Shown here one piece after another: positions 1 through 64,000 of a stretch of DNA of 64,000 nucleotides. This stretch comes from a virus. Position 1 is the stretch's first letter. Every line of letters starts with the position of its first letter. The DNA is taken from the IMG/VR virus record IMGVR_UViG_3300007712_000002, positions 1 through 64,000 of that record. One strand, written 5' to 3'. A program made the translations under genes and the position numbers. The notes beneath the pieces are model-generated. The model made no database searches. It was not told the DNA's origin and saw nothing but the letters and a program-made list of their open reading frames with translations.

Positions 1-720
1 AAGGCATTCGACCCAGCTGATTATGTAGATTTAACAAGCAATCAAACAATTGGCGGCAACAAGACATTCGCTGACAACATCAATCTCACTAGAAGCACAG
101 GAACAGCACCACACTTTATCCAGATCGGTGAAGGTAGAACAGGCGACGGCAATGCATTTATCGATCTTGTTGGAGGAACTACCTACACAGATTATGGATT
201 TAGAATTCTAAGAGCCAGCGAAGGCAATACAAGCCTGTTTCATAGAGGAACAGACTCACTAATAATGAGAACCATTGATGCTGCTGATATACAGTTTCAA
301 ACAGATGGCGCTAATAATAGATTGGTTGTCAAATCTGATGGTTTGATTGGTATTGGAACTGGTGCACCCGCTGTTAGTCTTGATATCAGCGCAACTGATG
401 CCATCCGGTTGCCTGTAGGAACAGATGCACAAAGACCAACTGGTGCTGATGGATATATCCGTTATAACTCAACAAATAATGAGTTTGAAGGATATTCAAA
501 TAGTTCTTGGGCCGCACTTGGCGGCGGAGGCGGCGCCGGTCTTTTCAAAGGCGAGAATGGTGAAGTTGGATCAGCACCAGGAGATATCTTCCGTGTCAAT
601 GAGCAAGTCCTCAATACAGATGTAACCATAGATGCCAACGAGAATGCCAGCGCAGCAGGACCACTTGAAATTGCTACTGGAACTACCATTACTGTAAATG
701 GAAATTTATCCATTGTTTAA
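1..720 (+). CDS. Tail fibre-like protein, 5' end outside the window
   Basis: The reading frame is open from base 1, so the start lies upstream; 239 codons are visible. The text is low-complexity, beta-rich and Gly/Ser/Thr/Asn-rich as in phage fibres. It includes a P-T-G-A-D-G-Y-I-R-Y...W-A-A-L segment of a type repeated elsewhere in this phage's tail proteins, followed by a glycine-rich linker. It heads a run of fibre/adhesin-like genes on the + strand and is followed after 9 bases, with an AGGAGG-type ribosome site, by the next gene. The fibre role is inferred from composition and position; the receptor is unknown. Confidence 0.6.
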   Translation, partial: KAFDPADYVDLTSNQTIGGNKTFADNINLTRSTGTAPHFIQIGEGRTGDGNAFIDLVGGTTYTDYGFRILRASEGNTSLFHRGTDSLIMRTIDAADIQFQTDGANNRLVVKSDGLIGIGTGAPAVSLDISATDAIRLPVGTDAQRPTGADGYIRYNSTNNEFEGYSNSSWAALGGGGGAGLFKGENGEVGSAPGDIFRVNEQVLNTDVTIDANENASAAGPLEIATGTTITVNGNLSIV

Positions 721-729
721 GGAGGACAT

Positions 730-1296
730 ATGAGCACATTACAAATTGGATCACTTCAAGATCTGGACGGAAACAATATGAATGAGAGAGTGCTACTTGA
801 CAGCTTCTTCCGGGGAAGTGAAGGGGAATTGAATACTGATTATCTTGGATTTGACATCCAACCATATGATGGTGACTATGATTATCTTGAGATGGAAATT
901 TTTGCCATCAGTGGAGGATTCGGGACCGATATAGAATTCCGTGTAGCAACAAACACTGGTAGCACCCCTACATGGATTACCACAAATGATTACTCTTATA
1001 TTTCATATGGTGTAAATAACACAGGCGCTTTTTTTGGGACTAATTCAACTGGGGGAGACAGTATTAAAAACAGCATATCTAGCAACACCTCAGGTGATGA
1101 AACCTTGAGAACGCTCATCTTCGATCCATATGCAGCGGCACCAACTCACTTTGAGTTTAGTGGCGCCTTGTATTCAAATAGGTTCCGAGCCACTGGCGCC
1201 TACAATCCCTCAACCAAGATCACATTCGTATCTTTACATGAGCCCGGCGGTGATTTAACCTCGATAGGCATGTCTCTTTATGGAAGGAACTATTAA
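730..1296 (+). CDS. Putative tail-fibre accessory/adhesin protein, 188 aa
   Basis: Starts at ATG behind a strong GGAGG site and ends with TAATG overlapping the next start. No known domain is recognised. The protein is aromatic- and Gly-rich with alternating polar and hydrophobic residues, suggesting a beta fold. It resembles the two following genes in size, in a short N-terminal lead, and in a C-terminus of F-x-S-L...Y-G-R-N-Y form, so the three may be diverged copies. Its place among fibre genes suggests a fibre tip or tail-associated virion protein. Function is inferred only. Confidence 0.5.
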   Translation: MSTLQIGSLQDLDGNNMNERVLLDSFFRGSEGELNTDYLGFDIQPYDGDYDYLEMEIFAISGGFGTDIEFRVATNTGSTPTWITTNDYSYISYGVNNTGAFFGTNSTGGDSIKNSISSNTSGDETLRTLIFDPYAAAPTHFEFSGALYSNRFRATGAYNPSTKITFVSLHEPGGDLTSIGMSLYGRNY

Positions 1297-1985
1297 TGAC
1301 AACTACCATTGACGATCTTCTTGACGGCAACGGCGAAAGCATATACCGGGACTGGTCCTATGTGGATAGTATTGACTTTGGGTCCCTTCCTGGTAGCACT
1401 GTTGGTGATCCCAGAATGCCTGGGTGGGATGGTATTGATGTAATCGAACGGACATTTGGATTCACTCCAAATGAAGAAGACTTAAATCTATTCGAATTCA
1501 GAATACTTTGTCTTAACCTACACACAACGGTTGATGCGAGGAGATTCCAACTGGTTCCACTGTCAAGAGGAACTAATGGTCACCGACTTGCCCCTATACT
1601 TAATGATGGAAATAAGAGCTGGAGTTATATCGAACTCCAAGCTGATGGAACCCCTGATGTTGATACCCCTGGAGGAAGTGGACAGAACGATGCCATGCTA
1701 CACCCGGCTGATATTCGAGATGAGGATACAGCAGGTGGATGGAGTGGTGAAATTTATGTGGCCCTAGGAAAATTTTTCGCATTCTCATCAATGGGAGTTC
1801 AACTTAATGGGAGTGATAATGTATTTGTCATGCCAAGTGGTGGAGGTAGTCATGTAGCCCTTGCAAATCCCGCTGTGGGATTTGCATTTATGACAGAGAA
1901 CGACGAGACTATTACAGGTAGAGCTGTGCTATATGTGAGACAAAAACCAACAAACAACATGGGAAGAGTAGGACAAAGCCTATGA
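1296..1985 (+). CDS. Putative tail-fibre accessory/adhesin protein, 229 aa
   Basis: Translationally coupled to the upstream gene (TAATG) and overlapping the next by four bases (ATGA). Begins M-T-T-T-I-D-D-L-L-D-G-N-G-E, echoing the D-L-D-G-N-N start of the upstream protein. The rest is beta-like with Gly/Ser loops and no recognised domain. It is probably a member of the same small adhesin-like set. No enzymatic motif is seen. Confidence 0.5.
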   Translation: MTTTIDDLLDGNGESIYRDWSYVDSIDFGSLPGSTVGDPRMPGWDGIDVIERTFGFTPNEEDLNLFEFRILCLNLHTTVDARRFQLVPLSRGTNGHRLAPILNDGNKSWSYIELQADGTPDVDTPGGSGQNDAMLHPADIRDEDTAGGWSGEIYVALGKFFAFSSMGVQLNGSDNVFVMPSGGGSHVALANPAVGFAFMTENDETITGRAVLYVRQKPTNNMGRVGQSL

Positions 1986-2566
1986 GTGGAACACTAAGAA
2001 CTAATGAATTACGATACCGCGGAAAGGGAATCTATCGTCCGGCTGAGATACGACTAGATGCACAAAACTTTTCTGCGACCAGTGTGATCTTTAATCTAGA
2101 TGGATCATATCCGGTTTATGTTGTCCGTTTCGTGAATACTGTATTTGCATCAAATGATGGTGTTTTTGAAATGGAAACATCAACAGATAACGGAGTCTCA
2201 TGGGACAGCACGAGTGGTGATTACTCAACTATTGCCCAAAGCAGAGATGGCGCTGGAAACAGTTTATATACTGAGGTTGATAATCGTTTAATCTTCAATG
2301 CTTCAGGTGAAGGAATTGGTAATGATGGTGCAAGGGATGGTCTCAGACTAGAGATGTTGATTTTTAATGCCAATGAGGCTGGAGCCTATACGGGATTTGT
2401 GGGTGCTGGAAGTTATCACTCAACAGTTGCTAACGGTGATCGACCAGTGCTTTGTCAGTTTGGCGGAATGCGCTTTACTACTAGTGATATAACAAATCTA
2501 AGATTCCAGATGCCAGCTAGTGTTATGACTGGACGAGGATTTTTATACGGAATTAAAGAGTATTGA
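1982..2566 (+). CDS. Putative tail-fibre accessory/adhesin protein, 194 aa
   Basis: Overlaps the preceding gene by ATGA. The C-terminus, G-R-G-F-L-Y-G-I-K-E-Y, matches in style the ends of the two upstream proteins (short basic/aromatic tail after a Gly-rich strand). It is beta-rich without signal peptide or membrane segment. Third of a coupled three-gene set between two fibre genes; a receptor-binding or fibre-tip role is an inference from position. Confidence 0.5.
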   Translation: MSGTLRTNELRYRGKGIYRPAEIRLDAQNFSATSVIFNLDGSYPVYVVRFVNTVFASNDGVFEMETSTDNGVSWDSTSGDYSTIAQSRDGAGNSLYTEVDNRLIFNASGEGIGNDGARDGLRLEMLIFNANEAGAYTGFVGAGSYHSTVANGDRPVLCQFGGMRFTTSDITNLRFQMPASVMTGRGFLYGIKEY

Positions 2567-2640
2567 TCCACGACGAGAAAAAACAGATAATTAAGATAGT
2601 AAGACAGGATAGAATCCAGAAAAGGCAAGAGTAAGTAAAT

Positions 2641-3720
2641 ATGGCACAAGTTTCAAACAGCACCTTTAGAACATTAACAGATACATTGTTCGCAACGAAC
2701 GCAACAGGCGGAATTACCGCTGAGGATTTACGCACACATTTTGATAATATATCAGACAGTGTTCCATTCAAAATTACAGGCAAAACTGCCGCGCCCACTG
2801 TTAACGATGATGTTGACGGTAGTGGTGGTAATGGTAAATTTGCTGTTGGTGATTTTTGGATTGATGAAACAAATGATGCAATATATGTCTGTTTGGACAA
2901 CACAAATGTTACCGCTGTTTGGGAGCAAATAAATGATGGTAATGTTGATTTAAGTGGTAATGATACCGGAGATTTAGCAGAAGGTAGTAATCTTTATTTT
3001 ACAGACGAAAGAGTAGACGACCGTGTTGCTGCAATGTTAGCTGGTGGAACAAATATTGGATTAAGTTACGATGATGGTTCTAACCTACTAACAATCAATG
3101 GACCATCAACCACCGCACAAATATCTGAGGGTAGCAATCTATATTACACAGATGAACGAGTAGACGATCGAGTAAATGATCTTCTTGTTGCTGGATCAAA
3201 TATCACACTTACATATGATGATGGTGCTGGAACAATTACTATTGATTCCTCGGGTGGAGGTGGATCTTTTGCTGTAGAAGATGATGGTGTGAGCATCGTA
3301 GGAACAGCATCAACATTGAACTTCACAGGTTCTAGTGTTACGGTTACAGATGCTGGATCTGGACAAGCGAATATTGCTATAGAAAGTGGTGGTGGAGGAG
3401 GAGGAGGTTTTCCAACTGTTCTAGATGTAACCGCTGATTTCCTTTTCAATCTTGCAGGAATTGACGCAGGCACATACATACGACTTAATAACTCAGGTGG
3501 ATTGCCTTTTGATGTAGAAATTCCATCAAACACATTTTCAGTTGGAGATGAATTTTATATCGAACAATCAGGATCGGGTGCATTAAATTTTACTTCTCTA
3601 GCAGAAGCTGTTACTATTTTAAGTCTTGGAGGCTTAACTCAATCAGCAGGTCAATATGGCGTTGTAACGATTAAGTTTATTGACAATAACGTTGTTAATA
3701 TCAAAGGCGATCTAGCATAA
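2641..3720 (+). CDS. Tail fibre-like protein with TDERVDDRV repeats, 359 aa
   Basis: Contains two copies of E-G-S-N-L-Y-(F/Y)-T-D-E-R-V-D-D-R-V, each followed by a short G-x-N-I-x-L-(S/T)-Y-D-D-G strand. This is a repeat type common in fibres of T4-like marine phages. It also has a G-D-F-W-I-D-E-T module near residue 75 and two glycine-rich linkers (GGGGS-like and a Gly run). The C-terminal domain is beta-like. It ends five bases from the convergent Nudix gene on the other strand. Assignment as a fibre/tail structural protein rests on the repeats and the neighbouring genes. Confidence 0.65.
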   Translation: MAQVSNSTFRTLTDTLFATNATGGITAEDLRTHFDNISDSVPFKITGKTAAPTVNDDVDGSGGNGKFAVGDFWIDETNDAIYVCLDNTNVTAVWEQINDGNVDLSGNDTGDLAEGSNLYFTDERVDDRVAAMLAGGTNIGLSYDDGSNLLTINGPSTTAQISEGSNLYYTDERVDDRVNDLLVAGSNITLTYDDGAGTITIDSSGGGGSFAVEDDGVSIVGTASTLNFTGSSVTVTDAGSGQANIAIESGGGGGGGFPTVLDVTADFLFNLAGIDAGTYIRLNNSGGLPFDVEIPSNTFSVGDEFYIEQSGSGALNFTSLAEAVTILSLGGLTQSAGQYGVVTIKFIDNNVVNIKGDLA

Positions 3721-3725
3721 ATGTA

Positions 3726-4169
3726 TTATCTGATGTCCTGGGCAGTGACAAGCTGATCGACCACAGTTTTGATCTTACTTATTATACGAGGATTTTGAAG
3801 AACTATTTTAGCGCCTGGGTGTAACGGAACTGGATAACGGTCGTAGTTAACCCAGGCGTAGCCTTCGCTTTCGCCATTTATGTTGGGTGTAAATTCTTGA
3901 GGAACAGTGGCGAGGAATGTGTCATACTCAAATGATTCGTCATTACTCACCATTTTATGTATTGGAATAAATTTAGTAATGTCAGGCAAAAATCCAAGCT
4001 CTTCTTCCAATTCACGCTCAATTGTTTGCACAGGAAGTTCTTGGCCTTCTTGTGTGCCTCCCCAAAATCCCCAATAATTTTTGTTTTTGCGGTCTGGTTT
4101 TCGTAGCTGAAGCAAAATCCTTTTTGTATTCTCGCTTAGTAGAATACATCCGCTTGCTCTGATTGTCAT
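3726..4169 (-). CDS. Nudix hydrolase, 147 aa
   Basis: A complete Nudix box (GX5EX7REUXEEXGU) is present at residues 38-60: G38, E44, R52-E53, E56-E57, G59. These residues bind the metal and act on nucleoside diphosphates linked to another group X. The start chosen is ATG at 4169 (M-T-I-R-A-S-G). A longer frame to 4199 would overlap gp15 and includes the late promoter. The TATAAATA octamer ends exactly five bases before this ATG, so the transcript is predicted to be leaderless. Last gene of the minus-strand block. The substrate cannot be read from sequence; mutT-like dNTP sanitation or mRNA-cap hydrolysis are options. Confidence 0.85.
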   Translation of the reverse strand: MTIRASGCILLSENTKRILLQLRKPDRKNKNYWGFWGGTQEGQELPVQTIERELEEELGFLPDITKFIPIHKMVSNDESFEYDTFLATVPQEFTPNINGESEGYAWVNYDRYPVPLHPGAKIVLQNPRIISKIKTVVDQLVTAQDIR

Positions 4170-4174
4170 GTGTC

Positions 4175-4182
4175 TATTTATA
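4175..4182 (-). promoter_or_regulatory. T4-type late promoter (TATAAATA), leaderless arrangement
   Basis: On the minus strand a perfect TATAAATA is followed by GACAC and then the ATG of the Nudix gene. In T4 this octamer spans -13 to -6, so +1 would fall on the A of the start codon. Confidence 0.7.
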
Positions 4183-5530
4183 TGTAAAGACGCCACCAAC
4201 CTTCTCGGTAAGTGCCTTCATAACTGTTCTGCCAAAACTCACCAGTCCACTCAAATTGATCTCCGGTAGCAGTATTAGTTACATATTCTGTGCCACCATT
4301 AGGACTTGAGTCAAAACTGACGACCCATGAACCACCATTAAATTCAATAATATCGTTTTTGCCCGCTGTAATGGTCCCCCAAATTCCACCACTTGGAACT
4401 TCGTCAAGCACAAGATATCTCTGTCCAAGAACTGCACTGGGCAAGTTGCCATCACCCGGGCCTGTATTTTGTGGATTGATAATAGCGTCAACCGTTCCTT
4501 GTGTGTTGTTAGGAAGAGTGTCTGCATCAATATTTACTATTAATCTTTGGTTATTGTTTGGATCAAAATCAATCGTTCCTATTACATCGCTACTGGGATC
4601 TGTTACGTCGTCACCCTGACGTAAACGAATCTGACTTATGCCAGGACGCAATTCACCATAATTGCTGAACACATCCTTCTCCCAATTTAGAACTGTGCCT
4701 AAACCACCTTGATCATCACCATTGCGTTGTAACAACAAGGCGCTGCCATCTTCAAAACGAATCCAATAATCTTCCAGTGTTGTGACCACAAAGCTGCTAT
4801 TATCTCCTGTGATTGCGTCCACAGTCCAAGTTTCAAAGTCTTCCAAGTCTAGGGTATGAATTTGTGTAAGGATAGTATGGATGATATTCATACGCTGAAC
4901 ACGGACAGGAGGATTGATAAAGATAGGCATCTCAAATGTTAGCGTTGCGACATCAATAACAGTATCGGCTCCGCTTGGAAGACTACGACTTGACCAAGTC
5001 GTATTTGTCATTTCACAATATGCAAGACTGGTCCAATCCAGTGTGTTTTGATTTGTGTGTAGGTTGATTCCAGGATTGAACAAGACAAGAATTTGTTCAA
5101 GAAGCTGAAGCTTTTGATCAGTATTGCTGGTCCAAATGTCAACGTTCATGGTAAGCAAATATGGCACAGGTTGGTAACGCGTCACATTATAGCTCTGGCC
5201 TGGGTTTTCTAGATAGGTATGGCTATCCTCATCAAACTCTTTTTCTATTACTTGTAGAGTTTCTTCAAATTGAGGATAACGACGGAGATCTGGTTTCATT
5301 TCAAGATTGTTAACATAGCAACTAATGAAAGGAACAGTGTTTAAACTGTTCTCGCTATTTTCTTTGAGAATATGACCGACTTGTCTACTCATGTCACCAT
5401 AACGCGCAGGCACAGTTTCGTAAACAGGATTTCCTTGTGCATCAAAACCTTTTTGAACTGTGAAATTTCCGAAAATTCGCACAAATTGCAAGAGGTATTT
5501 TCTTATTTGTTCATCGTAAAAATATTGCAT
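4178..5530 (-). CDS. 15: Tail sheath terminator/stabiliser gp15, 450 aa
   Basis: The N-terminus (Y-F-Y-D-E-Q-I-R-K-Y...F-G-N-F-T-V) matches the pattern of T4 gp15 (Y-F-Y-N-S-S-F-R-R-Y...F-S-N-I-Q-I). The middle keeps the Y-x-P-x-P-Y...M-x-V-x-I-W-T-x-x-x-x-x-x-L-Q-L-L-E-Q-I-L-x-x-F-N-P pattern of that family. Gp15 caps the contracted-tail end and joins tail to head. T4 gp15 is about 270 aa; here a C-terminal extension of about 180 aa carries beta-like G-D-x-(F/Y)...W modules also seen in the sheath and gp14. Start overlaps the stop of gp14 (TAATG), so the two are coupled. Confidence 0.85.
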   Translation of the reverse strand: MQYFYDEQIRKYLLQFVRIFGNFTVQKGFDAQGNPVYETVPARYGDMSRQVGHILKENSENSLNTVPFISCYVNNLEMKPDLRRYPQFEETLQVIEKEFDEDSHTYLENPGQSYNVTRYQPVPYLLTMNVDIWTSNTDQKLQLLEQILVLFNPGINLHTNQNTLDWTSLAYCEMTNTTWSSRSLPSGADTVIDVATLTFEMPIFINPPVRVQRMNIIHTILTQIHTLDLEDFETWTVDAITGDNSSFVVTTLEDYWIRFEDGSALLLQRNGDDQGGLGTVLNWEKDVFSNYGELRPGISQIRLRQGDDVTDPSSDVIGTIDFDPNNNQRLIVNIDADTLPNNTQGTVDAIINPQNTGPGDGNLPSAVLGQRYLVLDEVPSGGIWGTITAGKNDIIEFNGGSWVVSFDSSPNGGTEYVTNTATGDQFEWTGEFWQNSYEGTYREGWWRLYI

Positions 5531-6636
5531 TATGGATCATTTCCAAAATCTTTGTTATTGAAACTAACATCAAAACTTTCATCCAGATCAACATCCGCGT
5601 TGCCATCATAATCTGCTCGTGGACGAATCGCATCTTCAATGCTCTGGCGTGAATTATATTCTCGCCCTGTGGCTACATCTGTATCGATATTATTTACAAA
5701 GGTTGAAGCATTGAACGTTCTATCGCTCCAAGTGCGGTCGTCGATGTTATCGTATAGTCTCACCCAACGTGTATCCCTGTAAACAAAGAGACGGTTTGGA
5801 CGAAAATCTGTGCGTATGTAGAAGTCACCTTGATTTGGTGTGCTTGGAAAATTATCGCCTGATGCTATAGTCTCGCCAGGATCCCAATTATATCCTTGTT
5901 CATTGACATAGTTGTAGAGATGATCTACAAGCTGAGTAGCGCCGCCAATAGGATCATTCCCCGCAGCACTTTCAACCACAGCGTCAGTGATATCCATTTC
6001 TTTGGCAAATGTGCTGAATACATTCTTCATACTGTCGGCATCATCTGCATTTCCTAGGATATCGTCAAACTCTTGGCTGTCAGTAATTGGTTCAAGCTTG
6101 GCACGCCAAATGTGTGGCCACCAAGTAGCACTAAAACCTTCACCACCTCTGTTACCATCACTAACAGTATAGAATTTAGGAATGGGCGGCGTGTCTGCAT
6201 CAAGAGCATATTGTTCGATAAGATGCGGCAACTCAATAACGTCGCCACTCATGAGTTTACGTCCCAAAACTTCAACCATTTCATTAAGGTGGAATGTCAT
6301 GTATAGTGTGTCGTTTGTAAGGAATAGGCCAAATTGTGTGAGGTCAAAGTCGTTATCGCTTACATTATAAATGCCGCGCAATTCGTATAGATCTTTGTCA
6401 TACTTGCGGTCACGATTTTCAAGTAACAGCAAGTCTTGTATAGTTGTTTCGTTTATAACATTATTGTTTTGATAATCAGGTCGACTAGGATCATCTGATA
6501 GTTGTCCATCTTCAGGACCAACATACTTGTGAATAATTGCCCCCGTCCCGCCAACATGAAACTGCTCGCGGATAGTGCGGTCAAAGAACTTGTAGTCGTT
6601 GGTCTTATTTGGACTCCACATAGAGAGGCGAGGCAT
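5530..6636 (-). CDS. 14: Neck protein gp14, 368 aa
   Basis: Begins M-P-R-L-S-M-W after an AAAGGA site and a late promoter. The longer frame to 6720 would run through the promoter and overlap gp13, so it is not used. The pattern L-L-L-E-N-R-D-R-x-Y...Y-E-L-R-G-I-Y-N-V...L-S-x-G-D-V-I-E-L-P-H-L...W-R-A-K-L-E-P-I fits the neck protein gp14 family, which with gp13 forms the collar joining head and tail. A central G-D-F-Y-I-R-T-D...W-V-R-L segment is an insert shared with other tail proteins of this phage. Encoded divergently from gp13. Confidence 0.75.
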   Translation of the reverse strand: MPRLSMWSPNKTNDYKFFDRTIREQFHVGGTGAIIHKYVGPEDGQLSDDPSRPDYQNNNVINETTIQDLLLLENRDRKYDKDLYELRGIYNVSDNDFDLTQFGLFLTNDTLYMTFHLNEMVEVLGRKLMSGDVIELPHLIEQYALDADTPPIPKFYTVSDGNRGGEGFSATWWPHIWRAKLEPITDSQEFDDILGNADDADSMKNVFSTFAKEMDITDAVVESAAGNDPIGGATQLVDHLYNYVNEQGYNWDPGETIASGDNFPSTPNQGDFYIRTDFRPNRLFVYRDTRWVRLYDNIDDRTWSDRTFNASTFVNNIDTDVATGREYNSRQSIEDAIRPRADYDGNADVDLDESFDVSFNNKDFGNDP

Positions 6637-6652
6637 AGCGATTCCTTTCGGG

Positions 6653-6660
6653 TATTTATC
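6653..6660 (-). promoter_or_regulatory. Late promoter (GATAAATA) for gp14-gp15-Nudix
   Basis: GATAAATA on the minus strand, 16 bases upstream of the gp14 ATG with an AAAGGA ribosome site between. It is back to back with the + strand late promoter of gp13, nine bases away. Confidence 0.7.
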
Positions 6661-6669
6661 CAGTATCGC

Positions 6670-6677
6670 AATAAATA
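6670..6677 (+). promoter_or_regulatory. Late promoter (AATAAATA) for gp13
   Basis: AATAAATACC lies 20 bases upstream of the gp13 ATG, with CAGGAGC as ribosome site. Forms a divergent pair with the gp14 late promoter. Confidence 0.7.
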
Positions 6678-6697
6678 CCTGACAGCAGGAGCACTTT

Positions 6698-7438
6698 ATG
6701 ACAGATCGCGCAAAAATCACAAAAGAGATTGAGTTGAGACTTGGTGGCCAGATGGTTGACGTTGAACTCGACCCTGAGCACTATGAACTATCAATCGACA
6801 AAGCCTTAGAAAAATATAGACAACGAAGTGAGAACGCTGTCGAAGAAAACTTTCACTTTTTTGAGATTACCGAAGATGTCAACACATACACATTTCCAGA
6901 CAATATCATTGACGTAAAAGATCTTTACGGAAGAGTAAGCGGAACAACATCAACCGGTGTTGAGTTTGAACCATTTGAAGCAAACTACTGGAACACCTTC
7001 CTGCGCGGCTATGGAAGCGGACAGAGCGGAACACTTGCTATGTATGACTTCCTAGCTCAATATCACGAAACCCTTGGTCGTTTGTTCGGTGCTGAATACA
7101 CATATACGTGGAACCGCACCAAGCACCAGTTGATATTGCACCGTCGACCACGATATCCGCGTCCTATATACGCACATGTCTATCAATATCGTGAAGAAGA
7201 CGACTTGTTTGTAGATCACTATGCGCTTCCATGGATCAAAGAGTATTCATTGGCTATGAGCAAGTTCATGCTGGGCGAAGCTCGTGGCAAGTTTGCAACT
7301 GTTGCTGGTCCACAGGGAGGCACTACGCTAAATGGCGATCAACTCAAAGCTGATGCAGCAGAAACCATGGCTCAGCTAGAAGAAGATATCAAGCTCTACA
7401 AAGAAGGTAGTGCTGGGCTTGGAATCATTATAGGATAA
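6698..7438 (+). CDS. 13: Neck protein gp13, 246 aa
   Basis: Sequence pattern typical of cyanophage-type gp13: an early E-L-R-L-G segment, D-P-E-H-Y-E-L-S-I-D-K-A-L-E-K-Y-R-Q-R-S near the N-terminus, then Y-T-F-P-D-N-I-I-D-V-K-D-L-Y. A H-R-R-P-R-Y-P-R-P-I core and a W-I-K-E-Y-S-L-A-M-S-K segment follow. Gp13 forms the portal-proximal collar with gp14. Start has a CAGGAG site behind a late promoter. Its usual partner gp14 is on the opposite strand here. Confidence 0.85.
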   Translation: MTDRAKITKEIELRLGGQMVDVELDPEHYELSIDKALEKYRQRSENAVEENFHFFEITEDVNTYTFPDNIIDVKDLYGRVSGTTSTGVEFEPFEANYWNTFLRGYGSGQSGTLAMYDFLAQYHETLGRLFGAEYTYTWNRTKHQLILHRRPRYPRPIYAHVYQYREEDDLFVDHYALPWIKEYSLAMSKFMLGEARGKFATVAGPQGGTTLNGDQLKADAAETMAQLEEDIKLYKEGSAGLGIIIG

Positions 7439-7442
7439 GATT

Positions 7443-7676
7443 ATGGATATTAACAGAATAAAAGCTCTTGCGGGTGTTAAGGAAGCTAAAAAGACTCAAG
7501 GTTCACGATTGGATATTGTGGACTTGGATGGAATGACTGTGGGTGATCTGATCAACCATTTACAAACATATTATGATCCAACAGACCGAATCTCAGTTGA
7601 AGAAGAGTATGCTTACAGAGCGATTGGTGGCAGCCAAGAACCGCAAGACGTGATTAAAATTTATCCAGGCAGTTAA
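7443..7676 (+). CDS. Small protein with MDINR-type N-terminal leader, 77 aa
   Basis: Starts M-D-I-N-R-I-K-A-L-A-G-V-K-E-A, one of eleven proteins in this window with this N-terminus. V-K-E after the motif fits the (L/I/V)-x-E cleavage rule of T4-type prohead proteases, so the first 14 residues may be a capsid-targeting leader. The remaining 63 residues include a Y-D-P-T-D-R-I-S-V segment and an acidic stretch; no domain is recognised. It follows gp13 by four bases and is likely late-transcribed with it. Confidence 0.6.
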   Translation: MDINRIKALAGVKEAKKTQGSRLDIVDLDGMTVGDLINHLQTYYDPTDRISVEEEYAYRAIGGSQEPQDVIKIYPGS

Positions 7677-7687
7677 GTAGATTCACA

Positions 7688-8416
7688 ATGCGTATTCAGG
7701 ATATTGTAGAATACAAGACCAAAGCTGGTGACGATATTAAATTTGAGTTACACCAGGATTCTGAATCAGATCGAAATTTTAATAGTGAATGGATTGTGCA
7801 CAAGCTGGTCCCCCGAGTCAATGGCAAGGAGGCTGGCTACCTTAAAATATCATACATTCCCAAAGAACGATTTGATGCCAGATATCCATCAATGGTTAAT
7901 TATATTCTAAAACAATACATACCACGAGAACTAGTTGGAACACATTGGCGTAATATGCCTGACGAAGTCAAAAAAACACTAGTGACATACACAATTTTGG
8001 GTCGATATGTTCCGAGAACACAAGGGTGGGATCTTGCTTGGTCAGATCAAAGCAAGATCAAAGACATGGATAGTGAAACCTTGGATCATTATTTGGAAAT
8101 GGTTGATGATCCAAAACTGAATAAGAATAATGCTCAAGAATTCCAAAAATTTAAGAAATTTCATGTAGACAAGCCTCTTGTTGATTATATTAGAGTCAAT
8201 GAGGACTTCCAAAGACAGCGAATCGCCCTGGCTATGTATCAAGAAGCAGCCAAATGGCTTGACAAGCAAGGCCTTCTTCTCCATGCTAGTGGACTCCAAC
8301 AGCCCGCAGCAAAAGCAGCATGGGAAAAAATGAAATCCTTGGGATGGACTGCTCCTGCTCCATCAGATCCTAGCCGAACAGTGATAAACCCAAAAAAACT
8401 ACCTAAAGATAACTGA
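7688..8416 (+). CDS. GNAT-like protein with Alt-type N-terminus, 242 aa
   Basis: The C-terminal half has the order expected of a GNAT acetyltransferase core: hydrophobic strand V-D-Y-I-R-V, then N-E-D-F-Q-R-Q-R-I-A-L-A-M-Y (acetyl-CoA pyrophosphate loop, R/Q-x-x-x-A form). A helix and a L-L-H-A-S-G...A-A-W-E-K-M-K-S-L-G-W ending follow. The N-terminus M-R-I-Q-D-I-V-E is a short amphipathic lead ending in I-V-E, like several other proteins here and like T4 Alt. The GNAT match is moderate; the loop is not a perfect RxxGxG. Substrate unknown. Confidence 0.55.
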   Translation: MRIQDIVEYKTKAGDDIKFELHQDSESDRNFNSEWIVHKLVPRVNGKEAGYLKISYIPKERFDARYPSMVNYILKQYIPRELVGTHWRNMPDEVKKTLVTYTILGRYVPRTQGWDLAWSDQSKIKDMDSETLDHYLEMVDDPKLNKNNAQEFQKFKKFHVDKPLVDYIRVNEDFQRQRIALAMYQEAAKWLDKQGLLLHASGLQQPAAKAAWEKMKSLGWTAPAPSDPSRTVINPKKLPKDN

Positions 8417-8421
8417 TAACC

Positions 8422-8610
8422 ATGACTTATAATCGATATTTTGAACTTGATCTTGAAGATCTTGAAATCATTGAGTCTGCACTTCGGCAGCAGCTATCAG
8501 CTACAGACAGCCCAGATCGCAAGCGTCTGCTTAACGACATGCTAGGCAAGCTACACCAGCAAAAAACGTGGTATCGTCCCAAAGGCAAAGAACCTTATAT
8601 TTCTGGTTGA
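8422..8610 (+). CDS. Hypothetical protein, 62 aa
   Basis: Short, charged, probably helical protein (E-L-D-L-E-D-L-E-I-I-E-S-A-L-R-Q-Q-L). It starts five bases after the preceding stop and ends where the next early promoter begins. No family recognised. Confidence 0.55.
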   Translation: MTYNRYFELDLEDLEIIESALRQQLSATDSPDRKRLLNDMLGKLHQQKTWYRPKGKEPYISG

Positions 8611-8635
8611 CAAACCAAGGCACATTGCTTATATT
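8607..8635 (+). promoter_or_regulatory. Early sigma70-type promoter with TTGCTTA/TAAGCAA operator
   Basis: TTGACA (8607-8612), 17-base spacer, TATATT (8630-8635). An inverted repeat TTGCTTA (8625-8631) / TAAGCAA (8643-8649) straddles the -10 and the predicted start. It is followed directly by AAAGGAGAT. The same cassette recurs at 9.7, 29.3 and 30.6 kb. Confidence 0.8.
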
Positions 8636-8659
8636 GGTAGGGTAAGCAAAGGAGATATT

Positions 8660-8971
8660 ATGTCCAATCAAGTTGCCCAAACCATTCTCGACCAGATGGG
8701 TGGACGTCAGTTTTTACTGATGGTAGGTGGCAAGAACATGGTTGCTCTCAGCGGTGATGGTGGACTTGCCCTACAGTTTGGCACCGGCGCCCGAAACCGC
8801 GCTAACCGCCTGCGTGTTGAATATGACCACAGCAGCGACACCTATAACGTTGAGTTTGGTCGTATCCGCAAGCTAGAGTGGAAAACGATCTCGCGTCATG
8901 AAGGTGTTTACGCTGACATGCTGCAAGAGCTGTTCACCGCCGAAACCGGCTTTCACACCACCCTGCGCTAA
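8660..8971 (+). CDS. Hypothetical early protein, 103 aa
   Basis: Driven by the cassette promoter just upstream, with an AAAGGAGAT ribosome site. The text (G-G-R-Q-F-L-L-M-V-G-G-K-N-M-V-A-L...L-Q-F-G) looks like a small mixed alpha/beta fold with a strongly conserved-looking core. No named family assigned. First gene of a run of small early genes. Confidence 0.6.
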   Translation: MSNQVAQTILDQMGGRQFLLMVGGKNMVALSGDGGLALQFGTGARNRANRLRVEYDHSSDTYNVEFGRIRKLEWKTISRHEGVYADMLQELFTAETGFHTTLR

Positions 8972-8980
8972 GAGGACGTG

Positions 8981-9421
8981 ATGCAAGACGATCTTTTTGA
9001 AGGCCAGATGACCGACCCCACTGACATCCAGCGTTTTGTCTATGCGGGCCGCGCCCTGTTCACTGTTGTCAGCAAACGCACCGGCGCCCGCTTTACCTAC
9101 CAAATCAGCCGCAAGCGTGACAAGGATGCAACCATCCGCTTTGTCAGCGCGCTCCGTGGTCCCAACAACGAGACTGATTACGGATACATCGGCTATATCG
9201 ATACTCGTCGTTCTGGACAAGTGCTTTTTGGGCGCAAAGGCAAGCCTGATGCAGCAAGCTTCAAAGCCCTCAACTGGACACTCAAGCAAGTCTGTGCTGG
9301 CAAGATGCCCCAAGAGCTTGAGTTTTACCACAGCGGCACTTGTGGCGCGTGTGGACGGACACTCACTGTCCCTGAAAGTATTCAATCTGGTCTCGGACCT
9401 GTTTGCGCTGGGAGGCAGTAG
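8981..9421 (+). CDS. Zinc-motif early protein (DUF6011-like C-terminus), 146 aa
   Basis: The C-terminal part carries C-G-A-C-G-R-x-L-T-x-P-x-S-I-x-x-G-x-G-P-x-C. This is a four-cysteine zinc-ribbon-like motif typical of small DUF6011-type domains, often found in nucleic-acid-related phage and actinobacterial proteins. The N-terminal 110 residues are beta-like (F-T-V-V-S-K-R-T-G-A-R-F-T-Y). ATG at 8981 is chosen over the GTG at 8978 because of spacing from AGAGGA. Function unknown. Confidence 0.65.
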   Translation: MQDDLFEGQMTDPTDIQRFVYAGRALFTVVSKRTGARFTYQISRKRDKDATIRFVSALRGPNNETDYGYIGYIDTRRSGQVLFGRKGKPDAASFKALNWTLKQVCAGKMPQELEFYHSGTCGACGRTLTVPESIQSGLGPVCAGRQ

Positions 9422-9694
9422 ATGCTGACTGAAAAACAAGAAAACCTTTACGACGAATATATGACTCAGGTTGCTGTGCTTCAGAAACAGGCGATTAAAG
9501 CGATTGAAGAGGCTCTGATATGGCACTATCCATATCTTAGTCGGGATGAAATACGTAATGGTGTCATGAAACGTAGTCAGATAGTTGAGGATGTTGTCAA
9601 CACCACAGATCTTGTGGAATTGTCTAACCTCATTGAGGATCAACAAGATTATGTAAATGAAAGCATGATGAAAAAACTTTCAGAAAATCTTTAA
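9422..9694 (+). CDS. Hypothetical helical protein, 90 aa
   Basis: Begins immediately after the stop of the preceding gene with a GGGAGG site inside its end. Highly charged and predicted helical throughout (K-Q-E-N-L-Y-D-E-Y...L-I-E-D-Q-Q-D-Y). No family recognised; belongs to the early gene run. Confidence 0.55.
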   Translation: MLTEKQENLYDEYMTQVAVLQKQAIKAIEEALIWHYPYLSRDEIRNGVMKRSQIVEDVVNTTDLVELSNLIEDQQDYVNESMMKKLSENL

Positions 9695-9732
9695 GTTATT
9701 GAAGACCAAGAAAAATTAGTTTCACTTTCTGG

Positions 9733-9761
9733 TAGACAAACCAAGGCTTTTTGCTTATATT
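9733..9761 (+). promoter_or_regulatory. Early promoter with TTGCTTA/TAAGCAA operator
   Basis: TAGACA (9733-9738), 17 bases, TATATT (9756-9761). The inverted repeat TTGCTTA (9751-9757) / TAAGCAA (9769-9775) has the same 11-base gap as at 8.6 and 29.3 kb, followed by AAAGGAGAT. Confidence 0.75.
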
Positions 9762-9787
9762 ATATGAGTAAGCAAAGGAGATACACG

Positions 9788-10132
9788 ATGGAAATGACGC
9801 TCGACAACGCAGTAGACGCCCTGGTTGAAGCCATCAAGGCGGACTACCTGACCTACACCCTGCGTGGCAAAGACGAATTGACTGAGATCAATGAACAGAT
9901 GGTCGCAGAGTTCAACGCCGGCTTTGAAGTCCTCCCTGGTCGGAAGTATATCAAGATTGTTTCCAACCGCAGCGTTTGGGGCTTTATTGTTGCCACTGAC
10001 ACGGACAAGAAGTTCCCCAAGGGCACCATCCTTATGGCTGCTGGCTACAACGCTCCGGCCCGCAACCACAGCCGTGGCAACGTCCTTGATGGTGGCTACA
10101 CCATCCAGTGGACTGGCCCGCTTTACATGTAA
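9788..10132 (+). CDS. Hypothetical early protein, 114 aa
   Basis: ATG at 9788 (M-E-M-T-L-D-N-A) follows AAAGGAGAT with normal spacing; an upstream in-frame ATG lies in the promoter region and is rejected. The C-terminal half is rich in Gly/Asn/Thr/Trp (R-K-Y-I-K-I-V...W-G-F-I-V-A-T-D) and ends G-G-Y-T-I-Q-W-T-G-P-L-Y-M. It looks like a compact beta domain. No known family; controlled by the shared early operator. Confidence 0.6.
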   Translation: MEMTLDNAVDALVEAIKADYLTYTLRGKDELTEINEQMVAEFNAGFEVLPGRKYIKIVSNRSVWGFIVATDTDKKFPKGTILMAAGYNAPARNHSRGNVLDGGYTIQWTGPLYM

Positions 10133-10142
10133 GGATTGGAAA

Positions 10143-10412
10143 ATGACTATTTTCGAGAAATTTCATGTTGCGTCACTTGTAGCCCTTGCGTGGGACCGCA
10201 AAGAATATCGAACTGTTACCAGCGCAGAAGCCTGGGACATGGGATATGACGTTGAAGGATCCATGTTGATCTGGCAAGGAAACGACGTTGTTGACTGCAC
10301 TGCAATCTCTGACGTTGAGAACCCCACAGAGGTTACGGTCGGCGCTGGTGCCGGTCCCAACTATCAGGTTATCGTTTTGGACCTGGAAACCGGTGAGATT
10401 AGGAACGATTAA
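10143..10412 (+). CDS. Hypothetical protein, 89 aa
   Basis: ATG at 10143 follows AAGGATTGGAAA. Small acidic protein with a W-D-R-K-E-Y-R-T-V-T-S-A-E-A-W-D-M-G-Y segment. No recognised domain. Co-transcribed with the upstream early gene (10-base gap). Confidence 0.5.
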   Translation: MTIFEKFHVASLVALAWDRKEYRTVTSAEAWDMGYDVEGSMLIWQGNDVVDCTAISDVENPTEVTVGAGAGPNYQVIVLDLETGEIRND

Positions 10413-10419
10413 TAACGCC

Positions 10420-10587
10420 ATGGCACAGAAACCTGCAAAAATCAAGATGCCCAAAGGCCGCAACCCAGTTGCGGCTACTTTGAGGGATCCTCGCAGCGGG
10501 TTCACCCAACGGACCATTCCTGACAAGCGTGAGACAAAAATAGATCGAAAGCGCAAGCACAAAGGACGACCTTTTGATGAGATATGA
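10420..10587 (+). CDS. Small very basic protein, 55 aa
   Basis: Begins M-A-Q-K-P-A-K-I-K-M-P-K and is Arg/Lys-rich (about one third basic). It has the N-P-V-A...R-x-I-P-D-K-R and K-R-K-H-K-G-R style common to tiny basic phage proteins. It may bind nucleic acid; no family assigned. Overlaps the next gene. Confidence 0.5.
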   Translation: MAQKPAKIKMPKGRNPVAATLRDPRSGFTQRTIPDKRETKIDRKRKHKGRPFDEI

Positions 10588-10834
10588 TGATCCTCGTGCC
10601 GCCCTAGTTTGCGAACTGGTTGAAAGATTGCACAAAGAAGCCAAGCTTATTGAAAAGCGATCGCCCGACGTTATGGCGCTAGCAAAGCGTGACGGCTTCA
10701 TGATCTATTTTCTTAACTCGCTTTACACAAGTTTGCCTGACGATTCAATGATGGTCGATCATTTTCCACAGGCTCTGGAAAAAATGATCGATCAATTAGG
10801 ACAAGATGAAGCAATGAACAAGTTGGAATCATGA
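10577..10834 (+). CDS. Hypothetical helical protein, 85 aa
   Basis: ATG at 10577 is chosen over TTG at 10574. Overlaps both neighbours, with the typical packing of this early block. Predicted all-helical, no motif recognised. Confidence 0.45.
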   Translation: MRYDDPRAALVCELVERLHKEAKLIEKRSPDVMALAKRDGFMIYFLNSLYTSLPDDSMMVDHFPQALEKMIDQLGQDEAMNKLES

Positions 10835-11091
10835 CAGAGACAGAATTTGAAAAAAACATGAATGATCTTCGACGCATGAAATTGAAGCGAGCTCAAGCTC
10901 TTCGCCTTGTTGATGAATTCAAGGAATGGTATTGTAAGCAGACTGGCGAACTTTCCGAAGATGAGCAAATAGTCATCATGGGTTTGACTCGTGACATTCT
11001 GAGAGGAACTGAATCCGAGGTAGATAGGCTTACTGAGCGTATTGATGAACGAAACCAGCAAGCCCTCATGAGAAAACTTGAAAGACAATAA
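10831..11091 (+). CDS. Hypothetical charged helical protein, 86 aa
   Basis: Overlaps the upstream stop by ATGA. Highly charged, probably coiled-coil (M-N-D-L-R-R-M-K-L-K-R-A-Q-A-L-R). Last gene before the dNMP kinase promoter. No family recognised. Confidence 0.5.
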   Translation: MTETEFEKNMNDLRRMKLKRAQALRLVDEFKEWYCKQTGELSEDEQIVIMGLTRDILRGTESEVDRLTERIDERNQQALMRKLERQ

Positions 11092-11095
11092 GTGA

Positions 11096-11124
11096 TTGAT
11101 TTTTAAGAGTTTTCATGCTATAAG
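11096..11124 (+). promoter_or_regulatory. Sigma70-type promoter for dNMP kinase
   Basis: TTGATT (11096-11101), 17 bases, TATAAG (11119-11124), 21 bases before the ATG with CTGGAGATC between. Confidence 0.55.
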
Positions 11125-11145
11125 TATGAATACTCTGGAGATCAA

Positions 11146-11772
11146 ATGAAAAGAAGAATTATTGGTGTCTGTGGCTTTATCGGTTGTGGTAAAGGCACAG
11201 TGGGCGACATTTTAGTTGAAGATTATGGATTTACAAAACTCAGTTATGCAGATAGGCTGAAAGACACAGTTTCCACCCTCTTTGGTTGGGATCGTGGCAT
11301 GGTTGAGGGTGATACACCTGATAGTCGTGAGTGGCGAGAAACACCAGATCCGTGGTGGAGCCAAGAACTTGGATATGATCTCACTCCAAGATTGGTCATG
11401 CAGCGCGTGGGCACAGATTGTATGCGTCGAGGACTTGATGGTCAAATCTGGGTCCTCATGGTCAAGCAGGTGCTTGAACAAAATCCCCAAACAAATTATG
11501 TGATACCTGACGTTCGATTTTATAACGAACGCGATCTCATTCGCAAGATGAATGGCGAGGTGTGGCGTGTTAAACGTGGCCCTGATCCAGAATGGGTTCA
11601 GAAAGCAATTTCTGACAATCGTTATGACACTGATTGGATGCGAGATTATCCAGAAATCCACGAGAGCGAATGGCGCTGGTTGGATTATGCCACAGAGTTT
11701 GAAAAAACGATACCAAACGACGGTGATCTATCAGAACTAAAAAAGCATGTTGAACGCGCAGTAGGTAATTAA
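11146..11772 (+). CDS. 1: Deoxynucleoside monophosphate kinase (gp1-like), 208 aa
   Basis: P-loop G-F-I-G-C-G-K-G-T at residues 10-18. The layout is that of T4 gp1-type dNMP kinases: Y-A-D-R-L-K-D after the loop, and T-P-R-L-V-M-Q-R-V-G-T-D-C-M-R as the central helix. A V-I-P-D-V-R-F-Y-N-E-R-D strand resembles the acceptor/Mg region of gp1-type kinases. The enzyme phosphorylates dNMPs to dNDPs, feeding phage DNA synthesis. Has its own sigma70-type promoter and a GGAGATC ribosome site. Sits upstream of the late gene 18. Confidence 0.85.
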   Translation: MKRRIIGVCGFIGCGKGTVGDILVEDYGFTKLSYADRLKDTVSTLFGWDRGMVEGDTPDSREWRETPDPWWSQELGYDLTPRLVMQRVGTDCMRRGLDGQIWVLMVKQVLEQNPQTNYVIPDVRFYNERDLIRKMNGEVWRVKRGPDPEWVQKAISDNRYDTDWMRDYPEIHESEWRWLDYATEFEKTIPNDGDLSELKKHVERAVGN

Positions 11773-11815
11773 GCACGTAGTTATCACCGTAACCACCCCA
11801 GATAAGTAGCCGCCC

Positions 11816-11823
11816 AATAAATA
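11816..11823 (+). promoter_or_regulatory. Late promoter (AATAAATA) for gene 18
   Basis: AATAAATACT, 40 bases upstream of the sheath ATG, which has a CAGGAGATC ribosome site. Confidence 0.75.
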
Positions 11824-11863
11824 CTGGCAGAGCAAAAATATAAGCTTTGACAGGAGATCATAC

Positions 11864-14308
11864 ATGGCTACACTAGTATCACCAGGCGTTGACGTAACAG
11901 TTGTTGACGAAAGCGCATATGCCAGCCCGGGTTCTGGCACAATTCCTCTAGTCATTGTTGCTACAGCACAAGACAAGACAGATCCAACAGGAACAGAAAC
12001 TGATGGCATCGCAAAATACACAAAGGCAGCTAATGCCAATCTTGTTGTTCCAGTAACATCACAGAGAGAACTAACCCAATTTTTCGGAGACCCGACCTTT
12101 GCAGCCACTGAAGGTGCAGAGACAAGCGAATATGGTCTCCTAGCTGCATACAGTTATCTAGGACAAGGCTCACAAGCATACGTTGTCCGTGCAGACGTTG
12201 ACCTTGCAGGACTTGAATCAAGCGAAACAGCACCAACTGGACCAGCAAATGGCAACCAGTTTTGGCTAGACACTGACGCTAGCTCATATGGTATCCACGT
12301 TTGGAGCGGCTCAGCATGGGTCCTACAAACTGTAACCGTTGAGGTTGATCTTGCCGCTGCCAGCGGTGAAGTTTCTGACCCTAAGTCATATACACCATCA
12401 ACCACCGTGGGCGCAGCAGGAGACTTCCTAGTTGCCGTGCTAAGTGATGGCTCAACTGGATTTGCAATTGGTTATTTCTATAGTGACGGTTCAGCATGGG
12501 AAAGTGTTGACACAGCAAACATTGCTGACCTAGCAGCCACAGCAGTAACATATGCTCCACACTATAGCAGCCCATCATCACCAGCAGCAGACGACATTTG
12601 GGTCAAGACTACGTCACCAGGTAATGGTGTTAATCTTGTCATCTATCAGTCAAATAGCCTGGGTGTTTTCAGCCTTGTTGAGGTTGAAGGTGTTTCAAAC
12701 GACGGCGGCACAACTTACGTCGCACAAGATGGAACAAGCGCAACAGACATCATTAATGACATGACCGATGGTAATATTGCACTCAACTTTACAGCCGCAA
12801 ATGCTGGTTTTGAGATCGAAGAAGTTGATACCACAGCCAGTGCGATTGCTGAAGAAGTATATGCACAGGCAGCTGAGCCAACTGGAGATCCAGTTGCAGG
12901 AACATATTGGTATGATCCAACTGTTACAGATCTTGATCTTTACATCAATGACGGAACAGATTGGCTACGTATTGATTCAGCAGACGTAACATACTCAACA
13001 ATAGAGCCAACTTCACCAAGCACAGACGACATTTGGGTTGAAACAGATGGAACAGAAGCTGAATATCCCAAGCTTTACCGTTATGATGGTTCAAACTGGT
13101 TGCTATATGACAACACAGACCAAACCACAGACCGTGGTGTATTGTTCGCTGACTTCACAGCAGACAGCACAATCACAGCAGGTGCCGCACACGATTCAAA
13201 CAGCACTGACTTTGATTCAGCACCAGATGAAGCACTATACCCAACCAACATGCTAGCTGTCAACATGGCGCTGTCAAGCGGAACAGTTCGTGTATGGACT
13301 GAAGGCGTTTCAATCAACGGTGGAGCATCAACTGTTGATGCTTGGACCAATGCTGCCGCAAATAATGCCAATGGCAGCGGCGTGTTTAGTCGTTTGGCAC
13401 AACGTAAAGTTATTGCAACAGCAATGCAAGCAGCAGTAGCAGGTAACGAAGATCTACGTGATCCAAATCGTAACTTCACCCTACTTGCGGCTCCAAACTT
13501 CCCAGAACTAACAGACGAGTTGGTAACGCTTAACAGCGACCGTGGCGAAACAGGATTTATCATTATTGATACTCCAATGCGTCTCACACCAACAGAAGCT
13601 GTTAACTGGGTCCAAGGCACTGGCGCAACAGAAAACGGTGATGAAGGTCTTGTTACAAAGAACACCTACAGTGCGGTTTATTACCCAGCTGGGCGTTCAA
13701 CAACACCAGCCGGAACCACAGTAACCGTTCCAGCAAGTCACATGGTGCTCTACACCTACGCATACAACGACAACATCAGCTATCCATGGTTTGCTCCAGC
13801 AGGCTTGACGCGTGGTGTCGTGCAGAACGGTAGCGCAGTTGGTTACATCACAACAGAAGAAGAATTCAAGGCAGTATCACTTAGCCAAGGCCAGCGTGAC
13901 GCACTATACTTGAACAAGATGAACCCAATTGCTCAATTCCCTCTAGAGGGTGTAGTTGTGTTTGGTCAGAAGACCCTGCATTCAACCAGCAGCGCATTGG
14001 ATCGAGTCAACGTAGCACGTCTCGTTGCTTACCTACGTGAGCGTTTCGACGAGATTGCACGTCCGCTGCTCTTTGAACAGAACGACACATTGACACGTCA
14101 ACGTGCCGTCCAATTGTTCGAAAGCTTCCTAAGCGACTTGCTAACCAAGAGAGCACTCACTGACTTTGCGGTTGTATGTGACGAATCAAACAATACACCG
14201 ATTCGAATCGACCGCAACGAACTATATATTGACGTAGCAATTGCTCCGACCAAGGCGGTGGAATTCATCTACATTCCAATCCGTATTGTCAACACCGGCG
14301 CTCTATAA
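11864..14308 (+). CDS. 18: Tail sheath protein gp18, 814 aa
   Basis: The N-terminus (L-V-S-P-G-V-D-V-T-V-V-D-E-S) and C-terminus (N-P-I-A-Q-F-P-L-E-G-V-V-V-F-G-Q-K-T-L, then L-V-A-Y-L-R-E-R-F-D-E, and I-A-P-T-K-A-V-E-F-I at the end) are classic contractile sheath signatures. The sheath contracts to drive the tube through the envelope. The protein is longer than T4 gp18 (659 aa). The extra sequence (residues about 120-430) holds four repeats of about 35 residues with pattern P...P-x-x-x-D-x-W-x-x-T...L-Y-x-Y-D-G-S-x-W, probably a decorated surface domain. Behind a late promoter. Confidence 0.95.
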   Translation: MATLVSPGVDVTVVDESAYASPGSGTIPLVIVATAQDKTDPTGTETDGIAKYTKAANANLVVPVTSQRELTQFFGDPTFAATEGAETSEYGLLAAYSYLGQGSQAYVVRADVDLAGLESSETAPTGPANGNQFWLDTDASSYGIHVWSGSAWVLQTVTVEVDLAAASGEVSDPKSYTPSTTVGAAGDFLVAVLSDGSTGFAIGYFYSDGSAWESVDTANIADLAATAVTYAPHYSSPSSPAADDIWVKTTSPGNGVNLVIYQSNSLGVFSLVEVEGVSNDGGTTYVAQDGTSATDIINDMTDGNIALNFTAANAGFEIEEVDTTASAIAEEVYAQAAEPTGDPVAGTYWYDPTVTDLDLYINDGTDWLRIDSADVTYSTIEPTSPSTDDIWVETDGTEAEYPKLYRYDGSNWLLYDNTDQTTDRGVLFADFTADSTITAGAAHDSNSTDFDSAPDEALYPTNMLAVNMALSSGTVRVWTEGVSINGGASTVDAWTNAAANNANGSGVFSRLAQRKVIATAMQAAVAGNEDLRDPNRNFTLLAAPNFPELTDELVTLNSDRGETGFIIIDTPMRLTPTEAVNWVQGTGATENGDEGLVTKNTYSAVYYPAGRSTTPAGTTVTVPASHMVLYTYAYNDNISYPWFAPAGLTRGVVQNGSAVGYITTEEEFKAVSLSQGQRDALYLNKMNPIAQFPLEGVVVFGQKTLHSTSSALDRVNVARLVAYLRERFDEIARPLLFEQNDTLTRQRAVQLFESFLSDLLTKRALTDFAVVCDESNNTPIRIDRNELYIDVAIAPTKAVEFIYIPIRIVNTGAL

Positions 14309-14325
14309 TATACGTTGATAATTAT

Positions 14326-14333
14326 GATAAATA
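14326..14333 (+). promoter_or_regulatory. Late promoter (GATAAATA) for the ExbB/ExbD-like operon
   Basis: GATAAATAAG directly after gene 18; the predicted start is near 14339, inside a strong hairpin. Confidence 0.7.
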
Positions 14334-14334
14334 A

Positions 14335-14365
14335 GTGGGGCAAGGTGGAAACACTTTTGCCCCAC
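14335..14365 (+). terminator. Strong hairpin after gene 18
   Basis: Nine-base arms GTGGGGCAA (14335-14343) and TTGCCCCAC (14357-14365) enclose an inner GTG-GAAA-CAC tetraloop stem. There is no long U-run, so it may be a terminator for gene 18, an mRNA end-protector or a leader structure. Confidence 0.5.
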
Positions 14366-14384
14366 AATCATTAAGGATAAATTA

Positions 14385-14837
14385 ATGAATATGAAATTTT
14401 GGAAGTTTTGGACAGTATTAATATTGACAGTGTTTGTATTAGCAACAGGCCAATATTACCTTGGATTGTTTGACTTCATTCTAAATTATGATCAAACCTA
14501 CCTAACATTCGTTAACCTAGGCATTGCGGCGGTGGCCCACATCTTAATGATTCGTATGCATTGGCGAAAATCATATGAAGAATACGAACACAAAATGGTT
14601 CGTTATATGGGCGAAACCACTGTTTCGATTGGTCTCGTCGGTACATTGATTGGATTTATGATCGTTCTTTGGAGTGTGTTTGGGCCTGGGGTTGTATTAG
14701 ATCCAGCAGATACTGTTGCAATGACACAAGCTCTAACCAGTATGGCAAGCGGAATGGCAGCAGCATTGATTACATCTCTTAGTGGTATTATACTATCAGC
14801 GTTGATTAATTTTCAGTTAGTGATACTTGAAGAATGA
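14385..14837 (+). CDS. ExbB/TolQ/MotA-like proton-channel subunit, 150 aa
   Basis: Four hydrophobic segments (about 9-29, 40-57, 82-100, 117-147). The third contains G-L-V-G-T-L-I-G, the same pattern as the ExbB pore helix G-L-F-G-T-V-W-G. The fourth, S-G-M-A-A-A-L-I-T-S-L-S-G, mirrors ExbB P-G-I-A-E-A-L-L-A-T-A-I-G. The pore threonines correspond to T87 and T130. It is smaller than bacterial ExbB (about 240 aa), lacking most of the cytoplasmic domain. Overlaps the ExbD-like gene by four bases. Probably forms a proton-driven channel in the host inner membrane late in infection; purpose unknown. Confidence 0.75.
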   Translation: MNMKFWKFWTVLILTVFVLATGQYYLGLFDFILNYDQTYLTFVNLGIAAVAHILMIRMHWRKSYEEYEHKMVRYMGETTVSIGLVGTLIGFMIVLWSVFGPGVVLDPADTVAMTQALTSMASGMAAALITSLSGIILSALINFQLVILEE

Positions 14838-15445
14838 CATCAGGAACTCTTAGATTAGCATTTTTGGATTTGGTATTCAACTTGTTGTTGGGTATTACGT
14901 TGATGTTTATTCTTGCCTTTCTCATGATCAATCCACCAACCCAAGGCGGACAAATTGATCCTCCCATACGCTTCATGGTCGAAATGGAATGGGATGATGA
15001 AAGTTATGTTGATATTGATCTTTGGGTCCAAGGCAAAGACAGGGATTGGGTTGGGTTTACTCGTATGGATGGTAGTTATTTTGTTCTAGAGCGAGATGAC
15101 CGCGGCACACAAAATGATACTATCATGGTTGATGGTGAGCAAGTGGTAATATCACGCAATTATGAAAATATCCGTTTCACAATTTTGCCTCCAGGTGAAT
15201 ATTTTGTAAATGTTCATTATTATAGCATTACAGGACCAACAGAAGACATCACAATTAATTTGACCATGCTGAATCCGTTCCGCAGTGTGTTTACAGACAC
15301 GGTTACGCTTGACCCTAGTCAAGAGACAACAGTGGTGTCATTCATCGTCGGACAGGATGGAAAGATCACGGACTTAAGAACAAATGTTCAGGTGAGAAGA
15401 AATACGCTTCCGCCTTCAATGAGCGATGGGAATGACGAATGGTAA
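14834..15445 (+). CDS. ExbD/TolR/MotB-like single-TM protein, 203 aa
   Basis: One N-terminal membrane helix with L-A-F-L-D-L-V-F-N-L-L-L-G. This is the ExbD/TolR pattern (P-x-x-D-V-x-L-V-L-L) with the proton-carrying aspartate at D12. The periplasmic part begins with F-M-V-E-M-E-W, then Y-V-D-I-D-L-W-V-Q-G, resembling beta-sandwich domains with a D-x-D-L-W-V motif. It continues with I-L-P-P-G-E-Y-F-V-N-V-H-Y-Y. Likely partner of the upstream ExbB-like gene (ATGA overlap). The periplasmic domain is not the usual TolR/OmpA-type peptidoglycan binder, so the target differs. Confidence 0.7.
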   Translation: MTSGTLRLAFLDLVFNLLLGITLMFILAFLMINPPTQGGQIDPPIRFMVEMEWDDESYVDIDLWVQGKDRDWVGFTRMDGSYFVLERDDRGTQNDTIMVDGEQVVISRNYENIRFTILPPGEYFVNVHYYSITGPTEDITINLTMLNPFRSVFTDTVTLDPSQETTVVSFIVGQDGKITDLRTNVQVRRNTLPPSMSDGNDEW

Positions 15446-15864
15446 CAATATTAACTCTCATAGGCATATTAACTGCATTGCTTGTTTCTTTTCTGGCTTA
15501 CTGGTCACCAGCACATTGGTTTTTAAAATCTATCGCGTTGATGTGTTTTCTTATGATCGGAGTAGTCGCTTATGAGCTCTTCGTAAGGCAAATGGGGGCG
15601 CCAATACAAGCCAAACCCCAAGGTGAATATGCCTATGTTTGGCATGAGATAACAAACAAGCCATCAATTATACTCTGGGCGATCAACGACAGAGGTCACC
15701 GCTTGTATGAATACCCATACAGTCGTGAAGAAGCTGCAATGCTGGAAGAAATTAGAGAAGCCAGGAAGGATGGTCAACCACCACAGTGGTTGACATATGA
15801 TCAGCCAGAAGGCGAAGATGATCAACTCATGGTCTTACCCCACCATAATATAATCAAGCCATAA
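15439..15864 (+). CDS. Membrane protein, third gene of the ExbBD-like operon, 141 aa
   Basis: Two N-terminal membrane helices (about 3-22 and 29-50) followed by a soluble domain with Y-V-W-H-E-I-T-N-K-P-S-I-I-L-W-A-I and an acidic C-terminus. Overlaps the ExbD-like stop by seven bases, so its production is coupled. No known family recognised. Its conserved position suggests it works with the channel pair. The operon ends at a strong hairpin just after this gene. Confidence 0.6.
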   Translation: MVTILTLIGILTALLVSFLAYWSPAHWFLKSIALMCFLMIGVVAYELFVRQMGAPIQAKPQGEYAYVWHEITNKPSIILWAINDRGHRLYEYPYSREEAAMLEEIREARKDGQPPQWLTYDQPEGEDDQLMVLPHHNIIKP

Positions 15865-15866
15865 GT

Positions 15867-15900
15867 GAAGCCGCTCAATAAATTGAGCGGCTTCAAGTTT
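15867..15900. terminator. Strong hairpin, likely bidirectional terminator
   Basis: Arms GAAGCCGCTCAAT and ATTGAGCGGCTTC (13 bases, perfect) with a two-base loop, followed by AAGTTT on the + strand. It ends the membrane operon and could also end the minus-strand transcript coming from 16.18 kb. Confidence 0.6.
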
Positions 15901-16078
15901 ACACTAGTGCAAAGCGTTTGCTACAGCTAATTGAGGATGGCATCACCGAAAAGCGAAAGTCTCAACGGCCGTAGTTACGAAACAATGCATATACCGGGCG
16001 ATGGTCTAATACGGTTTCTATCGCCCCTCAGCCCCGTCCTCCAGCCTTATCTGGCCGTGGTCCACGAGTTTCTAGTGC
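15901..16078 (-). other. Gene-poor stretch, probable structured minus-strand RNA
   Basis: No convincing protein gene in either direction. It lies downstream of a minus-strand promoter and microgene and upstream of the hairpin at 15.87-15.90 kb. Several stems are possible, for example GGGCGAT/ATCGCCC around 15.99-16.03 kb. It may be the 3' part of a small structured RNA; no tRNA, tmRNA or known RNA family is recognised. Confidence 0.3.
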
Positions 16079-16168
16079 TTAGAGAAAGAGAACGCCGTAA
16101 GTGTTGACAAAATCAGTTACAAACAGCGTAGAACCGATAACAAGATTTTCAAGAGTCATAAACATCAT
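16079..16168 (-). CDS. Microprotein, 29 aa, on the minus strand
   Basis: ATG-ATG start at 16168 lies five bases from an AAGGAA ribosome site, which itself follows a near-perfect minus-strand promoter (TTGACA-N17-TATAGT). The product is a 29-residue hydrophobic peptide (M-M-F-M-T-L-E-N-L-V-I-G...F-V-T-D-F-V-N-T-Y-G-V-L-F-L), possibly membrane-associated. It is too small for homology. The combination of promoter, ribosome site and open frame is the evidence. It is antisense to the gene 18-19 interval, which is otherwise transcribed rightward. Confidence 0.5.
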   Translation of the reverse strand: MMFMTLENLVIGSTLFVTDFVNTYGVLFL

Positions 16169-16191
16169 TCAGTTTCCTTCTTTATAGTTAT

Positions 16192-16220
16192 ACTATATAG
16201 TAAGACGTTTTGGCTGTCAA
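16192..16220 (-). promoter_or_regulatory. Sigma70-type promoter on the minus strand
   Basis: On the minus strand TTGACA (16215-16220), 17-base spacer, TATAGT (16192-16197). Predicted start near 16185, followed by AAGGAA and the microgene. Confidence 0.7.
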
Positions 16221-16238
16221 GGAAAATTTTCTCTAGAT

Positions 16239-16246
16239 GATAAATA
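16239..16246 (+). promoter_or_regulatory. Late promoter (GATAAATA) for gene 19
   Basis: GATAAATACT, 34 bases before the gp19 ATG, which has a GAGGAGATA ribosome site. Confidence 0.75.
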
Positions 16247-16280
16247 CTTTGAGCAGAGCGCATTATGAGGAGATAGACGA

Positions 16281-16889
16281 ATGGCAGTTCTTGACAAGCT
16301 AAGTGTCCCAGTAAACGGCGAAAGCCAAGGTACACTGATGCCAAAACTACAATACCGCTTCCGCGTTAACTTCATCAACATGGGTGCAGGCGACACAAAA
16401 GTTGCAACAAACAACGTTGTCAGCGTCACACGTCCGAACCTTACACATGATGAAGTTCTAGTGGACACATACAACTCACGTATCTACCTAGCTGGTAAGC
16501 ACTCCTGGGAGCCTGTAACCATCGAGCTACGTGACGACATTACATCAGCAACTTCAGCACTACTTGACCAACAAGTTGCGAAGCAGATCGATATGGCAAA
16601 CCAGAGCTCACCACAGGCCGGTATTAGCTATAAATTCCAGTGTCAAATTGAAAACTTGAATGGTGCTAACCCAGATCCAGTCCCGCTAGACACATGGGTT
16701 TTGAGCGGTGCATATATTTCAAACCTAACATACAATGAGACCAACTACGGCAGTGGTGGTGAATACCAGACCATTTCAGTGCAGCTACGCTATGACAACG
16801 CACAACACTTTGTTGGTGCAATTGACAACCTTAGCGATCCAAACTTTAGCGTTGAGACTGTCACACAAGCGAACGCAACAGGTTCATAA
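16281..16889 (+). CDS. 19: Tail tube protein gp19, 202 aa
   Basis: Size and pattern fit the T4/cyanophage tail tube. Features are a Y-R-F-R-V-N-F-I-N-M-G strand, V-S-V-T-R-P-N-L-T-H-D-E-V (tube-domain loop), W-E-P-V-T-I-E-L-R-D-D and W-V-L-S-G-A-Y-I-S-N-L-T-Y. Tube subunits stack as hexamers inside the sheath and carry DNA at injection. Own late promoter and a classic terminator right after it, consistent with high-level single-gene expression. Confidence 0.9.
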   Translation: MAVLDKLSVPVNGESQGTLMPKLQYRFRVNFINMGAGDTKVATNNVVSVTRPNLTHDEVLVDTYNSRIYLAGKHSWEPVTIELRDDITSATSALLDQQVAKQIDMANQSSPQAGISYKFQCQIENLNGANPDPVPLDTWVLSGAYISNLTYNETNYGSGGEYQTISVQLRYDNAQHFVGAIDNLSDPNFSVETVTQANATGS

Positions 16890-16897
16890 TGCTAATT

Positions 16898-16941
16898 AAA
16901 AACGGCCGAAGCATTCGGACTGCCTGCTTCGGCCGTTTTTT
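16898..16941 (+). terminator. Rho-independent terminator after gene 19
   Basis: Arms AAAACGGCCGAAGC and GCTTCGGCCGTTTT (14 bases, perfect) ending in a run of six T. Confidence 0.9.
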
Positions 16942-16957
16942 CGTAAGGAAATAAACA

Positions 16958-17233
16958 ATGAATTTAGATAGACTAAAAGCTCTTTCAGGAATCAATGAAG
17001 ATGGAATTGATGACGAAAAAATGGAAGACATTGCTGATTTACTAATACAAGCATTTGATGGCGATCACATGTATGCTGACATCAAGAAAACCAAAAAATA
17101 TGTTGAAATAGACACAGGCGTAAGTCAGCATGAGCTTCATGTTTTTCCTGAGCATTTGAATAAATTATATCGTCATCCCAGTGTAGCGAGTGTAACAATC
17201 TATAGAGACAAAGCGAGAGCATATCTACAATAA
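16958..17233 (+). CDS. Small protein with MDINR-type leader, 91 aa
   Basis: Starts M-N-L-D-R-L-K-A-L-S-G-I-N-E-D: the shared leader motif followed by I-N-E, a prohead-protease-type cleavage site. The rest is acidic then mixed alpha/beta (Y-A-D-I-K-K-T-K-K-Y-V-E-I-D-T-G). GTAAGGAAA is the ribosome site. Overlaps the next start. Probable packaged head protein; function unknown. Confidence 0.6.
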   Translation: MNLDRLKALSGINEDGIDDEKMEDIADLLIQAFDGDHMYADIKKTKKYVEIDTGVSQHELHVFPEHLNKLYRHPSVASVTIYRDKARAYLQ

Positions 17234-17883
17234 TGGCAATCACCAATTTCGCACAAGAGGTTTATAGCTCAGATAGTCCAGGCACATTGGATCTCATTCC
17301 TCGTCAGAGGTTTAATTTCACATTGCAGTTGACTACACATGATCGTGCGATTATCAATTACCACAAAGTTAGTGAAGTTACACAGCCGAGTTTTAGTGTT
17401 GATGGTCAGTTGATGAATCAATACAACAAAAAGCGTTTCGTGCAGACACGAATCAATTATGATCCGATCACAGTGAGTTTTTATGACACATTTGATGACC
17501 AGTGGTATAATATCATGCGTGACTATTTTGCTCATTACTATAACGGAACAGAAGGTTTGACAAGTAGGACTCAGCTTGAGGGAACAAGCACAGTGGAGAT
17601 CAACTTTGAAACAGATTTAGGTTTTACCCCCAATGCCACACGCAACTTCTTTCCTGAGATCCGTATTATACAGAATGGTATCCGCGGCCGTCACCGTGGT
17701 TGGATACTCAAGCAACCATATATTACCTCGGTGACTGGCGATACAATGAACTACAGCGACAGCAATCCAGTTCAGTGGGCAGTAACATTCCAGCCTGAGA
17801 GTGTTCAGACATATGTTGAATCAAGTCAGTTTGATGATGGAATAGAACCTAGCCGTTCTCCACGACCATCCAGCACCGGATAA
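17233..17883 (+). CDS. Tail-tube-fold protein (baseplate/tube family), 216 aa
   Basis: Distant resemblance to gp19. It has R-F-N-F-T-L-Q-L then V-S-E-V-T-Q-P-S-F-S-V-D, and Y-D-P-I-T-V-S-F-Y-D-T-F-D-D, in the same order as the tube strands, with I-R-G-R-H-R-G-W-I-L-K-Q-P-Y-I-T-S-V near the end. T4 has tube-fold baseplate proteins gp48 and gp54 that start tube growth; this could be one of these or a second tube protein. The order within this phage does not decide. Confidence 0.6.
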   Translation: MAITNFAQEVYSSDSPGTLDLIPRQRFNFTLQLTTHDRAIINYHKVSEVTQPSFSVDGQLMNQYNKKRFVQTRINYDPITVSFYDTFDDQWYNIMRDYFAHYYNGTEGLTSRTQLEGTSTVEINFETDLGFTPNATRNFFPEIRIIQNGIRGRHRGWILKQPYITSVTGDTMNYSDSNPVQWAVTFQPESVQTYVESSQFDDGIEPSRSPRPSSTG

Positions 17884-17891
17884 GCTAAATA
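17884..17891 (+). promoter_or_regulatory. Late promoter variant (GCTAAATA), leaderless arrangement
   Basis: GCTAAATA followed by CGTTT then the ATG of gene 4: the same five-base gap as in four other genes here. It is two bases off the TATAAATA consensus. Confidence 0.5.
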
Positions 17892-17896
17892 CGTTT

Positions 17897-18373
17897 ATGT
17901 CGACGTATCAGCAAGGCAATTATCAGCCTAAAAACACAGAAAAATATGTTGGAAAGCACATTCCCAAATACCGATCGGGTTGGGAACTTCATTTTATGCG
18001 TATGTGCGACAATCATCCCAACATCCTGGCTTGGGCTAGTGAAAGCCACCGTATACCTTATATCAATCCAATAACTGGAAAAAAGAGCAATTATGTCCCA
18101 GACTTCTTTGTGATCTATGTAGACAAGGAAGGCAAAAAACATGCTGAATTGGTTGAAGTAAAACCCAGTAGTCATATGGTAGGCAACGCAAAAGGACAAT
18201 ATGATCAAGCCATGGCTGTTATCAATGAAGCCAAATGGAATTATGCCAGACAGTGGTGTAGGCAACAGGGTATTGGATTTCGCATCATTACAGAAAAAGA
18301 AATCTTCAACAAACCACAAAAGCCACGCAGTCAGCGCAAGCCCAAGATGCCAAAAAAGAGAGCTCGTAAATGA
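17897..18373 (+). CDS. 4: Head completion protein gp4, 158 aa
   Basis: Starts Y-Q-Q-G-N-Y-Q-P-K-N-T-E-K-Y-V-G-K, then I-P-K-Y-R-S-G-W-E-L-H-F-M-R-M-C-D, V-P-D-F-F-V-I-Y-V-D and L-V-E-V-K-P. This is the layout of T4 gp4(50), a head completion protein with a TnsA/PD-(D/E)XK-like fold (E in W-E-L, D in P-D-F, E-V-K). It is thought to finish the head vertex after packaging. The predicted mRNA start coincides with this ATG. Stop overlaps the next start. Confidence 0.85.
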   Translation: MSTYQQGNYQPKNTEKYVGKHIPKYRSGWELHFMRMCDNHPNILAWASESHRIPYINPITGKKSNYVPDFFVIYVDKEGKKHAELVEVKPSSHMVGNAKGQYDQAMAVINEAKWNYARQWCRQQGIGFRIITEKEIFNKPQKPRSQRKPKMPKKRARK

Positions 18374-18600
18374 GATTAGAACAGATAGAACCTATTGCTG
18401 AAGTCAAGGTTATGAGCAGTTGGATTGCTGATCTAGACTACGCTGGCCCCAATGTCGTAATCATGACCCTCAACAGCGGGCGCCGTTATCGTGTTTTGGG
18501 AGTGGGCGAAGGTTTATTTCGTCAATGGGTCCGCGCCCCAAGCAAGGGTAAGTTTTGGCACAGCAACATCAGAGGAAACTATAGGGTGAGCAGAATATGA
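18370..18600 (+). CDS. KTSC-domain protein, 76 aa
   Basis: Almost the whole protein is a KTSC-like domain: I-M-T-L-N-S-G-R-R-Y-R-V-L-G-V-G, then F-R-Q-W-V-R-A-P-S-K-G-K-F-W-H-S-N-I-R. KTSC domains occur alone or fused to lysyl-tRNA synthetase and nucleic-acid proteins; their role is poorly known. N-terminal M-R-L-E-Q-I-E. Lies between head completion gp4 and terminase gp16 with four-base overlaps on both sides, so co-expression with packaging genes is likely. Confidence 0.7.
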   Translation: MRLEQIEPIAEVKVMSSWIADLDYAGPNVVIMTLNSGRRYRVLGVGEGLFRQWVRAPSKGKFWHSNIRGNYRVSRI

Positions 18601-19127
18601 CACGCAAATTAGAAGATACCTTCAATTTACCACCAATGGATTTACCAGAAGTCAAGGAAGATGACATGGAAGAAATTGAAGGTTACACAGAAGATGAAAT
18701 GCATCAGATCATGGAGAGGGCAGACAAAATCGATGCTGCCTTGCCGCAAGTCAGCGGGCTAGACAACGTTGATACAGATTATGACGAGTATGCACGTAAG
18801 GCTATTGAAACATTTGATGACCTAGTTGATTTGGGTAAAAATGTCGAGGACCGACATGCCGCTGATATCTTCAACGCAGCCAGTAGCATGATGACCAATG
18901 CGCTCAACGCCAAAACTAACAAAGCGCAAAAGAAGCTTGAAATGGTCAAGCTACAAATACAAAAAGCCAAGTTGGAACACGAGAACGAAAAGCTTGATTA
19001 TCTCAAGAAACGACACCTCAAAACACAAGATGATTCAGCAGAAGAAACAGAAGGACGTATTATTGCAACACGTAATGATATGTTAAGTGATATACTTGCA
19101 GGCATGAAAAGAGACGATGACCAATGA
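18597..19127 (+). CDS. 16: Small terminase subunit gp16, 176 aa
   Basis: Matches T4 gp16 in layout. An acidic N-terminus is followed by a central coiled coil (Y-A-R-K-A-I-E-T-F-D-D-L-V-D-L-G-K-N-V-E, then A-A-D-I-F-N-A-A-S-S-M-M-T-N-A). A basic heptad helix (N-K-A-Q-K-K-L-E-M-V-K-L-Q-I-Q-K-A-K-L) and a C-terminal segment with D-M-L-S-D-I-L follow. It recognises concatemeric DNA and regulates gp17. Coupled by overlaps to genes before and after; gp17 follows three genes later. Confidence 0.8.
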   Translation: MTRKLEDTFNLPPMDLPEVKEDDMEEIEGYTEDEMHQIMERADKIDAALPQVSGLDNVDTDYDEYARKAIETFDDLVDLGKNVEDRHAADIFNAASSMMTNALNAKTNKAQKKLEMVKLQIQKAKLEHENEKLDYLKKRHLKTQDDSAEETEGRIIATRNDMLSDILAGMKRDDDQ

Positions 19128-19546
19128 GATTATTTGAGCTATTCGACTACAAGGCAGATTTTTGGGATAAGACTGTTGATACATTCGATAACCAGTTTTA
19201 TGAAACTTATATCGACAACGATCATATTGAACTAATGTATCAAAGCAGCGGCAGCAGTTCAGAAGATTGGACGGTGGCCTTTAAAAGAAACAAAAAAACA
19301 ACACAAACACATGAGGGCAATGCCAACAAAATATTCTCAGCAGTAATTAATCATATGTTAGAGTGGGTTGAACAAAATCAGCCACACACTCTTACATTTA
19401 GTGGTGATAAAGGCGAGTCATCTCGAACAAATTTATACTCTAGAATGCTTGATCGTTACGCAGGAAAAATGGGATACCGCGTTGTAACTGAAGATTTGGG
19501 AACAGCGGTATATTTTATATTAGTGAAAAATAACCAAGACACATAA
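19124..19546 (+). CDS. Hypothetical protein, 140 aa
   Basis: Starts M-R-L-F-E-L-F-D-Y-K, an Alt/cargo-like lead without a clear x-E site. The C-terminal region (S-R-T-N-L-Y-S-R-M-L-D-R-Y-A-G-K-M-G-Y-R-V) has the look of small cargo-type proteins of T4-like phages. No catalytic motif is seen. Between terminase genes. Confidence 0.5.
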   Translation: MRLFELFDYKADFWDKTVDTFDNQFYETYIDNDHIELMYQSSGSSSEDWTVAFKRNKKTTQTHEGNANKIFSAVINHMLEWVEQNQPHTLTFSGDKGESSRTNLYSRMLDRYAGKMGYRVVTEDLGTAVYFILVKNNQDT

Positions 19547-19549
19547 ATA
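19542..19549 (+). promoter_or_regulatory. Late promoter (CATAAATA)
   Basis: CATAAATACC overlaps the upstream stop; ATG of the next gene is 21 bases on with a CAGGAGATT site. Confidence 0.7.
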
Positions 19550-19570
19550 CCATAATAGCAGGAGATTCCT

Positions 19571-20080
19571 ATGACCAAGAACCTAGGGCAATATTTGGCA
19601 GAAAATGAAGCGGTCCACGAATTTCGTGTGAAGATTGCTAGAGAACCAACTGATGAGCAGCTCGACGCAATGGAGTTGCACCTAAGAAAGTATGACGGCT
19701 TTGATATCACAACGCCAAAGAAAACAATTATACAGCGTAATCCACGTGATTTCCGCAGTATTGATGCCGCAGAGGTTTACATGGTCGACTTCAAAACGCG
19801 TCAGCCAGCAAGCCCACTTCAGTTGCTTGCTGAACTAACACAAAAAATGGGCATCCATGAACGTTTTCTAATCGTTCGAAACAAGCTAGAGCCTCTACAT
19901 ATTGAAAACGAGGCAGATGAGATGCCAGAAGAGAATTATGAACCACGCCTAACTGACGAAGAATACAGTGAAGTTGAGCAACCCGACCCAGAGCAATTTT
20001 ACGGAGAAAAGTTTAAAGATTCGTTCCTTAAAGAGATTGCCAAAGAGCGTGCAGATCATCTGAAGAAAGCAGAGGACTAA
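19571..20080 (+). CDS. Hypothetical late protein, 169 aa
   Basis: Late promoter and CAGGAG site upstream. N-terminus M-T-K-N-L-G-Q-Y-L-A-E-N-E resembles a cleavable L-A-E cargo leader. The body has two parts: an alpha/beta domain with a ferredoxin-like pattern (V-H-E-F-R-V-K-I-A...E-V-Y-M-V-D-F-K-T), and an acidic linker and helix at the C-terminus. Resembles head-associated proteins of cyanophage-type genomes; function unknown. Confidence 0.55.
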   Translation: MTKNLGQYLAENEAVHEFRVKIAREPTDEQLDAMELHLRKYDGFDITTPKKTIIQRNPRDFRSIDAAEVYMVDFKTRQPASPLQLLAELTQKMGIHERFLIVRNKLEPLHIENEADEMPEENYEPRLTDEEYSEVEQPDPEQFYGEKFKDSFLKEIAKERADHLKKAED

Positions 20081-20081
20081 A

Positions 20082-20540
20082 ATGGATAAAACAGAACTCG
20101 ACAGACTACGCCAGCTCGCAGGTAATGAAACAGCAAAAAAATTGCCACAAGACGAGTCAGGACGCAACATGTATCAAATCCGTGACCTAATGGAAGACGC
20201 ACAGGATTCTAAAGAACTCGAAGAAGAAGAAGCGAAACCAGATTTTGCTGATATCGACGGCGATGGTGACGAAAAAGAAACAGCAAAGAAAGCTGCTAAG
20301 GATAAAGAAAAGTCTAAAAAGTCAGCCAAGACCGAACAACAGCAAATGCGTGAATGGTCCAATAGTATCTATAAGCAGTATGATGATCGTGGCCATTATC
20401 AAGAGCCTCCTGAAGGTGAAACAGTTGATTTGAGCCTACGTCGTTATCTCAATGCAGACCCACAAAAAGTTCAGATTGAAGAAGATCATACTGAAGAGGG
20501 TATGCTCAAGGAATACAAGGCACATAAAAAGAAGGGCTAA
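20082..20540 (+). CDS. Protein with MDINR-type leader and acidic/basic low complexity, 152 aa
   Basis: Begins M-D-K-T-E-L-D-R-L-R-Q-L-A-G-N-E-T, a three-residue-longer variant of the shared leader. The middle has D-I-D-G-D-G-D-E-K-E-T-A, dockerin/EF-like in look, followed by a Lys/Ala/Ser-rich stretch. The C-terminus contains L-S-L-R-R-Y-L-N. No known domain. It sits just before gp17. Confidence 0.55.
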   Translation: MDKTELDRLRQLAGNETAKKLPQDESGRNMYQIRDLMEDAQDSKELEEEEAKPDFADIDGDGDEKETAKKAAKDKEKSKKSAKTEQQQMREWSNSIYKQYDDRGHYQEPPEGETVDLSLRRYLNADPQKVQIEEDHTEEGMLKEYKAHKKKG

Positions 20541-20586
20541 ACGAGCTCTTCTTTATGGGTCCTGTTTGAATCTGTAAGGAGTAACG

Positions 20587-22146
20587 GTGAATACTGTAAA
20601 TACAGATCTTGTCAAACGCCCGTATCAAGAACAGGCGATGTCACAAAAAGAACTGAGAGAGCTCGCACTTTGCTCAGTTAATCCGTTACATTTCATTAGA
20701 AACTATTGTTATATTCAACATCCAACAAAAGGACGGATGTCTTTCCAGTTGTTTGACTATCAGGAAGGGTTGATCAACAGCTACAATGATTATCGTTATT
20801 CAATCAGCTTGCTTAGTCGCCAGACTGGTAAGTCCACTTGCGCGGCTGCATACTTGCTTTGGTATGCTATGTTTAAGCCGGATAGCACCATATTAGTTGC
20901 TGCTCACAAACGTGACGGTGCACAAGAAATCATGACACGTCTACGTTATATGTATGAAAGTTGCCCAGACTATATTAGGGCTGGCGTAACAGCATATAAT
21001 AAAGGAAGCATTGAATTTGACAACGGTAGTAAAATTGTTGCGCAAGCTACCACAGAAAACACCGGACGTGGTCTTTCACTTTCACTAGTTTACTTGGACG
21101 AATTTGCCTTTGTGCCGCCACGTGTGGCCCAGGAATTTTGGACCAGTATCTCACCAACATTGAGTACTGGTGGTAAGTGTATTATTACCTCAACACCCAA
21201 CCAAGATGACGACCAATTTGCTCAAATCTGGAAGCAAGCTAATCGTCGCGTTGATGAGTTTGGTAATGAAACAGAAACAGGCGTAAATGGTTTCCGTCCA
21301 TATATTGTTAAGTGGGATCAACATCCAGATCGCGATCAAGAATGGGCAACGAACGAAAGATCCAAAATTGGCGATGAACGATTTCGCCGTGAGCATGAAT
21401 GTGAATTCATTGCGTTCGATGAAACTCTTATCAATTCTATTTTCCTCTCCGAAATGGACCTCGGCATGGAGCCACTGCGTCGAAGCGGCCAGATCCGATG
21501 GTATGATGCAATTCGTGATGAGCAAACCTATCTAGTGGCACTAGATCCAAGCCTAGGAACGGGCGGCGACCCTTCTGCTATTCAAGTATTTGCTATACCT
21601 GGCATGCGTCAGATTGGCGAATGGCAACACAATAAGACTCCAGTCCAAGGTCAAATCAAAGTATTAAAAAGTATTTTGGAAGAGCTTGAAGATGCTGCAC
21701 CGAATAGTGAAATCTACTACAGTGTAGAAAACAATACATTAGGTGAAGCCGCCCTAGTTTCTATCGAAGAAATGGGTGAAGAAAATCTGCCAGGGATTTT
21801 CCTTAGTGAGCCAAGGCGACGGGGTAACGTAAGAAGATATAGAAAAGGGTTTAACACAACCCACGGCACAAAACTTGCTTCTTGCGCAAAGCTCAAGCGT
21901 TGGGTTGAAGAAGAAACAATGAAGGTTCGCAGCAAGAACCTTACTCGCGAACTCAAAACTTTTGTAGCAAAGGGAAACAGCTATGCAGCAAAGGACGGGG
22001 ATACAGACGATCTTGTCATGTCAACCCTCCTTGCTGTTCGCATGGCCATGCAAGTTGCCAAATATGATGAGGACGCATTCACTGATCTCAAGGATAGTTT
22101 TGATGATGCTGAACTAAGACGACCCATGCCCATCGGAATATTGTGA
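20587..22146 (+). CDS. 17: Large terminase subunit gp17, 519 aa
   Basis: ATPase domain: Walker A-type S-R-Q-T-G-K-S-T at residues 77-84 and Walker B L-V-Y-L-D-E-F-A-F near residue 170, followed by coupling motif I-I-T-S-T-P-N. Nuclease domain: L-V-A-L-D-P-S-L-G-T-G-G-D-P with metal-binding Asp, and a late D-G-D-T-D-D-L-V-M-S. It powers DNA packaging and cuts the concatemer. Starts at GTG with an AAGGAG site. Length is shorter than T4 gp17 (610 aa), as in cyanophages. Confidence 0.95.
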   Translation: MNTVNTDLVKRPYQEQAMSQKELRELALCSVNPLHFIRNYCYIQHPTKGRMSFQLFDYQEGLINSYNDYRYSISLLSRQTGKSTCAAAYLLWYAMFKPDSTILVAAHKRDGAQEIMTRLRYMYESCPDYIRAGVTAYNKGSIEFDNGSKIVAQATTENTGRGLSLSLVYLDEFAFVPPRVAQEFWTSISPTLSTGGKCIITSTPNQDDDQFAQIWKQANRRVDEFGNETETGVNGFRPYIVKWDQHPDRDQEWATNERSKIGDERFRREHECEFIAFDETLINSIFLSEMDLGMEPLRRSGQIRWYDAIRDEQTYLVALDPSLGTGGDPSAIQVFAIPGMRQIGEWQHNKTPVQGQIKVLKSILEELEDAAPNSEIYYSVENNTLGEAALVSIEEMGEENLPGIFLSEPRRRGNVRRYRKGFNTTHGTKLASCAKLKRWVEEETMKVRSKNLTRELKTFVAKGNSYAAKDGDTDDLVMSTLLAVRMAMQVAKYDEDAFTDLKDSFDDAELRRPMPIGIL

Positions 22147-22589
22147 TGAGATATCGACATCTATTTGAAAATAACGACATACAGATGAAAATCATGCCGG
22201 GAAATGATCTAGCTCTTTTCATTTCCCGTAACCAAGATGTCAATCAGGATACATTTGAAAGGCTACGCTATCTTCATGTAAATGAAATGGATAAAGAAAT
22301 ACACATTGCTCATTTTGATGGGCAACGAGTTGTATCAAGTCTAGCATTACAAATAAATCCATATGACAATGATGAACTATGGCTCAAGCACGTCATTGTT
22401 GATGAAGATTATCGTAATCGTGGACTCGCAAGTGAGCTATATCAAGCCGCTGCGGATTATGCTAGAGAAAAGAACAAAGCTATCAAACGTAGCAGTTCAA
22501 CAAAAATGGGTCAGGAATATCTATCACACGTTGTTGATCGCGTCAAGAGAAGAAACCCTAATGTTAAAATAATAGATCAGGATAAATAA
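22146..22589 (+). CDS. GNAT acetyltransferase, 147 aa
   Basis: GNAT core: L-K-H-V-I-V-D-E-D-Y-R-N-R-G-L-A-S-E-L-Y (motif A, R-x-x-G-x-A-form acetyl-CoA loop) following D-G-Q-R-V-V-S-S-L-A-L. The N-terminus M-R-Y-R-H-L-F-E-N ends an amphipathic lead with L-F-E, compatible with head-protease cleavage. It may therefore be a packaged effector. Overlaps the gp17 stop. Substrate cannot be read. Confidence 0.75.
   Translation: MRYRHLFENNDIQMKIMPGNDLALFISRNQDVNQDTFERLRYLHVNEMDKEIHIAHFDGQRVVSSLALQINPYDNDELWLKHVIVDEDYRNRGLASELYQAAADYAREKNKAIKRSSSTKMGQEYLSHVVDRVKRRNPNVKIIDQDK
22581..22588 (+). promoter_or_regulatory. Late promoter (GATAAATA), leaderless arrangement
   Basis: GATAAATA + ACAGT + ATG of the 885-aa gene: the octamer is exactly five bases from the start codon, placing +1 on the A of ATG. 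Confidence 0.7.
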
Positions 22590-22593
22590 CAGT

Positions 22594-25251
22594 ATGGCAA
22601 GTTCAATTGAGCATATTTCAGAACAGATATTCAAAATCATTAAGGGTTTTGGTCACGATATTGTATTGTTCACAGAAAGCGGCAAAAAGGTTGTAGATCC
22701 ATCTGAAGCCCGCCGCTTCTATGCTAAGGATATCCAGATGATGGTTAACTTTGTTGCTGATGAATCATCTAATGAAATTGTTGTTAATTTGTCCAAGGAC
22801 ACAGAACCCAAGGACATCGCAGCAATGCTCAAGGGACTACGTAACCTAGCCAATCGTTATATTATTGAATACACAGTTAAGACATTTGGCAAATCAATTG
22901 GACCCAAGGATTTCGCATACATGGCAAAAAACAAGGTAGAAGAAGCAGCAAAACCGCTGGGTGGAAAATTCAAAGTAGGACAACGTGTTCTTCCAAGCAA
23001 AAGTAGCAGCAATGTAATGACAATCACTGGTTTTGACCGCGTTGAATATATGGGTAAAATGAAAACATTTGCTGACGGGAAAGATGACAAAGGAAGAACA
23101 ATGCGCCGCCCGTTAAACACATTGATTCCTGTAGATGAATCAGTAAATGAAGCACGAGAGATGACGCGAGCAGCAGTCATGAAAAAGATTCGCGATGGAG
23201 AATGGGAAGCAACGCAGGATGTCAAGCCAGGCAAGCACTGTGAGATTCGCAATACTACAAATGGAAAGAAGATGCAGATCATGGTTAAAGAACACACAGG
23301 CACTCAGCAATCATTTGATCTAAAGGGTGGTTCGGCTATTCATCCAAGCTGGCAGGTATATTTCAAAGGAAAAGCAAGTATTGGAAATCCCAAGACTTGG
23401 GCGGCAGAGCTCTATAAGGAACATAAAGGTGAGCCAATCACTCGTGCAACAATTAAAAAGAAGTGGAAGGAAAATGAAGAACTTAGTTTTTCAGATCGTC
23501 TTTTGTTCAAGCCAAATTATGATGCAATCCTATCCTACTATGAAATGATTCATGATGGACAACCAGATCCATCACGGGTCAAGGAGAATGTGAAAATGGA
23601 AGATATTAAACCAGGCCAGAATTGTGAAATCCGCGACGCAAAAAACAATAAGAGGGTTAAGGTTATGACTAAAGAATCAAGTTGGGGTGGTGCACAAGCC
23701 GAAGGCACTGTAAAGAAATTGAAGGATGGCGGCTGGTGGGCAAAAAACCAAGAAGGCACGATGAAAACATTCAAAGACCATGTTCACGCCAAAAGGTTTG
23801 CTAAGACAGGTGATCCTGAAAATGCACCAGACCGTGTTGATGAGACAGATCAATTAAATGAATTGACACCACGACAGAAAGCTATGAAGCAAGGTGCAAT
23901 TACGGATCCTGTATGGAGAAATAATCCTCATGCCGGTTCATATCCAGCTACTGCTGGTCGTATCCGCAGGGGCGATCCGAAAGATCAAGATGAGAGATCA
24001 CAAAAACGTGCTGCTCAGGTATTGAAAACAAAAGGTTCAACAGCACCATATAATCATGGAGTTGACGCCGGCGATAAGCTAAGGCAAAAACGATACAAGG
24101 CTGATCAGAAAACATACATGAATTTTGATAAACGAATAAGAGATGTAAAAGGACCCGGATCAGATGCAGATCGTGCAGAAAACAGAGGGTTTACACGAAG
24201 ATTTAAGAAAAAACGAGATCTTGATGGGGTTGATCCTACAGCCAGACCAGTTGGCAAGTTGCCTGAATCAGTTAGTGAGGGCTTCAGCGGCTGGCACGGA
24301 TCAGCACGTAAAAGCGTTAACGAACTAGGAGACGCTCGTCTCATTGTTCGTCATAAGCGCAATGTAGATGAAGAAAAGCGTGGCGCAAGAACACGGCAGA
24401 TCGAAAGCATCTTCATTGAAAATAGTGAAGGCGAACGTTTCAAGTTTCCAAGCAACAATATCACCGCTGCAAAAGCCATGGCCCGCCATGTTAAGGAAGG
24501 CGGTACGCCGTTTGATGACTTTGGACAGCACATTTACGAAACAATGGAAGAGCTCAATCAGCTCAAGAAGTTCAATCGTAAAAATCGTCGAAATGACTTT
24601 TTTGAAGACCAACAGATAGGCGAAGAAATCACATCACGTATCAGTGGTTTGCGCAATAACCTCAAGAAGATGGCTAACCCAACTGGTTACAAGACACAAC
24701 TGGAAAGCTTCACAACGGAAAAAAGCGAAGTGCCGCAAGAGCGTATTGACGAACTCAAAAGTGAAACCACAATGACATATTTTGATGAAAGCATCGCAGA
24801 CAGTCTTCCTTATGTTGCACGGGTTATTGAAACATACCGCAATCGTCAAGAACTAGAGCAGCAGGTTGTATCACTTGCGCGTTATGTAATGAAAAACAAA
24901 GACGACATTTACTTCAATCGTGAGGTTGATTTTGATGATCCAGAATCACCAACCAACCAGAGATTCAACGACCCAGCAACTGAAGTCGCAGCAATGGTAG
25001 ACTTTTTGGCGCCAGCCGTCAAGGATGATGAACTCAGCAACATGATGATGAAAGTATCAGATGCAGTTCATGATCTTGGTGGAAAATACATCAACATGGC
25101 CATGCAGGCAATCAACGTTATCAAGCGCGCCGGTCAAGTTGACGAGCAACAGCTTGAGTCTGATAGTGAAAATGTTTACGAGACTGAGCTTGATGCTATC
25201 AACGAGACTTTGAACCGTTACAGTGATACTCGCAAACTCTTCGGCGCATGA
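22594..25251 (+). CDS. Large multi-segment protein, possible head cargo precursor, 885 aa
   Basis: No known enzyme domain. The N-terminal 110 residues form a compact alpha/beta domain (I-V-L-F-T-E-S-G-K-K-V...F-G-K-S-I-G-P-K-D-F-A-Y-M). Two internal repeats near residues 208 and 340 share the pattern K-P-G-(K/Q)-(H/N)-C-E-I-R-(N/D). Basic Gln/Lys/Arg-rich linkers follow, and a long helical C-terminus. (L/I/V)-x-E sites separate segments (V-N-E, L-N-E, V-S-E), so the prohead protease could cut it. Transcribed from a late promoter with the start at +1. A virion or internal-head role is inferred. Confidence 0.6.
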   Translation: MASSIEHISEQIFKIIKGFGHDIVLFTESGKKVVDPSEARRFYAKDIQMMVNFVADESSNEIVVNLSKDTEPKDIAAMLKGLRNLANRYIIEYTVKTFGKSIGPKDFAYMAKNKVEEAAKPLGGKFKVGQRVLPSKSSSNVMTITGFDRVEYMGKMKTFADGKDDKGRTMRRPLNTLIPVDESVNEAREMTRAAVMKKIRDGEWEATQDVKPGKHCEIRNTTNGKKMQIMVKEHTGTQQSFDLKGGSAIHPSWQVYFKGKASIGNPKTWAAELYKEHKGEPITRATIKKKWKENEELSFSDRLLFKPNYDAILSYYEMIHDGQPDPSRVKENVKMEDIKPGQNCEIRDAKNNKRVKVMTKESSWGGAQAEGTVKKLKDGGWWAKNQEGTMKTFKDHVHAKRFAKTGDPENAPDRVDETDQLNELTPRQKAMKQGAITDPVWRNNPHAGSYPATAGRIRRGDPKDQDERSQKRAAQVLKTKGSTAPYNHGVDAGDKLRQKRYKADQKTYMNFDKRIRDVKGPGSDADRAENRGFTRRFKKKRDLDGVDPTARPVGKLPESVSEGFSGWHGSARKSVNELGDARLIVRHKRNVDEEKRGARTRQIESIFIENSEGERFKFPSNNITAAKAMARHVKEGGTPFDDFGQHIYETMEELNQLKKFNRKNRRNDFFEDQQIGEEITSRISGLRNNLKKMANPTGYKTQLESFTTEKSEVPQERIDELKSETTMTYFDESIADSLPYVARVIETYRNRQELEQQVVSLARYVMKNKDDIYFNREVDFDDPESPTNQRFNDPATEVAAMVDFLAPAVKDDELSNMMMKVSDAVHDLGGKYINMAMQAINVIKRAGQVDEQQLESDSENVYETELDAINETLNRYSDTRKLFGA

Positions 25252-25907
25252 GACTACATCAAATAACTGAAGGCAGAGACGCACCCCTATATCATGGGGT
25301 GCGTTTCGATCATGCAGCAAAGCAACTAAAAGAAAATCGAATCGAAGGTAGAACAACTCAGAGATTCTGGCCTGGTGGTAGACGATTGAAAGACGATCAT
25401 CCTGAATATAAAGATAGCTTTTGGCTCAAAGGTGTTAGCCTTACACGCGACATCAATTATGCCAAGCATTGGGCAGATATCGTTTATGTTATAGATCAAA
25501 CAAAACTGTCACAACGTTACAAGATTATACCTTTCAACTGGGGCTATGCTAACGCTAAATCAAGAGGACAACATCACAAACGTGAACGTGAAGAATTTGT
25601 CGTGCTTGGTAAGATTTACAAAAGCCTTCATCAATTCATTGAAGATTATAATGACGAAAGAGATGCACTCTGGGACAAATATGATGAACTATTATATCGT
25701 GGTCAGAAAGAAGCCGCTGAAAAAATCAAACAGCAAATTCGCGATATGCCTAATGCAATGGATGCATGGCAAGGACCAGTCAAGACCAATATTGAACCGC
25801 TAGATCAATACCTACTAGAGATCCGTGCTGACAAAATTCATGATAGATTGAATGCTAAAAAGTTTGAGATTATCAAGTCTCATCCTAAGTTCGCAGGATT
25901 TTTCTGA
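25248..25907 (+). CDS. ADP-ribosyltransferase-like protein with Alt-type leader, 219 aa
   Basis: Starts M-R-L-H-Q-I-T-E-G-R, compatible with cleavage after I-T-E as in T4 Alt (M-E-L-I-T-E-L-F). Then L-Y-H-G at 14-17 (ART motif 1 H), G-V-S-L-T-R-D at 62-68 (the S-T-S-like strand) and R-E-R-E-E-F-V-V near 112-119 (motif 3 E). This order and spacing fit the H-S-E frame of ADP-ribosyltransferases. A helical C-terminal domain follows. T4 Alt is packaged in the head and modifies host RNA polymerase on entry; a similar role is inferred. The match is by motif only. Confidence 0.6.
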   Translation: MRLHQITEGRDAPLYHGVRFDHAAKQLKENRIEGRTTQRFWPGGRRLKDDHPEYKDSFWLKGVSLTRDINYAKHWADIVYVIDQTKLSQRYKIIPFNWGYANAKSRGQHHKREREEFVVLGKIYKSLHQFIEDYNDERDALWDKYDELLYRGQKEAAEKIKQQIRDMPNAMDAWQGPVKTNIEPLDQYLLEIRADKIHDRLNAKKFEIIKSHPKFAGFF

Positions 25908-25913
25908 TAAATA
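25906..25913 (+). promoter_or_regulatory. Late promoter (GATAAATA) upstream of gene 32
   Basis: GATAAATAA at the stop of the ART-like gene, about 140 bases before gene 32, in tandem with a sigma70-type promoter. Gene 32 would thus be readable early and late. Confidence 0.6.
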
Positions 25914-25938
25914 AATGTGCACGGAAATCAAAGAGTTA

Positions 25939-25967
25939 TTGACACTCAGTGGTTTTTTGTGTATATT
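25939..25967 (+). promoter_or_regulatory. Sigma70-type promoter for gene 32
   Basis: TTGACA (25939-25944), 17 bases, TATATT (25962-25967). The predicted leader is about 80 bases and contains the palindrome TTACCGGTAA (26016-26025) within outer arms AGCC/GGCT, a possible autoregulatory structure. Confidence 0.75.
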
Positions 25968-26054
25968 CAAGGAGTTAGCTTTAACTTGCTTGTCTCGAAA
26001 CTAACATGAGCCGGATTACCGGTAACAAACATAGGCTAATATAGGAGAAATACA

Positions 26055-27059
26055 ATGTCAACACTCGCAGAAATTCGTGCGAAACTGCTCGAGCAGGAGC
26101 AGAGTAAAGGTGGGAAAAAATTTGGTGGCGATAACCAGATATACCCACACTGGAACACCCCGGAAAATGAAACAAGCGTGATTCGTTTCCTCCCAGATGG
26201 AGATGACGATAACGATTTCTTCTGGCGCGAACGTCAGATGATCAATCTCACATTCAGTGGAATCAAAGGACAGGACGAAGCAAAGCCTGTCACTATCAAG
26301 GTTCCTTGTGTTGAGATGTGGAGTGGCATGAAGTGCCCTGTCCACGAAGAGATTCGTCCTTGGTTCAAGGACCCCAGCATGGAAGACATGGCTCGCAAGT
26401 ATTGGAAGAAGCGCAGTTATCTATACCAAGGTTTGGTCGTTAACAGTGCATTCACTGAAGAAGAAACACCGGAAAATCCCATCCGTCGTTTTGTCATTAG
26501 CACACAGATCCATAACATTATCAAGAGTGCTCTAATGGATCCAGACTTTGGCGATCATCTTCCAACTGATTATGATCAAGGTGTTGACTTCCGCATCACA
26601 AAGACCAAGAAGGGTCAGTATGCTGATTACACTACAAGCAACTGGGCACGTAAGGAACGTAGCCTAGATCAGGATGAGCGTGATGCTATCACAGAGCATG
26701 GACTGTTCAGCCTGAATGATTTCTTGCCCAAGCGTCCAACAGAAGAAGATCTAAACATCATCTTCCAGATGTTTGAAGCAAGCGTTGACGGAGAGCTCTA
26801 CGACCCAGAACGTTTCGCAGACTATTACCGTCCATACGGCATGGATGCACCCAATAGCGGAGCAAGCGACCGTGCCGCAAAAGCCTCTACGCCCAAAGCC
26901 GAACCTGCCGCGGCTAAAAGCGTGGAGACCCGAGCCGAAGATTCAGAGGAGGCCACAGCGGCAACAGCACCTGTGGAAACTCCAGAAGAATCTTCTGGCG
27001 GAGGCAAGCATGCGAAGGATATTCTCGCAGCCATCCGAGCTCGTAAAGAGGCCGGTTAA
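26055..27059 (+). CDS. 32: Single-stranded DNA-binding protein gp32, 334 aa
   Basis: Core OB-fold pattern of gp32. The N-terminal basic cooperativity segment is followed by V-I-R-F-L-P-D-G and a zinc-type segment with C85, C94 and H97 (C-x8-C-P-x-H). R-R-F-V-I-S and the Y-Y-R-P-Y-G-M-D end of the core come next. The C-terminal 60 residues are Ala/Glu-rich and acidic, as expected for the regulatory tail that contacts replication proteins. Coats ssDNA during replication and recombination. Long leader with possible structure, and a terminator after the gene, as in T4. Confidence 0.95.
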   Translation: MSTLAEIRAKLLEQEQSKGGKKFGGDNQIYPHWNTPENETSVIRFLPDGDDDNDFFWRERQMINLTFSGIKGQDEAKPVTIKVPCVEMWSGMKCPVHEEIRPWFKDPSMEDMARKYWKKRSYLYQGLVVNSAFTEEETPENPIRRFVISTQIHNIIKSALMDPDFGDHLPTDYDQGVDFRITKTKKGQYADYTTSNWARKERSLDQDERDAITEHGLFSLNDFLPKRPTEEDLNIIFQMFEASVDGELYDPERFADYYRPYGMDAPNSGASDRAAKASTPKAEPAAAKSVETRAEDSEEATAATAPVETPEESSGGGKHAKDILAAIRARKEAG

Positions 27060-27076
27060 TTTCACACTCAAACCCA

Positions 27077-27103
27077 GGACGGGCCATTAGGCCCGTCCAT
27101 TTT
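27077..27103 (+). terminator. Terminator after gene 32
   Basis: Arms GGACGGGCC and GGCCCGTCC (9 bases, perfect), loop ATTA, followed by ATTTT. Separates gene 32 from uvsX. Confidence 0.8.
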
Positions 27104-27122
27104 GCCAACTGAGGAGAAATAC

Positions 27123-28214
27123 ATGGCACGAGCATTTGATGTAAGCAAATTTAGAAAATCGATTACGAAAAGCGTTACGGGACTGAGTGTAGGCTTCCGT
27201 GACCCAAACACCTGGATTTCAACAGGTAATTACACACTTAACAAACTCATCAGCAATGATTTCCATAAAGGCGTTCCTCTCGGCAAGGTCACAATGCTTG
27301 CAGGTGAAAGCGGCGCTGGCAAGAGCTTTATTGCGGCTGGTAATCTAGTGCGTCACGCACAAGAGCAAGGCATTTATGTCGTGTTGATTGATAGTGAAAA
27401 CGCATTGGATGAAAGCTGGCTACATGCCCTTGGCGTGGACACTGACGAAAACAAGCTGCTCAAGCTTAACATGGCCATGATTGATGATGTTGCGAAAGTT
27501 ATCAGTGATTTTGTTAAGGATTACCGCGCTGAATATGGAGGAGTCGAAGACGAAGACCGACCCAAGATTCTATTTGTAGTAGACAGTTTGGGAATGTTGC
27601 TCACACCAACCGACATCAATCAGTTTGAAAAAGGTGACATGAAAGGTGACATGGGTCGCAAAGCACGCCAACTAAAAGCACTTGTTACTAACTGTGTCAA
27701 TATGTTTGGTGATCTTAACATCGGCATGGTGTGCACAAACCATACATATGCAAGTCAGGACATGTTTGATCCAGATGACAAGATCTCAGGTGGTAGTGGC
27801 ATGATTTATGCAGCTAGTATTGTGGTTGCTATCAAGAAGCTCAAACTCAAAGAAGACGCTGAAGGCAACAAGACAAGCAAAGTTCACGGCATCCGCGCAG
27901 CCTGTAAGGTTGTCAAAAGCCGTTACAGCAAACCATTTGAAAGTGTTCAAGTCAGGATACCTTGGGACACTGGCATGGATCCATACAGCGGCCTTGTTGA
28001 TTTCTTTGAAGCACATGACTTGCTCAAGAAAACTGGTAACAAGCTGGAATATATTAGCCCAGCCACTGGTGAAGTCACCAAGGAATTCCGTAAGCATTGG
28101 GAAGCCAATACTAACAGTTGCTTGGATGTGATCATGGAAGAATTCGACCAACATGAAATCAAGTTGGAAGACGATGATGATCAAGAGTTTGAAGATCAAT
28201 CAACAGAATCATAA
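27123..28214 (+). CDS. uvsX: UvsX RecA-like recombinase, 363 aa
   Basis: Walker A G-E-S-G-A-G-K-S at residues 61-68, I-D-S-E-N-A-L-D after it, Walker B I-L-F-V-V-D-S-L-G. The L1-type M-x-G-D-M-G-R-K-A-R-Q-L segment and V-C-T-N-H-T-Y follow. It forms presynaptic filaments for strand exchange. Start set at ATG 27123 (GAGGAGA ribosome site); a TTG frame from 27102 lies inside the preceding terminator tail. The C-terminus is acidic. Followed by a late promoter and then uvsY. Confidence 0.95.
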   Translation: MARAFDVSKFRKSITKSVTGLSVGFRDPNTWISTGNYTLNKLISNDFHKGVPLGKVTMLAGESGAGKSFIAAGNLVRHAQEQGIYVVLIDSENALDESWLHALGVDTDENKLLKLNMAMIDDVAKVISDFVKDYRAEYGGVEDEDRPKILFVVDSLGMLLTPTDINQFEKGDMKGDMGRKARQLKALVTNCVNMFGDLNIGMVCTNHTYASQDMFDPDDKISGGSGMIYAASIVVAIKKLKLKEDAEGNKTSKVHGIRAACKVVKSRYSKPFESVQVRIPWDTGMDPYSGLVDFFEAHDLLKKTGNKLEYISPATGEVTKEFRKHWEANTNSCLDVIMEEFDQHEIKLEDDDDQEFEDQSTES

Positions 28215-28216
28215 AA

Positions 28217-28224
28217 TATAAATA
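28217..28224 (+). promoter_or_regulatory. Late promoter (perfect TATAAATA)
   Basis: TATAAATAG just after the uvsX stop, 21 bases before the next ATG with an ATGAGGAA site. Confidence 0.75.
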
Positions 28225-28245
28225 GACCCGAAATGAGGAATAAAC

Positions 28246-28497
28246 ATGAGTCTACACACTACTGAAGTGGTTGCTCTAGTTGAACTTTGGTCTGGCATAA
28301 AAACCTATGTGCCAGTCAAAGATCAACGCAGCGCAGCGGAACACTTTATTACGTCTATTGACGAGGCGGGCCTTGTTGATCTCAGTGTCGCCGGGCCAGA
28401 ACTATATGGAGTCTGTGATACATTTGACAAGGCACTGCGAACATATGTTCAGGAAAATATGATTGAGGATCAAGACCACGAAGACTGGGATGAATAA
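28246..28497 (+). CDS. Hypothetical protein, 83 aa
   Basis: Small acidic protein (W-S-G-I-K-T-Y-V-P-V-K-D-Q-R-S-A-A-E-H-F). It lies between uvsX and uvsY, coupled to uvsY through TAATG, and is preceded by a late promoter. Such a gene at this position is plausible in cyanophage-type genomes; no function known. Confidence 0.55.
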   Translation: MSLHTTEVVALVELWSGIKTYVPVKDQRSAAEHFITSIDEAGLVDLSVAGPELYGVCDTFDKALRTYVQENMIEDQDHEDWDE

Positions 28498-28958
28498 TGT
28501 CTGGATGGTATAACAAAGTCAAGGACAACTTATCAAATATTGTCCCTGCAATCAGTTATTATGAAAAAGAGCTAGAGGAAGCCCGCAAGGAAACATTCTT
28601 GTCGGGTAACCTCGAAGCGAACAGCAAACGTATACCAGGTGATGTAGCTTATCGCTTTGCTCAGTTACAAGAGGTTGATGCTATCTTGGAATATCTCAAC
28701 ATCGAACTTCGCAAGATACATCGTGAGAAGTATCGCAAATATCTTGAGCACTATAACAAAGCACTCAGCAGCCGTGATGCTGACAAGTTTGCGGAAGGCG
28801 ACCAGGACTACATTGACATGGAGCACTTGGTCAATGAGTTTGCACTCGTCCGCAACAAATATCTAGCCATCATGAAGGGACTGGATAACAAAAGCTTCCA
28901 AATTAACAATATCACCAAGCTTCGCACGGCGGGCATGGAAGATATCAGTCTAGATTGA
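28497..28958 (+). CDS. uvsY: UvsY recombination mediator, 153 aa
   Basis: All-helical and rich in basic/acidic heptads. It has L-E-A-N-S-K-R-I-P-G-D-V-A-Y-R, then L-R-K-I-H-R-E-K-Y-R-K-Y-L-E-H-Y, F-A-E-G-D-Q-D-Y-I-D-M-E, and the ending I-N-N-I-T-K-L-R-T-A-G-M-E, the layout of T4-type UvsY (137 aa). It loads UvsX onto gp32-coated ssDNA. Follows uvsX with one small gene between. Its stop coincides with the -35 of the next early promoter. Confidence 0.8.
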   Translation: MSGWYNKVKDNLSNIVPAISYYEKELEEARKETFLSGNLEANSKRIPGDVAYRFAQLQEVDAILEYLNIELRKIHREKYRKYLEHYNKALSSRDADKFAEGDQDYIDMEHLVNEFALVRNKYLAIMKGLDNKSFQINNITKLRTAGMEDISLD

Positions 28959-28983
28959 CATGTTGGCGTCGTTCATGTATAGT
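28955..28983 (+). promoter_or_regulatory. Sigma70-type promoter (TTGACA-N17-TATAGT)
   Basis: TTGACA (28955-28960), 17 bases, TATAGT (28978-28983); predicted start about 20 bases before the GTG of the membrane protein gene. Confidence 0.75.
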
Positions 28984-29008
28984 CAATCAGAAAATAAAGG
29001 ATTCTAAC

Positions 29009-29245
29009 GTGGATAACCTTATCCAAACAATCATGTATCTGCTCATCGGATACCTTGTTGGCATTTGGCTGGCCGCGCCAGGCATTTTTTCCTGGACGGT
29101 GAGTGCAACACAGTGGGGCAACATCTTGGTCTACGTCTACATGTTGTTTTGGCCGTTCATACTTCTCTTCCACTTTGTCTTGTGGATCATCGCTATCGTG
29201 TTGATCTTCATCGTGGTTGCAATGATTTTGGAACGCTACTCCTAA
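29009..29245 (+). CDS. Small two-helix membrane protein, 78 aa
   Basis: GTG start at 29009 with AAAGG upstream, downstream of a strong promoter; a longer frame from 28955 lies across the promoter and is rejected. Two hydrophobic helices (about 7-27 and 36-72). No signal peptide or motif. Early expression suggests a superinfection-exclusion or host-membrane role, but this is speculation. Confidence 0.55.
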   Translation: MDNLIQTIMYLLIGYLVGIWLAAPGIFSWTVSATQWGNILVYVYMLFWPFILLFHFVLWIIAIVLIFIVVAMILERYS

Positions 29246-29262
29246 AAAAGTTGAAAGAGTGG

Positions 29263-29291
29263 TTGACAAACCAAGCTACCTTGCTTATATT
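29263..29291 (+). promoter_or_regulatory. Early promoter with TTGCTTA/TAAGCAA operator
   Basis: TTGACA (29263-29268), 17 bases, TATATT (29286-29291). Inverted repeat TTGCTTA (29281-29287) / TAAGCAA (29299-29305), then AAAGGAGAT. Nearly identical to the cassette at 8.6 kb. Confidence 0.8.
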
Positions 29292-29316
29292 GGTAAGGTA
29301 AGCAAAGGAGATGGAC

Positions 29317-29619
29317 ATGGCATCCAAAATTGAAATGCTCGCTGCACTGACTCCAGGTTGCAATACTGCGTCTAGCCAGCCTGCAACGATCAGCAGCCGA
29401 AAGTTTGATTTCGACAAGAGCAAGAACCTGTTCCTCGCCGAAGTCAGCGAACTCCAAATCCGCGAGATGGGCTGCTTCTACATTCGCAGTGCTCGCACTG
29501 GCGACACTCGTCTGTTCATGCTCCAGAAAGTGGAGCGTGACGCAAGTGGCGAGGACATTCTCGCCTTTCACTACATCAGCCCGGGACAAGGTCTCAGTGC
29601 TGTTGTGTTCAACGACTAA
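29317..29619 (+). CDS. Hypothetical early protein, 100 aa
   Basis: ATG at 29317 (M-A-S-K-I-E-M) is chosen over 29311, which is too close to AAAGGAG. It contains F-D-F-D-K-S-K-N-L-F-L-A-E-V-S-E-L and a T-R-L-F-M-L-Q-K-V segment. A mixed alpha/beta protein, not recognised. Controlled by the shared early operator. Confidence 0.55.
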   Translation: MASKIEMLAALTPGCNTASSQPATISSRKFDFDKSKNLFLAEVSELQIREMGCFYIRSARTGDTRLFMLQKVERDASGEDILAFHYISPGQGLSAVVFND

Positions 29620-29638
29620 ACCTCAAAAAGGAACTAAC

Positions 29639-29752
29639 ATGGATATCTTGATTGTTTTGGTAGCTTGCCCGCTTCTGGCGCTTGGAATTGGTTACCTCTA
29701 TGCACTGAAGATTGGTGCAGAACATCGTCCTGAATACGATAAAATTGCTTGA
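29639..29752 (+). CDS. Tiny membrane protein, 37 aa
   Basis: ATG after AAAAAGGAAC; the product is one hydrophobic helix (M-D-I-L-I-V-L-V-A-C-P-L-L-A-L-G-I-G-Y-L) and a short charged tail. A convincing ribosome site and close packing support it despite its size. No known family. Confidence 0.5.
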   Translation: MDILIVLVACPLLALGIGYLYALKIGAEHRPEYDKIA

Positions 29753-29778
29753 CGCCCCGGGGCGTCTCGCAGTATACT
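29749..29778 (+). promoter_or_regulatory. Sigma70-type promoter with palindrome in the spacer
   Basis: TTGACG (29749-29754), 18-base spacer, TATACT (29773-29778). The spacer overlaps a perfect palindrome GACGCCCCGGGGCGTC (29751-29766), a likely operator. Confidence 0.65.
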
Positions 29779-29816
29779 AACAACATTAGAAGTATTACAA
29801 ATCAGAAGGAAGTCCG

Positions 29817-30590
29817 ATGATTGGATATCGCCCTACAAAAGAAAAATATCCCCTGATGGAGGCACTTGCTGTCGCCGTTGCGATTGATCGCGAACAAGGC
29901 TTTATCAAGTCCAACCAGGGATACTACGATCAAGATACTGATCAGCGTGTTGATGACAACCGCACGGTTGCTCTCCGCACGTTGCGGGTTCGCCACGGCG
30001 CCAAACCACAGACCAATGGTGATGGTGTGGAACTTTATCGTGTCGAAACCACATCAGAAGATGAACAGAAGGCACAGGAAATCTTCAGCTACTTTGACCA
30101 GGTCTTGCTCATGGACAAGATGGCCGATAACCTTGTCAAGCATGGCCGTGACGGCCTGATCAATGACTACAATCTCCAGTTGAGCAGGATGTTTGACAAA
30201 GGTGAGATTGACGTTAACAAAGAGCTGGCTATGATTGTCAGCCTTCCCAACAGCCGTCGGATGGCCGACAAGCGCGACCAAATGGATGAGTTTCATGCCA
30301 GCCATAAAGCCAACGGCTACGTTGGTGATTTGCGTCAACGTATCAAGGTCGTGGCCCGGGTCATGGACGTCAAGTTTCTCCCCCGTCATCATATTCATCT
30401 TGCGACAGTTGTTACTGAAGATGAAAAGCTTATCAAGTTCTTCATGAACGAGAAGCTGGGTGATATGGCCCGCACGATCAATGGCAAGACTATTGAGATC
30501 ACGGGCACGGTCAAGAAGCAGGAAGTCAATGATTTTACTGGCTGCCAGGAAACAGTGATCAACCGTGTCAAGATCGGAGAAACCCAGTAA
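29817..30590 (+). CDS. Conserved-looking early protein, 257 aa
   Basis: No domain named. Helical N-terminal two thirds, then an OB-like C-terminal part (K-T-I-E-I-T-G-T-V-K-K-Q-E-V-N, then V-I-N-R-V-K-I-G) with a central V-K-F-L-P-R-H-H-I-H-L-A-T-V. The C-terminal strands resemble nucleic-acid-binding domains seen fused to other proteins, as an inference. Own promoter with a palindromic operator, and a terminator after it. Confidence 0.55.
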   Translation: MIGYRPTKEKYPLMEALAVAVAIDREQGFIKSNQGYYDQDTDQRVDDNRTVALRTLRVRHGAKPQTNGDGVELYRVETTSEDEQKAQEIFSYFDQVLLMDKMADNLVKHGRDGLINDYNLQLSRMFDKGEIDVNKELAMIVSLPNSRRMADKRDQMDEFHASHKANGYVGDLRQRIKVVARVMDVKFLPRHHIHLATVVTEDEKLIKFFMNEKLGDMARTINGKTIEITGTVKKQEVNDFTGCQETVINRVKIGETQ

Positions 30591-30608
30591 CCCACTGAAA
30601 ATAAAACA

Positions 30609-30640
30609 GACAAAGGCGCTCCAAGGGGCGCCTTTGTCAT
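30609..30640 (+). terminator. Terminator hairpin
   Basis: Arms GACAAAGGCGC and GCGCCTTTGTC (11 bases, perfect), eight-base loop, followed by ATT. Ends the 257-aa gene transcript; the next promoter starts at its edge. Confidence 0.7.
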
Positions 30641-30668
30641 TGACACTACCAATACCTTTTGCTAGATT
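30640..30668 (+). promoter_or_regulatory. Early promoter, partial operator cassette
   Basis: TTGACA (30640-30645), 17 bases, TAGATT (30663-30668). TTGCTA (30659-30664) / TAAGCAA (30676-30682) is a weaker copy of the operator, followed by AGGAGAT. Confidence 0.75.
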
Positions 30669-30693
30669 ACATGGGTAAGCAATAGGAGATAAA

Positions 30694-31725
30694 ATGACCG
30701 AGATCATTGTCAAGCGTGGACGTTACGGAGAGCAAGAAATTGTCAACCAGCCGTTCACCATGGAGCTCAGCCCGCGCATGGGCAAGAAGGGCATGTATGT
30801 CACAGTTGACGGCACGCCGATCGGACAAAAGCGCAAGGTGCGGGTCCTGATCGACAGCGAAAACGATGTCAAACTCAATGATAGCACCGCTGTTATCCGT
30901 CCCGTGGAAGCACAGGCCGAACCTGAAGTCCAAGCCGAGACTGACGAGCAGATCATGGATCGTATGCGTGAAAAGTTTCAAGTGCTGGATGGTATGACCA
31001 TGGCGGCAGTTGAAGGCCATGTCCGCGCTATGATCGTTACAGGTCCTCCTGGTGTTGGCAAAAGCTTTGGTATCGAAACCACGCTGGAGAGCCTGGATGT
31101 CATGGACAAGGTCACTGACACCGAATTGCATGATGAGACTGCGAAGCGCGGCGTCGAGAAGGTCGCAAGTGCAAGCGCACTGGGCCTTTACCAATTGCTT
31201 TGGGAATACCGTGCAGAAGGAAGCCTGCTTGTTCTGGACGATAGCGACAGCGTCCTAAATGACGAAGCTGGCATCAACATGCTCAAAGCTGCCACTGACT
31301 CGGGCAAGAAGCGCAAGTTGACCTGGCGCACTGAAAGCCGTGTGCTTGAAGATCGCGGCATACCTGACGAGTTCGAGTTTGAAGGTAGCATTATCTTTGT
31401 TACCAACCTTGACTTTGAAAAGTCGCGCGGCAAGATTGGTGAGCACCTCAAGGCTATTGTTAGCCGCTGCCACTACCTGGACATGGGTATCCACGACAGC
31501 CATGAAAAGTTTCTCCGCTGCAAGCAGATTGTGCGTGATGGAATGTTGACGTCCTACAAGTTTGATGATGTGATGATTGATCGTATCCTCACTTACATCG
31601 AGGTCAACCAGAAGTCACTGCGCGAACTTAGCCTGCGTATGGTCAAGAAGATTGCGGACCTTGCTCGCATGGATCCTGATAGTTGGCAGACGTATGCAGA
31701 CCAGACTTGCTTGCGGGGGAAGTGA
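30694..31725 (+). CDS. AAA+ family ATPase, 343 aa
   Basis: Walker A G-P-P-G-V-G-K-S at residues 117-124, Walker B L-L-V-L-D-D-S-D, sensor 1 I-I-F-V-T-N, and a C-terminal helical lid with R-E-L-S-L-R-M. The N-terminal 85 residues are a separate beta-like domain and a Glu/Ala linker. The AAA core resembles phage CobS/MoxR-like ATPases but no exact family is certain. Early expression from an operator-controlled promoter suggests a role in takeover or replication. Confidence 0.75.
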   Translation: MTEIIVKRGRYGEQEIVNQPFTMELSPRMGKKGMYVTVDGTPIGQKRKVRVLIDSENDVKLNDSTAVIRPVEAQAEPEVQAETDEQIMDRMREKFQVLDGMTMAAVEGHVRAMIVTGPPGVGKSFGIETTLESLDVMDKVTDTELHDETAKRGVEKVASASALGLYQLLWEYRAEGSLLVLDDSDSVLNDEAGINMLKAATDSGKKRKLTWRTESRVLEDRGIPDEFEFEGSIIFVTNLDFEKSRGKIGEHLKAIVSRCHYLDMGIHDSHEKFLRCKQIVRDGMLTSYKFDDVMIDRILTYIEVNQKSLRELSLRMVKKIADLARMDPDSWQTYADQTCLRGK

Positions 31726-31726
31726 C

Positions 31727-32035
31727 ATGAACCTGGAATCGCTTCGTGAATATGCTGATCTGCAGGAGGAAGTCCTGCAGATCGCACAGTGTATTGTGGA
31801 TACAGAAGCGTCTGATCCACAGGAAAACGCAGGCGAGCCGCTCAGAGCATACAGATTTACACCTGAACTCTACGTCACTGAAGTGGACCTTTCGCCTATT
31901 AACCAAGGCATGATCTCGATCCACTATGTGGAAGACTGGGGACAGGCTGGCAGTGAGAGCAAAATCTTGCATCGCACCATTGAAGAGTTCTGTGATCCTA
32001 AATACCTTTTTAAATCGATAGAAGATGGAAACTGA
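31727..32035 (+). CDS. Hypothetical protein, 102 aa
   Basis: ATG one base after the AAA gene stop, with GGGGGAAG upstream. Helical N-terminus, beta-like C-terminus (Y-V-T-E-V-D-L-S). No family recognised; likely co-transcribed with the ATPase. Confidence 0.5.
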   Translation: MNLESLREYADLQEEVLQIAQCIVDTEASDPQENAGEPLRAYRFTPELYVTEVDLSPINQGMISIHYVEDWGQAGSESKILHRTIEEFCDPKYLFKSIEDGN

Positions 32036-32037
32036 TT

Positions 32038-32301
32038 ATGAATATACCAGATGGTATTGATGGATGGGATTTTGATTTTGATAATACAGTTGTCTTCTAT
32101 CATGATAGTCATGTCCAAATGAAAGACATGAAATCCTGGTTCAGATCATTTTTAAATGACGAAGTGCGTTATGTTCCCGTCGCGCGGTCCGGACCATCAG
32201 GACCATATTCTTGGTGGTTCGAACTTACAGATAACGACTTTGTTATGCTCAAAATAGTATTATCAATCACTGAACCTTCTGCTCCACCACGAACATTCTA
32301 A
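32038..32301 (+). CDS. Hypothetical protein, 87 aa
   Basis: Starts two bases after the preceding stop. Aromatic-rich (W-D-F-D-F-D-N-T-V-V-F-Y-H-D-S-H), with a possible D-x-D-x-T motif reminiscent of HAD proteins but far too short for that fold. Function unknown. Confidence 0.45.
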   Translation: MNIPDGIDGWDFDFDNTVVFYHDSHVQMKDMKSWFRSFLNDEVRYVPVARSGPSGPYSWWFELTDNDFVMLKIVLSITEPSAPPRTF

Positions 32302-32318
32302 TTACTCAAAGTATCTTC

Positions 32319-32347
32319 TTGACATCATTAAAGAATAAATGTATGTT
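32319..32347 (+). promoter_or_regulatory. Sigma70-type promoter of a putative small RNA
   Basis: TTGACA (32319-32324), 17 bases, TATGTT (32342-32347). No open frame with a ribosome site follows before the uvsW promoter. Confidence 0.55.
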
Positions 32348-32353
32348 ATGAAT

Positions 32354-32429
32354 TAACCAGCCAGTATCATCTCCTTTCCATCATTGCGTCCCTGGTTGGT
32401 CAAGCGGGTCGGGCAAGAGTCCGACCCGC
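32354..32429 (+). ncRNA. Candidate small RNA with anti-Shine-Dalgarno segment
   Basis: Predicted start near 32354. Arms AACCAG (32355-32360) and CTGGTT (32392-32397) can form a stem exposing ATCTCCTTT (32369-32377). This is the exact complement of the AAAGGAGAT ribosome site used by the operator-controlled early genes. It ends in a hairpin GCGGGTCGG/CCGACCCGC (32404-32412, 32421-32429), with no U-run. Purely sequence-based; no known RNA family. Confidence 0.35.
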
Positions 32430-32448
32430 ACTCATCTATGATAAGTAT

Positions 32449-32477
32449 TTGACAATCATAGATAAAAAGTGTATTAT
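32449..32477 (+). promoter_or_regulatory. Sigma70-type promoter of uvsW, leaderless arrangement
   Basis: TTGACA (32449-32454), 17 bases, TATTAT (32472-32477); the uvsW ATG is at 32485, seven bases after the -10. No ribosome site is possible. Confidence 0.65.
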
Positions 32478-32484
32478 TATTAAC

Positions 32485-34068
32485 ATGGAAGCAAAAATCG
32501 AGCTGCTCGATGAAGTGAATTGTAAAATTCACGGTCTTAACACGTCTACTAGGCGCAAGTTACATGATGAGTTTAGCTTCATGCTACCTCATGCTTATCA
32601 CGTCCCGGCTTTTAAAATGGGTAGATGGGACGGCAAGACCAACTTCTTCGCTCTAGGCGGCAAAACATATGTAAATTTGTTAGAAGATATTCTGCCCTCG
32701 CTCCTTGAAGAAGGATACGAGGTCAGTCTAATTGACAATCGCAATAAGTATGATCTAGAACTCACTCCAATTGATGTAGATCACTTTGCGGATCGTGTAT
32801 GGCCTGAAGGTCATCCAGTCGCCGGCGAACCTGTTATATTGCGCGACTATCAACTAGAGATCATCAATAACTTTTTGAAGAACCAATCCAGTGTTCAAGA
32901 AGTAGCAACAGGAGCAGGCAAGACACTTATTACAGCCGCCCTGAGCGACCTCATCGAGCGCAGTATGACAGAAGAACAGTTAGTGATGCACAAGCTAACA
33001 ACTGGCAGCGACGGCGGCGCTAGAACTATTGTGGTTGTGCCAAACAAAGGCTTGGTTACCCAAACAGAAGAAGACTACCAAAATCTGGGTCTGGATGTGG
33101 GAGTATATTATGGTGATCGCAAAGAATACAATCGCACCCACACCATCTGCACTTGGCAAAGCCTAGAGATCATACAGAAGAATTTCAAGAACGGCAAAAG
33201 CGACATGAGTCTAGAGGACTTCACACGTGGAGTCATGGCAGTGATTGTTGATGAGGCACACGGCGCCAAGGCTGATGTCCTCAAGGCCATGCTGGTCGGC
33301 GCGTTCCGTAACATACCAATACGTTGGGGGCTAACGGGCACCATACCCCCTGAAGAACACGCCGCAGTGGGCCTCAAGGTATCGTTGGGGCCAGTTGTGG
33401 GAGAGCTAGCAGCCGCTACACTACAAGCTGACGGGGTGCTATCAAACTGTCACGTTGACATAATACAGATGCAAGACAATGTGCTTTATGATAACTATCA
33501 GAGTGAGTTGAGTTATCTTACCACTGACAGCGCAAGACTAGACTACATGGCAGAATTTATCATGGCTATCGCTGGTGAAGAAAATACACTCGTGTTAGTC
33601 GATAGGGTAAAGGCTGGACGAGGCCTACTAGAGAGGCTACCTGAAGACCGAACCGTGTTTGTTAGTGGCGAGATGAAGAACGAAGACCGCCGCGGACATT
33701 ACAAAGATATTTCAAACAGCGATGGAAAGATCATCGTTGCAACCTACGGGGTCGCGGCCGTGGGTATTAACGTTCCCCGAATTTTCAATATGGTGCTTGT
33801 GGAACCTGGCAAGAGCTTTATCCGTGTGATTCAAAGTATCGGGCGCGGATTGCGCCGTGCTGAGGATAAAGATTTCGTCAACATTTACGACATTTGTAGT
33901 TCAGCCAAGTTTAGTAAACGCCATCTCACGTCAAGGAAGAAGTTTTATAAAAAGGCCGAGTATCCTTTCAAGATCAACAAAGTAGATTGGCGACAAGACC
34001 AAAAACTGATTCGTGAATTAGGGAAACGAGTATTAAAGGAACCCCAAGTTGAAAATCTTAACCAGTGA
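32485..34068 (+). CDS. uvsW: UvsW-type DNA/RNA helicase, 527 aa
   Basis: Superfamily 2 helicase. L-R-D-Y-Q-L-E-I-I-N-N-F is the Q-like motif, A-T-G-A-G-K-T (residues 141-147) motif I, V-D-E-A-H motif II and L-T-G-T-I motif III. Near the end are G-R-G-L-R-R (motif VI) and I-V-A-T-Y-G-V. The N-terminal domain with F-M-L-P-H-A-Y-H-V-P-A-F-K is typical of UvsW. It unwinds branched DNA and R-loops and switches origin use to recombination-driven replication. ATG 32485 is used; a TTG frame from 32449 lies on the -35 box. Confidence 0.9.
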   Translation: MEAKIELLDEVNCKIHGLNTSTRRKLHDEFSFMLPHAYHVPAFKMGRWDGKTNFFALGGKTYVNLLEDILPSLLEEGYEVSLIDNRNKYDLELTPIDVDHFADRVWPEGHPVAGEPVILRDYQLEIINNFLKNQSSVQEVATGAGKTLITAALSDLIERSMTEEQLVMHKLTTGSDGGARTIVVVPNKGLVTQTEEDYQNLGLDVGVYYGDRKEYNRTHTICTWQSLEIIQKNFKNGKSDMSLEDFTRGVMAVIVDEAHGAKADVLKAMLVGAFRNIPIRWGLTGTIPPEEHAAVGLKVSLGPVVGELAAATLQADGVLSNCHVDIIQMQDNVLYDNYQSELSYLTTDSARLDYMAEFIMAIAGEENTLVLVDRVKAGRGLLERLPEDRTVFVSGEMKNEDRRGHYKDISNSDGKIIVATYGVAAVGINVPRIFNMVLVEPGKSFIRVIQSIGRGLRRAEDKDFVNIYDICSSAKFSKRHLTSRKKFYKKAEYPFKINKVDWRQDQKLIRELGKRVLKEPQVENLNQ

Positions 34069-34549
34069 AAATCAAACTTACGAGTTGGATTTCGTACCTG
34101 ATGAGATTGATGATATTCGCTATTGCGTTCTCGATTACAGTGACAAGCAAAATCCTGATTACTACTTTATGCCGCTCGTATTTTTGGAGATCTTCAATGC
34201 TCCAGCAGCAGTATTACAAGTGGGTGATTATACATTTAAGATGCCTATTGACTGGAGTTTGATCATATGTGACAGCGAAATTGGTGAGCCTGAAGTTATA
34301 CCTATCACGTCACTTAATGACAGAGGGTTTTCAGCGTTTACTATTAATCCTATCTCAAGCTACATGCCCAGCTATCAAACCATTGAAATCGTCAATGTAT
34401 ACAGCGAGGTTAAATGGCATTTTCCTAAACTCAAACAAGGACATTTGTTAGCAGTGCCAATGGGAGATCAAGACGGATCAAACTGCGCGTTCTTTGTCAA
34501 AGAAACCAGCAAGGTTCCTGATGTGCTCGACATAAGCGAACTATGGTAG
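34049..34549 (+). CDS. Hypothetical protein, 166 aa
   Basis: TTG start with AAAGGAA upstream, overlapping the uvsW end by 20 bases. Beta-rich (Y-T-F-K-M-P-I-D-W-S-L-I-I-C-D), with a C-terminal segment resembling small regulatory domains. It contains A-F-T-I-N-P-I-S-S-Y-M-P-S-Y, a pattern conserved in cyanophage genomes near this locus (recollection, not checked). Function unknown. Confidence 0.55.
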   Translation: MKILTSENQTYELDFVPDEIDDIRYCVLDYSDKQNPDYYFMPLVFLEIFNAPAAVLQVGDYTFKMPIDWSLIICDSEIGEPEVIPITSLNDRGFSAFTINPISSYMPSYQTIEIVNVYSEVKWHFPKLKQGHLLAVPMGDQDGSNCAFFVKETSKVPDVLDISELW

Positions 34550-34688
34550 ACCGTGCAATTGTATACGCCCCCTATCTACCACTCTTCCCAGGTCAGCTAA
34601 CGACATTGGATGGATCAAAACACTATAATGACCGCCCGTATATGTGTATAATGAATATGTTAGGTCTATTGAATAACGGAAAAACGAG

Positions 34689-35156
34689 ATGCCAACAATT
34701 AAAGAAGAGATGTCTGCGATTGATTTACGCAAGTATAATTGGTATGCCAATCTCAATGAAGACGACAAAAAAGAGTTGAGCATGTGGGTCCTCATGCGTT
34801 ACTGTTCTAGCACGAGCAGTAAGGTTGATGACATCAACCATTTTTATCTCAATATGACAAACGAACTAGTCAACGTCAATTTTAACGATCTGCGTCACTA
34901 TCCTGATTTGCAGTTTCGTCTCATGCAATGTGTTGGTATTGGCAGTAACCAGTTTCACGCTTGGATCAAACCTGGCAAGAGAAAGAAGTCAAGCAAGGGC
35001 AATGCAAAGCTTGAGGAATTCTATCTTGGTCTATACCCTCATCTAAAAGACGATGAGTTGGCAATGGCATTGGATTCAATGAGCGAACAAGACGTTCGCG
35101 ATATGCTTGAGGACGCCGGCATACCCAAGAACAAGGTAAAAGAATATCTCAAATGA
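34689..35156 (+). CDS. 62: Probable clamp-loader small subunit gp62, 155 aa
   Basis: Pattern resembles gp62 of T4-like cyanophages. The N-terminus contains W-Y-A-N-L; a central F-Y-L-N-M-T-N-E helix and F-R-L-M-Q-C-V-G-I-G-S-N-Q-F-H-A-W-I-K-P-G-K-R follow. The end, L-A-M-A-L-D-S-M-S-E-Q-D-V-R-D-M-L, matches the L-x-x-L-S-x-x-x-I type. Gp62 with gp44 loads the sliding clamp gp45. Neighbours are uvsW, primase and helicase, which fits. Gp44 is not in this window. The match is by eye and only moderate. Confidence 0.5.
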   Translation: MPTIKEEMSAIDLRKYNWYANLNEDDKKELSMWVLMRYCSSTSSKVDDINHFYLNMTNELVNVNFNDLRHYPDLQFRLMQCVGIGSNQFHAWIKPGKRKKSSKGNAKLEEFYLGLYPHLKDDELAMALDSMSEQDVRDMLEDAGIPKNKVKEYLK

Positions 35157-35827
35157 CTTTCAAGTGTGAGTATTGTGGAAATACCTTCAAGCGCGAAAGC
35201 TCATTGACTAATCACATGTGTAAGATCAAGAAGCGTTTCCTTCAACGCGACGAGCAACATGTTAAATTGGGCCTGAAGTTTTTTGATGATTGGTATCGTA
35301 TCGCTATGGGCGCTAGTGGTCATAAAACATACGAACAATTTGCAAAAAGTCAATATTATGGGGCTTTTGTTCGTTTTGGACTTTACGTTCTCGAAACCCG
35401 CGTGTTAGCACCAGAGCGTTATCTAAGCTGGCTGATACGTGAGAAGACGCCCGTAGACAGGTGGTGCAAGGACAGCATATACAACCAATATCTGGCTGAA
35501 CAAAGCAAACGGGAAACAGCAGAGCGCGCTCTAGAGCGTTTTGTTATACATGCTGATAGCTGGTCAGAACGCACAGGATATCACTGGACAGAATACTGGC
35601 GCGAGGTCAAACCACATACGTTGGTCAATGATATAAAAATGGGCAAGGTATCTCCATGGGTATTTCTAGGATACAGCAAAGCCAAAGACGCTCTTGATGA
35701 ATTACCAAATGAACTGTTAAATGATATTGCTGAGACAATTGATCTCTCTTATTGGCAACGCAAATTAGAACTGAACCAAAGAGACGTTAAGTGGATTGAA
35801 GGAATATTAGATGTCAAAACAACCTAA
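35153..35827 (+). CDS. C2H2-type zinc finger protein, 224 aa
   Basis: Residues 4-27 form a C2H2-like finger: F-K-C-E-Y-C-G-N-T-F-K-R-E-S-S-L-T-N-H-M-C. It keeps the C-x2-C...F...L-x2-H pattern with a final Cys. The rest is helical with many aromatics (Y-Y-G-A-F-V-R-F-G-L-Y-V-L) and no named domain. It overlaps the gp62-like gene by ATGA and lies among replication genes, so DNA binding during replication is plausible. Confidence 0.6.
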   Translation: MTFKCEYCGNTFKRESSLTNHMCKIKKRFLQRDEQHVKLGLKFFDDWYRIAMGASGHKTYEQFAKSQYYGAFVRFGLYVLETRVLAPERYLSWLIREKTPVDRWCKDSIYNQYLAEQSKRETAERALERFVIHADSWSERTGYHWTEYWREVKPHTLVNDIKMGKVSPWVFLGYSKAKDALDELPNELLNDIAETIDLSYWQRKLELNQRDVKWIEGILDVKTT

Positions 35828-36050
35828 GTATTTGTTCCTTCCAATAAAAGCAATTGCGTCAGATAGCAGAATCGATTCAGATCAAGACCAAGTCATGATT
35901 TTATTATCTGATTACACTTATTGGGGCCATCCAAAAATTAATAAGGCTTTGGAAAAATGGTGTGATGAATATGGCGCCGTCCTGGATGGATTGACATTGG
36001 TTTTTCCTGATGATGAAACATTTTTGTTATTTAAGATGACATGGGTATGA
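35811..36050 (+). CDS. Hypothetical protein, 79 aa
   Basis: Overlaps the zinc finger gene end by 17 bases. Small acidic alpha/beta protein (K-Y-L-F-L-P-I-K-A-I-A-S-D). No family recognised. Confidence 0.45.
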   Translation: MSKQPKYLFLPIKAIASDSRIDSDQDQVMILLSDYTYWGHPKINKALEKWCDEYGAVLDGLTLVFPDDETFLLFKMTWV

Positions 36051-36055
36051 TATAA

Positions 36056-36637
36056 ATGAAACCAGCAGTAACAGATATCGATATTGACACACCAGATCGT
36101 GACAAAATTCTAAAGCTATTTCGTCATACAATCGCAAGCAACCACAGTGGTAAAAAACCCAGGGCTCATAATACTGGTGTATATTTCCATCGTGTGCCAG
36201 AAGATCCTTTAACTGGTCGTTGTAGCATTGATTACCAAGAAGCCGAGGATTTGGGATATTTCAAAATTGATGTTCTCAATGTCGGTATCTATAAGGATGT
36301 AAAAGATGAACAGCACATGAATCAATTGCTTGAACGAGAGCCTGTGTGGGAATTGTTAGAGGAAAAAGATTTCTGTGATATGCTATTCCACATACGTGGA
36401 CACCATGACATTTGTCGTCAAATGAAGCCACGCAATGTTGAGCAATTAGCAGCGGTTTTGGCTATGATTCGACCAGCAAAAAGATCACTTGTTGGTAAGG
36501 AGTGGGATCATGTCATGAAACATGTCTGGACCCGCCCACGTAACGACGATTACTACTTTAAGAAAAGCCATGCTGTCGGCTATGCAATGGCTGTCAAATT
36601 ACATATGAATTTATTGGTTGAAAAAATAAATGAATAA
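36056..36637 (+). CDS. DNA polymerase III alpha (DnaE)-like mini-protein, 193 aa
   Basis: Fragments of the DnaE/PolC palm-finger region appear in order. T-D-I-D-I-D-T-P-D-R-D (residues 6-16) is like P-D-x-D-x-D-F in DnaE, carrying the catalytic Asp cluster. D-L-G-Y-F-K-I-D-V-L-N-V is like G-L-x-K-F-D-F-L-G-L. L-A-A-V-L-A-M-I-R-P is like I-A-L-V-R-P-G, and F-K-K-S-H-A-V-G-Y-A is like F-N-K-S-H-A-x-A-Y. Full DnaE has over 1100 residues, so this cannot be a complete polymerase. It may be a decoy, a partner of host DnaE/clamp, or a relic. Overlaps the next gene. Confidence 0.6.
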   Translation: MKPAVTDIDIDTPDRDKILKLFRHTIASNHSGKKPRAHNTGVYFHRVPEDPLTGRCSIDYQEAEDLGYFKIDVLNVGIYKDVKDEQHMNQLLEREPVWELLEEKDFCDMLFHIRGHHDICRQMKPRNVEQLAAVLAMIRPAKRSLVGKEWDHVMKHVWTRPRNDDYYFKKSHAVGYAMAVKLHMNLLVEKINE

Positions 36638-37319
36638 AATTGATCATTTAAATGAACATGGATATGCTGTTTGGAAAACCCTCGTTTCACCTACCTCTCT
36701 CTATAGCCTAGTATATCATAAAGACACATTTGATATTCCTCTGCGTGGTCATGACATAAATGGAAATTATTATGAGTGTTATCACCGCAGTGTTGAATGG
36801 GCAAATTATTGGACACTACCACTCAATCAAAACAATCGAGTCAGAGAAATACGTGCCAATGTTGACCCTGTTGTTGAGCAACTTCTAGATCGTCCGGTTT
36901 TTTATCATGCTGATGCCAGTGTATTAACAGAATTAAACAATACTATACGACCACATATCGATACACCACATAGACATAAGCCTTGGAATAAAAAAATTGA
37001 CCGCAGGCTTGGAATACAAGTTGCAATGCCCATGCATGACATGAAAGTTACAGCTGGCATAACAGCATTTGTTCCTGGTAGTCATCGAAAATACTGGGAT
37101 ATAAAGAAATGTTATCGTGGAGATTACACACAACAATTTTTAAGGGAATGTGAACAACCTCAAATCACATATGGAGATATGATAGTTTGGGATGCAAGAA
37201 CATTGCATAGCCAAATGCCAAATGTTAGTCATTCAAGTCGATACATGTTAATAATGAATTACCTTGAAGAAGACGTTGTTCAAGATGTGATGCAATATGA
37301 AGCTAGTCTGCACGCCTAA
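36630..37319 (+). CDS. Phytanoyl-CoA dioxygenase-like 2OG-Fe(II) oxygenase, 229 aa
   Basis: H-x-D metal pair in I-R-P-H-I-D-T-P-H-R-H, a G-S-H-R-K-Y-W turn, then the distal His and Arg in L-H-S-Q-M-P-N-V-S-H-S-S-R-Y-M. This is the PhyH double-stranded beta-helix layout. Such oxygenases are common in marine T4-like phages; substrates are unknown (proposed nucleic acid, protein or metabolite hydroxylation). Its end overlaps the convergent minus-strand gene by 17 bases. Confidence 0.75.
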   Translation: MNKIDHLNEHGYAVWKTLVSPTSLYSLVYHKDTFDIPLRGHDINGNYYECYHRSVEWANYWTLPLNQNNRVREIRANVDPVVEQLLDRPVFYHADASVLTELNNTIRPHIDTPHRHKPWNKKIDRRLGIQVAMPMHDMKVTAGITAFVPGSHRKYWDIKKCYRGDYTQQFLRECEQPQITYGDMIVWDARTLHSQMPNVSHSSRYMLIMNYLEEDVVQDVMQYEASLHA

Positions 37320-37683
37320 TCAGCTGAACATTCTTTCGCTTTACACGTTTTTGCATGATATCCTTGAGACAAACACTTGGCCCATATTTGATCTCAAAAT
37401 CTTTGATATTGAATGTTCGCAAGCAATCCTTAAAGGGTGCAAAACGTTTGCCAAGAATGATGTTGATTGGAATCATGCGATTTGTTTCCCACCACCATTC
37501 TGCACCATATTCTAAAAACGCTTTGCGAAGTTCTGGTGTTTTGATTTCGTCAAATACATACATGCTAATCAAGTTTGCGTCTTGATTTTGTATGATGCCC
37601 AAATATTCATTCTTGCCGTAAACTGCTACGGTCAAAAAAGGATACTCATCAAGCAAATCTTCTAGTTTAATATTTCCTGTCAT
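37303..37683 (-). CDS. Conserved virion-associated-like protein, 126 aa
   Basis: ATG at 37683 (M-T-G-N-I-K-L-E-D) is preceded by TATAAATA with the five-base gap, so predicted leaderless. A longer frame to 37734 crosses the promoter and is rejected. The protein has Y-G-K-N-E-Y-L-G-I-I-Q-N, then W-W-W-E-T-N-R-M-I-P-I-N-I-I-L, a distinctive Trp run that is strongly patterned. Late expression suggests a morphogenesis role. No named family. Confidence 0.55.
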   Translation of the reverse strand: MTGNIKLEDLLDEYPFLTVAVYGKNEYLGIIQNQDANLISMYVFDEIKTPELRKAFLEYGAEWWWETNRMIPINIILGKRFAPFKDCLRTFNIKDFEIKYGPSVCLKDIMQKRVKRKNVQLIRRAD

Positions 37684-37688
37684 GCACC

Positions 37689-37696
37689 TATTTATA
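37689..37696 (-). promoter_or_regulatory. Late promoter (TATAAATA), leaderless arrangement
   Basis: Minus-strand TATAAATA + GGTGC + ATG. Divergent from the + strand late promoter 23 bases away. Confidence 0.7.
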
Positions 37697-37719
37697 CGCA
37701 AAACGTCTTGGTGATTTTT

Positions 37720-37727
37720 GATAAATA
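37720..37727 (+). promoter_or_regulatory. Late promoter (GATAAATA), leaderless arrangement
   Basis: GATAAATA + TCTGC + ATG at 37733, the same five-base gap. Confidence 0.7.
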
Positions 37728-37732
37728 TCTGC

Positions 37733-38173
37733 ATGACAGTTTATGTATATAATACGCCACACGTTTCCAGTCCGATCAATGATCGCCGCGCAGGAACATA
37801 TCGTGTTGGTAGTGATAGTCCTGATCCAATACAGATTTATAAGGGATGGGACACAGTGTTGTATTTTGCGTTCCGAAACCACACCAATCGAGCTTATTTA
37901 ACAGTGGGATCTACCATTACGGCGCGCGTATACAATACAGAAAATGTTGAAGTTTTCGAAGGCACAATGGTAAGTGATCCTTTGATGGACGGCGCTGCAA
38001 CTTTGTTTATGAACGCAGCCCAGACTGATATTTTCGAGGCCGGACTATATAGCATGATTGTCGAAGTCACTGATGAGCGCGGCCGCACTTTGGTTGCCCA
38101 AACCAGCACCCGCAGCCTTCCCCGCTTTGTAATTGAAGTTATTGACCAGACTACAGTGGCTCTAAACATCTGA
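37733..38173 (+). CDS. Beta-rich virion/baseplate-like protein, 146 aa
   Basis: ATG 37733 (M-T-V-Y-V-Y-N-T-P-H-V) sits on the predicted late +1. Beta-sandwich-like text (T-V-L-Y-F-A-F-R-N-H-T-N-R, then I-T-A-R-V-Y-N, L-Y-S-M-I-V-E-V-T-D) similar in style to N-terminal domains of baseplate upper or fibre-attachment proteins. No exact family. Late promoter and fold argue for a structural role. Confidence 0.5.
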   Translation: MTVYVYNTPHVSSPINDRRAGTYRVGSDSPDPIQIYKGWDTVLYFAFRNHTNRAYLTVGSTITARVYNTENVEVFEGTMVSDPLMDGAATLFMNAAQTDIFEAGLYSMIVEVTDERGRTLVAQTSTRSLPRFVIEVIDQTTVALNI

Positions 38174-38202
38174 TAGACACGTCCAGACTATTGTAATATA
38201 CT
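38174..38202 (+). promoter_or_regulatory. Sigma70-type promoter of primase gene, near-leaderless
   Basis: TAGACA (38174-38179), 17 bases, TATACT (38197-38202); ATG at 38211, eight bases after the -10, no ribosome site. Confidence 0.6.
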
Positions 38203-38210
38203 GATTCTAA

Positions 38211-39221
38211 ATGCATTTCTTTGTGGAGTTTATTCGCAACCGAACCGTCGGTTGGCGGCCCAGTAGTTCAGGCTGGGTGACAGGAAACTGTCCTGTTTGT
38301 GTTCGCATGGGTGAACCTCGTCCTGATACAAAACAACGTGGTGGTTTTCAATTCTCTGATAATGAATGGGTTTATCATTGCTTCAATTGTGGTTTTAAGA
38401 CAGGTTGGTCCAAAGGTCATCGCATGAGTAGTGGTGTTCAGACTCTACTCTCGGGCATGGGATTCGATCGCAGCGATATACAACGTCTAAATATCGAATT
38501 GATGCGTGAGGAAGAAACTGCAAATCTACTCAATCCGTTACCAGAAGAAAAACCTGCCTATACACCAGACTGGCCTGAAAGAAGCTTACCTGAAGGCACA
38601 TCACTAATATCAGACATTGCGCCAGTCAAAATGAACAAGAACTTTGAAGCTGGATTGGTTATGCTCAGTGATCGTCATCTTTTACATTGGCACGATTGGG
38701 CATATACTGATGCTGATTTCAAATATCGAAAACGTATCATCCTGCCTTATAGGTATAAAGGAAAGATAGTTGGCCACAATGCAAGATTTATTGGATCGCC
38801 GCCAGCTAATACACCCAAATATATAGTAATCAAGCCACCACATTTTGTTTTTAATCTTGACAGACAAAAGCCCGAACGGAATGCTGTGATTGTGGTGGAA
38901 GGAGATTTTGACGCCATAAGTATCGATGGTGTTGCACTTGGCACTAACAGTGTCAGCAATGAACAAGCTAGCTTGATCAACCAATTGAACAAGAAGACCG
39001 TGCTGTTACCAGATGCTGACAGGTCAGGTAATTCTCTAATTGGCCCTGCAATTGAGCAGGGATGGCATGTGAGCTTTCCAGAATGGATGGAGTTGTATAA
39101 AGATGCAAACCAAGCCTGTGAAAAACTTGGTTCGCCTTTTGTATTAAAAAGCATATTGTCAAGCGCAACAGATAACCCAACCAAGATAAGAGTTTTGGCA
39201 AAAAGATTTCTCAAGGACTAA
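38211..39221 (+). CDS. 61: DNA primase gp61, 336 aa
   Basis: N-terminal zinc finger C-P-V-C (27-30) and C-F-N-C (57-60). A middle domain contains H-A-R-F-I-G, and a Toprim core shows V-V-V-E-G-D-F-D-A-I-S and L-L-P-D-A-D-R-S-G. It makes RNA primers with helicase gp41. T4 gp61 is 342 aa, so length agrees. Predicted transcript starts at or within two bases of the ATG. The helicase gene follows one small gene later. Confidence 0.9.
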   Translation: MHFFVEFIRNRTVGWRPSSSGWVTGNCPVCVRMGEPRPDTKQRGGFQFSDNEWVYHCFNCGFKTGWSKGHRMSSGVQTLLSGMGFDRSDIQRLNIELMREEETANLLNPLPEEKPAYTPDWPERSLPEGTSLISDIAPVKMNKNFEAGLVMLSDRHLLHWHDWAYTDADFKYRKRIILPYRYKGKIVGHNARFIGSPPANTPKYIVIKPPHFVFNLDRQKPERNAVIVVEGDFDAISIDGVALGTNSVSNEQASLINQLNKKTVLLPDADRSGNSLIGPAIEQGWHVSFPEWMELYKDANQACEKLGSPFVLKSILSSATDNPTKIRVLAKRFLKD

Positions 39222-39222
39222 A

Positions 39223-39510
39223 TTGCAGGATATTAGAACATTTGATGAGTGGATTGATGAACCAAGATGGTCCTGGTATTATACTCCATTATGGCGCTGT
39301 CATGCCGTAAGAGTAGAGATACATGAATTAACTTCTACGTCTCGTTTATATCAGTCTGGTGGTTCACTTATGTCAACAAGTCAACTCAGACCCGACCTTA
39401 TAGTATACCACATTTATTTTACACCAGAAGAGTTTGTGATGTGGAAATTAGAATCTAATGCATTGAATTATGACAAAACAAATATAGACCAAGGATATGT
39501 TTACAGTTAA
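39223..39510 (+). CDS. Hypothetical protein, 95 aa
   Basis: TTG start one base after the primase stop, with AAGGACT upstream. Aromatic-rich (W-I-D-E-P-R-W-S-W-Y-Y-T-P-L-W-R). Overlaps the helicase start (TAATG). No family recognised. The gene may instead start at an internal ATG. Confidence 0.45.
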   Translation: MQDIRTFDEWIDEPRWSWYYTPLWRCHAVRVEIHELTSTSRLYQSGGSLMSTSQLRPDLIVYHIYFTPEEFVMWKLESNALNYDKTNIDQGYVYS

Positions 39511-40886
39511 TGGCTGAAGAATACAATACAGAGTTACAAAGACTATACCTAGAATTCCTAGTAAGTGATCACGAATTATTTGTGCGTTGCAATTCAATTC
39601 TGGATGAAAGTTATTTTGACCGCAGCATACGTGATAGTGTTAAATTTCTCCGCGAGTATGCTGATGAATATGGTGCGGTTCCTGAGATCAAACAAATAAG
39701 AGCAAAAACAGGTCTGGAATTACAAGACATTGGCAAAGCTGGCGCAGACCATCGTAATTGGTTCCTAGATGATTTTGAACGATTTTGCCGACACAAAGCC
39801 CTTGAAGCAGCTATCCTGCAATCCACAGACAAGTTAGAACGTAAGGAATATGGTGCAGTTGAGGAATTAATCAAACAGGCAGTCCAAATTGGTCTAGCAA
39901 AAGAACTAGGTACCGACTATTGGGAAAATCCGGCAGAACGACTACAGCGTATCATGGAACGCAAGGGTGGAACCAGCACAGGCTGGTCCACGGTTGATTA
40001 TTACTTATACGGCGGCTTCAATCGTGGAGAGCTCAATATTTTTGCTGGAGGAAGCGGCGCGGGCAAGTCACTCTTCCTTCAAAACCTAGCAATCAATTGG
40101 GTTGAAAAAGGATTCAATGTTGTTTACGTGAGTCTCGAACTCAGCGAAGACTTGTGTGCAATGAGACTTGATAGCATGATTACTGGTTTGCAAACCAAAG
40201 AGCTATTCAAGAACATGGAGGACGTTGCGCTCAAAGTTAGCATGAAGAGCAAGAAGTCAGGCAAGTTGCAAATTGTGCAGTTGCCCAATGGCATCAATGT
40301 CAATGATCTCCGTGCTTATATTAAAGAATATCAGATCCAAAACGACATCCGAGTCGACGCTATCCTAGTTGACTATTTGGATCTTATGATGCCAGCAAAG
40401 GCTAAGGTAAGTGCCGACAACGTGTTTCTCAAGGATAAGCACGTATCAGAAGAATTGCGCAACTTTGCAATGGAAGGTGATTACCTCTTTGCTACGGCAA
40501 GCCAGCTAAACCGTGGTGCTGTTGATGAAGTAGAGTTTGACCACAGCCACATATCAGGTGGATTGAGTAAGATTCAGACAGCAGACAACGTGATTGGTAT
40601 TTTCTCCAGTCGTGCCATGCGCGAGCGTGGACGAGTTCAGATACAGTTTATGAAAACTCGTTCAAGCAGCGGTGTTGGACAAAAGGTTGACTTGGGATTT
40701 GATCTTGATAGTCTTAGAATACGAGATTTGGAAGAAGATGAGGATGATGCTGAAACAGTAACCGGCAATGCTCTTTATGAAAAGCTAGCTAAAAAGCCAA
40801 AAGAAACTGAAGATCGGGTTGATCGAACCGAAAGAGCTATAAACAATGGTGACAAACTAAAGGCCATACTAAAAAGAAGCGAGTGA
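39510..40886 (+). CDS. 41: Replicative DNA helicase gp41 (DnaB-like), 458 aa
   Basis: Walker A F-A-G-G-S-G-A-G-K-S at about 178-187, S-L-E-L-S-E-D (catalytic Glu), Walker B A-I-L-V-D-Y-L-D-L-M, and T-A-S-Q-L-N-R sensor. The H-I-S-G-G-L-S-K-I-Q-T-A-D loop and an arginine finger region at R-S-S-S-G-V-G follow. The N-terminal helical domain interacts with primase and the acidic tail with other factors. Unwinds the fork 5' to 3'. Length near T4 gp41 (475). Confidence 0.95.
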   Translation: MAEEYNTELQRLYLEFLVSDHELFVRCNSILDESYFDRSIRDSVKFLREYADEYGAVPEIKQIRAKTGLELQDIGKAGADHRNWFLDDFERFCRHKALEAAILQSTDKLERKEYGAVEELIKQAVQIGLAKELGTDYWENPAERLQRIMERKGGTSTGWSTVDYYLYGGFNRGELNIFAGGSGAGKSLFLQNLAINWVEKGFNVVYVSLELSEDLCAMRLDSMITGLQTKELFKNMEDVALKVSMKSKKSGKLQIVQLPNGINVNDLRAYIKEYQIQNDIRVDAILVDYLDLMMPAKAKVSADNVFLKDKHVSEELRNFAMEGDYLFATASQLNRGAVDEVEFDHSHISGGLSKIQTADNVIGIFSSRAMRERGRVQIQFMKTRSSSGVGQKVDLGFDLDSLRIRDLEEDEDDAETVTGNALYEKLAKKPKETEDRVDRTERAINNGDKLKAILKRSE

Positions 40887-40888
40887 CG

Positions 40889-40896
40889 GATAAATA
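40889..40896 (+). promoter_or_regulatory. Late promoter (GATAAATA)
   Basis: GATAAATAAT between gp41 and the next gene, 23 bases from its ATG with an AAAAAGGA site. Confidence 0.7.
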
Positions 40897-40918
40897 ATAC
40901 TAGAAAAAGGACCCCGTC

Positions 40919-41191
40919 ATGGTGAAAAAGCGCACTCGCAGTATACTTGAGGAAATCAGTCGTATTGATATCCACAAGGATAAAGAGCACTTTATCGAAT
41001 CCAAGGCCCGTAATGTTATCGCAGGCACTGAAAATCTATTGACTCTTATCAATGAGACATATGATGAAGACACGGCACACGATTTGACCAAAAGACTGCT
41101 AAATGCTATTCGCACACAGGATCCAAAAAAGTTTGAGCGAGGCATAAGGAAGGTCAATGAAAGTCGAAGATATCCTAAGCGGAGGTCATAA
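40919..41191 (+). CDS. Small basic protein, 90 aa
   Basis: Late promoter and AAAAAGGA upstream. Helical and basic (K-K-R-T-R-S-I-L-E-E-I-S-R-I-D). It overlaps the nucleotidyltransferase gene by 35 bases. No named family. Confidence 0.5.
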   Translation: MVKKRTRSILEEISRIDIHKDKEHFIESKARNVIAGTENLLTLINETYDEDTAHDLTKRLLNAIRTQDPKKFERGIRKVNESRRYPKRRS

Positions 41192-42065
41192 ACGACGCAG
41201 CCGTCGTGGACCACGAAAAGGCAGAATTAAAGGCATTGAACTCGCTCCAATCAAGTTGCGTGAAGGCGGTCATATGGATGGAGTTGGTGCTATTCACATT
41301 GATGAGATCAAACCAACACTTCAGAAACTTGAACGTGACTTGGGTATTGATCTTCAAAATAATGTTCTTGGCAGCGTAGGAAAGAAAGAATTTAGCGGCG
41401 ATATTGACGTCGCAATTCATATCAAACCAGAAGATTTTGAAAAATTCAAATCACAAGTAGAAAAGTCGCCTATTGTTGATGACACTGTAAAAGGTCCTCT
41501 TGTGCTTATGAGCCGTGTTCAAATTCAAAACTACGATCCTGAACTCAGCACAGATAAAAAGCGCACAGGATATGTGCAAGTTGATTACATGATGGATGAA
41601 GATCCAGAATGGCTCAAAACGTTTTATCATGCGCCAAGTGAAAAAGAAAGCCGCTATAAAGGAGCTCATCGTAATATTGCAATTGGTGCCCTAAGCCAGT
41701 TTGTTGATCGTGAAGAAGGATCAGAAAAAACTCCTGATGGTCGTCCTGTTGAAGTAGAACGCTATATGTTCTCAAGCACCAAGGGCCTGGTCCGTGTCCG
41801 TCGTCGACTCAAGCCGCGTAAAGATGGCAAGGGCTATACCAAAGCCTGGGAGAATGAAGTAATTGGCGGGCCTTGGAAAACAGGCGATGAGATTGCTGAA
41901 AAATTGGGACTTGGCACAGCAAAAGACCTTAATAGTTTTGAAACAATTTTTTCAGCAATCAAGAAAAATCATCCCCGCCTAGTTAAGCCTTTCGCACAGG
42001 CTATAGCAGCAGACAAGACAATCCAAGATATGGGTGTGCCAGACGAGATCAAAGAGTATCTATGA
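41157..42065 (+). CDS. Pol beta-type nucleotidyltransferase-like protein, 302 aa
   Basis: V-L-G-S-V-G-K-K-E-F-S-G-D-I-D-V-A-I (residues 70-87) is the hG-S-x(9)-D-h-D-h signature of the Pol beta nucleotidyltransferase fold, with a third acidic candidate in Q-V-D-Y-M. A basic leader M-K-V-E-D-I-L-S-G-G-H-K-R-R precedes it. The C-terminal 100 residues are helical. AAGGAAGG ribosome site. The reaction (adding nucleotides to RNA, protein or small molecules) cannot be read. Overlaps the next gene by four bases. Confidence 0.65.
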   Translation: MKVEDILSGGHKRRSRRGPRKGRIKGIELAPIKLREGGHMDGVGAIHIDEIKPTLQKLERDLGIDLQNNVLGSVGKKEFSGDIDVAIHIKPEDFEKFKSQVEKSPIVDDTVKGPLVLMSRVQIQNYDPELSTDKKRTGYVQVDYMMDEDPEWLKTFYHAPSEKESRYKGAHRNIAIGALSQFVDREEGSEKTPDGRPVEVERYMFSSTKGLVRVRRRLKPRKDGKGYTKAWENEVIGGPWKTGDEIAEKLGLGTAKDLNSFETIFSAIKKNHPRLVKPFAQAIAADKTIQDMGVPDEIKEYL

Positions 42066-43165
42066 GAATACGTCACCTAATAGAAGCTGACCGCAAAAAG
42101 ATGGGCAGGGACCTCAATCACATTGAGGACCTTGTTTTCTTCTATGGAAGTGATGGAGCACAAGAGGCCCTAGAAATACTTCAAGATTTGACAGATGATG
42201 ATCGTCATGATCTCAGCATTAAGTGGGATGGCAAGGTTGCGTTGTTTTATGGGCGTGATGAGGATGGTGTGTTCGGAATGGGGACAAAAGGCAATTGGGC
42301 CAAGAACATGCCCATGACAAGCCCAGAGGCAGCCTATGAGTATATTACAACGGCAGGCAAGGGAGAAGACTGGCGGAAAGAAATGGGACAGGATTTCATC
42401 AAGATATTCCCCATGCTTGAAAACAGTGTGCCACAAAACTTCAGTGGATATGTGACTGGCGATTTGATTTTTTCACCAGTGTTAGCACCCAAGAAAAAAA
42501 CACCAGAAGGTATCCAGTTCAAGAGCAATCAGGTTGTTTACACGGTTGATCCTCAGAGTGAACTTGGCAAGCGTGTAGCACAGGCTGAAGTTGGAATGGC
42601 CCTGCACCTTAAATTTGATTCATGGAATAGTTCAAATAAAGCTGTGATCGGACAAGATACAGTAAAACAGTTGAATTCGCCACAAGTATTGGCACTAGGA
42701 CAAACGTATGCACCCAGCGCACCACGTTTGGACGACAGCGTTCTCAAGAAACTCTCCAGTATGATACAAAAGAACAGCCACGCAATTGATAGTTTAATTG
42801 AACGTCGCGCCGGACTGAGCGATATACCAAATATCATATACACATTTAATAATCAAATGACTAGAGCAGGCAAAGCAAACGATGTTTCAACACAAGAGTT
42901 TTTCGAGTGGCTTTCTGGAAGCAAAGTAAGTGCTAACAAACAAGCCAAACTAGCTGCAATAAACGAAGAAAATCCTCGTGCTTTCCCAGCACTTTTTGAG
43001 TTAGTTCGTGCAGTTGCTGATGCAAAGAACAATATCATTGATCAGTTAGAAGCCGCTACGACAGATATTCGAGCATCAACAGACGGACAGGCCGGGGGCG
43101 AAGGCTATGTAAGCCTTAAACACAAAGTAAAATTGGTTCCACGCCATCGTTGGCGACCAAGTTAA
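42062..43165 (+). CDS. Ligase-like nucleotidyltransferase with Alt-type leader, 367 aa
   Basis: Leader M-R-I-R-H-L-I-E-A-D ends in L-I-E. Then L-S-I-K-W-D-G-K-V-A-L-F (51-62) carries K-x-D-G, motif I of ATP-dependent DNA/RNA ligases and capping enzymes. Y-V-T-G-D-L-I-F resembles motif III with D for E. F-K-S-N-Q-V-V-Y may be motif IV. The C-terminal half is helical. Coupled to the Pol beta-type gene before it. Nucleotidyl-transfer role inferred from motifs; activity uncertain. Confidence 0.5.
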   Translation: MRIRHLIEADRKKMGRDLNHIEDLVFFYGSDGAQEALEILQDLTDDDRHDLSIKWDGKVALFYGRDEDGVFGMGTKGNWAKNMPMTSPEAAYEYITTAGKGEDWRKEMGQDFIKIFPMLENSVPQNFSGYVTGDLIFSPVLAPKKKTPEGIQFKSNQVVYTVDPQSELGKRVAQAEVGMALHLKFDSWNSSNKAVIGQDTVKQLNSPQVLALGQTYAPSAPRLDDSVLKKLSSMIQKNSHAIDSLIERRAGLSDIPNIIYTFNNQMTRAGKANDVSTQEFFEWLSGSKVSANKQAKLAAINEENPRAFPALFELVRAVADAKNNIIDQLEAATTDIRASTDGQAGGEGYVSLKHKVKLVPRHRWRPS

Positions 43166-43176
43166 GGAGAAGACAG

Positions 43177-43614
43177 ATGGCAGAAGGCAAAGGACTCGTG
43201 TCATGGCTTAAAGCCAATGCTGGTGCAATACTAATACCACTAGCATCAGGTGCAATTGCATTGGTAGTTTCATATGGTTCATCAATCGAAGAAGAAACGC
43301 GGCTTTATAATCGTGTTAGTCAATTAGAGGCAGCAGTTTCATCTCTTGAGAATCAAGACAATGAATTTGACGAAGATATTGACGATCTAGAAGATTTGGT
43401 TGACGATAAAAGCAGAGCAGTTGAACAGATGGTTATCAGTGAGGGCCGTGATCTTGAACGCAGCATAATTAGATTGGAAGGACGTGTTGAAAATCTTAAT
43501 CGACGCTTGACTTTTCTTGATGGTATTGGTGGTCCAGTCTATGGTCCAACTTATGAAAATTACAGCGTTGACCCATCTAATGACAACATGACACAGCCCT
43601 CAGAAACGGAATAA
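43177..43614 (+). CDS. Membrane-anchored coiled-coil protein, 145 aa
   Basis: ATG 43177 behind AAGGAGAAG; a longer frame overlaps the previous gene. One N-terminal membrane helix (about 14-34), then a heptad coiled coil (L-Y-N-R-V-S-Q-L-E-A-A-V-S-S-L-E-N-Q) with acidic and basic patches. The layout resembles XhlA/spanin-type lysis helpers, but no family is certain. Confidence 0.5.
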   Translation: MAEGKGLVSWLKANAGAILIPLASGAIALVVSYGSSIEEETRLYNRVSQLEAAVSSLENQDNEFDEDIDDLEDLVDDKSRAVEQMVISEGRDLERSIIRLEGRVENLNRRLTFLDGIGGPVYGPTYENYSVDPSNDNMTQPSETE

Positions 43615-43615
43615 A

Positions 43616-44323
43616 ATGGAATTAAAACTTATTACAGAATTTAACGAAAGCACACAGTATAGAAGCAAAAGTGCCTTCCGCCAGACTGATGCTCGCACAG
43701 TCTGTGATCATGCCTTCATGGACATGATTGCTTTGTGGATTCTATACAACGAAAACGAGTTTGCTCCTTGGGCATTGGAATATGCTAGTCGCACAGTTCA
43801 GTTCAATCGCTTTACTAACTATCGCCAAATGGGCACAGACCTTTATCTCAATTTGCATGTGATTACTGAAAAAAGAACAGATCTTCTCGGAATGAATGAC
43901 AAGGATCTAATCATGCTTGACCGCGTCCAACTTGATGTTCCTAATATTGTTCGTTATCTTCGCATGATGTCACAGAACAATATAAACCAAGGAATGGCGA
44001 GAATGACACTGCAAAAACTTGAACATTCCCTGCACATCAATAATTCAAATTATCGCAGTGTGCGTCGTATTGCACAAAATTGGCCCAATCTTGCAACTAA
44101 TCAGAAGCGCATGGTAATCACACGTATGAATTTCTTTTATCAGATGAATGCCCGTCGTTCTGAAGTATTCAAGCAAATTAAATTGCTTGGTAAGAGTCAA
44201 GGCCTAATAGCAAAAGATGCAAATAATCCAGAGATACCCTTTGCTGCTAAAGCAGCGGCCGCCGCCGCTGCTGGCGCTACTGGATATGCAATAGGCCACA
44301 GGATTGGTAAAAGTCTTCTATGA
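43616..44323 (+). CDS. Putative head/virion protein with Alt-type leader, 235 aa
   Basis: Starts M-E-L-K-L-I-T-E-F-N-E, very like T4 Alt's M-E-L-I-T-E-L-F; I-T-E is a prohead-protease-type site. A helical body follows. The C-terminus has an Ala/Gly-rich helix (F-A-A-K-A-A-A-A-A-A-A-G-A-T-G-Y-A-I-G) like a glycine-zipper membrane segment. It could act as a packaged protein that inserts into membranes; this is inference. Confidence 0.5.
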   Translation: MELKLITEFNESTQYRSKSAFRQTDARTVCDHAFMDMIALWILYNENEFAPWALEYASRTVQFNRFTNYRQMGTDLYLNLHVITEKRTDLLGMNDKDLIMLDRVQLDVPNIVRYLRMMSQNNINQGMARMTLQKLEHSLHINNSNYRSVRRIAQNWPNLATNQKRMVITRMNFFYQMNARRSEVFKQIKLLGKSQGLIAKDANNPEIPFAAKAAAAAAAGATGYAIGHRIGKSLL

Positions 44324-44733
44324 CCCAACAAATATTAGCTTTCACTCTGGTTGATATCACAGATAGTGGCACAACCAGAGTCCGAGATAGCAATACAAAA
44401 GAATATCATCAGCAACAAAATCTCAACGTTCTTTTGCAGACCATTGGATTGAGAGCGCAGCCGTTCGATCCAGAGGTTCAAATCCTTGAAAATGAATCAC
44501 TAGATAATATGGGATTTGGGGAATTTTTTGGAATCGACCCACAAAGAGTATGGTCATTGAAATTCCAAGTTGAACATGAAATGGCATGGAGCGATGGCGT
44601 TGATCAATTAGCACTCCTCAAGCAAGATGCAAATGGTGTAGCAATTACTAGTGATCTAGACAACACAGTTGAATTTCCTATAAATGCGTTTGATACCCGG
44701 GATAATGTAAATCTTTATTTTGCAATCAATTAA
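44320..44733 (+). CDS. Hypothetical beta-rich protein, 137 aa
   Basis: Overlaps the upstream stop by four bases. Beta-like, with F-F-G-I-D-P-Q-R-V-W-S-L-K-F-Q-V-E-H-E. Resembles small structural proteins; no family identified. Confidence 0.45.
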   Translation: MTQQILAFTLVDITDSGTTRVRDSNTKEYHQQQNLNVLLQTIGLRAQPFDPEVQILENESLDNMGFGEFFGIDPQRVWSLKFQVEHEMAWSDGVDQLALLKQDANGVAITSDLDNTVEFPINAFDTRDNVNLYFAIN

Positions 44734-44760
44734 CAGGCTACCTAATTTTTTAACAAGCCC

Positions 44761-44768
44761 AATAAATA
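44761..44768 (+). promoter_or_regulatory. Late promoter (AATAAATA)
   Basis: AATAAATATG, 19 bases before the next ATG with TAAGGGAAT between. Confidence 0.65.
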
Positions 44769-44786
44769 TGATTGTAAGGGAATTAG

Positions 44787-45083
44787 ATGACTACACCTTT
44801 TAATAGCGAACTTGAGAAAAAGAATCTCGAAGTACACGTTGACATGGAACGTCAACGGTTTGCAATCCTATCTGAAAAAGTCGAGACGTTGGATGAACGC
44901 ATGGATGCGGTTTTTAGTGAAATCGGTGATTTTCGCAAAGAACACGCAAAAAACATGCAACAGATACGAGAAGAAAATGCCCTTAACTCACAAGGAACAC
45001 ACAAGCTGTTCGTAGGAGCAGCAGCAACAGTAATTGGCGGACTCTTGAGCACTATTGTTGTTCTGTTAATTGCTTTTATATAA
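44787..45083 (+). CDS. Tail-anchored coiled-coil protein, 98 aa
   Basis: Heptad-rich soluble part (F-A-I-L-S-E-K-V-E-T-L-D-E-R-M-D-A-V) followed by one C-terminal membrane helix (about 74-97). Behind a late promoter and before a terminator, so a single-gene late unit. The layout resembles holin/lysis-associated or virion tail-anchored proteins; not assigned. Confidence 0.55.
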   Translation: MTTPFNSELEKKNLEVHVDMERQRFAILSEKVETLDERMDAVFSEIGDFRKEHAKNMQQIREENALNSQGTHKLFVGAAATVIGGLLSTIVVLLIAFI

Positions 45084-45104
45084 AACACTCTTGCATTACA
45101 ACTT

Positions 45105-45132
45105 GCGTCGCCTCTAGGGGCGGCGCCTTTTT
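45105..45132 (+). terminator. Rho-independent terminator
   Basis: Arms GCGTCGCC and GGCGGCGC (one G-T pair), followed by CTTTTT. Confidence 0.8.
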
Positions 45133-45144
45133 ATTAACGGATAG

Positions 45145-45152
45145 CATAAATA
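45145..45152 (+). promoter_or_regulatory. Late promoter (CATAAATA)
   Basis: CATAAATACC directly after the terminator, 17 bases before an ATG with AAAAGGAAAC. Confidence 0.7.
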
Positions 45153-45168
45153 CCCAAAAGGAAACGTT

Positions 45169-45453
45169 ATGAAACTGAATGATATTACGGGAGAGAGTGA
45201 TTCACTAGTCGAGACCAAAATGGTCTGGGCAAAGTCAGGTGGAAAAGTCGCCCGCAAATATCGTTGCACATTTGGAAAACGTAAAGGTCGTGTTGTAAGC
45301 GATCCAAGCCAATGTAGCAAGCCAGTTGACATGAAAAAGCGTTTTACCCTGCGCCGCACCAAAGCGCAAAAAGGTAGTAGAATGACTCGCAAGGCACAAC
45401 GCACCAAACGCACAAATCCAGCGAGCAAGATGGTAAAGGCACTAAACAAATGA
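45169..45453 (+). CDS. Small very basic protein, 94 aa
   Basis: Starts M-K-L-N-D-I-T-G-E-S-D, cargo-leader-like, then K-V-A-R-K-Y-R-C-T-F-G-K-R-K-G-R-V. It has two Cys and about 30 percent Lys/Arg. Similar basic proteins occur among prohead core genes of T4-like phages. DNA or core binding is plausible. Late promoter; overlaps the next gene. Confidence 0.55.
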   Translation: MKLNDITGESDSLVETKMVWAKSGGKVARKYRCTFGKRKGRVVSDPSQCSKPVDMKKRFTLRRTKAQKGSRMTRKAQRTKRTNPASKMVKALNK

Positions 45454-45671
45454 CAGATATTGACAGACTACGCAAACTGAGTGGTATTTCAGAAGATAAT
45501 GACAATTCGACGCTAGAAAAAATCCAAAAAGGTATTAGTAACTACGTTCGTCAGGAAAATGATCATCATTGGCCTTTTGGTTTTGAGCGCGAGTTGGCTG
45601 AATTTATTCAAGCTGAGTTGGAAAAAGATGAGACAGTTGATAATATGCCACAATGGGGAGAACGCACATGA
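45450..45671 (+). CDS. Small protein with MDINR-type leader, 73 aa
   Basis: Starts M-T-D-I-D-R-L-R-K-L-S-G-I-S-E-D: shared leader plus I-S-E. The remaining 57 residues are acidic with an Y-V-R-Q-E-N-D-H-H-W-P-F segment. Predicted capsid-targeted; function unknown. Confidence 0.6.
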   Translation: MTDIDRLRKLSGISEDNDNSTLEKIQKGISNYVRQENDHHWPFGFERELAEFIQAELEKDETVDNMPQWGERT

Positions 45672-46747
45672 AACTTCTTGAAGCAATCGAAAGCACTTCA
45701 GTAAAAGATGCTATTCAAAAGATGGTAACTGATATGTTCAATGATGAGTTGGACGATAATCGTCTTGATCAAATTATTGATGGTCTTAGCCTTAGCGATC
45801 TACTTGCCCTTGACCAGGCCTATCAAGATGGCGACAAAGAAACAATTAGCAAAATACTTGGACCTTTTCCAAAATTGGAATACAGCATGGGCGCAGGCCG
45901 CCAATCCAGCAGCGCAGCAAGCAACCGTCCAGCACCAAGAACCGCAGGCGGCCAGCAAGCAAGCAAAAAACCAGGGACGCAAAAAACAGTAAACACCAAC
46001 CGTAACTATAGCAGCGGTGTCCAAAACGCTGTTACCACAAAGAATGTTGATGGTGAAAATGGAGACGATCCTGAAGCAATGGTTAAAGATGATGAACCAG
46101 TTGAAGAAACCAACAGTGGTTCATTCAATGACGAGCGATTCAATTCACATGAAGTTATCCGCGCCCTTGAAGGAATTGCAAGTGATGAAGAAGGCGATGA
46201 TCCTGTGTTTTCATCAGGACTACAACAGCTAGCCAATCGCATTAATCAAAGCTATCCTGATAGTGTTACTATCGCAGAAATCGTTAACATGCTACAGGAA
46301 CCACAGCTAAGTTCTATTGATAAAGATGACGTCTTTTATGCCTTGCAAGCTAGTGGAATTATGGATATACAGATGGAAGCAAGCGTCGGCGCGCCTGACT
46401 ATAATCCAGCAGCAGGTCGCCATAACCAATTCCAAAATAGTGACGACGTGATTGTCACAAGTGGTGAATGGGAAGGTAAGACTGGCATGGTTCAATCAGT
46501 GCGCCCTAATAGTGTCACCGTTCGTCTCTATAACCACGATTTCTTAATGGACTTTGAGCCAGATGAGATCGAACACAATGACTATGCAGATAGCGATCAA
46601 GAAGAAGACAACATGCGTTTGAGTATGGGCGACGACGAATATGATCGTATACATGGCGACTTGGGTTACAAAGATGAGTCAGTAACCGAAAATGTTGATG
46701 TCGTCGACATGGTTAAATGGCTCAAGCGTAGAGCAGGGATTGAATAA
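45668..46747 (+). CDS. Putative internal head protein with KOW-like segment, 359 aa
   Basis: ATG 45668 (M-K-L-L-E-A-I-E-S) behind GGGGAG is preferred over 45653. The leader ends A-I-E. The middle is Ala/Gln/Asn-rich low complexity and then acidic. A KOW-like stretch (D-D-V-I-V-T-S-G-E-W-E-G-K-T-G-M-V-Q-S-V) lies in the last third; KOW domains bind RNA or ribosomal proteins. Likely a head-associated or injected protein, by analogy of the leader. Confidence 0.55.
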   Translation: MKLLEAIESTSVKDAIQKMVTDMFNDELDDNRLDQIIDGLSLSDLLALDQAYQDGDKETISKILGPFPKLEYSMGAGRQSSSAASNRPAPRTAGGQQASKKPGTQKTVNTNRNYSSGVQNAVTTKNVDGENGDDPEAMVKDDEPVEETNSGSFNDERFNSHEVIRALEGIASDEEGDDPVFSSGLQQLANRINQSYPDSVTIAEIVNMLQEPQLSSIDKDDVFYALQASGIMDIQMEASVGAPDYNPAAGRHNQFQNSDDVIVTSGEWEGKTGMVQSVRPNSVTVRLYNHDFLMDFEPDEIEHNDYADSDQEEDNMRLSMGDDEYDRIHGDLGYKDESVTENVDVVDMVKWLKRRAGIE

Positions 46748-46971
46748 TGCGCAGTATTGTAACAAAAGGTGGTATTCCTACTTTTGTTTCCAAACATGAG
46801 TATACCTTTATTGAAGAAAACTTTGAACATGGAGACATGATTTATAAGAATGAACTTAACGAGCACGAAGCAGAAATTGCTAGAGTGCTAACTACTAGAG
46901 GAATACTACAGCGTTTTAGTGATGCTGATAAAGGCATTTACTACACGCAAAATATCAATCGAGGAATTTAA
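46747..46971 (+). CDS. Hypothetical protein, 74 aa
   Basis: Overlaps the upstream stop (TAATG). Compact, with E-H-E-A-E-I-A-R-V-L-T-T-R-G-I-L-Q-R-F helix-turn-like segment that could be a winged helix, but this is weak. Function unknown. Confidence 0.5.
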   Translation: MRSIVTKGGIPTFVSKHEYTFIEENFEHGDMIYKNELNEHEAEIARVLTTRGILQRFSDADKGIYYTQNINRGI

Positions 46972-54914: not shown

Positions 54915-55711
54915 CCGGAGATGTTATTCATTCAGATGCTGTTACAACAATGCGACAGCATCTGAATGATAATTCGATTGATCTTGTTTTGACCAGTCCG
55001 CCTTATGATGATTTGAGAACATACAATGATTCAATACAGTGGAGTTGGTCGGTTTTTGAAGAATCTGCCGCTGACCTAACGAGAGTAATCAAACCTGGCG
55101 GCGTGATTGTTTGGAATACAGGCGATCAAACTATTAATGGTAGTGAAACAGGAAACAGTTTTAGACAAGCATTGCATTTTAAAGACCAATGCGGATTGCG
55201 ACTTCACGACACTATGATCTGGCAAAAGAGCAATTTTAGCAATCCAAGTCGCAATCGTTATCACCAGGTATTTGAATACGTTTTTATATTGAGTAAAGGC
55301 GCACCAAAAACATTTAATCCCATCATTGATCGCAAAAATGTCTATGGAGGTCAACCTGGATCATTTGGTGAAAATACGGTTACAAATCGTGATGGCAGCA
55401 AAAGTGTTCGTGATCGCAAAATCAATCGCGAGTATGGTATGAGGCATAATGTATGGATTGTAAATACTGCTGGACAAGAACGAACGGCGCGGCGCTGGGG
55501 TCACCCAGCCATGTTTAGTCTCGAATTTGCTATGGATCAAATGCGTTCGTGGAGCAACCCTGGTGATCTGGTTTACGATCCTTTTGGTGGTAGTGGCACT
55601 ACAGCAGAGGCAGCGATACGTCTTGATAGAGATTTTGTAATCAGTGAAATTGATCAATCATATTGTGAGATCATAAAGGAAAGAATTGATGCTACATTAC
55701 GTAAAGGGTGA
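54911..55711 (+). CDS. DNA methyltransferase (T-S-P-P-Y type), 266 aa
   Basis: Catalytic T-S-P-P-Y at residues 28-32 (motif IV), near the N-terminus, and the AdoMet-binding D-P-F-G-G-S-G-T-T near 220. The order marks a class beta N4-cytosine/N6-adenine methyltransferase. TTG start overlaps the nrdJ stop by four bases. It probably protects phage DNA from host restriction. No nuclease partner lies beside it, so a solitary enzyme. Confidence 0.85.
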   Translation: MTGDVIHSDAVTTMRQHLNDNSIDLVLTSPPYDDLRTYNDSIQWSWSVFEESAADLTRVIKPGGVIVWNTGDQTINGSETGNSFRQALHFKDQCGLRLHDTMIWQKSNFSNPSRNRYHQVFEYVFILSKGAPKTFNPIIDRKNVYGGQPGSFGENTVTNRDGSKSVRDRKINREYGMRHNVWIVNTAGQERTARRWGHPAMFSLEFAMDQMRSWSNPGDLVYDPFGGSGTTAEAAIRLDRDFVISEIDQSYCEIIKERIDATLRKG

Positions 55712-56120
55712 TGTAACCGATGCAAAACAACAGGTCGTTGCCCACGGCGTGAATTGTTCCGGCGGCTTTGGTAGTGGCGTTGCTGGCGCTATTCGCCGTA
55801 AATATCCTGAAATACGAGAAGCATATATCAAACACGAACCCAAAATGTTGGGAACCTGTCAATTTGTTGAACATGCTGATCGCATCTGGGTAAATGCATT
55901 TACTCAACAAAACTACGGCTATGATGGTGCACAATATGCTGACCTCACAGCCGTTGGACTTTGCTTTGCTGAGATCGCAGACTATATGGACGAGCATGGC
56001 CTTGTAACTATTGCCATGCCAAAAATTGGCTGCGGACTTGGAGGACTCGACTGGGATCAAGTAAGTGTTCTAGTTGAAGGACTATTTGAAGACCACGAGG
56101 TCTACGTTTACGAACTATAG
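55689..56120 (+). CDS. Macro-domain protein (ADP-ribose hydrolase type), 143 aa
   Basis: V-V-A-H-G-V-N-C-S-G-G-F-G-S-G-V-A-G-A-I-R-R-K-Y (ADP-ribose-binding loop 1) and A-M-P-K-I-G-C-G-L-G-G-L-D-W (loop 2) are TARG1/YmdB-like. Such domains remove ADP-ribose from proteins or nucleic acids. ATG 55689 after AAAGGA, overlapping the methyltransferase end. The phage also carries an ART-like gene, so it may be a matched eraser. Confidence 0.8.
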   Translation: MLHYVKGDVTDAKQQVVAHGVNCSGGFGSGVAGAIRRKYPEIREAYIKHEPKMLGTCQFVEHADRIWVNAFTQQNYGYDGAQYADLTAVGLCFAEIADYMDEHGLVTIAMPKIGCGLGGLDWDQVSVLVEGLFEDHEVYVYEL

Positions 56121-56129
56121 GAAAATAAT

Positions 56130-56405
56130 ATGTCAGAAACTATTATATGGAGCAAAAATGGCTGCCCATATTGCGATCAAGCTAAAGTATTGCTTGATGG
56201 TTCGGGTATTGAATATCAAGAGCGCAATATTAGTGAACAACCAGAGCTAAGAGAAACACTACTTGAAACACTGGATCAGGTCAATCCTGGTGCACCAAAA
56301 ACTGTCCCGCAAATCTGGCTGCATGGTAAGTTTGTTGGAGATTATCGCGCTCTTTGTCAATATTATGAAGATCACAATATGTGGTCTGGAAACACAGGAG
56401 TTTAA
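56130..56405 (+). CDS. Glutaredoxin, 91 aa
   Basis: C-P-Y-C active site at 12-15, T-V-P-Q-I-W (cis-Pro loop) and G-K-F-V-G-D-Y (glutathione-binding turn). Full-length glutaredoxin. Ten bases after the macro gene with AGGAAAA. Likely electron donor to ribonucleotide reductase. Confidence 0.9.
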   Translation: MSETIIWSKNGCPYCDQAKVLLDGSGIEYQERNISEQPELRETLLETLDQVNPGAPKTVPQIWLHGKFVGDYRALCQYYEDHNMWSGNTGV

Positions 56406-56735
56406 ATGTTAACACCAAAGATAAATGAAGTTGTAACCCTCAAACTTGTTTCAGGGGAAGAAGTAATAGGATATTTTGTTGCTGAAGACGCAGAATCAAT
56501 TGTTTTGCGAAAACCACTGGTTCCAGTCGCAACAGGACAAGGGTCAATAGGACTAGCGCCTTTTGTGATGTCAAGCGACTACCTCAAACCAGGTGCGAAT
56601 GTAGATATCCCTTTCAATAAACAAACTATTATTTCCACTGTGCCTACAGAAAAGCAATTTGCTGACGCTTATACACAACAAGTAAGCGGTATTGATATGT
56701 CGGCATCTGGAAAGCCAGGACTGATTACTACATAA
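56406..56735 (+). CDS. Sm-like (LSm/Hfq-like) small protein, 109 aa
   Basis: V-V-T-L-K-L-V-S-G-E-E-V-I-G-Y-F-V and I-V-L-R-K-P-L-V-P-V resemble the Sm1/Sm2 strand pattern, with a G-E-E-V-x-G core. Cyanophage-like genomes carry similar proteins (recollection). It could bind RNA or be structural. Follows the glutaredoxin stop directly. Moderate confidence in the fold only. Confidence 0.5.
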   Translation: MLTPKINEVVTLKLVSGEEVIGYFVAEDAESIVLRKPLVPVATGQGSIGLAPFVMSSDYLKPGANVDIPFNKQTIISTVPTEKQFADAYTQQVSGIDMSASGKPGLITT

Positions 56736-56738
56736 ATA
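56731..56738 (+). promoter_or_regulatory. Late promoter (CATAAATA)
   Basis: CATAAATACT, 18 bases before the ATG of the PAAR-lysozyme gene with GTGAGGAGT. Confidence 0.75.
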
Positions 56739-56755
56739 CTCCGTGAGGAGTATGT

Positions 56756-57703
56756 ATGAACGTTCCAGTCCATCGCAATACAGACAGTCGTATTTGCGGC
56801 GCATCAACAACAGTTAAAGGACAGAGCAATGTCTTCGTGAATAATCTGCTTGCAAGTGTGCAAGGAGATACCAATACTCACGGCGGCGGAGCTCTTTCTG
56901 CATCTGTAAATGATGGAACAGTGTTTATAAATGGCGTCAAGGTCGTTTTACAAGGCAGTGCTGCTTCTCCAGACAGTCTATGCCCGCCCCGTGGTCAACC
57001 ACATTGTAACCCTCGAAGCTCTAGCGGTAGTCCAGACGTTTTTGCATGTAACGGCGTAGCAGGTGGTGGAACGGGGAGCTCTGGGGCAGGCGCTGGTGGA
57101 CGCGATCAAGCAGCGGACAGCACTACCCAAGCACAAGGCCAGGCGCCTGATCCCAACGCTACACCAGAAGAAGATCTGGCTGATGATTATACAGATCCAA
57201 ATGGTGAAAAATCATTTGATCGCTCAGCCTTTAGTGAAGAAGATCTTGCACGTATCGATGAATTAGAAAGTGATCCGGCTTGGCGTAGTGAATTGGAAGC
57301 ATTGGAAGCAAAGTATCCAAACTTGGATCGAACCGAGCTATACCAAATTGTAAATGGTGAAAGCGACTTCGATCCACAAGCAACAAACCCGAGCGGTGCA
57401 ACTGGACTCTTCCAGCTGATGCCTGACAGCGCTCGTGAGATTGGATACTCTACTACTCAGATTTATAATCAGACACCAGCGCAGCAACTCAATACCTATG
57501 GCAAGTATCTGGACCGTTGGAATTACAATTCCAACAATTCTTTGGGTATGATGCAAGCCGCCCCTGCTTATGCAAGCAGAGCTCCAAACGAAGTTGTTTA
57601 TGGTGTAAACAGTGCGGCTTGGAAACAAAATCCAGGCTGGCGTTCTAGTAGAAATGGACCGATCACTGTGGGAAGCATTAACGACTATTATAGGAAAACC
57701 TGA
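56756..57703 (+). CDS. PAAR-like spike tip fused to lytic transglycosylase, 315 aa
   Basis: Residues 1-100 are PAAR-like: Gly/Asn/Asp beta turns with V-F-V-N-N-L...V-F-I-N-G-V-K-V-V-L-Q-G-S and D-S-L. A Gly/Ala/Gln linker follows (100-140). Residues 190-290 are a goose-lysozyme/SLT-like lytic transglycosylase: Y-Q-I-V-N-G-E-S-D-F-D-P with catalytic E202, A-T-G-L-F-Q-L-M-P, and Y-G-K-Y-L-D. In the tail it would pierce the outer membrane and cut peptidoglycan. T4 splits these jobs between gp5 and gp5.4. Confidence 0.75.
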   Translation: MNVPVHRNTDSRICGASTTVKGQSNVFVNNLLASVQGDTNTHGGGALSASVNDGTVFINGVKVVLQGSAASPDSLCPPRGQPHCNPRSSSGSPDVFACNGVAGGGTGSSGAGAGGRDQAADSTTQAQGQAPDPNATPEEDLADDYTDPNGEKSFDRSAFSEEDLARIDELESDPAWRSELEALEAKYPNLDRTELYQIVNGESDFDPQATNPSGATGLFQLMPDSAREIGYSTTQIYNQTPAQQLNTYGKYLDRWNYNSNNSLGMMQAAPAYASRAPNEVVYGVNSAAWKQNPGWRSSRNGPITVGSINDYYRKT

Positions 57704-59547
57704 TGGCATTTACTGATTTCCCAAACGGCCTCGGAAGCGCCGCCGACTATCTTAGTGCAAACAACAGCACTCGTGCCGAGTTGACTGGCAGTGTTGCTGA
57801 TATTGGGCGTTTGGTTGTCAGTGCTGAGCTGGATTTCAACCTCAAAGAAATCATTTGTAGTTTGTTGGCAGGGCGAGGACTCAAGCTGCCAAATATTCAG
57901 ATCTGTATCAGCCTCAATCTCAAAGAGCTGTTGGGAACTATTTTTGGTCAAGTGCAACAGGTTCTCTACGATGCATTGGCATCCTTGGATGCAGCATTTG
58001 ATCGTTTCCTTGATCATCTTAAACTAGATGAAGTTTTGGGACGAATCAATAATGTATTGGGCGAAGTCACACAGATCGCCAACATGATCAACTTCTGCTC
58101 TGCACCCCTTGATCCGATCCAAATTCCAAACGTGCTAGAGAATGCCATGGACAGTTTCCTGGGTGCTGGTAAATCAATCATTGATTCTATCGGACAGATA
58201 TTGCCAGGTGAGATTGGTGGTTGTTTAATTGATGGCCAGTTCAACGGCAGCATTTTTAATGGCGGTATCCTCAAGAAGATTTGGGATAACTTTGACGATC
58301 TTGATACCATAGCAGATACGATCATCAATGACGCTAACTCTGTCATTAGACAAATCGATGACCTCATTGATCGAGAAAACAACGTGTCAGGTGTATACGA
58401 TCAAGGTGGTAGCGATCTACTTGAAGATGATGATCGTCCAGTGAACGACGGCATAGGTGCGCTATACAACTCACAAGATGAAGGCATCCAGGGCGCAGTT
58501 TACGCGGCAGGCCAACTTTGGTCCTCATATCAAAACCTTGCAAGTTATCAGGTTGTTGGTAGCGACGGCACTGTATACAACAATATTTTTGAAACATTCT
58601 GTGAGCCAGAACTGTTACGCATATTGCGCAGAACACCAGATCCCCGCCCAGAGATCGCAGAACGTGAGCCAGTATTCAACTACTGTGGTGAAATCATTGG
58701 TTACACGAAAGTTACAACACAAGAGTCTCCGACGACCAGTGTAGGCAAGGTTCCTGGTGAAATTGATCAACCAGGATTCGACGCAGGAGGCCTGTCAACC
58801 AGTCCAATCGCTGAAGCTATTGAGATCGCCGCAACAGGAAGCGGTTCTTCAACGTCTGGCGATACTACTATCATCAATAATATTGACGGCACTGGTGTCC
58901 TGTTTGCTGAGAGTGAAGCAGCTCAACTCAGTCTCGGAACAACAGAAGGACAACTTGTCTACAGGACCGATACTGGAACCACATATGTTGATAACGGAGG
59001 AACCAGCAACACTATATCAGACTTCAATGTGGTTGGCGGTGCATCAGGTGCGAATGTTGGTGCTGGCTCTCAAGTTTATGCTGGTCTTTCAGGGCAAGAA
59101 TTGCAATTTCGCACGATTACCAGCGGCGAATATATCAACCTAACACAAACACTCAACGAGATCGAAGTATCTGCAGACATTGCCCGTTACGAAGGAACGT
59201 TACTCACCACAGATGCTACCCTGACTGAAGTGTTGTTTGACACTGTGCCCAATCCTACTCCTGGCACCAACACAACGTGGTTCCTAACCATCACCGCTGT
59301 GGCCAACCGCAGAAACACCAACGACGCAGTTGCTATCCGAATGGAAACTGTGATCGACAACGCCACTGGCACCGTTTCCGTGGTTGGCGTGGGCGGAAAC
59401 AAAACTGTCTACAACGCATCAGCAGCGACCGCCAACTATGATCTCGTGGTTGACGTATCCAGCAACCAAACTCGTGTTAGAGTTCAAGGGGATACAGCGC
59501 ACAATGTTGACTGGAAGGTGCGCATGGAATATATTGCAAGTCCGTAA
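57703..59547 (+). CDS. Large tail/baseplate-type structural protein, 614 aa
   Basis: TGATG coupling to the PAAR gene. N-terminal half is helical and hydrophobic-patterned (I-I-C-S-L-L-A-G-R-G-L-K-L-P, then L-D-A-A-F-D-R-F-L-D-H-L). The middle is Gly/Ser/Thr-rich. The last 180 residues match fibre-like domains: V-V-G-G-A-S-G-A-N-V-G-A-G-S-Q-V-Y-A-G-L, and F-R-T-I-T-S-G-E-Y-I-N-L-T-Q. Probably a baseplate or short fibre component; adjacent promoter and spike gene support this. Confidence 0.65.
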   Translation: MAFTDFPNGLGSAADYLSANNSTRAELTGSVADIGRLVVSAELDFNLKEIICSLLAGRGLKLPNIQICISLNLKELLGTIFGQVQQVLYDALASLDAAFDRFLDHLKLDEVLGRINNVLGEVTQIANMINFCSAPLDPIQIPNVLENAMDSFLGAGKSIIDSIGQILPGEIGGCLIDGQFNGSIFNGGILKKIWDNFDDLDTIADTIINDANSVIRQIDDLIDRENNVSGVYDQGGSDLLEDDDRPVNDGIGALYNSQDEGIQGAVYAAGQLWSSYQNLASYQVVGSDGTVYNNIFETFCEPELLRILRRTPDPRPEIAEREPVFNYCGEIIGYTKVTTQESPTTSVGKVPGEIDQPGFDAGGLSTSPIAEAIEIAATGSGSSTSGDTTIINNIDGTGVLFAESEAAQLSLGTTEGQLVYRTDTGTTYVDNGGTSNTISDFNVVGGASGANVGAGSQVYAGLSGQELQFRTITSGEYINLTQTLNEIEVSADIARYEGTLLTTDATLTEVLFDTVPNPTPGTNTTWFLTITAVANRRNTNDAVAIRMETVIDNATGTVSVVGVGGNKTVYNASAATANYDLVVDVSSNQTRVRVQGDTAHNVDWKVRMEYIASP

Positions 59548-59557
59548 AACTTTTTGG

Positions 59558-59586
59558 TTGACAGGCAAAGCCGTTTGCCATATAGT
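59558..59586 (+). promoter_or_regulatory. Sigma70-type promoter with palindrome in the spacer
   Basis: TTGACA (59558-59563), 17 bases, TATAGT (59581-59586). The spacer contains GGCAAA-GCCG-TTTGCC (59564-59579), a likely operator, and a second inverted repeat CTTGGT/ACCAAG follows downstream. Confidence 0.75.
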
Positions 59587-59620
59587 CTTGGTATATTGAT
59601 TCTAACCAAGGACTGAAAAT

Positions 59621-59923
59621 ATGAGATCCAAAATCTGCGAAGACGGCAAAGCACGTATCCTTGCCAAGGTGGTTGTTCCCATGGGCGTCCAGGAAATCAC
59701 GCTGTTCGCTATGGCAAATCCTCGGTTCCACGAGAATGATGAGGCCATGAATGACTTCGAAAACCTCAATAAGCGTCAGCTGTTCAATGTTGCCAAGGAG
59801 AGCGTTGCTCTTCGTGGCGATAACATCGAACTGGCCGACAACATTGTTGTGGACAACTGGACGACTCGTCAGATCGCTCGTGCAACACAACATGTCAAGC
59901 GGCTCTTTCCTGAGGTCGACTGA
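59621..59923 (+). CDS. Hypothetical early protein, 100 aa
   Basis: AAGGACTG ribosome site under the promoter just upstream. Beta then helical text (A-R-I-L-A-K-V-V-V-P-M-G-V-Q-E-I-T); basic overall. No family recognised. First gene of a five-gene early operon with four-base or shorter gaps. Confidence 0.55.
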   Translation: MRSKICEDGKARILAKVVVPMGVQEITLFAMANPRFHENDEAMNDFENLNKRQLFNVAKESVALRGDNIELADNIVVDNWTTRQIARATQHVKRLFPEVD

Positions 59924-60186
59924 TGGCAAGTATTTACGATTACCCGCCTGGAACATATGTTCAAGGCAAGGAAGACGACTGGATCGGAACGGTCGAATAC
60001 CTGTCTGTCAATCCATATGGTGAGCCGTGTTTGGTTATTCGCATGATCAAACGCTCATTCACCAATAACAAGGGAATGCACGATTTGGGTTGGACACCGA
60101 TAGACCAATCCTGTGAATTTTGGCGGCGCACAGACAGGATGCATCACGGAAACATTAAACTTCTTGAAGAAGAAATGAGGGTATAA
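59923..60186 (+). CDS. Hypothetical early protein, 87 aa
   Basis: TGATG coupling. Small beta-like protein (I-G-T-V-E-Y-L-S-V-N-P-Y-G-E-P-C-L-V-I-R) with a His-rich C-terminus. Function unknown. Confidence 0.5.
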   Translation: MASIYDYPPGTYVQGKEDDWIGTVEYLSVNPYGEPCLVIRMIKRSFTNNKGMHDLGWTPIDQSCEFWRRTDRMHHGNIKLLEEEMRV

Positions 60187-60187
60187 G

Positions 60188-60430
60188 ATGTGGTTGGTTG
60201 TCTGGCTGGCAGGAGAAGCCAGCATGATCATGGGTGGCAACACGGGCATGAGCGTTGTATTTTGTAACACAATGCGAGAAGTGGTCATCACTGACATTGC
60301 AGAAGGTGTGCGGCAAGATACTGACGGAACGCTCTGGGTAGAAGCTGAAAATGGTGATCGTCTTCCTTTCCAGGAATGGTCGGTTACATGTGAAGAAACA
60401 CGTCCTGTGCTAGGCGATGTGAGGAAATAA
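60188..60430 (+). CDS. Hypothetical early protein, 80 aa
   Basis: One base after the preceding stop. W-L-V-V-W-L-A-G-E-A-S-M-I-M-G-G start, beta-like body. Probably an operon partner of its neighbours; no family. Confidence 0.45.
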   Translation: MWLVVWLAGEASMIMGGNTGMSVVFCNTMREVVITDIAEGVRQDTDGTLWVEAENGDRLPFQEWSVTCEETRPVLGDVRK

Positions 60431-60642
60431 TGACAAAGACAACGCAAGACTTTATCGAAAACCCTGGTCTATCTGACTGTCTCATGAACATCATGCCGTT
60501 TCTGGTTTGGTCAGCAGACATGGACGAGATACACGGCGGCGTTCACGCTCGCGACGCCCTAGCTAGTTTCCGTCACATACTAGGCTGGGAACAAGAACGT
60601 TTTGACGCATTGTGTGATATCTTTCGCCAGGAACCAGAATGA
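60430..60642 (+). CDS. Hypothetical early protein, 70 aa
   Basis: Overlaps both neighbours by a few bases (TAATG and ATGA). Helical, with M-D-E-I-H-G-G-V-H-A-R-D. No function known. Confidence 0.45.
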   Translation: MTKTTQDFIENPGLSDCLMNIMPFLVWSADMDEIHGGVHARDALASFRHILGWEQERFDALCDIFRQEPE

Positions 60643-60974
60643 CACGTTACAGCCTTTTCATTGATGACGAACGCTTGCCACCTCGCAATGACGGCCGCAA
60701 TTGGGTCGTCGCTCGAGACTGGGAAGATGTCATGATGAACCTGCGTATTCGCGGAATGCCAGGATTTGTCAGCTTTGACCATGATCTCGGCGAAGACCTT
60801 CACACTGGCTACGACATCGCCAAGTTCTTGGTTGAGCTAGATATGGGTGGCGATGATGCTTTTGTTATCCCAGATGAGTTTGATTTCTACGTGCACAGCC
60901 AAAATCCTGTGGGCAAAGCAAACATCGAACATTATCTTAACAACTATTTGGAGCACCGAAAAAATGTGGTATGA
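60639..60974 (+). CDS. cREC (cyclic-phosphate processing receiver) domain protein, 111 aa
   Basis: L-F-I-D-D-E-R-L-P-P near the start, V-S-F-D-H-D-L-G-E-D in the middle, and V-H-S-Q-N-P-V-G-K-A-N-I near the end form the signature of the cREC family, a receiver-like domain with an acidic triad. It is predicted to act on cyclic phosphates of RNA or nucleotides. A role in RNA end repair or in countering nucleotide-signalling defences is an inference. Ends overlapping the next gene. Confidence 0.7.
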   Translation: MTRYSLFIDDERLPPRNDGRNWVVARDWEDVMMNLRIRGMPGFVSFDHDLGEDLHTGYDIAKFLVELDMGGDDAFVIPDEFDFYVHSQNPVGKANIEHYLNNYLEHRKNVV

Positions 60975-61428
60975 TATTGTTAGCTTTATTGGCAGTAACT
61001 ATGCTCAATTTATCTTGTGGCTGGGTGGCGGCGCCGCCAGTGCAGAAATTTGGCTGTTGCTTATTGCAGTGGTTCCTGCTATGATATTCATGGCTGTTCC
61101 CCTTTTCTGCGTGGCTCGGCTGACAGCCGAGCCGGGACGGACCGGGACGCAGACAGGAGCAATTTTTGCTTTTTTGAGTGTTCCTCTGTTTGTCTTGGGA
61201 TTTATGTTATCCATGATCTTTGGGATCAATGGAAATGTTCATTTCCAAGAAAACTTTCGCGAGTGTGTGCAGTTTGAAGACATAACTATAGAGGCTCAAA
61301 CTCCTGTGATGGTTCTCATGTGCCGCTACCGTGATCATGTTGACAACGATTTCAGCCCCTGGGAACCACGCCGAGCACTTTATGGCACCAAATTTCTTGA
61401 TGCTGATGTTGTTGACGAAATGCCTTGA
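60964..61428 (+). CDS. Membrane protein, 154 aa
   Basis: ATG 60964 overlaps the cREC stop. Two or three hydrophobic helices (about 10-25, 27-51 and 65-88), then a soluble C-terminal part with two Cys (R-E-C-V-Q-F, M-C-R-Y). No family recognised; early membrane protein of unknown purpose. Confidence 0.55.
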   Translation: MWYDIVSFIGSNYAQFILWLGGGAASAEIWLLLIAVVPAMIFMAVPLFCVARLTAEPGRTGTQTGAIFAFLSVPLFVLGFMLSMIFGINGNVHFQENFRECVQFEDITIEAQTPVMVLMCRYRDHVDNDFSPWEPRRALYGTKFLDADVVDEMP

Positions 61429-61453
61429 CAAGCACGAATAAATCTGCTAAACA
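61425..61453 (+). promoter_or_regulatory. Possible sigma70-type promoter of the endolysin gene
   Basis: TTGACA (61425-61430), 17 bases, extended -10 TGC-TAAACA (61445-61453). The -10 is weak. An AATAAATC late-like motif lies in the spacer, so timing is uncertain. Confidence 0.4.
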
Positions 61454-61483
61454 AAACTTCTGTAAGTAACTAGAGAGACAGAT

Positions 61484-62035
61484 ATGATTCGTCTAACGGT
61501 TTTTCTAACTCAGTTAGCAGGCATCGCAGCCGTAACGGCAAGTGCAGAGCCCGTGTCTATCACCTTGCTTCCATCATCATATGAAAAGGAAGCCCATGAA
61601 CAGGACAAAATTGACCCACAATCACACCATTGTCTAACCGAAGCCATCTACTGGGAAGGGCGAAACCAGGACGGATTTGCCATGGCTGCGATTGGTCATG
61701 TGATCATGAATCGTGTTCGCAGTCCTGATTTTCCTGATGCGGTATGTGACGTAGTCCATCAAGGACCTCTTGATGGAGGCCCTATCGAATTGAATCGCTG
61801 CCAGTTTAGTTACTACTGTGACGGCAAAAGTGACACGCCTCCCCTTGAAAACATATTAGAAATAACCGCATGGGATTTTTCTCATATTATTGCAGAGCTC
61901 ATCTTGTATGGAGAAAGCGAAGATTTAACCAGCGGTAGCACCTACTATCATGCAACTTATGTTGAACCATTTTGGAGCAAAGAATACCAAGAAGTTGCAA
62001 TGTTGGGAGATCACATCTTTTATCGACACTACTAA
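61484..62035 (+). CDS. Secreted cell-wall hydrolase (SleB type), probable endolysin, 183 aa
   Basis: Signal-peptide-like N-terminus (L-T-V-F-L-T-Q-L-A-G-I-A-A-V, cleavage near A-S-A). Then the SleB/Hydrolase_2 signature: C-L-T-E-A-I-Y-W-E-G-R-N-Q, A-M-A-A-I-G-H-V-I-M-N-R-V, F-P-D-A-V-C-D-V-V, and Q-F-S-Y-Y-C-D-G. It cuts peptidoglycan. A signal sequence means export by the host Sec system rather than release by a holin pore alone. Common endolysin type in alphaproteobacterial phages. Confidence 0.8.
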   Translation: MIRLTVFLTQLAGIAAVTASAEPVSITLLPSSYEKEAHEQDKIDPQSHHCLTEAIYWEGRNQDGFAMAAIGHVIMNRVRSPDFPDAVCDVVHQGPLDGGPIELNRCQFSYYCDGKSDTPPLENILEITAWDFSHIIAELILYGESEDLTSGSTYYHATYVEPFWSKEYQEVAMLGDHIFYRHY

Positions 62036-62059
62036 ACAACTTATACGTGCACAAGCCAT

Positions 62060-62084
62060 CCCCTGCCTAGAAATAGTGCAGGGG
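62060..62084 (+). terminator. Hairpin after the endolysin gene
   Basis: Arms CCCCTGC (62060-62066) and GCAGGGG (62078-62084) with inner CTA-GAAA-TAG tetraloop stem; no U-run. It abuts a late promoter. Confidence 0.5.
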
Positions 62085-62091
62085 ATAAATA
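62084..62091 (+). promoter_or_regulatory. Late promoter (GATAAATA)
   Basis: GATAAATATG starts at the base of the preceding hairpin, 30 bases before the SNase-like ATG. Confidence 0.7.
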
Positions 62092-62120
62092 TGATGACAT
62101 AACAAAAAGAGGCTTGTAAA

Positions 62121-62429
62121 ATGCACGAATATCCATGCCGTATGATCCGGATCATAAACGGCAATACAATTGAGGCTGATATCGATCTGGGATTTGGTAT
62201 ATCTATTAGACAGAATATCAAACTTTACGGTATCGACAATACTGAAGAAAGTATGGCTGCTCTAATCAAAACACTACCACGAAAATTCATCTGTAGGACC
62301 ATTTATAATAAGCGGGGGAGAACAGGGCGAGTATTGGGATATGTCTTCAGTGAAGACAGTCAAGGCGATCTAATAAATATTAACGATCAATTAATAGAAC
62401 AAGGTGTCGCCAAAAAATACAACTCATGA
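62121..62429 (+). CDS. SNase-like OB-fold protein, 102 aa
   Basis: R-I-I-N-G-N-T-I-E-A-D-I-D-L-G-F-G-I and I-K-L-Y-G-I-D-N-T-E-E follow the pattern of staphylococcal-nuclease-like domains (D-G-D-T-...-R-L-x-G-I-D). The domain is short, and the usual catalytic Arg before L-x-G-I-D is Lys here, so activity is doubtful. It ends G-V-A-K-K-Y, as in that family. Overlaps the next gene by four bases. Confidence 0.6.
   Translation: MHEYPCRMIRIINGNTIEADIDLGFGISIRQNIKLYGIDNTEESMAALIKTLPRKFICRTIYNKRGRTGRVLGYVFSEDSQGDLININDQLIEQGVAKKYNS

Positions 62430-64000: not shown

Follow-up and report, generated by a model that had tools for sequence, protein, structure and literature searches.

Why would a phage carry, between the genes for its tail sheath and tail tube, three genes that resemble an ion-driven membrane motor, and what could they do there? 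Motors of the MotA/ExbB type are cellular machines that serve motility, import, envelope stability and defence. The locus lies in a stretch of 64,000 nucleotides (hereafter the window; positions 1 to 64,000 of the 92.5-kb viral record IMGVR_UViG_3300007712_000002) that is part of a T4-type contractile-tail phage, whose nearest terminase matches, at 50-53% identity, come from large phages, PA5oct and Atu_ph07 among them. An earlier note on this DNA had described the locus as an ExbB/ExbD-like proton channel operon.

The three overlapping ORFs that the earlier note had placed between sheath and tube, here called A, B and C, were recovered at 14385-15864 (Table 1). A and B overlap by 4 bases and B and C by 7 bases, which suggests that the three genes are translationally coupled. 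All three are under purifying selection, with pN of 0.17-0.39 versus pS of 0.66-0.85 within the clade. The hairpins said to bound the operon were also found, both with strongly negative z-scores. The upstream one is a putative 5′ end of the cassette transcript or a putative terminator of the sheath gene; in relatives L005, L007 and L010 the equivalent site also forms a G/C-rich stem, though its sequence differs. Hairpins comparable to the downstream one occur in L007 and L010, and none was seen in L005 or L006.

Table 1. Positions of the cassette genes, their flanking genes and candidate control elements in the window
Feature	Position	Strand	Description
Tail sheath gene	11864-14308		PHROG E 2e-201
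GATAAATA	14326..14333	+	T4-type late-promoter-like element, ~50 bases 5′ of gene A
Stem-loop	14335..14365	+	gap between sheath gene and gene A; -22.2 kcal/mol, z -4.7
Gene A	14385..14837	+	150 aa; predicted four-helix channel subunit, MotA/TolQ/ExbB/ZorA superfamily
Gene B	14834..15445	+	203 aa; single-helix subunit, invariant D12, predicted all-beta periplasmic domain
Gene C	15439..15864	+	141 aa; two membrane helices and a small domain, probably periplasmic
Stem-loop	15866..15895	+	cassette end, terminator-like; -22.3 kcal/mol, z -6.0, 13-bp stem
Tail tube gene	16281-16889		PHROG E 2e-46

The claim that the cassette has its own late promoter held in part. The motif GATAAATA occurs 9 times in the window versus 2.4 expected, none of 100 shuffles reached 9, and a second copy lies at 16239, ahead of the tube gene. 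However, the motif was not kept in all relatives: L006 has GATAAATA and L007 has AATAAATA, but it is absent from L005 and L010. Because it is missing in some relatives, we regard GATAAATA at 14326 as no more than a likely promoter of the cassette. Further GATAAATA sites include 22581, 25906, 40889 and 62084. Apparently, this phage has GATAAATA as its late-promoter-like element and not the T4 consensus TATAAATA, which showed no enrichment. The ~340 bases that separate gene C from the tube gene (15900-16240) contain no long ORF, Rfam match or unusual folding, and neither Rfam families nor tRNAs were found within the window. A gene for a TnsA-like endonuclease (17897-18373; PF08722, E 3e-21) lies in the structural gene region and is conserved in relatives L101-L105.

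Gene A encodes four hydrophobic helices, a MotA-like number rather than three, with a very short cytoplasmic loop; ~20 residues separate helices 2 and 3, and the protein stops at the fourth helix. Its score against PF01618 (21.0 bits) falls below the Pfam curated cutoff of 22.9, which its bacterial orthologues clear with 25-41 bits. In five of five genomes the MotA_ExbB model independently selected the gene beside B, at 27-35 bits and above the cutoff. In addition, a profile of the A family matches the structures of ZorA, MotA, TolQ and PomA, and ZorA ranks first for gene A in PADLOC. On these profile comparisons, A belongs to the MotA/TolQ/ExbB/ZorA superfamily, and its nearest relatives appear to be ZorA and MotA.

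To judge conservation, we used 83 dereplicated cassettes, a set restricted to loci with all three genes. The glycines of the pore motif in A are nearly constant (G83 in 81, G86 in 82 and G90 in 80 cassettes), and the pore column of the fourth helix is T or S in 82. The two pore threonines of the earlier note were borne out for the first position, T87, whereas the second is occupied in the window by a conservative serine, S131, with T130 adjacent to it. T87 itself is mostly kept among the homologues, being T in 70 of the 83 cassettes and K, N or A in the remaining 13.

Gene B encodes one N-terminal membrane helix with D12 in its first half. The aspartate that the earlier note had pointed out is invariant across all 83 cassettes, diverse as they are, as are W53, D60, D62, L85, R87, D88, D89, G91 and E111; the invariant acidic cluster looks like a metal or ligand site. 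The sequence of the helix, F-x-D-L-L-F-N, is one that we take to be reminiscent of MotB. In the AF2 model (pLDDT 88.9), the helix spans residues 3-32 and is followed by 11 strands with essentially no further helix. The periplasmic domain had been called unfamiliar; PDB fold searches gave no match at E<=0.001 for B or C. In a viral fold library the two yielded a single match, to a Cellulophaga phage protein of 713 aa with no known function. Pfam matches to B (Y_Y_Y, PPC and DUF2135) were all below cutoff and merely hint at a beta domain.

The assignment of B to ExbD/TolR, in contrast, survived only in the single N-terminal helix with its aspartate. The ExbD model PF02472 did not match B in its own genome, and among the 36 ExbD/TolR places that it found in five bacterial genomes the B locus never appeared. 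When B was aligned to ExbD by hhalign, the aspartates were in register but the alignment was non-significant (P=0.04, probability 1.3%), and ExbD structures were not among the fold matches listed for B. The miss by PF02472, together with a predicted periplasmic domain that is all-beta and not alpha/beta, rules out ExbD, and on this profile and model evidence B is not an ExbD. The label ExbB/ExbD is too narrow for the pair, with B failing the ExbD model and A nearest to ZorA and MotA. In its broad form, the proton-channel reading stands: the superfamily of A and the invariant D12 of B lead to an ion-driven channel-motor, a reading of the A/B sequences that we consider well supported.

Gene C has two membrane helices and a small beta-beta-beta-alpha-beta domain (AF2 pLDDT 85.5). 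As the earlier note had it, C belongs to no known family: nothing in Pfam, PHROG, NCBIfam or the PDB fold search matched it. In 54 of the 83 cassettes a lysine is conserved in the short loop that joins its helices, which under the positive-inside rule places the domain probably in the periplasm. None of the three genes is covered by a PHROG, NCBIfam or PADLOC family, and OmpA or Zor models matched neither B nor C. A known effector domain, a peptidoglycan-binding domain and a TonB-like protein are all absent from the cassette.

A search for the three-gene set revealed a widespread conserved system, which the earlier note had not anticipated, in numerous unrelated phages and in a number of bacterial chromosomes. 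Although tblastn of A against cultured phages gave no match, the search with B alone led to Rhizobium phages. B matched 27 cultured Rhizobium and Sinorhizobium phages (E<1e-5), including 16-3 and its relatives, the 68-kb RHph_N3_19 group, Pootjesviridae (P10VF, RL2RES and RHph_I1_9) and RHph_I1_18; the B homologues in all 27 are annotated as hypothetical, and every phage examined carries A-B-C. Profile scans with B reached at least 80 bacterial and at least 80 viral loci. Among the matches listed, B is preceded by A and followed by C in 172 of 177 loci, a tally in which one contig is counted a few times over, and A and B overlap or lie within 30 bases of each other in 94%. Five loci deviate, and in four of them B sits at or near a contig end. 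The hosts of the cassette include temperate and large lytic-type phages, and its positions vary, as would be expected of an accessory module.

Two further features were observed at the phage loci. Homing-type endonuclease genes, HNH or Seg-like by annotation except that the one in L006 was judged by sequence, lie beside or inside A-B-C in several phages (L006:4340-5989, L017:5505-6047 and L018:4201-4959), a pattern that would fit frequent targeting of the cassette. Directly upstream of A, phages of the 16-3-type clade encode a trypsin-like protease whose N-terminus resembles a signal peptide or that of a lipoprotein (L011:5223-6122; also L016, L017, L018, L162, L167, L171, L172, L173 and L175); the protease is a possible fourth partner of the cassette.

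The location of the cassette bears on two roles that the earlier note had considered. Its position between sheath and tube, with a late-type promoter motif, would fit a virion component that energizes or gates DNA entry. This site, however, is limited to the phage clade of the window; elsewhere the cassette adjoins DNA polymerase, exonuclease, topoisomerase/late-sigma or terminase genes or follows the trypsin-like protease, or it resides in bacterial chromosomes without tails, and polytopic membrane proteins are unexpected in a tailed virion. A virion role is therefore scarcely plausible. The same late-promoter-like element, the secreted protease of the 16-3-type clade and lysozyme genes a few kb from the cassette in X2_25 and TM3_3_14B are consistent with a lysis device, in which, late in infection, the motor would disrupt or pull the outer membrane or wall and replace or time the action of spanin or holin. 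Most other phages place the cassette near replication genes, clamp loader included, and not near lysis genes, and in bacteria the chromosomal copy is single and syntenic, which is unlikely for a killing device. These observations disfavor lysis, and we consider it improbable.

In the SAR116 family the cassette was found in single copy in 45 of 58 mostly partial genomes and is near-universal. Forty-four loci share a luciferase-like gene and trpG as downstream neighbors (trpG is missing in one short contig), indicating that the cassette is vertically inherited there. Such vertical, single-copy and syntenic retention shows that the cassette is compatible with the health of its host. In Nevskiaceae the distribution is patchy (15/58). 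Cultured bacteria that carry a chromosomal copy include Hydrocarboniphaga effusa and Rubrivivax albus. Across the bacterial copies no consistent neighbor gene was found, and no link to defense islands was seen beyond isolated matches to defense models. The seven matching Azospirillum megaplasmids each have two B homologues that are not annotated as genes in the tables consulted (e.g., NZ_CP012915.1:986030-986575).

The near-universal single copy in SAR116 fits a physiological rather than a defense role, and the architecture of a periplasm-directed motor driven by the proton motive force (PMF) would suit Tol- or Ton-like support, in which a phage PMF transducer would stabilize the outer membrane or import a nutrient during infection. 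However, genes for TonB/TolA-like proteins, Pal-like proteins or receptors are not linked to the cassette, its bacterial neighbors vary, and the same bacteria already own ExbBD/TolQR. On balance we find this explanation rather unlikely.

In a tree of 79 B sequences, bacteria appear at three separate places (SAR116; one deltaproteobacterium; a gamma/beta/PS1 group), all amid phage sequences, and a single bacterial clade was rejected by the AU test (p 1.3e-7). The B of the window falls in an all-phage group. Because the tree is unrooted and sampling started from a phage sequence, we call a phage origin of the cassette plausible and go no further. It is possible, and we suggest it with reserve, that A-B-C is a family of its own among ion-driven envelope motors that diversified mainly in phages, entered bacterial chromosomes at least three times and became a fixed part of the cell in SAR116.

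The closeness of A to ZorA in the PADLOC and PDB searches could also reflect an anti-defense decoy, with A (and B) poisoning the Zorya or Tol/Ton motors of the host through mixed assembly. Yet A never occurs without a B and a C of its own, on both of which selection is purifying, the invariant D12 suggests an ion pathway of its own, and cellular copies exist by themselves; we regard a decoy as very improbable. The cassette instead probably encodes a motor of the MotA/ExbB/ZorA type that is driven by ions and seated in the inner membrane of the host, with periplasmic output; as its role we favor, tentatively, conditioning of the envelope of the infected cell. Its stoichiometry, ion flow, topology and force output we infer largely by analogy. 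Five A subunits would ring the helices of two B subunits, and the path of protons (or Na+) would run through D12 of B and the Thr/Ser-lined helices of A. Because A is almost without a cytoplasmic domain, the output would have to be periplasmic. The two beta-domains of B may act on some part of the envelope by pulling, twisting or clamping it, and C may be the membrane-anchored partner. In the phage setting, such conditioning might guard against another incoming phage, for instance, or against damage, and we tentatively propose superinfection exclusion or envelope protection as the role.

Among known systems, ExbB/TolQ (PF01618) belong to the same superfamily as A, but A differs in its four helices and in lacking a large cytoplasmic domain. 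The helix of ExbD/TolR (PF02472) likewise has an Asp after a short N-terminus, whereas the periplasmic domain there is alpha/beta and that of B is predicted to be all-beta, and no TonB/TolA gene lies by the cassette. Four-helix A shares aligned GxxGTxxG and TTxxGL motifs with MotA; the torque-generating cytoplasmic loop, OmpA domain and flagellar link of MotA/MotB stators are all absent. Zorya (PDB 8vvn, 8vvi, 8qyd family; PMC11890865) resembles the cassette in that A aligns to the pore helices of ZorA (E 9e-6 to 2e-5), in the single-helix partner with an ion-carrying Asp and in its reading as an ion-driven motor. In contrast to gene A, with 150 aa and no tail, ZorA has 430-730 aa and a long cytoplasmic tail; ZorB has an OmpA/Pal-type peptidoglycan-binding domain that B lacks, and Zorya has ZorC/D/E effectors whereas the cassette has none and C is new. 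The TolQ-like/vWA transpore-helix pairs (PMC12204202) likewise combine a MotA/ExbB-family gene with a non-ExbD single-helix Asp protein bearing another periplasmic domain, but that domain is vWA there and beta-sandwich-like in B, and the cassette adds C and a phage distribution. A diversity survey of generic ion transporters (PMC12505986) is also among the closest descriptions. In the open-access literature we found no description of a phage-encoded ExbB/ExbD, MotA-type or comparable motor, and within that literature the A-B-C kit is so far undescribed. A conserved motor in many unrelated phages that has its own periplasmic domain and a third subunit would add a branch to the MotA/ExbB family and would give viruses a novel means of acting on the host envelope. 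Proteins so far labeled hypothetical in well-studied phages, Rhizobium phage 16-3 among them, gain names and testable residues, and in SAR116, an abundant marine lineage, the cassette suggests a near-universal envelope system not yet described.
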